A stretch of 40,450 nt of DNA from Acidimicrobiales bacterium (GTDB taxonomy: Bacteria; Actinomycetota; Acidimicrobiia; Acidimicrobiales; SZUA-35). Positions 1 through 40,450 of this stretch are shown here, piece after piece; position 1 is the stretch's first letter; every line of letters starts with the position of its first letter. Location: assembly GCA_024644005.1 (NCBI GenBank), contig JAHELU010000011.1:1-40450 (forward strand), read 5' to 3'. The position numbers were made by a program, and so were the translations under genes. Under the pieces are notes generated by a model. The model did no database searches, was not told the DNA's origin, and saw only the letters and a list, made by a program, of their open reading frames with translations.

Positions 1-187
1 CCTCCTGCGAGCCGACCCTGGCGGCGTTGTCTGCGATGTCGCGGGCGTCGGACAGGGCGCCGAGCTGGCGGCCGCCGTCCACCACCAGGGCCAGCGAGAC
101 GAAGATGGCGAAGCCGAGCACGGCGAACATCGAAGACACCGCGCCCCGCTCGAGAGGCCTTCCGACCGGCTCCTGGCGGCTGGTCAC
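1..187 (-). CDS. TadE/TadG-like pilus-assembly protein (partial, runs off left edge)
   Basis: Reverse strand from GTG at 187 reads VTSRQEPVGRPLERGAVSSMFAVLGFAIFVSLALVVDGGRQLGALSDARDIADNAARVGSQ, the TadG-type N-terminal TM segment; 4-bp overlap with the preceding TadE-like gene. Confidence 0.7.
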   Translation of the reverse strand, partial: MTSRQEPVGRPLERGAVSSMFAVLGFAIFVSLALVVDGGRQLGALSDARDIADNAARVGSQE

Positions 188-612
188 GGCTCACCCCGGT
201 AGACGTCGATGGTCTCGGTGGCCTCGTGCCAGTACCGGTTGGCCGGCAGGCCCAGCGTGCCGATCGTCCGGGCGGTGCACTCGACTCGCACGGTCACCCA
301 ACCACCAGGGACGAAGACGTCCCGACCGCTGACGATGGCGATGTTCTGGGCCTCGCAGGTCACGCCGCTGTCGGTGAGGTTCGTGGCGACGATGGCCGTC
401 ACGTCAGCGGCGGCGTCGTCGTAGGTGTTGCGGAGACTGGCAGCCCTGGCCCCGGCATGGGCGGCCGAGCGGACGTCGTTCTCCTGCTGCATGATGCGAC
501 CGGCCACGATCATCAGCGAGAAGAAGCCGACGATCAGGGCACTCATGATGATGGCGAACTCGATCGAGACGCTGCCCCGCTCGTCCCGCCGTCGACGCAA
601 CCGGTCCGTCAT
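184..612 (-). CDS. TadE-like family protein
   Basis: MTDRLRRRRDERGSVSIEFAIIMSALIVGFFSLMIVAGRIMQQENDVRSAAHAGARAASLR: RGSVSIEFAI plus TM is typical of TadE; the start at 612 is preferred over the longer ORF. Confidence 0.75.
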   Translation of the reverse strand: MTDRLRRRRDERGSVSIEFAIIMSALIVGFFSLMIVAGRIMQQENDVRSAAHAGARAASLRNTYDDAAADVTAIVATNLTDSGVTCEAQNIAIVSGRDVFVPGGWVTVRVECTARTIGTLGLPANRYWHEATETIDVYRGEP

Positions 613-1061
613 CGCTGGTCGGCCGGCACGAACTCCTCCAGCCGACCCTCCGACACCGAACGCACCCGCCACGTACCGATGCCGACGATCCGGGGGGCGT
701 CGGCGGTGACCGTGACCGTGATCAGGTTGCCGGTGATCGTGGCCACGGCGCTCCGGTTCTGCAAGCTCGTCGACGAATCGAGGATGAACAGTGCTGCGCT
801 CTCGGCCGCGTCGGTGTCGCCGCCGTTGACCTGACCGGCGTCGACGCCCTGCTCCGCGGCGACACCGGCTGCATTGGCGGTGTGCCAGTAGAGGCTGATC
901 TGGAACATCGCCAATATGACGAGCAGGACCGCAGGGAACAGAATGGCCAGCTCGATGCTGGTCACCCCTCCGTCGCCGGCGACGCCGGGACCGCCCCCAC
1001 CCCCGTCCTCGCCGGGGGGCCGGGTTCGCCCGCTCGCGCTAGCAGCCAGCCGGGACGGCAT
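609..1061 (-). CDS. TadE-like family protein
   Basis: GGVTSIELAILFPAVLLVILAMFQISLYWHTANAAGVAAEQGVDAGQV: TadE N-terminal helix; 4-bp overlap with the next gene; the exact start is uncertain. Confidence 0.7.
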   Translation of the reverse strand: MPSRLAASASGRTRPPGEDGGGGGPGVAGDGGVTSIELAILFPAVLLVILAMFQISLYWHTANAAGVAAEQGVDAGQVNGGDTDAAESAALFILDSSTSLQNRSAVATITGNLITVTVTADAPRIVGIGTWRVRSVSEGRLEEFVPADQR

Positions 1062-1257
1062 CGCCGGGGTTGGCCGGAATGCACTGTTGGTGGCTCTGTG
1101 CGGAGTTGCGCATCACCACGCCGAGGGCCAGCGAGATCGCCACGACGATGGCGACCACGATCGCCATCTCCGTGCCGACCGCCCCCCGATCCGAGCTCGA
1201 CCGTGGCCCGACCAGGTCGGAGCGTTCCTCCGAGCTGTCCGCCTGTTCCTGGTACAT
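1039..1257 (-). CDS. short single-TM pilin-like protein of the Tad locus
   Basis: MYQEQADSSEERSDLVGPRSSSDRGAVGTEMAIVVAIVVAISLALGVVMRNSAQSHQQCIPANPGDAVPAGC; position between TadC and TadE; hydrophobic helix after a G-T-E motif. Confidence 0.5.
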   Translation of the reverse strand: MYQEQADSSEERSDLVGPRSSSDRGAVGTEMAIVVAIVVAISLALGVVMRNSAQSHQQCIPANPGDAVPAGC

Positions 1258-1320
1258 GTGTTGGTCTCCTTTGTAGTTGGTGGGTTCGATCCGTTGCGAG
1301 ATCTCCGTGCGCCACCCCAA

Positions 1321-2292
1321 CTAGGGCTCGCCGGTCTCCCCCGGTTCGAGCTGGGTCTGCACGTCCGGCGGTGCCGGTCCGCCGCCGATGGCCTCCACCG
1401 CCCCCCGACCGATGAAGACCATCAGGCCGAGCACCATGATCGACACGGGGACGATCATCTTCTCGGTGTTCGACTCGGCCAACGACTCGATCTCCGCCGT
1501 CTGCTGGACCCGCAGCGCCTCCGCCTTGGCGACGAGCGACTGCCGGACCCTGGCGCCGTGACCGCCGGCCAGGGACACCGACGACGCCAGCTCCCGCAGC
1601 TCGTCGATCCCGTAATGGGCGCCGAGCTCCTCGAACATGTCCCACGGGGTGCGACCGGTCAGCTCACCGCGTCGCAGGGCCGACCGGATCTCGGCGAACA
1701 CCCAGCCGTCGCCCGCTTCGGCCGCCCCGCTCAGCGCGCTCTCGGTACCGCCGCCGCCGGCCAGGATGATGCTGACCAGATCGAGATAGCTGGACAATGA
1801 GTGGCGGAACGCCCGCTGCCGAGCGCTGACCCGCTCGGAGAGCGGGATGTCCGGATAGAAGAAGCCGAGCCCGCCGAGCAGGATGGCGGCCACCATCACC
1901 AGGAGCGGGGAGACACCGATGCCGTTGGCGGCGAAGAACAGGCCGAGCATGAGCGGTAGCAGCAGCCCGACGAGCCCGGCGAACATCTTCTCGTAGGCGT
2001 GCCGCTCCAATGACTTGTCGAGCACCCGGAGCTGTGCTTCGAGCAGACCGCGGTCGGCCAGGCCGAAGCTCTCCAGCAGTCGCAGGCCGGGCCGGCTCAG
2101 GTACCGCTGGGCGCCGCTGAGCTCGCCCTCGGGAACCCGGACCAGTGCGGCGACGGGCAGGTGCTGGGCGGTGCGGAGCGACCGGACCGTTTCCGACAGC
2201 TGCTCTGGCCGCCGGCGGAGGCCCCGCAGCGCCAGGACCAGCCCCAGCCCGAGGCCTGCGGCCAGTGCGGTGGCGATCAGGGTGCCGCTCAC
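1321..2292 (-). CDS. type II secretion system F family protein (TadC-like)
   Basis: 323 aa; multi-TM with SVSLAGGHGARVRQSLVAKAEALRVQQTAEIESLAESNTEKMIVPV, typical of TadC; overlaps the TadB-like gene by 4 bp. Confidence 0.8.
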   Translation of the reverse strand: MSGTLIATALAAGLGLGLVLALRGLRRRPEQLSETVRSLRTAQHLPVAALVRVPEGELSGAQRYLSRPGLRLLESFGLADRGLLEAQLRVLDKSLERHAYEKMFAGLVGLLLPLMLGLFFAANGIGVSPLLVMVAAILLGGLGFFYPDIPLSERVSARQRAFRHSLSSYLDLVSIILAGGGGTESALSGAAEAGDGWVFAEIRSALRRGELTGRTPWDMFEELGAHYGIDELRELASSVSLAGGHGARVRQSLVAKAEALRVQQTAEIESLAESNTEKMIVPVSIMVLGLMVFIGRGAVEAIGGGPAPPDVQTQLEPGETGEP

Positions 2293-3158
2293 TGGCCGCC
2301 GCCGATGTCGATGCGGTCCTCGATCCGGCGGGCCGAGAACCGCTCCGGCAGCTGGACCTGGGCGAAGTAGTTCATCAAGCCGAGCGCGGCGATGAACAGC
2401 CCGAAGACGGCCAGCAACCAGATCTGGCCTTCGGCGGTGTCGTAGACCTCCAGCAGCTCGCGGGAGGTGAAGTAGATCATCGCCACCGTGAGGAGCGTGA
2501 CGGTGAGGACGATCTTGGACGACGTCCTGATCCGCGATCGGCCGACTTCGACCCGGAGTCGCATCCTGACATCACCCCGTATCGACTCCGCCAGCCGGGT
2601 CAGCAGCGGGCCGAGGTCCCGGCCCTCCATGCGGGAGGCGTTGGCCAGCGACACGACGACGAGATCGGCCGCCGGATGGTCGAGCTCACCGCCCAGGAAG
2701 ACGAGCGCCTCCGCCACGGGCCGGCTCTCGAGCCGGTTGGTGAAGGCCTTGACCTCGCGGGCGATGGGCAGCGGTGCGATGTCGGCGGTCGAGAGCAGAG
2801 CCTGCTCGAGGCCGGCTGCGCCGGCGATGTTGTCCCGGATCATCTCGGCCCAGGTGGCGATGGCCTGGGTCCGCTCGATCTCCCGACGGTTGACCCTGGT
2901 CCCGCCGAAGAACCAGGGCACGCCCACCGCCAGTGCGGCGATCCCGACGGCGGCGCCGATCCAGCGCGTGACGGCCAGAACCATCAAGCCGAGAACGAAG
3001 CCTCCGGCCAGCCAGGCGGTGGCCGCGGCGGCGGTGGTTCCCTCGGGGAACACGGTGCTCGCCTCGGGCAGGATGCGGTTGCCCCGCACACCCTGGATCA
3101 CCAGGAGCAACCCGAGGGCCACCCCGCCGCTCAGCGCCGCCATCGCCAACGTGGTCAT
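2289..3158 (-). CDS. type II secretion system F family protein (TadB-like)
   Basis: From MTTLAMAALSGGVALGLLLVIQG; contains LESRPVAEALVFLGGELDHPAADLVVVSLANASRMEGRDLGPLLTRLAESIRGDVRMRLRVEVGRSRIRTSSKIV (TadB); ATGA overlap with tadA. Confidence 0.8.
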   Translation of the reverse strand: MTTLAMAALSGGVALGLLLVIQGVRGNRILPEASTVFPEGTTAAAATAWLAGGFVLGLMVLAVTRWIGAAVGIAALAVGVPWFFGGTRVNRREIERTQAIATWAEMIRDNIAGAAGLEQALLSTADIAPLPIAREVKAFTNRLESRPVAEALVFLGGELDHPAADLVVVSLANASRMEGRDLGPLLTRLAESIRGDVRMRLRVEVGRSRIRTSSKIVLTVTLLTVAMIYFTSRELLEVYDTAEGQIWLLAVFGLFIAALGLMNYFAQVQLPERFSARRIEDRIDIGGGQ

Positions 3159-4465
3159 CCGTACCACTTCCCCGGCGTATCGAGCCACCGCCGATCGAAG
3201 CCGGCCCGTTCGAGCCGGTGCATGCGCTCCTCGCTGAAGCGAAAGCGGGGGGCGGCCCGGCCGTCGCGATCCGGCCCGTAGATCTCGTTCGACATCACGA
3301 TGTCGCCGTCGGCCCCGGTGACCTCGCGGACGCTGGTCAGGGCTCGGGTGCGGTCCTGGAGCTTGGCCAGGTGGAGGATGCAGTCGATGCCCTGGGCCAC
3401 CATGAGGTTGGCGGCTTCCGGCTCGAATCGCTCGCGGGTCATCGCCAGATACATCTGGAGCCGGCCGAACACCCCCGCAGACGAGTCGGCGTGCACGGTG
3501 CACATGGCGCCGTCGTTGCCCTGGGTGCAGGCCAGCAGTAGGGTCAGCGCCTCGTCGCCCCGGACCTCCCCCACGATGAGCCGGCCGGGGTTCATCCGCA
3601 GGGCGTTGATGGCCAGATCGTTCATCGTGAGGGCGCCGACCCCTTCGACGTTGGCGTGACGGGCCTCGAGATCGACGTGGTCGGGGTGGAGGTCACCGAA
3701 CCGCTCGAGCCCGATCTCGAGCGAGTCCTCCACCGTCACCAGGCGCTCGTTCGGCGGGACCTCGTTGAGCAGGCAGCGGAGCATGGTGGTCTTCCCGGCT
3801 CCCGTCCCACCGGCGATGATCAGGTTGAACCGGGCCAGGACCATCGCCTTGAGCAGGTGGTACAGCGGTTCGTTGAGCGTGCCGAGGCTGACCAGTTGCT
3901 TCAGCCGATGGATCTCGAAGTCGTGGCGGCGGATGGAGATCGACGGTCGGCCGGACACCCAGGCGATGGCGTTGAGCCGGTCGCCGGACGACAGCTGCAG
4001 GTCCAGCATCGGGCTCGAGGGATCCCAGCGCTGTTCCGAGCGGCCACGGCGGGCTGCGGTCTGGATCATCTCGATCAGGTGCTCGTCACTGTCGGCCACC
4101 GGGGCGACCCGGATCTTGCGGCCGTCGCGCTTGGTCAGCCACACGGCGTCGTGGCCGTTGATGGCGATGTCGGTGTTGGACGGGTCGTCGATGTACTGCT
4201 GGATCCGGCCGAGCTCGAACAGCTCGGCGATCACCGACTTCGTCAGCTCCTGGCGCTCGTCCTCGTCGAGGACGGGGGCGCCGCGGTTCATGGCCTCGGT
4301 GTCGAGCAGCTGGACCTGCTCGCCGATCAGCTTGCGGGCCAGCATCCGGCGGTTCTCGCCGAGGATCGGGGCCCGACCGGCAGCTTCGGCCTCGGCCGCC
4401 TGCTGGTTCAGCTGCTCGCCGACGACCCGACGGATGCGGTCGACGAAGCCACGATCGACGCTCAC
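3155..4465 (-). CDS. CpaF/TadA-family secretion ATPase
   Basis: 436 aa with Walker A IIAGGTGAGKTTMLRCLLNEVPPNERLVTVEDSLEIGL and NPGRLIVGEVRGDEALTLLLACTQGNDGAMCTVHADSS. Confidence 0.92.
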   Translation of the reverse strand: MSVDRGFVDRIRRVVGEQLNQQAAEAEAAGRAPILGENRRMLARKLIGEQVQLLDTEAMNRGAPVLDEDERQELTKSVIAELFELGRIQQYIDDPSNTDIAINGHDAVWLTKRDGRKIRVAPVADSDEHLIEMIQTAARRGRSEQRWDPSSPMLDLQLSSGDRLNAIAWVSGRPSISIRRHDFEIHRLKQLVSLGTLNEPLYHLLKAMVLARFNLIIAGGTGAGKTTMLRCLLNEVPPNERLVTVEDSLEIGLERFGDLHPDHVDLEARHANVEGVGALTMNDLAINALRMNPGRLIVGEVRGDEALTLLLACTQGNDGAMCTVHADSSAGVFGRLQMYLAMTRERFEPEAANLMVAQGIDCILHLAKLQDRTRALTSVREVTGADGDIVMSNEIYGPDRDGRAAPRFRFSEERMHRLERAGFDRRWLDTPGKWYG

Positions 4466-6177
4466 CGGGTCATCCAGTCGACATCGCGCTCCTCGTGGGG
4501 GAACGGCGACGGTGGCATCGCCCTGGGATCCGGATCGGCGGCCGGAACGCCGGACGGCACCCGGGTCGATGACGGCGGAGCGGGCGGGGCCGGACGGGCC
4601 GGCGGCCGATGCCGATCGGGGCCCGGCGGTCCGAAGATGTCGTGCAGGTCGGCGGTGCCGATTGCTGCCGAGCCGTCCCGATCCTCCGCGTCTTCTTGGC
4701 CGCGATCCGTGATGGGGTCGTGGTCGCCGACCCGGGAGCGGTCATCGTCGGGCCCGTGGCGGTCCATCGTGGCGCCGTCGGCCACCTGGGACCGGTCGGC
4801 CCGGAAGGCCGGCGGCGGCCGCAACCGCTCGCCGGCCGACTCGCCGTGATCCGACTCGCCGTGATCCACGTTGCCGTGGTGCGAGTCGCCGTGATCCGAC
4901 TCGCCGTGATCCACGTTGCCGTGGTGCGAGTCGCCGTGATCCGACTCGCCGTGGCCCGACTCGCCGTGTTCCGAGTCGCCGTGGTCCCACTCGCCGGCGG
5001 CCGGCGCCGCCCATCGATCGGCACGCTCGTCGACCGAGCGCGGCTCCACCCATCGGTCCCCCAGCGGGCCGGAGCCGGCGAGGGGCTCGTCCCAGCGCTG
5101 CTCGATCGGGTGCAGCGCCTCGTCCGGCTGCGGGGGCGGCGGTTGCCCGAAAGCCTCGTCCGGCTGCGGGGGCGGCGGTTGCCCGAAAGCCTCGTCCGGC
5201 TGCGGGGGCGGCGGTTGCCCGGAGGCTTGGTCCGGCGGTGGCGGGGGCATCCGATCGGCCTCCGCGGCCGCCTCGGCCACCAGCGCCGACTCGACGGTCC
5301 GGGGCTGGACGGCTGGCTTCGAATTGCGCAGCTCGGTGCTGGCGGGATCGGCGGGCCGCCCCGTCGTGGCCGGCGCAGGGCCACCGGGAGCGGCCGATCG
5401 ATGGCGCTCGTCCGCCAGTGCGGGGTCGCCGACACCTCCGTCGGGCGCCGCTCGGGTCAGCGGGGCCAGCCAGTCCGCCAGGGTGGCGGCCAGGGTGGCG
5501 GACGACCGCACGAACGGATGGCGGCGGATGCGCTTGGTCATCGCCCCCGCCTCGATGCTGGTGACCGAGCGACGGTCGTCGGCGATCACCCCGACGACCG
5601 GGAAGTCGAACGTGGTCTCGACCTCGGCCGGGCCGTGCGGCTTCTGGCCGATCAGCACCCAGCCGAGGTTGCCCACCCGAGGCCGGAGCATCGCCATTCG
5701 GCGAGCGGCCGGCTGGAGCTGCTCGGCGGTCGGCCGAGCGACCATGAGCACGGCACTGGCCTGGGCCGCGAAGTCGAGCGCCGGTGAGTCCGGGGCGAGC
5801 CGGCCGACGTCGCAGATCACGTCCACACCGCGGAGATCGTTGAGGAATCGACCGAGCTGGGCCCCGCTGGCGGCGAGCGCGGCGTGGACCTGCTCGGGAC
5901 CGTCCGGACAGACCACCACCGGCAGCCCACCGGGGAGCTCCTGGGCGTGGCGCCACAGCCCCTCGGGCTCGATGCCGGCTCGGACCCCGGCTGCCAGGGT
6001 GACCAGGCCCGGCTCGACCGGCAGCCGGTAGCGGATGGCCAACGTGCCTCCGGTGGTGTCGGCCTCCATCAGGAGCTTCCGCCGCCCGGGGGAGACCTCG
6101 AGCGCCGCCGCCACCGCAAGCGCAACGGCAGTCGTACCCGGCGAGCCCTTCTGCGACGCGAAGCAGAGCAGCGTCAC
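4462..6177 (-). CDS. CpaE-like/MinD-like ATPase-fold protein with long low-complexity C-terminal tail
   Basis: N-terminus MTLLCFASQKGSPGTTAVALAVAAALEVSPGRRKLLMEADTTGGTLA; C-terminal Pro- and His-rich repeats; position between the SAF gene and tadA. Confidence 0.7.
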   Translation of the reverse strand: MTLLCFASQKGSPGTTAVALAVAAALEVSPGRRKLLMEADTTGGTLAIRYRLPVEPGLVTLAAGVRAGIEPEGLWRHAQELPGGLPVVVCPDGPEQVHAALAASGAQLGRFLNDLRGVDVICDVGRLAPDSPALDFAAQASAVLMVARPTAEQLQPAARRMAMLRPRVGNLGWVLIGQKPHGPAEVETTFDFPVVGVIADDRRSVTSIEAGAMTKRIRRHPFVRSSATLAATLADWLAPLTRAAPDGGVGDPALADERHRSAAPGGPAPATTGRPADPASTELRNSKPAVQPRTVESALVAEAAAEADRMPPPPPDQASGQPPPPQPDEAFGQPPPPQPDEAFGQPPPPQPDEALHPIEQRWDEPLAGSGPLGDRWVEPRSVDERADRWAAPAAGEWDHGDSEHGESGHGESDHGDSHHGNVDHGESDHGDSHHGNVDHGESDHGESAGERLRPPPAFRADRSQVADGATMDRHGPDDDRSRVGDHDPITDRGQEDAEDRDGSAAIGTADLHDIFGPPGPDRHRPPARPAPPAPPSSTRVPSGVPAADPDPRAMPPSPFPHEERDVDWMTR

Positions 6178-6179
6178 GG

Positions 6180-6869
6180 TCAGCCCTCCGGAACCTGGAT
6201 CAGGCGGACCCGATCCTGCGAGTCGGCGGCGACGACCCGGTCGGCCAGCTCGGTGGGCATCGTGAGGGAGATGAAGCGGGCCCGGCCCCCGGTCTCCACC
6301 ACCTCGACCACCTCGACGCTGTCCGCGGCGACGACGGTCTGATCGGCCTCCGAGACCAGGTTGGCTTCGGGGATGATCACCACCCGGACGCGGTCGCCGG
6401 GCCGGAGCGACAACGTCGGGAACTCGCCGGGGGCGAGCTCGAGCCCGACGATGCCGCTGCCGTCTGGGATCTGGGCCTTGTCGGCGAACTGATCGGCGGT
6501 TATCAGCGTGCCGATCTTCATGTCCGACAGCGCCACCTTGCCGATGACCAGCCCGGTCTCGCTGGTGCGTATGCCGAGAAGGGGCGCGTCGGTGGAGACG
6601 TCGTAGACGGTGAGATCACCGCTCTCGATGATCTCGCCACGCTGCACGTCCTCGCGCAGGGCGAGGTACCCGGTGCTCCTCGTGGACGTCGAATAGAACC
6701 ATGCGCCGGCCAGGGCGAACAACGCGACGAGGAAGGTCCCGACGAGGATCTCGGGAACGCGGCCCCGGCTCTTGGCGCTCTGCGCGGCCGCGAGATCGAA
6801 CGGCGATCCGCCCACGAGATCGTCCCGCCTCTCGCCCCGCACAGTCGCCGCCATGGTCTGCCCACCCAA
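6180..6869 (-). CDS. SAF domain-containing protein (CpaB/RcpC-like)
   Basis: TM near the N-terminus then STRSTGYLALREDVQRGEIIESGDLTVYDVSTDAPLLGI; SAF-type domain; first gene of the tad cluster. Confidence 0.72.
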   Translation of the reverse strand: MGGQTMAATVRGERRDDLVGGSPFDLAAAQSAKSRGRVPEILVGTFLVALFALAGAWFYSTSTRSTGYLALREDVQRGEIIESGDLTVYDVSTDAPLLGIRTSETGLVIGKVALSDMKIGTLITADQFADKAQIPDGSGIVGLELAPGEFPTLSLRPGDRVRVVIIPEANLVSEADQTVVAADSVEVVEVVETGGRARFISLTMPTELADRVVAADSQDRVRLIQVPEG

Positions 6870-6980
6870 CTACTCGATCAGCCCGTGGAGCCACCACCCT
6901 GACCCACCAGAGGTGCCCACGACCCGGAGGCCACCGCACCGCAACCGCTGCTTCCACCGATACTAAACCGAGACCTCATC

Positions 6981-7147
6981 CTAGTGTCCCGAGTCACAAG
7001 TCGTGCTCATATTTCGACGGCTCGTTTCGCCCCTCGCAGCGTCCTCGTCGTTGCCTCACGCTCACGAGTGAAGCTGCCTCCTGCGTCCTCGCGAGGGACG
7101 AAGTCGCTCGCCGAAATACTGAGCGAACTCATGACTCGGGACACTAG
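6981..7147. mobile_element. MITE-like palindromic element with 16-bp perfect terminal inverted repeats
   Basis: Left end CTAGTGTCCCGAGTCA (6981-6996) is the exact reverse complement of right end TGACTCGGGACACTAG (7132-7147); internal arms remain imperfectly complementary (GCGAGGG..CGAA..CGAAATA); no convincing ORF. Confidence 0.6.
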
Positions 7148-7258
7148 CCTCGATCTCGCGTAGCGAGCCCACGACCTGGTCCTTCACGGTTGCTGGGTCG
7201 CCGAGAGGTCAGGCCGCTCAACAGGGCAAACGCTTCCCGACGAAAGATCCGGGCTAGG

Positions 7259-7273
7259 AGGTCACAGTGACCT
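7259..7273. promoter_or_regulatory. 15-bp perfect palindrome AGGTCAC-A-GTGACCT, candidate operator
   Basis: Perfect 7-bp dyad in the intergenic region upstream of the tad locus. Confidence 0.35.
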
Positions 7274-7361
7274 TTACGAGGCCCGCCGACGGTGAAATTC
7301 GTTGCCGAGCCGGAGGCGAGGGGTTACCCGTCGGTAACAGGTTGGGCCGGCCCCGGTGACC

Positions 7362-7376
7362 GGACCCGGCGGGTCC
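7362..7376 (-). terminator. small GC hairpin just downstream of folD, possible terminator
   Basis: GGACCC-GGC-GGGTCC inverted repeat immediately after the folD stop; no clear U-tract. Confidence 0.35.
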
Positions 7377-7382
7377 AGACCA

Positions 7383-8240
7383 TCAGGGGGCCCGGTGCTC
7401 GGCGGCCCGAACCGTGTTCCGCAGCAGCATGGCCACGGTGGTGGGCCCGACCCCGCCCAATCGAGGCGTGATCCACGAGGCGACCTCGCCAACCGATTCG
7501 TCGACGTCCGGCAGCAGTCTCCGCCCCTCCCAGGTGATGCCACCGCTGACGACCACCGCCCCGGGCTTGACCATGTCGGGTTGGATGAAGTTGGGGACGC
7601 CGAGGGCTCCGACCAGGATGTCGGCGGCCCGGCTGTACGCAGCCAGATCGGGCACCCGGGAATGGACGACGGTGACCGCGGCATCGGCTCCCGGGCCCCG
7701 GTTGGACAGCAGCAGGGCCAGCGGCCGTCCGAGCGTCGGGCCCCGACCGACGACGACCACGTTCCGGCCGGCGACATCGATGCCGTAGTGGGTCAGCATC
7801 GCCTGGATGCCGGCCGGCGTGCAGGGGACCGGCCCCTCCTGCTGCAGCACCAGCTTGCCCAGGTTCATCGGGTGGAGCCCGTCGGCGTCCTTGGCCGGAT
7901 CCATCCGGGCCAGGGCCTCGCCGAAGTCGAAGCCGTCCGGCACCGGGTGCTGGATGAGATAACCATCGACCGCGGGATCGGCGTTGAACTCGTCGACGGC
8001 CGCCAACAACGCAGCCTGACCGGCACCGGCCGGGATCTCGGCGTTGAACGACCGCAGCCCGTTCTGCTGACAAGCCTCGTGCTTGCGCCTGACGTAGGAG
8101 GCGGACGGTCCGTCGTCGCCGACCAGGATGGTCCCGAGCCCGGGGGTCACTCCCGACCCCGCCAAGTCCTCCACTCGGGCCCTGACCTCGGCCAGCACCG
8201 AGTCCGCAACGGGCCCGCCCTCCAACAGCTGAGCAGTCAT
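7383..8240 (-). CDS. folD: bifunctional methylenetetrahydrofolate dehydrogenase/methenyltetrahydrofolate cyclohydrolase FolD
   Basis: 285 aa; SASYVRRKHEACQQNGLRS, DGYLIQHPVPDGFD, DADGLHPMNLGKL, VVGRGPTLGRPLALLL, RLGGVGPTTVAMLLRNTV. Confidence 0.95.
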   Translation of the reverse strand: MTAQLLEGGPVADSVLAEVRARVEDLAGSGVTPGLGTILVGDDGPSASYVRRKHEACQQNGLRSFNAEIPAGAGQAALLAAVDEFNADPAVDGYLIQHPVPDGFDFGEALARMDPAKDADGLHPMNLGKLVLQQEGPVPCTPAGIQAMLTHYGIDVAGRNVVVVGRGPTLGRPLALLLSNRGPGADAAVTVVHSRVPDLAAYSRAADILVGALGVPNFIQPDMVKPGAVVVSGGITWEGRRLLPDVDESVGEVASWITPRLGGVGPTTVAMLLRNTVRAAEHRAP

Positions 8241-8304
8241 GTTCCCCTCTCCCTGGCTCGGCGATCGGCACCGGGCCGACCGTGCTGCGATCTCGCTGAC
8301 GGCA

Positions 8305-9813
8305 TCAGTGGCGGAACTGCCGCTCGCCGGTGAAGATCATGGCCAGACCGTGCCGGTCGGCCGCTTCGATGACCGCCTCGTCGTTGACCGACCCGCCAGG
8401 CTGGATCACCACCGCCACCCCCGCCAGGGCCGCAGCATCGATGCCGTCCGGGAAAGGGAAGAAGGCATCGGAGGCGCAGGCGCCACCCTTGGCCCGACCG
8501 TCGGCTTTCTGAGCCGCCAACTCGCTCGACTCGACCCGATTCTGCTGGCCCGCGCCGACACCCCACGCCACGCCGTCCTTGGCCAGCACGATGGCGTTCG
8601 AGGTGACGTGTCCACACACCCGCCATGCCACTTCGGCATCGGCCTGCTCCTCGGCCGTCGGCTGACGATCGGTGACCACCTCCCACTCGGAGGGATCGCG
8701 GGCGAAGCGGTAGCCCTCCTGCACGAGGTACCCGTCGCTCAGCTGGCGGACGAGCAGCCCACCGGAGCCGGGAAGGGGAGCCGTCAGGATCCGGGTGTTG
8801 CGCCGCTTTGCCTTGAGCCGATCGATCGTTCCCCGCTCGTAGCCGGGAGCGATGATCAGATCGGCCTGCGCCCCCGCCTCCATCGCCTCGACCGTGGCCT
8901 CGTCGACGATGCGGTTGCAGGCCACGATGCCACCGAAGGCCGAGCGCTCGTCGCAGGCGTAGGCCCGGCTGTAGGCCGTTGCCAGATCGTCGGCCACCGC
9001 CGCCCCGCACGGATTGGCGTGCTTGATGATGGCGCAGGCCGGGCGGTTCCCGAGGTCGTGGACCAGGGACCAGGCCGCGTCGGCATCGAAGATGTTGAGA
9101 TAGCTCAGATCGAGCCCGCTGTGCTGCACGACCGCGTCCCACCAGGAGGAGGTGCCACAACGGCGATACCGGGCCCCGGCCTGATGGGGGTTCTCCCCGT
9201 AGCGGAGGTCCTGGGCCCGCTCCATCGACAGGTGGAGCGTGTCCGGCAGGGGCGAGGAGGGACTGGGGTTGGTGTCGTTGAACCACGCCGCGATCGCGGC
9301 GTCGTAGGCCGCGGTGTGGGCGAAGGCCTTCCTGGCCAGCCGGTGACGGAGGCCGGCGGTGGTGGCACCCTTGGCCAGCTCGTCGAGGACCGGTTGATAA
9401 TCGGCGGGATCGACCAGCACGGTGACGTACTCGTGGTTCTTGGCCGCCGCCCGCAGCAGCGTCGGCCCGCCGATGTCGATCAGGTCGACCGAGGGGGCGG
9501 ACGCGAACGGGTAGAGGTTGCCAACCACGATGTCGATCAGGTCGAGATTGTGCGCTTCCAGGTCGCGCAGGTGGGCGACATCGCGTCGATCGGCCAGGAT
9601 GCCCCCGTGGATGCGGGGGTGGAGCGTGACCACCCGATGACCGAGCATGGCGGGAAAGCCGGTGATGTCGGCCACATCGGTGACCGGGATCCCGGCGTCG
9701 GCGATGACCGCCGCGGTGCCGCCGGAGGAGATCAGGTCCACCTCGAGCCCGTGGAGCCGGCGGGCCAACTCGACGATACCGGTCTTGTCGTACACAGAAA
9801 GCAGCGCCCTCAC
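8305..9813 (-). CDS. purH: bifunctional AICAR formyltransferase/IMP cyclohydrolase PurH
   Basis: GTG start, [88 protein letters not shown]. Confidence 0.95.
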
Positions 9814-9878
9814 CGGGTCGAACCTAGCGCGCCGAGGCCCGAGTGCCGTACACCGGGGCTGGCGGAGACCCTGATGGC

Positions 9879-11018
9879 CTAGTCGAGCGGCGGATCCACG
9901 CAGCCCGACGTCCCTCCGGTGGCGCCGTCGGGATTGAAGATCCTGGGGGTGTCGACGAAGCCGGTCCCCGGGTCTTCGGTGGTGAGATATCGCTCGATGC
10001 CATCGGCGAGGGCGGCCGCCGCCGCCTCCACGTAGTCGGTGGTGGCCAGCAGCGCCGCTTCCTTCTCGTTGGCGAGGTAGGCGAGCTCCACCAGCGCCGA
10101 CGGGGTGACCGGATAGCGAGCGATGCCGTAGGCGTCCTCGCCGCCGTCGTCGAGGACGACCAGGACGCCGGCATCGTCCCGCGACGTCCACTCGACGTCG
10201 AACTCGCTGAGTGCGGCGAAGACCTCCTCGTAGACCAGACCGCCGAGGCGGCGGGACTGGGCCGATGTGCTCTGGACGAACACCTCCGTCCCCGGCGTCG
10301 CCGACGGGCTGGAGGCCGGGGTGTTGTGGTGGATCGACACCAGCGCCGAGGCGCCGAGGAGATCGGCCAGCACCGCCCGGCGGCTGATCGGGATCCGGTA
10401 GTCGCCGTTGCGTGTCAGCGCCACCGATATCGAGCGCTTCGACAGCTCTGCCGCCGTCCTGCGGGCCACCGCCAGATTGAGATCGGCCTCCGACAAGCCC
10501 GGCACGTTCGTCGCCCCCGGTTCGTCACCGCCGTGGCCGGGGTCGAGCACGACCTGGACCTCCTCGACCGGCTGGCCCCAGGCGATCGTGGTCAGACCGC
10601 CGCAGGGCGTCTCCACCACATAGCCGGTGGCCGTCTCGGCCGTCACCGGTAGCAGCACCCCGCTCGGCGACAGCATGGCTCTGAGATCGCCGGTGACCTG
10701 GAACGTCTCCTCGGTGATCTCCGGATAGGGCTCGGTGGTCGGCGGCTGCGTCGTCGCCGCTCCCGACTCGGCGGGATCCCCTCCGTCCGCTTCGTCGCCG
10801 CCTTGCTGCTCGAGCGCTGCGACATCGGCCGCCTCGTCGACCGCGCCGGTCCCCAGGAGGACCGGCCGCTCGCCTTCCGTGCAGGCGGCGGCCAGTACGA
10901 CGAGCGCTGCGGTCAGCGCGACGAGCGCTGCAGCGGCCGCCCACCGGCGCGACCGGAACGGTCGTCTGACACCTGCGGCACCGGTATCCACCGGACCAGT
11001 AGTAGCAGAGGTTCCCAC
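9879..11018 (-). CDS. N-acetylmuramoyl-L-alanine amidase (Amidase_3 family), secreted/membrane-anchored
   Basis: VVLDPGHGGDEPGATNVPGLSEADLNLAVARRTAAELSKRSISVALTRNGD, SIHHNTPA, ALVELAYLANEKEAALL; N-terminal hydrophobic/Cys segment. Confidence 0.88.
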   Translation of the reverse strand: MGTSATTGPVDTGAAGVRRPFRSRRWAAAAALVALTAALVVLAAACTEGERPVLLGTGAVDEAADVAALEQQGGDEADGGDPAESGAATTQPPTTEPYPEITEETFQVTGDLRAMLSPSGVLLPVTAETATGYVVETPCGGLTTIAWGQPVEEVQVVLDPGHGGDEPGATNVPGLSEADLNLAVARRTAAELSKRSISVALTRNGDYRIPISRRAVLADLLGASALVSIHHNTPASSPSATPGTEVFVQSTSAQSRRLGGLVYEEVFAALSEFDVEWTSRDDAGVLVVLDDGGEDAYGIARYPVTPSALVELAYLANEKEAALLATTDYVEAAAAALADGIERYLTTEDPGTGFVDTPRIFNPDGATGGTSGCVDPPLD

Positions 11019-11063
11019 CGGTTGCGCCCTGGGCTCGGTCGATTGCCGGCCGACCCTCGTCTT

Positions 11064-11948
11064 CTACAGCCCGGCCACGATCTCGGACATCAGCTCACCG
11101 GCTTCGGTGGGATTGTTACCCACCAGGGCTCCTGCCGCTGCGAGCGCTTCCATCTTGGCCTGGGCCGTGCCCTTGCCCCCGGAGACGATGGCCCCGGCGT
11201 GGCCCATCTTCTTGCCCGGCGGTGCGGTGACCCCGGCCACGTAGCTGGCCACCGGCTTCGTCATGCCGTGCTCGATGAACTCGGCCGCTTCCTCCTCCTC
11301 CGAGCCGCCGATCTCACCGATCATCATCACCGCCTTCGTCTCGGGATCGGCCTCGAAGGCCCGTAGGCAGTCGATGAAGCTGGTGCCCGGTACCGGATCG
11401 CCGCCGATGCCGACACAGGTGGTGACGCCGATGTCCTTCTGCTTCAGCTCGTACAGCGCCTGGTAGGTCAGCGTGCCGGAGCGGCTGACGATGCCGACCG
11501 GGCCACCGGGCTTGGCGATGTGGCCGGCGGTGATGCCGATGTTGGTCTTGCCGGGGCTGATGATGCCTGGACAGTTCGGTCCCAGCAGCCGGGTGCCTGG
11601 GAAGTCCCGCTTCAGCTTGTTGTAGAAGTAGGCCTCGTCGTGGGCCGGTACACCCTCGGTGATGGCCACGATGAACTCGATGCCGGCCTCGGCCGCCTCG
11701 AGCACCGCCCCCTGGACGCCGGGGGCGGGGATGAAGATGCAGGTGGCGGTGGCTCCGGTGGCCTCCTTGGCCTCCGCCACGTTGGCGTAGATCGGGATGC
11801 CCTCGACGTCGGTCCCGGCCTTCTTCGGATTCGTTCCGGCCACGACCTGGGTGCCGTAGTCCCGGTTGAGCAGGCCGTAGTACCGGCCCTGGGAGCCGGT
11901 CAGGCCCTGGTAGACGACCTTCGTGGTCTCGTCGACGAAAATGCTCAT
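11064..11948 (-). CDS. sucD: succinate--CoA ligase subunit alpha
   Basis: 294 aa; [76 protein letters not shown]. Confidence 0.95.
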
Positions 11949-11975
11949 GGTTGCGCGCTCCTACCTCTGTTCGAT

Positions 11976-13139
11976 CTAGTTCGATCCGCCGGCCGGCTCG
12001 GCCCCGGCCAGTTCGACGGCGCGGCGAGCAGCGTCGAGCATCGTGTCCTCCATCATCAACTTCTCGCTGAGGTTGGGCTCGAGGATCGCCCGACCCTCCT
12101 CGGCGTTCGTGCCGTCCAGCCTGATGACGATCGGCGGGTCGATGTCGACCCGCTGCATCGCCTCGACGATCCCGTTCGCCACCTCCTCGCCCCTGGTGAT
12201 GCCGCCGAAGATGTTGATGAAGATGGCCTTGACCGCCGGGTCGTTGTTGATGACCTCCAGCGCTCCTGCCATCACGTCCGCGTTGGCCCCGCCGCCGATG
12301 TCGAGGAAGTTGGCCGGCTTGCCGCCGACCTGGTTGACCACGTCGACCGTGCTCATGGCCAGCCCGGCCCCGTTGGCGATGACCCCGACGGTTCCCTCGA
12401 GCCCGACGTACTGCAGGCCCTTGTCGTTGGCCGCCTGCTCCCGCTCGTCGCGGGGTTGGGTGGCCTCGTATTGCTCGTACTCGGGGTGCTCGTAGATCGC
12501 GCTGCCGTCGAGGCTGACCTTGGCGTCGAGTGCGTGGACCTCGCCGGTCGGCTTCAGGATCAGGGGGTTGATCTCGACGAGGTCGGCGTCACCGTCGACG
12601 TAGGCCGTGTACAGCTTGAGGAGGATGTCGACCGCGCCCTCGGTGGCGGCGGGATTCAGGTTGGCGGCCGCCACCCAGTCCCGGCAGGCCTCCTCGGTCA
12701 GACCCACCACCGGATCGACGTGGATCTTGGCGATGGCGTCCGGGTTCTCCTCTGCCACCGTCTCTATCTCGACACCGCCTTCCGCGCTGAGCATGCCGAG
12801 GTGCAGCCTGGCCGAGCGGTCGAGGGTGAAGCTGGCGTAGTACTCCTCGGCGATGTCCGAGGCCTTCTCGATCCAGATCGTCTCGACGATGTGACCATTG
12901 ATGTCGAGGCCGAGGATGTTGGAGGCATGCTCCCGGCACTCCTCGGCATCGGCCGCCAGCTTGACCCCACCGGCCTTGCCACGGCCGCCGGTGTGGACCT
13001 GGGCCTTGACCACCACCGGGTAGCCGATCCTGTCGGCTATGGCCACTGCGGCATCGACGTCGTTCGTCGCCTCGCCGGCCGAGACCGGTATGCCGTAGCC
13101 AGCGAAGAACTGCTTGCCTTGATATTCCAGTAGGTCCAC
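11976..13139 (-). CDS. sucC: succinate--CoA ligase (ADP-forming) subunit beta
   Basis: GTG start, VDLLEYQGKQFFAGYGIPVSAGE; VVKAQVHTGGRGKAGGVKLA; NGAGLAMSTVDVVNQVGGKPANFLDIGGGA. Confidence 0.95.
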   Translation of the reverse strand: MDLLEYQGKQFFAGYGIPVSAGEATNDVDAAVAIADRIGYPVVVKAQVHTGGRGKAGGVKLAADAEECREHASNILGLDINGHIVETIWIEKASDIAEEYYASFTLDRSARLHLGMLSAEGGVEIETVAEENPDAIAKIHVDPVVGLTEEACRDWVAAANLNPAATEGAVDILLKLYTAYVDGDADLVEINPLILKPTGEVHALDAKVSLDGSAIYEHPEYEQYEATQPRDEREQAANDKGLQYVGLEGTVGVIANGAGLAMSTVDVVNQVGGKPANFLDIGGGANADVMAGALEVINNDPAVKAIFINIFGGITRGEEVANGIVEAMQRVDIDPPIVIRLDGTNAEEGRAILEPNLSEKLMMEDTMLDAARRAVELAGAEPAGGSN

Positions 13140-13289
13140 TGCTGCCCCTCTGATCGTTATCGGTGCCGGCCGCCGAACCGGAGTGGTCCGTTGTGGTGCC
13201 GGGCGCTCGACCGGCCCAATTGACGGGTGACCCTGCGATACTAGGTCCGTGAGCACGTCGTTCCCGACACGTACCGACGGATCGCCGCT

Positions 13290-13778
13290 GTGCCGGTAGC
13301 GCAGGGAGACCGCCCCCCGGCCCGGCAGGCACTGCTGATCGGCCTCGGTGCGCTGTGCGGCGTGCTCGCCGTGGCCTTCCTCGTCACCCGGTTCGACAGC
13401 CTCACCGCAGGCGACGAGGCCGACGTCGAGCTGGGAGATCCGCTGTTCTCGGTCGGCCAGGCCGACGAGATCGCCTCCGTCATCGCCGAGAATGGGCCAC
13501 TGCTGCTGCCGGATGCGGCCAGTGGCAGCAGGGACGTCTGGCTCCACCACCTGGGCGACGCCGCCGAAACCGGGTGGGTGGCGTTCGCCGTCCGCCCGCC
13601 GGACGCTCCCCGCGAGTGCTTCGTCGACTGGCAGCCGGAGGATCGCAGCTTCACCGACACCTGCGACGGCACCACCTACCCGGAGACCGGGGAGGGGCTC
13701 GACCAGTACGCCGTATCCGTGAGCCCGGACGGTGCTCTGACCATCAACTTGAATCCGCTGGAGGTCCCGGCCGGCTAG
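13290..13778 (+). CDS. hypothetical single-TM protein
   Basis: 162 aa; MPVAQGDRPPARQALLIGLGALCGVLAVAFLVTRFDS then a soluble domain with VWLHHLGDAAETGWVAFAVRPPDAPRECFVDW; just upstream of the metallophosphoesterase. Confidence 0.6.
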   Translation: MPVAQGDRPPARQALLIGLGALCGVLAVAFLVTRFDSLTAGDEADVELGDPLFSVGQADEIASVIAENGPLLLPDAASGSRDVWLHHLGDAAETGWVAFAVRPPDAPRECFVDWQPEDRSFTDTCDGTTYPETGEGLDQYAVSVSPDGALTINLNPLEVPAG

Positions 13779-13817
13779 CCGACGACCACCGACACCTGTG
13801 AAGAGGGGGATCCCCGC

Positions 13818-14618
13818 TTGCTCCTGGCCCAACTCACCGACACCCACATCGCCGATCCGGAGACCGACACCGAGCTCCTCGTCGACAACAACGCCCGGCT
13901 GGCTGCGGCGGTCGAGCGGCTCAATGCAGAATCGGTGCAGCCGGAGGCCATCCTGGCCACCGGCGACATGACCGACAACGGCACAGCGGTCGAGATGGAT
14001 CTGCTGGCGGAGCTGCTGGAACCGCTGCGGGCCCCGTTGTTGGCCCTACCTGGCAATCACGACGTCCGGGAGACCTTCCGGGATGCGTTCGACATGCCCT
14101 GGGCCACGGAGGACTCCCATCTGAGCTGGGCGGTCGACGTCGGCGACCTGCACATCATCGGGCTGGACACGCTGCGGCCCGGCAGCCACGGCGGGCTGTT
14201 CGACGAGGAGCGTCGTCGCTGGCTCGTCGAGGCGCTGGCCGCATCGGAGGGCCGGCCAACGATGATCGCCATGCATCACCCGCCGTTCCTGAGCGGGATC
14301 CACTGGATGGACAGCATGCGACTCGAGGGGGCGGAGGACTTCGCCGATGTCGTCGCCGCAACGAGCAACGTCGTCCGCATCGTGTGCGGCCACCTCCATC
14401 GGCCGCTGACCACGACCATCGGCGGGGTGACCACCAGCGTCTGCCCCTCCACCATCCACCACGTCGAGCTGAACCTCGATCCGGCTGCCCCGATAGAGGT
14501 CATCCGGGACCCCGCCGGCTACCAGCTCCATCACCGCAACGGCAGCGGCTGGGTCAGCCACATCCGCTACATCGACACGGGCGAGCCGCCGGTCAAGCCC
14601 CGCTGGTCCCTGTCCTGA
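13818..14618 (+). CDS. metallophosphoesterase (CpdA/class III phosphodiesterase-like)
   Basis: TTG start; LLAQLTDTHIADP, ATGDMTDNG, ALPGNHDVR, IAMHHPPFLSG, VCGHLHRPL: full calcineurin-like motif set. Confidence 0.88.
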   Translation: MLLAQLTDTHIADPETDTELLVDNNARLAAAVERLNAESVQPEAILATGDMTDNGTAVEMDLLAELLEPLRAPLLALPGNHDVRETFRDAFDMPWATEDSHLSWAVDVGDLHIIGLDTLRPGSHGGLFDEERRRWLVEALAASEGRPTMIAMHHPPFLSGIHWMDSMRLEGAEDFADVVAATSNVVRIVCGHLHRPLTTTIGGVTTSVCPSTIHHVELNLDPAAPIEVIRDPAGYQLHHRNGSGWVSHIRYIDTGEPPVKPRWSLS

Positions 14619-14655
14619 CCGGCCTGACCGGCCGCTGGGGCGGTCGCTGCCAGGC

Positions 14656-15456
14656 TCAGGCCTCGCCGCCGAGGTCCTCCGCAGCCTCGATCCTCGCCTG
14701 CAGCCGCCGCATGCCGCGCAGCCACTTCTCCGGATCGTCGGTCTTGAACGCCATCCACTCCTGGGCGATCGGGTTGGTCAGTATCAGGAATCGCTCCTCG
14801 GCGAACGCGTCGGTGACCTGCTGGGCCACCTCCTCCGGCTCGGCGATCGGGCCGGCGGCCAGACGGGCCCACTCCGAGTCGGCCTGATCGCCCAGCATCG
14901 GGGTCCTGACCCCGAGCGGAGCCAGGAGATAGGTCCTGATGCCGGCGTCGTGATAGGTGATCGACATCCACTCGGCCAGCCCGACGACGGCGTGCTTGGA
15001 GGTGGCGTACGGCGCATTGCCGTGGCTCGTCAGGATGCCGGCCATCGACGCGGTGTGCTGGATGTGGCCCTCCCCCCTGGCGAGCATGGCGGGCAGGACG
15101 GCCCGGATGGCGTGGACGTGGGACATGACGTTGATGTCCCACTGCCGCTGCCACTCCTCGATGGGGGTGGTGAGGGGATCGCCGCCGGTGGCGATGCCGG
15201 CATTGTTGCACAGCACGTCGATCGGGCCGAGCTCGTGCTCGACGCGTTCCAGCATGGCGGTCAGTTCCGGCCCGGAGCCGACGTCGACCACCTCGGCCGT
15301 GCCGCCGACGGCCTCGGCCACCGAGGTGGCGCCGGCCTCGTTGCGATCGACCACCACGACCGCCCGGGCGCCGTCGGCGGCGAAGCGGTGGCACAGCGCC
15401 TCACCGATCCCACTGCCGCCGCCGGTGACCACGCACACCCTGTCGGTTACCCGCAT
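14656..15456 (-). CDS. SDR family oxidoreductase
   Basis: MRVTDRVCVVTGGGSGIGEALCHRFAADGAR (TGxxxGIG); LCNNAGIATGG; YATSKHAVVGL. Confidence 0.9.
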   Translation of the reverse strand: MRVTDRVCVVTGGGSGIGEALCHRFAADGARAVVVVDRNEAGATSVAEAVGGTAEVVDVGSGPELTAMLERVEHELGPIDVLCNNAGIATGGDPLTTPIEEWQRQWDINVMSHVHAIRAVLPAMLARGEGHIQHTASMAGILTSHGNAPYATSKHAVVGLAEWMSITYHDAGIRTYLLAPLGVRTPMLGDQADSEWARLAAGPIAEPEEVAQQVTDAFAEERFLILTNPIAQEWMAFKTDDPEKWLRGMRRLQARIEAAEDLGGEA

Positions 15457-15595
15457 CTTCCCTCCGTTCCTCGCCGCGATCGCCAGCCGACGGTAGCCCA
15501 GCGACCGCTACCACCTCCAGCAATGCCTGCTGCAACAACGCATCCGACGGTCGAGGACCACGTCTCAGCTCAGAGGTGATCGTGGTCGGCTGGTG

Positions 15596-17803
15596 TCAGG
15601 AGACCTTTTCCAGTGGCGCCCAGGCCAACAGAAGGGTCTTCTCCCCGACTGCGCCGAAGTTGACGACGGCCTCCGTCTTGTCACCCGAGCCCCGCAGATC
15701 GAGGATCACGCCCTCGCCCCACTTCTTGTGCACCACGTCGTCGCCGATCTTGAGGCCGAGCCCCTCGGCCCCGGACGGAACCGGGCCACGGGGCTTCAGC
15801 GCCGTGTCGACCGCCCGATCGCGGCCCCCGAAGCTGGAGATCGTACCGCTGGAGCCGAAGGCCGACGCCTTCAGGCCACCGGTCGAGCTCCGGCTCCCCT
15901 CGGCCTGGGTGATCAGCTCGTCCGGGATCTCGTCGAGGAACCTGCTCGGTGGATTGTATTGGGTCTGGCCGAACAACATCCTGGCCCAGGCGTGGGTCAC
16001 GTAGAGCCGTTCCTGGGCCCTGGTGATACCGACATAGGCCAGCCGCCGCTCCTCCTCCATCTCGTCGGGGTCGGTCATCGACCGCATGTGGGGGAAGATG
16101 CCGTCCTCCATGCCCAGCATCACCACCACCGGGAACTCGAGGCCCTTGGCGCCGTGGAGGGTCATCAGCACCACGGCGGAGTCGTCGTCGTCGATCTCGT
16201 CGGTGTCGGTCACGAGGCTGACCTGCTCGAGGAACTCGTCGACCGTCTCGAACTGGGCGGCCACGCCCACCAGCTCCTGGAGGTTCTCCAACCGGCCCTC
16301 GGCCTCGATGGACCGCTCGTCCTCGAGCTCGGCGACGTAGCCGGTATCCCGCAGGATGGCCTCGAGTGCCGCAGCGGGGCCCTTCTCCAGCTCTTCGGTG
16401 AAGGAGTCCATGAGGGCCAGGTAGGCGGCGATGCCCTTGGCTCCCTTGCCTGACACACCAGCATCGGCGGCCCGGCGGAGGCCGTCGGTGAAGGACAGGC
16501 CGTGCATCGTGGCGAAGCGGTCGATCTTGTTGATCGACGTGTCGCCGACGCCCCGCTTCGGCACGTTGACCACCCGCTTGACCGAGACCTCGTCCGCCGG
16601 GTTGGCGGCCGCTTTCAGGTAGGCCACGGCGTCCTTGATCTCCCGACGATCGTAGAACCGGGTCCCCCCGACCACCTTGTAGGGGATGCCGACCCGCATG
16701 AAGTAGTCCTCGAGCACCCGGGACTGCGCGTTGGTCCGGTAGAACACCGCCATGTCGCCCCAGCGGTAGGTGCCGGCGTCGTGGAGCTGGGCCAGCTCGG
16801 AGGCCACGTACTGGCTCTCGTCGACCTCGTCGTCGGCATGGAACTGGATGATCCGGTCACCCCGGCCCTCGTCGGTCCACAGCGTCTTCGGCTTGCGGCC
16901 GAAGTTGTTGGCGATCACGGCGTTGGCGGCGTCGAGAATGGTCTGGGTCGACCGGTAGTTCTGCTCCAGCAGCACCACCGTGGTGTCGGGGAAGGCGTCC
17001 TCGAACTGGATGATGTTGCGGATGTCGGCCCCCCGGAAGCGGTACACCGACTGATCGGAGTCACCGACGACGGTGACATTGCGGTGCTCGGCCGCCAACC
17101 GGACGACCAGCTCGTTCTGGACGCCGTTGGTGTCCTGGTACTCGTCGACCAGCAGGTGACGGAACCGCCGCTGATAGGTGGCGAGACTGTCCGGGGACTC
17201 CCGGAACAACCGGACCGTGTTGAGCAGGAGATCGTCGAAGTCCATGGCGGACGACTGCTGCAGCCGACGCTGGTACTCGGTGTAGACCTCGGCCGCCTTC
17301 CGCTCGATCAGCGCACCGGCCCGGTCGCTGAACTGACCGGCGCTCAGGCCCTCGTTCTTGGCCGAGCTGATGACGCTCTGGATCGCCCGTGGCTGGAACC
17401 GCTTCGGATCGAGTCCGAGGTCACGGATCACGTAACCGACCAGCCGGACCGAGTCGGCCTGGTCATAGATCGTGAAGTTGGACGGGAAGTCGATTGCCGA
17501 CGCCTCCCGACGGAGGATGCGGACACAGGCCGAGTGGAACGTGCTGATCCACATCTTCTCGGCGACGGGGCCGATCAGCTCGCCGACCCGCTGCTTCATC
17601 TCGTCGGCCGCCTTGTTCGTGAAGGTGATGGCCAGGATCTCGAACGGCGAGATGCCCTGGTCGATCAGCCAGGCGATCCGCCTCGTCAGGACCCGGGTCT
17701 TGCCGGAACCAGCTCCTGCCACGACCAGCAGCGGGCCGCCCTCATGGGTCACCGCGTCGAGCTGAGCCGGGTTCAGACCTTCGGCAATCGGGACCTGGGA
17801 CAC
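15596..17803 (-). CDS. pcrA: ATP-dependent DNA helicase UvrD/PcrA
   Basis: 735 aa; LNPAQLDAVTHEGGPLLVVAGAGSGKTRVLTRRIAWLI, AITFTNKAADEMKQRV, LLVDEYQDTNGVQ, GDSDQSVYRFRGAD, LMTLHGAKGLEFPVVVMLGMEDGIFPH, RRLAYVGITRAQERLYVTHA. Confidence 0.92.
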   Translation of the reverse strand: MSQVPIAEGLNPAQLDAVTHEGGPLLVVAGAGSGKTRVLTRRIAWLIDQGISPFEILAITFTNKAADEMKQRVGELIGPVAEKMWISTFHSACVRILRREASAIDFPSNFTIYDQADSVRLVGYVIRDLGLDPKRFQPRAIQSVISSAKNEGLSAGQFSDRAGALIERKAAEVYTEYQRRLQQSSAMDFDDLLLNTVRLFRESPDSLATYQRRFRHLLVDEYQDTNGVQNELVVRLAAEHRNVTVVGDSDQSVYRFRGADIRNIIQFEDAFPDTTVVLLEQNYRSTQTILDAANAVIANNFGRKPKTLWTDEGRGDRIIQFHADDEVDESQYVASELAQLHDAGTYRWGDMAVFYRTNAQSRVLEDYFMRVGIPYKVVGGTRFYDRREIKDAVAYLKAAANPADEVSVKRVVNVPKRGVGDTSINKIDRFATMHGLSFTDGLRRAADAGVSGKGAKGIAAYLALMDSFTEELEKGPAAALEAILRDTGYVAELEDERSIEAEGRLENLQELVGVAAQFETVDEFLEQVSLVTDTDEIDDDDSAVVLMTLHGAKGLEFPVVVMLGMEDGIFPHMRSMTDPDEMEEERRLAYVGITRAQERLYVTHAWARMLFGQTQYNPPSRFLDEIPDELITQAEGSRSSTGGLKASAFGSSGTISSFGGRDRAVDTALKPRGPVPSGAEGLGLKIGDDVVHKKWGEGVILDLRGSGDKTEAVVNFGAVGEKTLLLAWAPLEKVS

Positions 17804-17938
17804 TCCTTCACCCTAGGTTCATCACAGCCCGTTCTTGTGGACGGCGCTCGGGATGATCCGACTGGGCCCGTACCCAACCGGGCCCTACGATGGCCCGATG
17901 GTGGTCACAGCCGGAGCGCAACGGCCGACGGGAGCCCG

Positions 17939-18751
17939 ATGAGCACTCGAGGGCCCGGCCGACGCAGTGGGCGAGCGACCCGGAGGACCGCAGGGCGGCA
18001 CCACTGGAGCTCGCTGCTCTGGGACGCGCCGCCGACATCGGTGCTGCTCGCCGAGGCGAGCCGGCTCGTCGATCGGCGGCGATGGCGCCAGGCCGTACGG
18101 GTCCTGTCGGTGGCCGCCACCACCTCCGCCGACGTCGACGATCGGCGCCATGTGCTCGAGCGGTTGGCGGTGACCTCCGCCGACGGCGGGCACCACGGGA
18201 TCTCGTGCGATGCCGTGTTCGAGCTCCAGGAGATCGAGCCCCGCCGAGCCGACACCTGGGTGGCATTCGCCAACGTCGCCCTGGCCCGTGGCAACTACGA
18301 GCACGCCGACCGGGCCGCACGGTCGGCACTGGCCGACGACGACGGCAACCACGGGGCCTGGGCCGCCCTGGCTGCCAGCTATGCCGGTCTCGGCTGGTTC
18401 GACCGGGCCGAAGCCTGCCTCGACCGCCTCGATCGGGAGTCGCTGACCGACCTGGAGCGATGGCGGATCGGCCGGGCCGTCAACCGGTGGGCGCTCACCA
18501 ACACCCGGTGGTATGTGTTCGGAGCGCTCGCCGCCCTGGTGGTGGGGCTCCTGGCGGTGGCTGTCGCGGTCTCGGTCCCGTTCGCCGCCAGGGAGCTACG
18601 GCTCCGGCGCCTCCGGGCCGACGATCCGCGACGGTTCCTCGAATCACTGGCCGCGACGGCCTGGCGGTACGAGCGCCGATTGCGGCTGAGCCATGCCGCC
18701 GCCGTCTGCTGCTCCGTTGCCGGATTCGCCGCTGCCCACACGCTGCTGTGA
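17939..18751 (+). CDS. TPR-like membrane protein
   Basis: C-terminal part of the 16502..18751 ORF from MSTRGPGRRSGRATRR; TPR-like helices (RADTWVAFANVALARGNYEHADRAARSALADDDGNHGAWAALAASYAGLGWFDRAEACLDRL) then a TM segment. Confidence 0.6.
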   Translation: MSTRGPGRRSGRATRRTAGRHHWSSLLWDAPPTSVLLAEASRLVDRRRWRQAVRVLSVAATTSADVDDRRHVLERLAVTSADGGHHGISCDAVFELQEIEPRRADTWVAFANVALARGNYEHADRAARSALADDDGNHGAWAALAASYAGLGWFDRAEACLDRLDRESLTDLERWRIGRAVNRWALTNTRWYVFGALAALVVGLLAVAVAVSVPFAARELRLRRLRADDPRRFLESLAATAWRYERRLRLSHAAAVCCSVAGFAAAHTLL

Positions 18752-18828
18752 GGGCGTGATCGCCCCCGGCCGGCCGGATCGGGTCGAGCGCTCCAACCCA
18801 CCCAGATCATCTTGATGGATCGACATGC

Positions 18829-20226
18829 TTGTCGCTATCGCCTGTAGGGATGGTCGGACGTGGCCCATCCGTACTACCGACCGGCTCGCCCGGTTCGACG
18901 GTCCCGTCGCTACGGTTCGAGATCGGACGATCGGCGATCGTCCGGGAGCGGGCACGGCGAGAGAGGACCTCATCAGTGGAACGTCGCCCTCCACCGAACG
19001 GGCAGCCCCCGCAGCCTCGGCGAGCCCGCTCGCAGCGACGGCTGCAGGGCCTGATCGGGCTGGCCATCCTGGTGCTCATGGCCAGCAACCTCGGCCTGCC
19101 GCTGTCCGGCGGGTACGTCGCGGTCGACGTGCTGCTGGTCACGATCGGCTTCGACGTGGCCCGCAGCATCGAGCGAGGCACGGATCGCCACTGGCTGAAG
19201 CAGTTCTGGTTGTGCACGCTCGGTCGGATCGCCGCCCCGTTGGCGGTCGCCCTCGCCATGGTGGCGTTGTACTGGAGTTGGCACGACCAGCTCGACGAGC
19301 CGAAGATCCGGGCGATCCTCGGGGCCGTCACCATGACGCCGAACTTCTTCACCATCTTCGGCGGTGCCGACTTCCCGGCGATCTCGCACCTCTGGGTCGT
19401 CGGCATCGTCATGCAGTTCACGCTCCTGGCCCCGGTCCTGGTGGCCGGCTTCCGGCGCTCCCTCCGGCCGGATCGCCGGGCGTCGGCCCTACTCGGCGTC
19501 GCGGCCGGACTCGCCCTCTCCCGGCTCGGCTTCCTGATCCTCGGCATCGCGGAACCGGCCTCGGTCGCCACCAACACGCTGACGAGGCTCGACGGCCTGC
19601 TGGTCGGGGTGGCCATCGGCCTCGCCCCGACTGCGGTGCTTCGCCGCCGAACCCCGGTGGCGTTCGCATCGCCCGCGTTCGCCGGCCTCATGCTGCTGTT
19701 CGCTCTCGGCGTCGACCGGGCCGACATGCCGGCCGCCGCCATCGGGATCATGGTGCCGTTGGCGGTCGGGCTGACCGGCCTGATCGTGGCCGCCGAGGCG
19801 ATCGGTGGCCAGCAGCAGGCGCTGTCGGCGACCCTCGACAACCTGGCGCTGCGATGGCTCGGCGAGCGAGCGGTCGGGATCTACATCTGGCACTACCTGT
19901 TCGGTTTCGCCATCGACCGCGACGGCCTCGGCTCCGCCGGCGACCTCGGGGCCGGCAGCGATCCCGGGCAATGGCCCGGCTTCTCGTTGTTCGTCGTACG
20001 CATCGTGTTCAGCCTCGCTGCCGGTGCGGCGAGCTACCGCTTCCTCGAGCTGCCGGCCCTCGATGCGGTGGCGAGGCTCATGCGCCGGTCCGCCGAGCGG
20101 GAGGCCGCCGATCAGGGACCGACCGACGACGCGGATCCGCGGTCGGACGGTGTCCTCGTCGCGCCGTCGCTCCTGACCTCGTCGAAATGGGGATCGACGA
20201 GCGGGATGGCCGAGGCAGGTAGCTGA
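18829..20226 (+). CDS. acyltransferase 3 (OafA/YrhL)-like multi-TM protein
   Basis: GGYVAVDVLLVTIGFDVARSI, HLWVVGIVMQFTLLAPVLV, AVGIYIWHYLFG match the AT3 TM layout; an alternative start is near 18976 (VERRPPPNGQ). Confidence 0.6.
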   Translation: MSLSPVGMVGRGPSVLPTGSPGSTVPSLRFEIGRSAIVRERARRERTSSVERRPPPNGQPPQPRRARSQRRLQGLIGLAILVLMASNLGLPLSGGYVAVDVLLVTIGFDVARSIERGTDRHWLKQFWLCTLGRIAAPLAVALAMVALYWSWHDQLDEPKIRAILGAVTMTPNFFTIFGGADFPAISHLWVVGIVMQFTLLAPVLVAGFRRSLRPDRRASALLGVAAGLALSRLGFLILGIAEPASVATNTLTRLDGLLVGVAIGLAPTAVLRRRTPVAFASPAFAGLMLLFALGVDRADMPAAAIGIMVPLAVGLTGLIVAAEAIGGQQQALSATLDNLALRWLGERAVGIYIWHYLFGFAIDRDGLGSAGDLGAGSDPGQWPGFSLFVVRIVFSLAAGAASYRFLELPALDAVARLMRRSAEREAADQGPTDDADPRSDGVLVAPSLLTSSKWGSTSGMAEAGS

Positions 20227-20332
20227 GCCGGCCGTTCAGCCGGTTGAAAGGGCCGGTTCGGTGGGCATCGTGCCCTGTCGGGCACGGCGGTGCCCGCCAC
20301 CCGTCGCGGCCCATTAGGCTCGAATCCTGCTC

Positions 20333-21280
20333 ATGAAACCTGCGCTCACCCTCCTTCGGGGCTTCTGCATGGGGGCCGCCGACATCGTGCCCGGCGTGTC
20401 CGGCGGCACGATCGCCCTCGTCTTCGGCATCTACGAGCAACTGCTCGACAACGTCCGCTGCGGCGCACGGGCGGTCGGCTCGGTGGCCCGGCTCGACCCC
20501 GCCGGCGTCAGGAGGCACCTGCTCTCGATCGAGTGGGGTTTCCTGCTGCCGCTCGTGGCCGGGATCGCCGTGGCCGTAGCTGCGCTCGCCTCGCTGATCG
20601 AGCGCCTGCTCCAGACCAGACCGGAGGAGATGGCCGGTCTGTTCTTCGGCCTGGTGGCCGGATCGGTCGTGGTGGCATGGGGCCTGCTGCGGCGCCGCTC
20701 CAACATCGACACCTCGATCATGATCGCCGTCGGCGTGATCACCTTCGTGCTGCTCGGCTTCCAGTCCGGCCCAGTGGCCGACCCGTCCCTCCCCGTGTTC
20801 TTCGGCGCCGGCGCCCTCGCCATCTGCGCCATGATCCTGCCCGGCATCAGCGGTTCGTTCATCCTCCTCATGTTGGGCATGTACGCGGCCGTGCTCGGTG
20901 CCGTCCACGACCGGGAGCCGTCGGACATCCTGAACCTCGCCGTGTTCTCCCTCGGAGCCGTCGTCGGGATCGCCCTGTTCTCGACCGCGCTCGGCTGGCT
21001 GCTCGATCGCCATCACGACCCGGTCCTGGCCGTGCTCATCGGCTTGATGGTCGGGTCGTTCAGGGTGCTGTGGCCCTGGCCGAACGGCGTCGGCATCATC
21101 AGCGACGACGAGGCGGCGGCGGTCTCCGGCACCGGTCTGGAGCTCCCGGACGGCGGCGCCGTCGCGGTGCCGACCATCCTGGCGATCGTGGCCTTCGTCA
21201 TCGTCGTGGCGATGGGCAGATTGACCCCGAAGACCGACTACGAGCTGGCCCCCGGATCCCTCACCGACAGCGGAATCTGA
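20333..21280 (+). CDS. DUF368 domain-containing membrane protein
   Basis: 315 aa; LLRGFCMGAADIVPGVSGGTIALVFGIYEQLLDNV and MILPGISGSFILLMLGMYAAVLGAV, the two DUF368 signature half-repeats. Confidence 0.9.
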   Translation: MKPALTLLRGFCMGAADIVPGVSGGTIALVFGIYEQLLDNVRCGARAVGSVARLDPAGVRRHLLSIEWGFLLPLVAGIAVAVAALASLIERLLQTRPEEMAGLFFGLVAGSVVVAWGLLRRRSNIDTSIMIAVGVITFVLLGFQSGPVADPSLPVFFGAGALAICAMILPGISGSFILLMLGMYAAVLGAVHDREPSDILNLAVFSLGAVVGIALFSTALGWLLDRHHDPVLAVLIGLMVGSFRVLWPWPNGVGIISDDEAAAVSGTGLELPDGGAVAVPTILAIVAFVIVVAMGRLTPKTDYELAPGSLTDSGI

Positions 21281-21363
21281 GCCCCCGGCCCAGCGATCCC
21301 GTCGGACGCGACCCGGCGAACCGCCCTTCGTTACCTGTGGCGAGGCTGTTACCCTGAGCGGCA

Positions 21364-22620
21364 ATGGCCGGGACATGGAGACGACGGGCGATCGGAGTCG
21401 TGGCCGCGGTCGTGGCGGTCTTCGGGTTGCTCGCCGTCTTCGATGCGCTGCCCGGTGAGGACCCCGAGGGGGTGCTGGCCGGGTCCGGCTCGCCCTCCGC
21501 TGACGGTGGGGACCAGCAGGACCGGCTCGAGGCCACCGGCACCACCATCGGATCGGCAGCGGCGCCCGACGAAGCGGCGGGCTCGGGGGGAGCCGGCGAG
21601 CCGGCGAGCCAGGCGGCGACGGCAACGGGGGCCGGAGAGACCGGCACCACCGGCCAGTTCGAGTCGATCCGGAACGACCAGGCCAAGTTCAGCCGGTTCG
21701 CCGACGTCCCGTCCGCCCGGTTGGATCTCGCCGCGCTGACCGAGCCGGCGCCGGTGAACGACAACGGCGGTTCGACCGCCGGCCAGTTCCGGGTGGCCTG
21801 CGAGTACTCCCACTTCGGCTACGACGATCCGATCGTGTTCCCCGGCCAGCCCGGCCGGTCCCACCTGCACATGTTCTTCGGCAACACCCTCACCGATGCC
21901 TTCACCACCCAGGAGAAGCTCGTCGACACCGGTGGCGGCACCTGCAGCGGGTTCGAGCTGAATCGCTCGGCGTACTGGACGCCGGCCCTGCTCGACGGCA
22001 GCGGCAACACCGTGGTGCCGGACTCGATCATCATCTACTACAAGACGAAGTACCCCGACGCCGTCACGGCCATGCCCCAGGGCCTCCAGATGGTGGCCGG
22101 CAACACGACGGCCGAGTCGTTCGAGGCAAGCGGCCTGCTGCACTGGTCGTGTGGGCCGAACGGGCACGCCTACGACCACACGAACCGCATCCCCGACTGC
22201 AACGGAGACGTGATCAACGCCTCGATCCAATTCCCGAACTGCTGGGACGGGGTCAACCTGACATCGAGCGACTTCGTCTCCCACCTCACCTATGCGAACG
22301 ACCAGCAGGCCTGCCCGACCAGCCACCCGAAGCGGCTCCCCCAGATCTCGATCCTGATGTACTTCCCCGGCACCGACTCCGTCGACGGGTGGCAACTCTC
22401 GTCCGACCAGACCGAAGGCTTCAACGGCGCCCCCGGTGGCACCCTGCACGCCGACTGGTGGGGTGGCTGGAACGACGAGACGATGAACCTGTGGATCGAC
22501 GGCTGCATGAAGGCGTCGCGCAACTGCTCGTTCGGTCAGACCGGCGGCCCCCGGCAGCTGGCCGGGCTCAACCCGCTCGAGGTGTACGAGGGCGAGAACT
22601 ACCTGCCACTGCCGAGCTGA
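21364..22620 (+). CDS. DUF1996 domain-containing secreted protein
   Basis: FRVACEYSHFGYDDPIVFPGQPGRSHLHMFFGNTLTDAFTT, IPDCNGDVINASIQFPNCWDGVNLTS, HADWWGGWNDETMNLWIDGCM; N-terminal TM/signal. Confidence 0.85.
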   Translation: MAGTWRRRAIGVVAAVVAVFGLLAVFDALPGEDPEGVLAGSGSPSADGGDQQDRLEATGTTIGSAAAPDEAAGSGGAGEPASQAATATGAGETGTTGQFESIRNDQAKFSRFADVPSARLDLAALTEPAPVNDNGGSTAGQFRVACEYSHFGYDDPIVFPGQPGRSHLHMFFGNTLTDAFTTQEKLVDTGGGTCSGFELNRSAYWTPALLDGSGNTVVPDSIIIYYKTKYPDAVTAMPQGLQMVAGNTTAESFEASGLLHWSCGPNGHAYDHTNRIPDCNGDVINASIQFPNCWDGVNLTSSDFVSHLTYANDQQACPTSHPKRLPQISILMYFPGTDSVDGWQLSSDQTEGFNGAPGGTLHADWWGGWNDETMNLWIDGCMKASRNCSFGQTGGPRQLAGLNPLEVYEGENYLPLPS

Positions 22621-22673
22621 AGCGAGTCACTCCCACTCGATGGTGCCTGCCGTTCGGCCTCGGCCTCACTACG

Positions 22674-22696
22674 CGAGTTCGGCTCCGCCGAACTCG
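22674..22696. terminator. perfect hairpin, candidate bidirectional terminator (repeat copy 1)
   Basis: CGAGTTCGGC-TCC-GCCGAACTCG between the convergent DUF1996 gene and guaA. Confidence 0.5.
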
Positions 22697-22753
22697 GGAG
22701 CGCTCGTCACTCCCACTCGATGGTGCCTGCCGTTCGGCCTCGGCCTCACTACG

Positions 22754-22776
22754 CGAGTTCGGCTCCGCCGAACTCG
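22754..22776. terminator. perfect hairpin, candidate bidirectional terminator (repeat copy 2)
   Basis: Same CGAGTTCGGC-TCC-GCCGAACTCG hairpin in the second repeat unit. Confidence 0.5.
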
Positions 22777-22785
22777 GGAGCGCTG

Positions 22786-24354
22786 TCACTCCCACTCGAT
22801 GGTGCCTGGTGGTTTCGAGGTGATGTCGTAGGCGACTCGGTTGACCCCGGCGACCTCGTTGATGATGCGGTTCGACATCGTCTCCAACAGGTCGTATGGC
22901 AGGCGGGCCCAATCGGCGGTCATCGCGTCGTCGCTGGTGACCGCCCGGATGATGATCGGATGGGCGTAGGTCCGCTCGTCGCCCATCACGCCGACGGTCT
23001 TGATGTCGGCCAACACGGCGAAGGCCTGCCAGATCTCCCGCTCCAGGCCGGCGGCGACGATCTCGGCCCTGACGATGGCATCGGCCTGCTGCAGCACCGC
23101 CACCTTCTCCTCGGTGACCTCCCCGATGATGCGGACCCCCAGACCCGGCCCGGGAAAGGGCTGCCGCCACACGATCTCGTCCGGCAAGCCGAGCTGGGAA
23201 CCGACCTTGCGGACCTCGTCCTTGAACAGGTTCCGCAAGGGCTCCACCAGCTCGAACTCGAGGTCCTCGGGTAGTCCGCCGACGTTGTGGTGGCTCTTGA
23301 TCTTGGCCGCATCGGCGGTGCCGGACTCGATGACGTCGGGATAGAGGGTGCCCTGGACCAGGAACTCGGCGTCCTCGATCCCGCCTGACGCCTCCTCGAA
23401 CACCCTGATGAACAGCTCGCCGATCGTCTTGCGCTTGTCCTCCGGCTCGGTCACACCGGCCAGCCGCTCGAGGAACCGATCGCCGGCCCTGACGTGGATC
23501 AGCTCGATGCCCTGATGGCGCTGGAAGGTCTCGACGACCTGTTCCGACTCGCCGAGCCGCATGAGCCCCGTGTCGACGTAGACGCAGGTCAGCCTGTGTC
23601 CGATCGCCCGGTGGACCAGCGCGGCGGCCACCGAGGAGTCCACACCGCCCGAGAGGCCACAGATCGCCCGGCCGTCGCCGACCCGGGCCCGGATGGCCTC
23701 GACCGAGGTCTCGATGATCGATCCCATCGTCCACGACGGCTGGCAGCCGGCGAGATCGTGGAGGAACCGGTCCAGCAATGCCATGCCGTTCGGCGTGTGT
23801 CCGACCTCCGGGTGGTACTGCACACCCCAGATCCGACGTTGATCGTTCTCCAGCAGTGCGATCGGGGCGTTGGGCGACGAGCCGCAACCGACGAAACCCT
23901 CTGGGACGACCGTGATGCCGTCGAAGTGGCTCATCCACACCGTCTGGGCCGGCGGTGCGTCCGGGCCGAGCAATGAGCTCGAGCAGCCGGGCTCGACGGT
24001 CAGGACGGTCCGTCCGTACTCGCCCTGGCTGTTGCGACCGACGGTCCCCCCGAGCTGCTGGGCGATGAGCTGGGCCCCGTAGCAGATGCCGAGGATGGGG
24101 ATGCCGAGCTCGAAGATCTGCGGATCGAGCCGGGGAGCGTGGTCGACGTGGACGCTGGCCGGTCCCCCGGAGAGGATGATGGCGGCCGGCTGCCGCTCCT
24201 TGACCTCGGCCGCCGAGATCTCGTGGCTGACGATCTCGGAGTAGACCTGGAGCTCCCGCACCCGGCGGGCGATCAGCTGGGCGTACTGGGCCCCGAAATC
24301 GACCACCAGCACCACCTGGCGGGGCGCAGCCGCAGCGCTCGACCGACCGGTCAC
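22786..24354 (-). CDS. guaA: glutamine-hydrolyzing GMP synthase
   Basis: GTG start; [90 protein letters not shown], ends KPPGTIEWE. Confidence 0.95.
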
Positions 24355-24386
24355 GGCGACCGACCCCTCGGCTGGGTCACCGGGGC

Positions 24387-25499
24387 TCACCGGCCGCTCG
24401 ATCGGATCAGGACCTCGGCCTTCTGCAGGTCCTTGATGTTCTGGTAGCCGAGCGTGCCGAGCGACTGGCGGAGCGCACCGAACAGGTTGAGCCGGCCGTC
24501 CCCGGCGACCGCCGGACCGAGAAGCAGCTCCTCGAGCGAGCCGATCTGGTCGACCCGGACCCGGTTGCCCTGGGGCAGCGTGGGGTGGATGACCGAGTTC
24601 CCCCAGTGCCAACCTCGCCCCGGTGCCTCGTCGGCTGCGGCGAGCGCCGAGCCGAGCATCACCCCGTCGGCACCGCACGCGATCGCCTTTGCGATCTGAC
24701 CCGCATACCTGAAGCCGCCGTCCGCGATCACGTGCACGTAGACGCCGGTCTCGTCGAGGTGACGCATCCTGGCTGCCCTGACATCGGCGATGGCGGTGGC
24801 CATGCCGGATCCGACACCGATGACCTGCCCGGCCGAGGCGGTCCGGCCGCCGTCGACCCCGACCAGCACGCCGGCGGCCCCGGTGCGCATCAGGTGGAGG
24901 GCGGCAGGGTAGCTGGCGCAGCCACCGACGATCACCGGTGTCTCCAGCTCGCGGACGAACTGCTTCAGGTTCAGGCTCTCGCCGTCGGTCACGTGCTCCG
25001 CCGATATCACCGAACCGCGAATGACCATCAGGTCGAGCTCCGCCTTGAGCAAGAGGCCGGCCAGCGAGGCCACGTGCTTCGGCGAGACCGCACCTGCGGC
25101 GATGACCCCACCTTCGTGGATCTCGGCCACCCGCTTCGAGATGAGGTCGGGGTCCAGCGGAGCCCCGTAGAGCTCGCGCATCCTGGCCAGTGCCGCCTCG
25201 CCCTCGAGGTCGGCCAGCTCGGCCAGGAGGTCGTCTGCGTCCTCGTGGCGGGTCCACAGACCTTCGAGGTCGAGCACCGCCAGCCCGCCCAGCTGGCCGA
25301 TTGCGACGGCCGTGGCCGGGCTCGTCACGGAATCCATGGCCGAGGCGAGGAACGGGAGCTCCAACCGGTAGGCGTCGATCTGCCACGACAGGTCGACCAG
25401 GTCGGCGTCCCTCGTCCGCCGTCCGGGCAGCAGCACCAGCTCGTCGAGATCGTATGCCCGCCGGGCCGACTTGCCCATTCCAATGTCTCTGTCAGCCAA
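24387..25499 (-). CDS. GuaB3 family IMP dehydrogenase-related protein
   Basis: [82 protein letters not shown]; adjacent to guaA; start (TTG 25499 or ATG further in) uncertain. Confidence 0.88.
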
Positions 25500-25614
25500 G
25501 GCAGACCTCCGAAAAAGCGGAAAACTCAAGACTAACGGTCCGCACCTCGGTCCGGGGGTTCTTTGCATCTGTTTCAACCGGCAACACTTCTGTGGTGTCG
25601 GCCCGCCCGGATCG

Positions 25615-25658
25615 TGGCAGGATCAAGGCAGCATCAAGACTGGATCAAGGCAGGATCA
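25615..25658. repeat. four tandem 11-bp units spanning the 3' end of the quinone oxidoreductase gene
   Basis: Plus strand TGGCAGGATCA / AGGCAGCATCA / AGACTGGATCA / AGGCAGGATCA. Confidence 0.75.
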
Positions 25659-26613
25659 GCACCTTGCCGGTGGTCGAGCGGCCCTCCAGGGCCCGGTGGG
25701 CGGCTGCCGCCTCTTCGAGCGGATAGCGGGCTCCGATGGAGATCTCGAGCTCACCGTCGGCGATCCAGCGGAACAACTCGTCGCTCCGTTGTCGACCCTC
25801 GGGCGGTGTGAGGTAGTGGACGAGGCTCGGTCGGGTCACGTACAGCGAGCCACCGGCGTTCAGCCGCTGCAGATCGAAGGGCGGCACCTGGCCGCTCGAC
25901 CCCCCGAAGAGAACGAACATGCCTCGGGGTCGTAGCAGCCCGAGCCCGCCGTCGAACGTGTCCTTGCCGACCCCGTCGTAGACGACGTCGAGACCGCCCC
26001 GGTCGCCGAGCTCGGCCCGGACCGCAGCGACGAAGTCGACCTCTCGATAGTTGATGACGTGATCGGCACCGGCCCGTCTGGCCACCTCCGCCTTCTCGTC
26101 GCTGCCGACGGTGGTGAAGACCTCGGCACCGATGCGCTTCGCCAGCTGGATGAGGAGTCCACCGACACCCCCCGCTCCGGCGTGGATCAGGCAGCGCTGC
26201 CCGGCCCCGAGCTCGAAGGTGTCGGTCACCAGGTAGTGGGCGGTCAGCCCCTGGAGCGCAGCGGCGGCCGCGATCTCCAGCTCGACGCCGTCGGGGACGG
26301 GATACACGGCATCTGCGTCACCGAGGCAGTGCTCGGCGTAGGTGGCCCCGACCATGGGGGCGCAGACCCGGTCCCCCACCCGCAGACCGGCGACGCCTTC
26401 ACCGACCCCGGACACCGTCCCTGCGCACTCCCTGCCGAGCACCAGCGGCAGCTTTGCCGGGTAGACCCCGCTACGGAAGTAGGTGTCGATGAAGTTGAGT
26501 CCGGCCGCTGCCACCTCGATGCGGACCTGGCCAGGGCCCGGCTCTGGCATCGGCGCCTCGACGAGCTCCATCACGTCCGGCCCACCCGTCTCCTCGATCT
26601 GGATTGCCCGCAT
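25645..26613 (-). CDS. quinone oxidoreductase (NADPH:quinone reductase/MDR superfamily)
   Basis: MRAIQIEETGGPDVMELVEAPMPEPGPGQVRIEVAAAGLNFIDTYFRSGVYPAKLPLVLGRECAGTV; LIHAGAGGVGGLLIQLAKRIGAEVFTTVGSDEKAE. Confidence 0.9.
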   Translation of the reverse strand: MRAIQIEETGGPDVMELVEAPMPEPGPGQVRIEVAAAGLNFIDTYFRSGVYPAKLPLVLGRECAGTVSGVGEGVAGLRVGDRVCAPMVGATYAEHCLGDADAVYPVPDGVELEIAAAAALQGLTAHYLVTDTFELGAGQRCLIHAGAGGVGGLLIQLAKRIGAEVFTTVGSDEKAEVARRAGADHVINYREVDFVAAVRAELGDRGGLDVVYDGVGKDTFDGGLGLLRPRGMFVLFGGSSGQVPPFDLQRLNAGGSLYVTRPSLVHYLTPPEGRQRSDELFRWIADGELEISIGARYPLEEAAAAHRALEGRSTTGKVLILP

Positions 26614-26699
26614 CGTCTCTGCTCCTGGTTCTCGCTCGGTTCTCGGGTGGGGTTCTCGTATGGCCGGGTCTCTGGTTTCGAGGCTCGGTGACGACGCGC

Positions 26700-27710
26700 T
26701 CAGCTCGCCAGTTCCTCGAACCGGCCGTCGGCGTGGCGGGCGAAGCGCCGTGCCTCCCCGCCGTGGACGGGATCGTCGGACGACCAGGGCCAACCGCCGA
26801 AACCGGTCCGCTGGTAGTCGAGCATCGCCTGCCGTATTCCGGCCTCGTCGTTGAGCACGAACGGCCCGTACTGGGCCACCGGCTCACCGATCGGCTTCCC
26901 CTGTAGCACCAGCCCCTCGGCCCGATCGGTCGTGGTTGCGATCTCGACCGCGGCCGTCGGGTCGAGCACCACACCGGTGTCGGCGTCGACCGATCGCCCG
27001 GCCACGGTGGTGGTCCCGCCCTCGAACAGGTACAGCACCCGGCTCGAAGCCGGATCGGCCGGCGGCGGCGCCCAGCGAGCGCCAGGCTCGAGCGTGACGT
27101 GCCAGATCGCCACGTCGTTGTCGGCCGCGGCCCAGGAGTCCGGCGGCGGATCGGGGGGTACCGCATCGCCGAGCCGACCGGCGATCACGGTTACCTCGAC
27201 GCCGTCCTGACGGTGCTTCGGGATCTCGTCGTGCCACAGCATCGAGAAGTAGGGGTCGACCATCTTGTTGGCCGCCGGCAGGTTCAGCCAGATCTGGAAC
27301 AGGTGGAGCGTGTTCGGACCGTCGGGGTCGAAGAGGGGGAACATCTCGGCATGGACGATGCCGGCCCCGGCGGTGATCCACTGCACGTCACCCTCGCCGA
27401 ACCGGGCCTGGGCGCCGAGGGAGTCCGAGTGGTCGCACCAGCCCCGCCGCACGTAGGTGACGGTCTCGAAGCCCCGGTGGGGGTGCTGGGGGAACCCCGG
27501 GACGGTGGACCCGTGGTACATGTTCCAGCCGTCGATGCCGGCGAAGTCCTGGCCGATCCGGCGACCGGCGAGCGACGCCGCTGGCCCGAGGTTGCCATCG
27601 GCCAGGGGATAGCGGTCGAGGTGGTGGGCGCAGAACAGGAACGGGTCGACCGTCGGCCACTGGCCCCCGAGGGGCACCGTCTGCAGGATGGCGGAGCTCA
27701 TGCCGTCCAT
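26700..27710 (-). CDS. pirin family protein
   Basis: NMYHGSTVPGFPQHPHRGFETVTYVRRGWCDHSDSLG, GDVQWITAGAGIVHAEMFP, LHLFQIWLNLPAANKMVDPYF. Confidence 0.92.
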   Translation of the reverse strand: MDGMSSAILQTVPLGGQWPTVDPFLFCAHHLDRYPLADGNLGPAASLAGRRIGQDFAGIDGWNMYHGSTVPGFPQHPHRGFETVTYVRRGWCDHSDSLGAQARFGEGDVQWITAGAGIVHAEMFPLFDPDGPNTLHLFQIWLNLPAANKMVDPYFSMLWHDEIPKHRQDGVEVTVIAGRLGDAVPPDPPPDSWAAADNDVAIWHVTLEPGARWAPPPADPASSRVLYLFEGGTTTVAGRSVDADTGVVLDPTAAVEIATTTDRAEGLVLQGKPIGEPVAQYGPFVLNDEAGIRQAMLDYQRTGFGGWPWSSDDPVHGGEARRFARHADGRFEELAS

Positions 27711-27761
27711 CCTAGGAGCGGGAAGCCGATCCCAGGGCGGCCGGCTGTGTCATGACCCGGC

Positions 27762-27903
27762 GCGTCCGCGGGCGCGCGTCCGCAGGCACGGCACCACCAC
27801 CGCCACGCGTCCGCGGGCGCGCGTCCGCGGGCACGGCACCACCACCGCCACGCGTCGGCGGGCGCGCGTCCGCAGGCGCACCGCCCACGCGTCCGCGAGC
27901 GCG
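27762..27903. repeat. 45-bp GC-rich tandem repeat (two full units plus a degenerate third)
   Basis: GCGTCCGCGGGCGCGCGTCCGCAGGCACGGCACCACCACCGCCAC at 27762-27806, repeated at 27807-27851, then degraded copies to about 27903. Confidence 0.8.
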
Positions 27904-27912
27904 TTTGCCCGG

Positions 27913-29094
27913 TCAGGGGGTCGCGGCCCGCAACGCCGATGCGAGATCACCGCGCTGCTCGACGGCGACTTCGTCGAGGCCGAGCCAACCAGCCAACTGC
28001 TGCAGCGACGCGGACAGCTCCCGCGCCACTCGGATCCGGTCGACACCCGCCTCGGCGAACGAGCCGCGGACCCGCAGGACGCCCGGCTTGCGGTCGGCCT
28101 TCAGATCCACCCGGGCGACCAGCTCGTCGCCGAGCAGGAACGGCAGCACGTAGTACCCGTGAACTCGCTTCGGCTCCGGCACGTAGATCTCGATCCGGTA
28201 GCGGAAACCGAAGAGCCGCTCTGCCCTCGGCCGGAACCAAACCACCGGATCGAACGGGCTCAGCAGCCCGCTGGTCTCGATCGTGCGCGGTCGCTTGGCC
28301 TCGGGATGGAGGTAGGCCCGATCCTTCCACCCCTCGACGGCAACCTGCTCCAACCGACCCTCGGCCACCAACTCGGCCAGCAGCGGACGCACCTCCGGCA
28401 TCTTCAATCGGAAGTAGTCCCCGAGGTCGGTGGCGGTACCGATGCCATGGCTCCTGGCCCCGAGCACGAGGAGCTGCTTCTTGGCTTCGACCTCCGACGG
28501 TTCCGGCCGATCCAGGATCTCCGGCCGCAGCACCCGATCAGGGCGGTCGTACACGGTGACGAACGTCGGCGTCCGCTCGCTGATCGACAGTCGGCCGGTG
28601 ACATAGAGGCACTCCAGCGCCCGCTTGCCCTTCGAGTGGCCCCACCACGGGCCGGTACGACCGCCGGGGTCACTCAGCTCCTTCACCGAGACCGGGCCCC
28701 GCGCCGAGACCTCGTCGTACACGGCATCCACGTAGTCCGGCAACTCGGTCTGCATCCGTTGGACCCATCGCCTCGATGCCCTGGCCCGGTGGCGCAGCAA
28801 CGGTTGGAGCTCCTGGGACGTGATGGAGGCCTCGTGACCGAGATACTCGTAGTGCTCACCGGAGCGGTACAGGTAGCGGTTCAGCTTGGCCCGATCGTAG
28901 GGTCCGAGCCTGGCCAGCACCGGCAGGTAGTGGCTGCGACAGACCACGTTGACCGAGTCGAGCTGGAGGACCGCCATGCGGTCCATGACCCGCCGGAAGT
29001 GGCGGACACCGATGGTGCCCCGGGGCGCCCGGTCGGTGAACCCCTGGGCCGCCAAGGCGATCCGGCGGGCCTGAGCCGCCTTGATCGTGACCAC
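27913..29094 (-). CDS. winged-helix DNA-binding domain protein, YcaQ-like (HTH_42) DNA glycosylase family
   Basis: MAVLQLDSVNVVCRSHYLPVLARLGPYDRAKLNRYLYRSGEHYEYLGHEAS; GRTGPWWGHSKGKRALECLYVTGRLSISERT; WFRPRAERLFGFRYRIEIYVPEPKRVHGYYVLPFLLGDELVARVDLKADR. Confidence 0.88.
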   Translation of the reverse strand: MVTIKAAQARRIALAAQGFTDRAPRGTIGVRHFRRVMDRMAVLQLDSVNVVCRSHYLPVLARLGPYDRAKLNRYLYRSGEHYEYLGHEASITSQELQPLLRHRARASRRWVQRMQTELPDYVDAVYDEVSARGPVSVKELSDPGGRTGPWWGHSKGKRALECLYVTGRLSISERTPTFVTVYDRPDRVLRPEILDRPEPSEVEAKKQLLVLGARSHGIGTATDLGDYFRLKMPEVRPLLAELVAEGRLEQVAVEGWKDRAYLHPEAKRPRTIETSGLLSPFDPVVWFRPRAERLFGFRYRIEIYVPEPKRVHGYYVLPFLLGDELVARVDLKADRKPGVLRVRGSFAEAGVDRIRVARELSASLQQLAGWLGLDEVAVEQRGDLASALRAATP

Positions 29095-29104
29095 GACGAG
29101 GTGA

Positions 29105-29269
29105 TCAGCCGGCGTTGGCCTCGGAGGCCTCCGCTGCCAGCGCCTCGAGGATGTCCCGGAGCCCACCGTGCTTGAGGTTCTTCATCACCTCACCAGGCGT
29201 CGTCTCCCCCCGTTCCCACTCCATCCAGGAGGCGAGCAGCTTCTCGGGGTCAGGGACAGGTCGATCCAT
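29105..29269 (-). CDS. small conserved hypothetical protein (54 aa)
   Basis: MDRPVPDPEKLLASWMEWERGETTPGEVMKNLKHGGLRDILEALAAEASEANAG; plausible compact helical protein just upstream of the YcaQ-like gene on the same strand. Confidence 0.55.
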   Translation of the reverse strand: MDRPVPDPEKLLASWMEWERGETTPGEVMKNLKHGGLRDILEALAAEASEANAG

Positions 29270-29367
29270 CTCGTGATCGTATCGCCACCGCCCCTGGTCG
29301 CCGCCGGGACGGCCGGTCGCTGCCCCGAGGTGGCAGAGCACGGGCTCGGATAGGACAATGTCGGACC

Positions 29368-30144
29368 GTGGCCCTTCGCTCCTTCCTCCGCAAGCTCGTG
29401 ATTCCCGGGACCGGCGGCATCCCGGGTCGCACCACCGGACCGCCGCCCTCTGCCAATGGTGCCTCGTCGTTCCACCTCACCTGGGAGGTACCGCCGACCC
29501 GGCTCGTCGAGGCGGCGGCCACGTTCGAGGTGCTCGAACCACCCGTCGTTCCGAAGCTGTATTTCTGGGCCCTGCAGGTCAGCTTCGTCGACGGCCCGTC
29601 CCGGCTCGGCGGTGCCCACTTCGGCCTCCAGTACCACCCCGACTACCCGGGCAACGGTGCGGTCAACTGGGGCGGCTACCGCGACGGCGGCGGCGAGCTC
29701 GAAGGCTCCGCCTCCGCACTGCGGTCCGCCCTGGACAACGTCAACACCAGGACCTATCCGTGGGAGCCGGGCCGGCGCTATCGGCATCGGGTGTTCAAGT
29801 CGCCCGAGCGGGGCTGGCGAGGCTCGGTGACCGATCTCGAGACCGGGATCGAGACCGTGGTCCGGGATCTGTGGATCGACGGCGACAGCCTGGCCAATCC
29901 GATGGTGTGGAGCGAGGTGTTCGCCGATTGCGATCATCCGTCGGTGGCTGTGAGGTGGTCCGATCTGAGCGTCGTGACGGTCGATGGTGGGTCCGTCACC
30001 GCCACCGCCGTCCGGCTGAACTACCAGCGCTTCAGCGATGGGGGCTGTGCGAACACCGACACGACGATCGACGACGTCGGGTTCGTGCAACGGACCGCCA
30101 CCGAGCGGCGCAACGGCACCGGGACGCGACTGACCCTCGGCTGA
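29368..30144 (+). CDS. hypothetical protein (beta-rich; resembles DUF3472-type sequences)
   Basis: 258 aa from GTG; KLYFWALQVSFVDGPSRLGGAHFGLQYHPDYPGNGAVNWGGY; coding-like composition; family assignment tentative. Confidence 0.6.
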   Translation: MALRSFLRKLVIPGTGGIPGRTTGPPPSANGASSFHLTWEVPPTRLVEAAATFEVLEPPVVPKLYFWALQVSFVDGPSRLGGAHFGLQYHPDYPGNGAVNWGGYRDGGGELEGSASALRSALDNVNTRTYPWEPGRRYRHRVFKSPERGWRGSVTDLETGIETVVRDLWIDGDSLANPMVWSEVFADCDHPSVAVRWSDLSVVTVDGGSVTATAVRLNYQRFSDGGCANTDTTIDDVGFVQRTATERRNGTGTRLTLG

Positions 30145-30167
30145 GGTCGGCACCGCCCCGTCCGCGG

Positions 30168-30716
30168 TCAGTCCTCGACGGGAAACGTGCCGCCGATCCG
30201 CCAGTACTCCCCATCGGCCCGGTCGAGCATGGCCTCGTCCACCAGGTAGCGACGCAGGGTCGCCGTGTCGGCGTCGACCTCGGCCAGGATCGCGTTGACC
30301 TGCCGCTCGCTGTAGCGGCGTCCCGGCTCGAACCGCTGGGCGAGGTGATCGAGCACGATCAGGCGACGGCTGCGCCTGGCCGGCAGCCGCACCAGGCGCC
30401 CGTCTCGTATCGCCCGCTCCAGAACCCGGCGCCGCTCCTCCGGCTCGTCGCCGAACTCCGACGGCTCGGCCGGAGCCGCCTCGGATCGCGCCGCTCGCTC
30501 GAAGGCCTGCGCCAACAGCACGAACCGGCCCGGCTCGATCTCTTCGACGAGGCCTGCGCCGACGAATCGGTCGAGCGCAGTCGCGGTCTCACGCACGGTC
30601 GATCCCGATCGACGGGACAGCGACTGCACGTCGTCCTCTCCGAGGACCAGAGCGGCGAACACGGCCCGCCGGACCGGATCGGCCAGCAAGCCGACGAGCT
30701 CACGCGACGAGAGCAT
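30168..30716 (-). CDS. DUF2087 domain-containing HTH protein
   Basis: MLSSRELVGLLADPVRRAVFAALVLGEDDVQSLSRRSG (HTH), C-terminus RFEPGRRYSERQVNAILAEVDADTATLRRYLVDEAMLDRADGEYWRIGG typical of DUF2087. Confidence 0.85.
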   Translation of the reverse strand: MLSSRELVGLLADPVRRAVFAALVLGEDDVQSLSRRSGSTVRETATALDRFVGAGLVEEIEPGRFVLLAQAFERAARSEAAPAEPSEFGDEPEERRRVLERAIRDGRLVRLPARRSRRLIVLDHLAQRFEPGRRYSERQVNAILAEVDADTATLRRYLVDEAMLDRADGEYWRIGGTFPVED

Positions 30717-30842
30717 CCGATCCAGCCTGCTGGCCGGTCCGCTCCCAGAGCAAGGCCGGGATCTCCCGATCGGTGCCCTGTAGGTGTTCGTCGAAACCCA
30801 ACGCCGGGCCCTTCCCCTCGATGTCCACTCGTCCACAGATTA

Positions 30843-30874
30843 GAAGAGCCGGGGCCCGTGGGCCCCGGCTCTTC
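30843..30874 (-). terminator. strong hairpin terminator downstream of groEL
   Basis: GAAGAGCCGGGGCCC-GT-GGGCCCCGGCTCTTC style inverted repeat, with near-complete pairing, between the groEL stop and the DUF2087 gene start. Confidence 0.75.
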
Positions 30875-30908
30875 GACAATCGCGTCAGCGATGGCGACTG
30901 CGCCGTCG

Positions 30909-32549
<1,641 letters not shown>

Positions 32550-32837
32550 TCACTTCACGATCGCTAGTACGTCGCGGGCGGACAGGATGAGGAGGTCGTC
32601 ACCCTCGATGGTGATCTCGGTGCCGCCGTACTTCGAGTACACGACGGTGTCACCTTGATGCACATCCATCGGGATGAGGTCTCCGGAGTCGGACCGGCGA
32701 CCCGATCCGACAGCGAGGACCTCGCCCTGCTGGGGCTTCTCCTTGGCGGTGTCTGGGATGACGAGACCGCTGGCCGTCGTGGCCTCGGCGTCTTGGGGTT
32801 TGACGACGATACGGTCCTCAAGTGGTTGCAGTTTCAT
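32550..32837 (-). CDS. groES: co-chaperone GroES
   Basis: [48 protein letters not shown], 95 aa, upstream of groEL. Confidence 0.97.
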
Positions 32838-32859
32838 GCACGTAGCTCCATGTTGGGCG

Positions 32860-32886
32860 TTAGCACTCTCAGTGGACGAGTGCTAA
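32860..32886 (-). promoter_or_regulatory. CIRCE element (HrcA operator)
   Basis: TTAGCACTC-N9-GAGTGCTAA, exact CIRCE consensus, 22 bp upstream of groES. Confidence 0.95.
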
Positions 32887-32976
32887 TGTTAAGGGCGCGG
32901 AGCGGAACCGCCAACCTCTCCGGGGCAGGTTTCCGAGCGATTCGCGGCAGCGACGAGCCTGGCTCGAACGCGTCGG

Positions 32977-34731
32977 CTACATCCAGGCTCGGCGATTGCT
33001 CTCGACGGTGTACAGCACCCGGTCCCGCACGCTGTTCGCGTCGATCACCGGGATGAGCGGAACCGCCAGATAGCCCTCGGCGGTCTCGATCCTGACCGTG
33101 GCCAGACCCCGCCGCCGCTCGAACAAGCTCCGTCGAACCGACACGGTCTGAGCCTTGATCATCTCGAGCTCGGCGGTGTGGCGGTTGACCAGCTCATAGG
33201 ACTCGGCGATGTGGCTCCGGGACAGCCCCCAGCGACGGAGGCGCCACCGCCGGCGGGCGATCAGCCACTGCAGCGGGACGGCCGACAGCACGACGAGGCC
33301 CCACCAGCCGACGGTGAGCACTGCGATGGCGGTGAGCGGCACGGTGGTCAGCACCCGGTTCCTGACCGCCAGGAAGATCGACAGCGGTGAGATCATGCGG
33401 TCGAGGGGCGGTCCGGCCGGGGAGCCGAACACGATCGAGCGGATCTCGGCCAGCTCCTCCTCGGTGGCACCGGGGACGCTCAGATCGCCCTCGCCGATCG
33501 TCGGCAACGTCAGCTTTCGGATGCCGAACAGCCGCTGGGCCGGCGTCTGATCGGTCTGCACCGCCTGGATCCGCTGGATGGTCGAGGCCCGGCTGGTCGT
33601 GCTCAGTAGGCCGGACGTCCGACGGAACCCGGTCGAGGTCCGCAACAGCTGCATGTCCCAGTTGGTGACCACTTCGCGGACGATCTGCAGCGCCGTGCCG
33701 AGCAGTGCACCGATGGCGACGGCCACCAGCAGGCCCAGAACGAGGAAGACCACCAGCTGCGAGCCGACCTCGGCCGGGATGTTGTTCTCGACCAGTTGCT
33801 CCTCGTCGACCAGGTCACCCGGCAGGAAGTCGCTGACGTCGTCGAGCAAGGCCACGAGGGGGGCGAGCGCGACGAGACCGGCCCAGGGCCAGCGGGTGGC
33901 GCCGATCCTCACCAGATCGCCGACCGTCCGACGAACGACCACCGTTTCGATTTCTGGCGCCGCCGCCTCTCCCCCGGGCTCGACCGGCCCGACGCCGACG
34001 ACCCCGGGCCGGCTCGACTTGCGGTGGCCGGCGACGACCCGCTGCAGGGCCTCGGCAGTGCTGCGCTCGACTGCGTCGATCTCCAGCTCGGCCGACGCCG
34101 AGCCGGCGGTGTCGACCGACACCGACACGAGGCCGACCAGCCGATGGAGGGAGCGCTGATGGATCGAGACGCTCTGCACCCGATCGAGTGGGATGGTCAG
34201 CCGCTCCTCGGCGACGACCCCTTTGCGGACGTGGAGCTCGTCACCATCGACGGTGAAGACGAACCGCCACCAGGCCAGCGCCGTGAACACCAGGCCGACC
34301 AGGGCGGCCAACAGACCGATGCTCAACAGCACGGACGACAGCCGGCCGCTGACCAGGAACACGAGGACGATACCGATGTTGACGGCCCCCAGGTTGCGGA
34401 TGAATCGCCCGGCCATGAAGACCACGGCGATCGGCGACTGGCGGATCGGATCGGCGAGCCGGCTCCGATCGCCGAGCGGCCCCGGCTGGCCGCGATCCCC
34501 CGGCGTGACACCCGGCGGCGCATTCGGCGGTTCGGCATTCGGTGGCGGCGCACCCGGCGGCGGTGCGCTCGACGACGCAGTGCCCGGTGGCGGCGGGAGC
34601 GGGGACGGCGGCGGGGGTGTCATGCTCGGTGGCGGCGGTCGATCCGGCGGGGTGGCAGCCGGTGGTGGCGGGCTCGGCGGCTGCGTCAGCCGGGAGCGGT
34701 CGGGCGGCTGGGGGCCGGAGGGATCGGTCAC
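32977..34731 (-). CDS. bacterial PH-domain membrane protein (YdbT-like) with Pro-rich N-terminus
   Basis: VTDPSGPQPPDRSRLTQPPSPPPPAATPPDRPPPP... then TM pairs and WWRFVFTVDGDELHVRKGVVAEERLTIPLDRVQSVSIHQRSLHRLVGLVSVSVDTAG; GTGA overlap with the upstream partner. Confidence 0.8.
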   Translation of the reverse strand: MTDPSGPQPPDRSRLTQPPSPPPPAATPPDRPPPPSMTPPPPSPLPPPPGTASSSAPPPGAPPPNAEPPNAPPGVTPGDRGQPGPLGDRSRLADPIRQSPIAVVFMAGRFIRNLGAVNIGIVLVFLVSGRLSSVLLSIGLLAALVGLVFTALAWWRFVFTVDGDELHVRKGVVAEERLTIPLDRVQSVSIHQRSLHRLVGLVSVSVDTAGSASAELEIDAVERSTAEALQRVVAGHRKSSRPGVVGVGPVEPGGEAAAPEIETVVVRRTVGDLVRIGATRWPWAGLVALAPLVALLDDVSDFLPGDLVDEEQLVENNIPAEVGSQLVVFLVLGLLVAVAIGALLGTALQIVREVVTNWDMQLLRTSTGFRRTSGLLSTTSRASTIQRIQAVQTDQTPAQRLFGIRKLTLPTIGEGDLSVPGATEEELAEIRSIVFGSPAGPPLDRMISPLSIFLAVRNRVLTTVPLTAIAVLTVGWWGLVVLSAVPLQWLIARRRWRLRRWGLSRSHIAESYELVNRHTAELEMIKAQTVSVRRSLFERRRGLATVRIETAEGYLAVPLIPVIDANSVRDRVLYTVESNRRAWM

Positions 34732-35291
34732 GGCCGGTCCGAAAGCTCGTCGTCCGCAACGACGCCGGCCCGGTCGACGACGAGCGCCTTCAACTGCATC
34801 GCCTTCTCGTGGTTCATGCCCGGCACGGTGAGGCCGTCGCCGGCGGTCCGCATCTGCAGCGTCGCCAAACCGAAGTAACGGGCCAGCGGACCACGATCGA
34901 TGCTGACGTGTTGGACCCGGGCGAACGGCACGGTCGTGACGTTCCTGCTCAGCACGCCCCGGCGGTACGAGAAGTCCTTGTCCCGCACGAGGTACCCGAG
35001 ATGATCGACCTCCAACCGCTGGAGCCAGGCCGCCAGGACGGTGAGCGCCAGGAGGATCACCGCACCGAGCGACGGGAGCCACCACGGCAGGAAGAACAAC
35101 AGCACGGCGGCGGTGAGGACCACCACGGCCGCGAAGATCGCATCGCCGATCAGGCGGAGCCGGAGGAAGTTCGGATCGAGCGGTTCGAACCGCTCCTCGT
35201 CGAGGCGGGGCAGGGCCGACACGTCGAGTGGATCGTTGACGAAGCCCGGCTCGCCCGCTGTCTCCTGTGGTTCTTGCAGCGAGTCCACCAT
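34728..35291 (-). CDS. bacterial PH-domain membrane protein (YdbS-like)
   Basis: LQRLEVDHLGYLVRDKDFSYRRGVLSRNVTTVPFARVQHVSIDRGPLARYFGLATLQMRTAG; two TM helices upstream. Confidence 0.82.
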   Translation of the reverse strand: MVDSLQEPQETAGEPGFVNDPLDVSALPRLDEERFEPLDPNFLRLRLIGDAIFAAVVVLTAAVLLFFLPWWLPSLGAVILLALTVLAAWLQRLEVDHLGYLVRDKDFSYRRGVLSRNVTTVPFARVQHVSIDRGPLARYFGLATLQMRTAGDGLTVPGMNHEKAMQLKALVVDRAGVVADDELSDRP

Positions 35292-35451
35292 CGACGGTCC
35301 GTCTCCTCTCGCTTCGCTTTGCCGTTCGTTCCATCTGGCGGGGTCCGACCTGGCGGCATCGGTCGCCTCCTGCCGCCCCTCCAGTTTGCCCGCGATCGCC
35401 GAATGTCGTCGCATCTGCCGATCGGCGCCGGACCGGGCCACACTGGATGGT

Positions 35452-36156
35452 GTGACCTTTGACCCGGAAACCGTCGAGGCCGCCGTGTTCGACATCGGCG
35501 GCGTGTTCACCTATCCCGACTACCTGCCGGTGGCGGCGAAGCTCGAAGAGATCGGAATCGAGCGACCGACCGACCTCGTCACCTACCGCAGGGCCCACCA
35601 CGCCGGCGTGCGGGCACTGGCCGATGCCGATCGCCCGACGAGGGAGCAGGTCCCCGACTTCTGGGCGCTGTACGACGAGGCGTACGCCACCACGCTCGGC
35701 GTGACAGCGACCCACCTCGCAGAGTTCCGAGTGGCGATACGGGTCGACTGGAGCTGGGTCCACCGGGAGAACGTGGCCGCATTCCACCGCCTCGTCGCAA
35801 CGGGGATGCCGGTGGCCATCGTCTCGAACAACAACGGCAGTGCCCCCGATCAGATGCGGAACTACGGGGTGTGCCAGGTCGGCGAGGGCTCGCTGCCGTC
35901 GGTGGCAGCCATCATCGACTCGGCCATCGAGGGGGTGTCCAAGCCCGATCCGTCGATCTTCTCACCTGCCCTGGCGGCACTGGGCAGCGACCCGGGCCGG
36001 ACGGTCTACATCGGCGACACGGTGCACGCCGACGTGATGGGGGCCAGGAACGCTGCGATGCAGGTCGTCCAGCTGGACCCGTTCGACCATCATGCCGATT
36101 TCGATCACACCCGGTGCCGAGATCTCGACCAGCTCGTGACGATCCTGATCGGTTGA
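35452..36156 (+). CDS. HAD family hydrolase
   Basis: AAVFDIGGVFTYPDYLPVAAKL (motif I), VAIVSNNNG, SKPDPSIFSPAL (K/P), TVYIGDTVHADVMGARNAAM (motif IV). Confidence 0.88.
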   Translation: MTFDPETVEAAVFDIGGVFTYPDYLPVAAKLEEIGIERPTDLVTYRRAHHAGVRALADADRPTREQVPDFWALYDEAYATTLGVTATHLAEFRVAIRVDWSWVHRENVAAFHRLVATGMPVAIVSNNNGSAPDQMRNYGVCQVGEGSLPSVAAIIDSAIEGVSKPDPSIFSPALAALGSDPGRTVYIGDTVHADVMGARNAAMQVVQLDPFDHHADFDHTRCRDLDQLVTILIG

Positions 36157-36196
36157 TCCGCCGATCGGCCGACCGGCCAACACACCGCCCGTCCAG

Positions 36197-37105
36197 CTAG
36201 GCGGCCCGGAACCAGAGCTCCTTGATGTTGGCGCCCTCCGACACGTAGGCGGCCGTCTCTTCGTCCAGATCACCGCTCTCGTAGACGCCGACCGGCCCGC
36301 CGAACTCGCCGATCGCCACCAGGACGGAGAGCGACTCACCGGCGCCTGTGCCATCGGCGAAGGAGGCGAACTCCCGTGACTCCGGCCCACGTTGCATCAC
36401 CGGCTCCCCGTGCAATGCCACGGCCTCGGTCAGCGCCAGCTTCGGCCGAAGCCCGCTGTCGAGGCCGACCCGGGGGCTGTTGGTCATGAACGTGGTGATC
36501 ACCCCGTCCTCCTCTATCGCCCAGAACAGGACCTCACCGTTGCGGGCCACCGAGTAGCCGGACGGGAAATCGACCCGGATCGCCTGCTCGGGCGTGATCC
36601 GGAAGGTCGGACCGAGCGCTGCGGCGATCTCGTCCATGGTGTCGCCGAGTGCGGCGGGGCCGAGCGCACCGTCGGCGAACACCAGCTCGATCCCATCGGG
36701 CCGGAACTCCGGCTCGAACCCGACGTCATCGGGCTCGTCCAAGCCGTCGAGGTCGCCGCCGGGGTCCGGGTCCTGGCCGCTGCCGGGCGCGAGGCTCGTC
36801 CCGGTGGCAGGATCCGGTTCAGCATCCGGCCCGGGATCGCCGTCGATCCCGGAGGCGGGCCCGGGATCAGGAGCGGGCGTGCCGAGGGAGCCGGGCTCCG
36901 TGACCTCGCCGGACGAGCGGGTCGGGACCGTGGCGCCACCACCGTCGCCGAGCACCTCGGTGCCAGCAGACCCGCTGCAGCCGGCGATCGCCACGAGGGC
37001 GACGGCCACCGCCAAGGCAATGCCGATGCGCCCTGCCCGACGACCGTCGTCGGCACGGCTTCGCCCAGGGATTGGTCGCCCTACGGATGGCGGCGGTCCG
37101 TCCAT
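36197..37105 (-). CDS. putative lipoprotein of unknown function
   Basis: GIALAVAVALVAIAGCSGSAG lipobox; acidic/Gly-Pro linker; C-terminal domain with LGDTMDEIAAALGPTFRI. Confidence 0.7.
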   Translation of the reverse strand: MDGPPPSVGRPIPGRSRADDGRRAGRIGIALAVAVALVAIAGCSGSAGTEVLGDGGGATVPTRSSGEVTEPGSLGTPAPDPGPASGIDGDPGPDAEPDPATGTSLAPGSGQDPDPGGDLDGLDEPDDVGFEPEFRPDGIELVFADGALGPAALGDTMDEIAAALGPTFRITPEQAIRVDFPSGYSVARNGEVLFWAIEEDGVITTFMTNSPRVGLDSGLRPKLALTEAVALHGEPVMQRGPESREFASFADGTGAGESLSVLVAIGEFGGPVGVYESGDLDEETAAYVSEGANIKELWFRAA

Positions 37106-37262
37106 CCACGCAAACTAGCAACCGGCCACGACATTGCGCGGTCGCTCCTGGGGTCGAAAAAACCGAGAAAGGCGGAATCGGTAGCGCATTCGGGAACCGA
37201 TTCGGGAACGGCGGCGTGAGGTGCGGCTGCTGGGGTGGACGGCAGCGGCGAGGAGGACCCGG

Positions 37263-38003
37263 ATGACCACCCAACTGGTCGATGTCGAGCGCTGGCGACG
37301 ATGGCGTACCGGACGCAGCGGGACGCGCTGTTGGCGGGAATGGTCGGAGCGGCACCCGGCGCTCCTGGGATGGTCGGTGCCCGAGCTGGCGTCCCCGGCG
37401 AGCTCGCTCAGGACCGACAGCATGCAGGCGGCGCTGGTGGCCCTGGCCCAGGGAGGAGAGGGTCAGGCGGCGCTGACGCTGCTGGTCCAGCTCCGGCCAG
37501 GGCTCGGACGGCTGTCGCGGTGGGCAACCGCCGTCGGGCTCTGGCCGTGGGCCGAGGCGGTCGACGAGGTACGGGCGGTGTTCTTCGAGACCCTCTACCG
37601 GCACCCCCTCGACCGCCGCCCGGCCAAGATCGCCGCCAACCTGCTGCTCGACACCCGCCAGCGGGTGCAGCGGAGCGAAGCCAGATCGGCCAAGGTCCGG
37701 GCGGCGGTGCTGGCCGAGGCCGAGGCCCAGCGTGGAAATCCCAGTTTCGCGGTCGCCGCCGTCGATCCGCCGGTCGAGCTGGCGGTCGTCGGGGCCATCC
37801 GGGCTGCGGTCGACCGGCTGCCCGGCTCCGAGCCCTCCCGCCAACTGACCGCCACACTCGCCTACCGGGCGTGGGTCCTGGACGAGCCGCGGGCCGCCAT
37901 CGCCGCCGAACTCGGTATCGGGCCAGCGGCGGTGACGGCCAGGCTGCACCGGTTGCGGGCGGCCATGCGCCAACAGGACCAGTCGGTCCGGGAGTCGGCA
38001 TGA
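37263..38003 (+). CDS. divergent RNA polymerase sigma factor-like HTH protein
   Basis: MTTQLVDVERWRRWRTGRSG...; C-terminal region-4-like RLPGSEPSRQLTATLAYRAWVLDEPRAAIAAELGIGPAAVTARLHRLRAAMR; start chosen at ATG 37263. Confidence 0.6.
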   Translation: MTTQLVDVERWRRWRTGRSGTRCWREWSERHPALLGWSVPELASPASSLRTDSMQAALVALAQGGEGQAALTLLVQLRPGLGRLSRWATAVGLWPWAEAVDEVRAVFFETLYRHPLDRRPAKIAANLLLDTRQRVQRSEARSAKVRAAVLAEAEAQRGNPSFAVAAVDPPVELAVVGAIRAAVDRLPGSEPSRQLTATLAYRAWVLDEPRAAIAAELGIGPAAVTARLHRLRAAMRQQDQSVRESA

Positions 38004-38035
38004 TGGCGATCGCCGACCGCAGCTGGGCTCGCACA

Positions 38036-38136
38036 GCCGTCAGCCAGCGATCGCCTCCAGGACATCCAGCCGTCCGGCGGGCGATGGCCGCCAGCACGTC
38101 CAGCCCGTCAGGCAGCGATCGCCTCCAGGACATCCA
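38036..38136. repeat. three tandem 34-bp units overlapping the 3' end of the ftsX-like gene
   Basis: On the minus strand TGGATGTCCTGGAGGCGATCGCTGCCTGACGGGC (38103-38136), TGGACGTGCTGGCGGCCATCGCCCGCCGGACGGC (38069-38102), TGGATGTCCTGGAGGCGATCGCTGGCTGACGGC (38036-38068). Confidence 0.85.
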
Positions 38137-40412
38137 GCCGTCCGGCCCGTCGGGCTGGACCCCAGGCGGCCACGAGGCCGGCCCCACCGGCCACTGCGAT
38201 CAGGATCAGTATCCGCTCCACCGGCACCGCCAGGGTGGCGGTCACCGTGGCGGGCAGCGCCAGCACCGCGGCCCAGCCGAACAGCACGCCGATACCGACA
38301 CCGAGGGCGGCGCCGAACAGCGCCACCAGTCCGGCTTCGAGGCGGACCATCCGCCGGAGCTGACGCCGGGTCATGCCGACCGCTCGCAGCAGTCCAAGCT
38401 CTCGCGTCCGCTCGAACACCGACAGGGCCAGTGTGTTGGCGATGCCGATCAGGGCGATGATCACCGCCAGTGCCACCATGACGTTCACTGCAGTCAGGGC
38501 CTGGTCGATCGTGCCCTCCACTCGTTCGACGTAGTCGTTGGCCGAGCTGATCTCCACCTGCGGATAATCAGCGGCGATCGAGGAGAAGGCTCGATCGGCC
38601 CGCTCCGGGTCGTAGCCGTCGGCCAGCGACAGGGCGATCCAGGTGTCGGTCCCGGTGGCCGCCACCTCGTCCCAGGTCGAGAGGTCGAGCAGGTACGGCT
38701 CGTCGGTGACGATGTCGTCGTCGTAGACACCGATCACGGTCAGGTCCCGCTCGATGCCGCTGGCGAACCGCATCGGAACGACGTCACCGACGTCGATCCC
38801 GGCCGTCTCGGCCTCCTCGTTCGACACGAGAACCGGATCGACCACGTCGGGATCGCTGACCCGACCGTCGCCGACGCCGAGGTCGAAAAGCAGCTCCGTG
38901 GCCGCCAGGTCGGTCCCCATGACGGGCCGGATCTCACCCCCGATCTCGGCTCGGTCGTAACGGAAGCTGGTCACCGTCTCGGCCGCCGGTGAGCGCTCGA
39001 ACTCGGTGGCGACGGCGTTGGGGAACGGGGCTGCTCCCCCGGTGTCGTCGATGGCCAGGTAGTCGGCCTCGACCGAGCTCTCCAGTGTGGAGCGGAGCTG
39101 GGCCTTGACGGACTCGCCGACGGTGAGGGTCATGCTCACGACCGCGAGCCCGATCATCAGGGCCGCCGCCGTCGTCGCCGTGCGGTGGGGGTTGCGGCCC
39201 GCGTTCTGCTGGGCCAGCCGGCCCGACATGCCGAGGGTCCGGCGGAGCGGCCAGCCGAGGGCCCTGGTCAGCGGCTCTGCGACCAGCGGGCTCAGCATGG
39301 TCACACCGACGAACACGCCGATCGAGCCGGCCGCCAGCAGCGCCACGATCGAAGCGGTGCTCGATGCCGCGAACAGGCCGGCCCCGCCAGCGACGGCCCC
39401 CGCCAGGAGCAACGCACCGCCGATCGTCGACCTGAGCCGGCCGCTCACCGCGCCGGCGGCGATGCCGTCCCGGAGAGCTGCGATCGGAGGGACCCGGGAC
39501 GCCTTGCGGGCCGGACCGACCGCGGAGGCCAGTGTCACGCCGATCCCGACGACGGCCGCCACGATCACGGTCCGCATCGAGACGATCACCGGCGAGTCGG
39601 GCAGGTCGGCGCCGATGGCACCGAACAAGGCCCGGAGGCCGAAGGCCACGGCCACGCCCGCGGCGATCCCCGTGATCGAGGCCACGGCGCCGATCACGAG
39701 GGCCTCGAGCTGGACCGACCGCCGCAGCTGGGCGGGGTCGGCCCCGACGGTTCGCAGCAGCGCCAGCTCCCTGGTCCGCTGGCCGAGGACGATCGAGAAG
39801 GTGTTGTAGATGATGAAGATCGAGACGAACAACGAGACGCCGGCGAAGCCGAGCAGGATGTTGCCGATGATCGTGATGCCCTCGTTGAACTCTGCCCGCT
39901 GCTCGGACTCGAGGGTGGCCTGGTCGACCACCTCCGTGCCAGGAGCGAGCGCCGCGAGCTCGCTCTGCACGGTGACGCGGTCGGCACCGGCCGCCAGTGC
40001 GACGGCGATCGAGTCGTAGCCCTGCTCGCCGAGGAGCGACTGCAGGGTCTCGGTGTCCAGCTGCATCAGGGTGGCTCCGAGCGTGTCGTTGTCCTCCCCG
40101 AAGCTGGTCACCCCGCTGAGGGTCAACGCCGTCCGACCCGTGGGTGTGATGACGTCGTAGGTCTCACCGACGACGAAGCCGTGATCGGCTGCGGCGTCGA
40201 CGTCGATCGTGAACTCCCCGCTGCCGGGGGCCGCTCCGTCGACCAGCCGGAACAGCGAGAGCCTGGCGTCGTCGACCCAGCCCGACGCGATCTGGGGTGG
40301 GCCGTCCAGGGGGATCTCGTCGCCGTCGCCGTCGATCGGCCGGATGCTGTTCTCCGCCACGACCACCGCAGCGGCCGAGGCGACCCCGCCTTCCTCCCGG
40401 GTCCGCCATCGG
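38108..40412 (-). CDS. FtsX-like ABC transporter permease (MacB/LolC type), 5' end incomplete
   Basis: Duplicated FtsX domains: IIYNTFSIVLGQRTRELALLRTVGADPAQLRRSVQLEALVIG and IANTLALSVFERTRELGLLRAVGMTRRQLRRMVRLEAGLVALFGAALG; ends GRLDVLEAIAA. The frame stays open upstream of the annotated ATG (WRTREEGGVASAAAVVVAENS) until the terminal palindrome. Confidence 0.9.
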
Positions 40413-40450
40413 CCGATGGCGGACCCGGGAGGAAGGCGGGGTCGCCTCGG
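40375..40450. repeat. 76-bp perfect palindrome with no spacer, abutting the window end
   Basis: 40375-40412 (CCGAGGCGACCCCGCCTTCCTCCCGGGTCCGCCATCGG) is the exact reverse complement of 40413-40450. Confidence 0.97.

Follow-up and report, generated by a model that had tools for sequence, protein, structure and literature searches.

The 167-bp palindrome at positions 6981-7147 of the window (the whole 40,450-nt stretch analysed here) is very probably, on comparison with related elements, a non-autonomous IS630/Tc1-mariner-type MITE that carries a strand-specific folded core with a history of its own. As comparison of its copies shows, the core is combined with transposase ends that vary from lineage to lineage, and its history is separate from theirs. 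The first-pass annotation, which recognised the palindrome, overlooked both this folded core and a second repeat at the element's right edge.

Boundaries, copies and target site

The element is bounded by perfect 16-bp terminal inverted repeats, CTAGTGTCCCGAGTCA at 6981-6996 and TGACTCGGGACACTAG at 7132-7147, an exact match that is read directly from both ends and agrees with the first-pass annotation. The same annotation proposed that some 40 bp of further interior sequence on each side pairs imperfectly and that the whole folds into one long hairpin; the imperfect pairing and the single hairpin stand, while the extent does not, as pairing spans the whole element, interrupted by a conserved internal loop and accompanied by an inner hairpin. 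Folded as single-stranded DNA, the 167 nt reach -49 kcal/mol, compared with -26.4 +/- 3.2 for shuffled sequences (z -7.1), and as minus-strand RNA they reach -100.9 kcal/mol (z -10.4). No long open reading frame is confined to 6981-7147, consistent with the earlier statement that no transposase is encoded. Under the IS630 convention, where the target is C-TA-G and the duplication is TA, the element proper is 161 bp and its terminal inverted repeat is GTGTCCCGAGTCA, giving the following features:

6982-6983, unstranded: left TA target duplication (within CTAG), from the ends as read and the context of IS630 elements of relatives
6984-7144, unstranded: MITE proper, family A, 161 bp, multi-copy at 98-99% identity
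6984-6996, plus strand: left terminal inverted repeat, GTGTCCCGAGTCA
7132-7144, minus strand: right terminal inverted repeat, GTGTCCCGAGTCA and then TGAGTTCGCTCAGTATTTCGG, matching IS630 ends
7145-7146, unstranded: right TA target duplication (within CTAG), from the ends as read

The source assembly, a 4.46-Mb draft that is 83% complete and comprises 314 contigs, contains 12 matches to the element, so that the several copies anticipated by the first-pass annotation do exist. Five are near-full-length, with an identity of 98-99% or better (contigs C89, C140, C30, C1 and C134). Of the others, some are truncated, some are interrupted where the contig stops (C42, C25), and three belong to a sister family, B. 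Family B is 90-92% identical over element positions 48-120 and differs in its ends (CTAGTGTCCTGTCAGG), which read GTGTCCTGTCAGG. Searching for CTAGTGTCCYGWSWSR with one mismatch allowed returned 30 sites, versus 2 with the reversed control, and contig C41 carries a 52-bp element with little beyond its two ends. The perfect 16-bp end CTAGTGTCCCGAGTCA also occurs by itself, unaccompanied by a second end in the vicinity, at two places in the source genome (L043 and L044, on C239 and C287).

Unoccupied sites are found in relatives. The interval between folD and the tad genes lacks the element in three of them (G011, G002 and G001), and two other copies agree: the L003 copy lies at the stop codon of a gene whose G004 ortholog has its TAG stop at the equivalent position, and the gene that adjoins L002 has an ortholog in G002 that ends adjacent to the equivalent position. 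The exact junctions at these sites are approximate because the relatives have diverged. The element is therefore neither single-copy and conserved in place nor lacking in empty sites and related terminal repeats, the observations that the first-pass annotation had set against its own reading. In one genome (G023:C208), two abutting copies have one CTAG between them, and because both copies share it, CTAG (or its TA) is the target rather than part of the element. The multiple copies, this abutment, the unoccupied sites and the IS630 ends of relatives together bear out the proposal of a target-site duplication, although duplications of TA and of CTAG look alike, the target being palindromic. Judged from its copies, the element is mobile or recently was.

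The element's first base is G, so that insertion into a stop codon within CTAG restores TAG and leaves the upstream gene intact. An in-frame TAG is found at 8 of 10 source-genome copies (by our own reading, L005 by eye), compared with 22 of 66 other CTAG sites, and in many members across the phylum a coding-like frame ends in TAG exactly at the element's edge. Special targeting of stop codons was rejected as an explanation, and we make no claim for it, because selection against insertions within genes predicts the same picture.

A second multi-copy repeat of about 112 bp occupies window positions 7144-7257, beginning exactly at the element's right CTAG. Its ends (CTAGCCTCGATCTTGC...AAGATCCGGGCTAG) are imperfectly inverted, it has 27 matches in the source genome including the window copy, most of them 90-96% identical, and it folds no better than shuffled sequence (z -0.5).

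The folded core

When families A and B are aligned with their relatives, the inner part is more conserved than the arms. This core consists of two helices flanking a purine-rich internal loop whose two sides read CAAGGACGCAGGACGA and GAGGACGAGGACGC, and its parts lie in the window as follows:

7020-7109, minus strand: conserved folded core, about 90 nt (models R1 and R2), with covariance-model matches phylum-wide
7080-7092, minus strand: invariant box 1, GCGAGGACGCAGG here, consensus CAAGGACGCAGG, on the 5' side of the internal loop
7039-7050, minus strand: invariant box 2, CGACGAGGACGC, on the 3' side of the internal loop
7053-7074, minus strand: inner hairpin P2, GCTTCAC...GTGAGGC, with compensatory changes among lineages
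7028-7100, minus strand: helix P1 (7091-7100 with 7028-7037), which closes the internal loop, from covariation and the RNA fold

In an alignment of 40 sequences, standard pairs fill 90.5% of pair cells, both partners have changed in 15 of 19 pairs, and covariation scores 0.41, compared with 0.05-0.14 for slid structures; these counts are not corrected for shared ancestry, and covariation in the arms may be due in part to template-switch correction of imperfect palindromes. The internal loop covaries as well. Among the 38 sequences in which the pattern can be read, 30 combine AAGG[A] with GAG[G]AC, the other 8 combine AAGG[C] with GAG[A]AC, and none is mixed (A/G versus C/A, Fisher 2e-8, not corrected for ancestry), and a second loop contact is G-C in 28, C-G in 7 and G-T in 3. 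Tandem sheared pairs of the G-A type would explain this loop covariation.

The two strands of the helices are not equivalent. Helix cells hold G-T 91 times versus A-C 8 times, and in 59 of 62 cases the core strand gives the more stable RNA, although this comparison is not fully independent, as the structure itself was defined on the strand tested. The excess of G-T together with the stability bias suggests that one strand is selected, most simply as RNA, and the core is thus likely an RNA. It resembles the structured RNAs of Rfam in its covarying helices and conserved loop, and none of the 4227 Rfam families gave a covariance-model match at the core. A 200-bp member in another genome (L017, G079, 1376-1576) has both boxes and carries two extra hairpins (GGCAACCCTTCGGGTTGC) within the core. 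A small peptide encoded in the core (AGGAGG followed by GTG on the minus strand) was considered and discarded, the frame being lost in the G079 lineage as judged by eye.

It is unlikely that the core is instead the unselected, leftover interior of an old MITE, its pairing kept solely by template-switch repair of the palindrome. Such repair, or the fitting of both ends to one transposase, would be expected to give the wide covariation of the arms and the terminal inverted repeats, and arm covariation alone is weak evidence of selection because palindromes can be repaired toward symmetry. Repair toward symmetry would, however, also erase the imperfect internal loop, which remains imperfect and yet is more conserved phylum-wide than any other part. 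The box covariation falls at a non-canonical position and has no exceptions, the helices show the G-T excess, and an unselected interior would not survive the several changes of ends that are described below.

Probable transposase partner and genomic setting

The ends of families A and B match those of IS630 elements in relatives, where TA is followed by GTGTCCCTAGTCATAAATTC and by GTGTCCTGTCAGG in the same C-TA-G context, a context shared by nearly all IS630 elements of these genomes. The matching elements are L119-L122, L177 and L182, and the ends read after TA include GTGTCCTGTCAGGTTGGTTCGC (L122), GTGTCGTGTCCGGTTGATCCGC (L120), GTGACCCGAGTCATAAGTTC (L177) and GTGTCCCTAGTCATAAATTCACTTAGTAAATGG (L182). 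Agreement is at 16-19 of 22 positions, where shuffled ends average about 11; with its continuation, the right terminal inverted repeat matches the L177R end at 18 of 22 positions and the L182 left end at 28 of 40. The element shares with IS630/Tc1-mariner insertion sequences these ends and the TA target in CTAG, and differs from them in lacking a transposase gene and in its length of about 161 bp, the insertion sequences being about 1.2 kb. No IS630 gene was detected in the source genome as represented by the 83%-complete draft of 314 contigs, in which several copies lie at contig ends.

ISY100, of the IS630 family, inserts at TA and duplicates it (PMC2170065), and the references listed there include a paper on TA in 5'-CTAG-3' (Tenzen and Ohtsubo 1991). 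The element is probably mobilised by IS630-type transposases in trans: the transposase would bind the element's ends, and cut-and-paste excision would be followed by insertion at TA within CTAG, with duplication of the TA. Being multi-copy and short, lacking a transposase, and having IS630-matching ends and unoccupied sites, the element deserves the MITE-like identity first given to it.

To the left of the element lie minus-strand tad-like genes (SAF/CpaB-like at 6180-6869, T2SSE, T2SSF and TadE), and its earlier placement upstream of a tad operon is therefore correct; the effect on pilus expression proposed there is conjectural. The strong hairpin, and the presence of copies between genes and at gene ends, could be taken to indicate a domesticated REP- or BOX-like regulatory or terminator repeat, spread by recombination rather than transposition. 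We consider this very unlikely, given the exact CTAG boundaries, the unoccupied sites, the near-identical copies at unrelated places and the IS630-matching ends, and given that neither a T-run terminator nor an orientation bias was seen. A simple scan of 6800-7450 found neither a sigma-70-like promoter nor an intrinsic terminator, and cores lie sense to the adjoining gene in 18 cases and antisense in 25 (p 0.36), an absence of orientation bias that lends no support to a role of the core in host mRNA. Mobilisation by an IS481-type element, a family that is common in relatives and likewise targets CTAG, can hardly be credited and was rejected, as IS481 ends are TGT...GGTTGTTGA, unlike the TGTCCCGAGTCA ends of the MITE, the 6-bp duplication that IS481 makes is absent at the MITE, and no IS481 or rve match was found in the source genome.

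The IS481 elements of the order (L070-L078) use NCTAGN as insertion site, produce 6-bp duplications and contain a conserved GGTTGTTGA or GGTTGGTGA inside their ends, and a CTAG target is therefore common to two unrelated transposase families here.

Separate histories of ends and core

Core and arms diverge differently depending on the comparison. Between the window element and family B of the same genome, the core is 88% identical and the outer arms 64%; between the window element and those of the distant genomes G419 and G413, identity is 67-70% in the core and 70-87% in the arms. Across the phylum, the core is joined to the ends GTGTCCCGAGTCA, GTGTCCTGTCAGG, GTGGTCYGTCGC and GTGCTCTGWCCA and to other TA-flanked types. 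The GTGTCC and GTGGTC types have matching counterparts among IS630 ends; for GTGCTCTGWCCA and some other types none was found. In two further genomes (G734 and G513), copies of the core end in sequences such as GAGCTTATCCCGGTAGG and are flanked by TTA; these flanks are seen at L300 and L309, and L300 has the ends GAGCTTATCC. Such ends look like those of IS5/IS1031 elements, which are marked by a GAG start and a 3-bp TNA duplication, and they may be of that type.

Several end sequences also occur on the same core even within the single genome G734 (L269, L270, L289, L296-L300 and L309, across G734, G513 and G803), and some copies in these three genomes have the TTA flanks typical of IS1031-like elements.

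The core is widely distributed. A covariance model built on ten sequences from one taxonomic family (R1) detected the core in 72 of the 395 class genomes searched, which represent 40 of 184 genera. Many of these 72 genomes have from several to more than 10 copies, and the best E-values outside the source genome are about 1e-13. A second model (R2), built on 40 sequences that R1 had found, detected it in 30 of 397 genomes of the phylum and 27 genera, other classes included; the R1 and R2 genome sets overlap, and some weak phylum matches are probably false, such as L286, apparently in an acidic coding repeat. Matches to the end sequences place the element group in Acidimicrobiia, and the phages, plasmids and viral contigs searched gave no match.

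It is hypothesized that the core, as a structured RNA or a strand-specific single-stranded DNA, aids the persistence of the element and hitchhikes on whichever transposases are available. A bolder reading, possible but tentative, is that of a phylum-wide parasite whose structured RNA core is functional, works in trans or within the transposition cycle, and has repeatedly captured new transposase ends (several types of IS630 and apparently IS5/IS1031), as a bacterial counterpart of CORE-SINEs. The CORE-SINEs of vertebrates have a conserved core with exchangeable ends fitted to different autonomous partners; they are RNA-copied eukaryotic retroelements, whereas the element here is a bacterial DNA element. 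Among bacterial repeats, Correia elements of Neisseria, RUP of S. pneumoniae and ERIC of enterobacteria are likewise short and gene-less, with a long imperfect hairpin and many intergenic copies, and Correia and RUP are associated with TA targets and IS630-type transposases. We know of no phylum-conserved core with changing ends in Correia, RUP or ERIC, which are likened to the element by description rather than by sequence. No description of such a core was found in the literature on bacterial MITEs that we covered, subscription journals being largely outside that coverage.

The interior of a MITE is usually regarded as meaningless, while here the interior is the conserved part and has outlived the ends. 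A review describes prokaryotic MITEs as decayed transposons (PMC10969869). A folded, covarying interior would make the core itself a selfish nucleic acid. The core would also be a candidate for a new, many-copied RNA family, and it allows the question of what a MITE gains from its inside to be asked directly.
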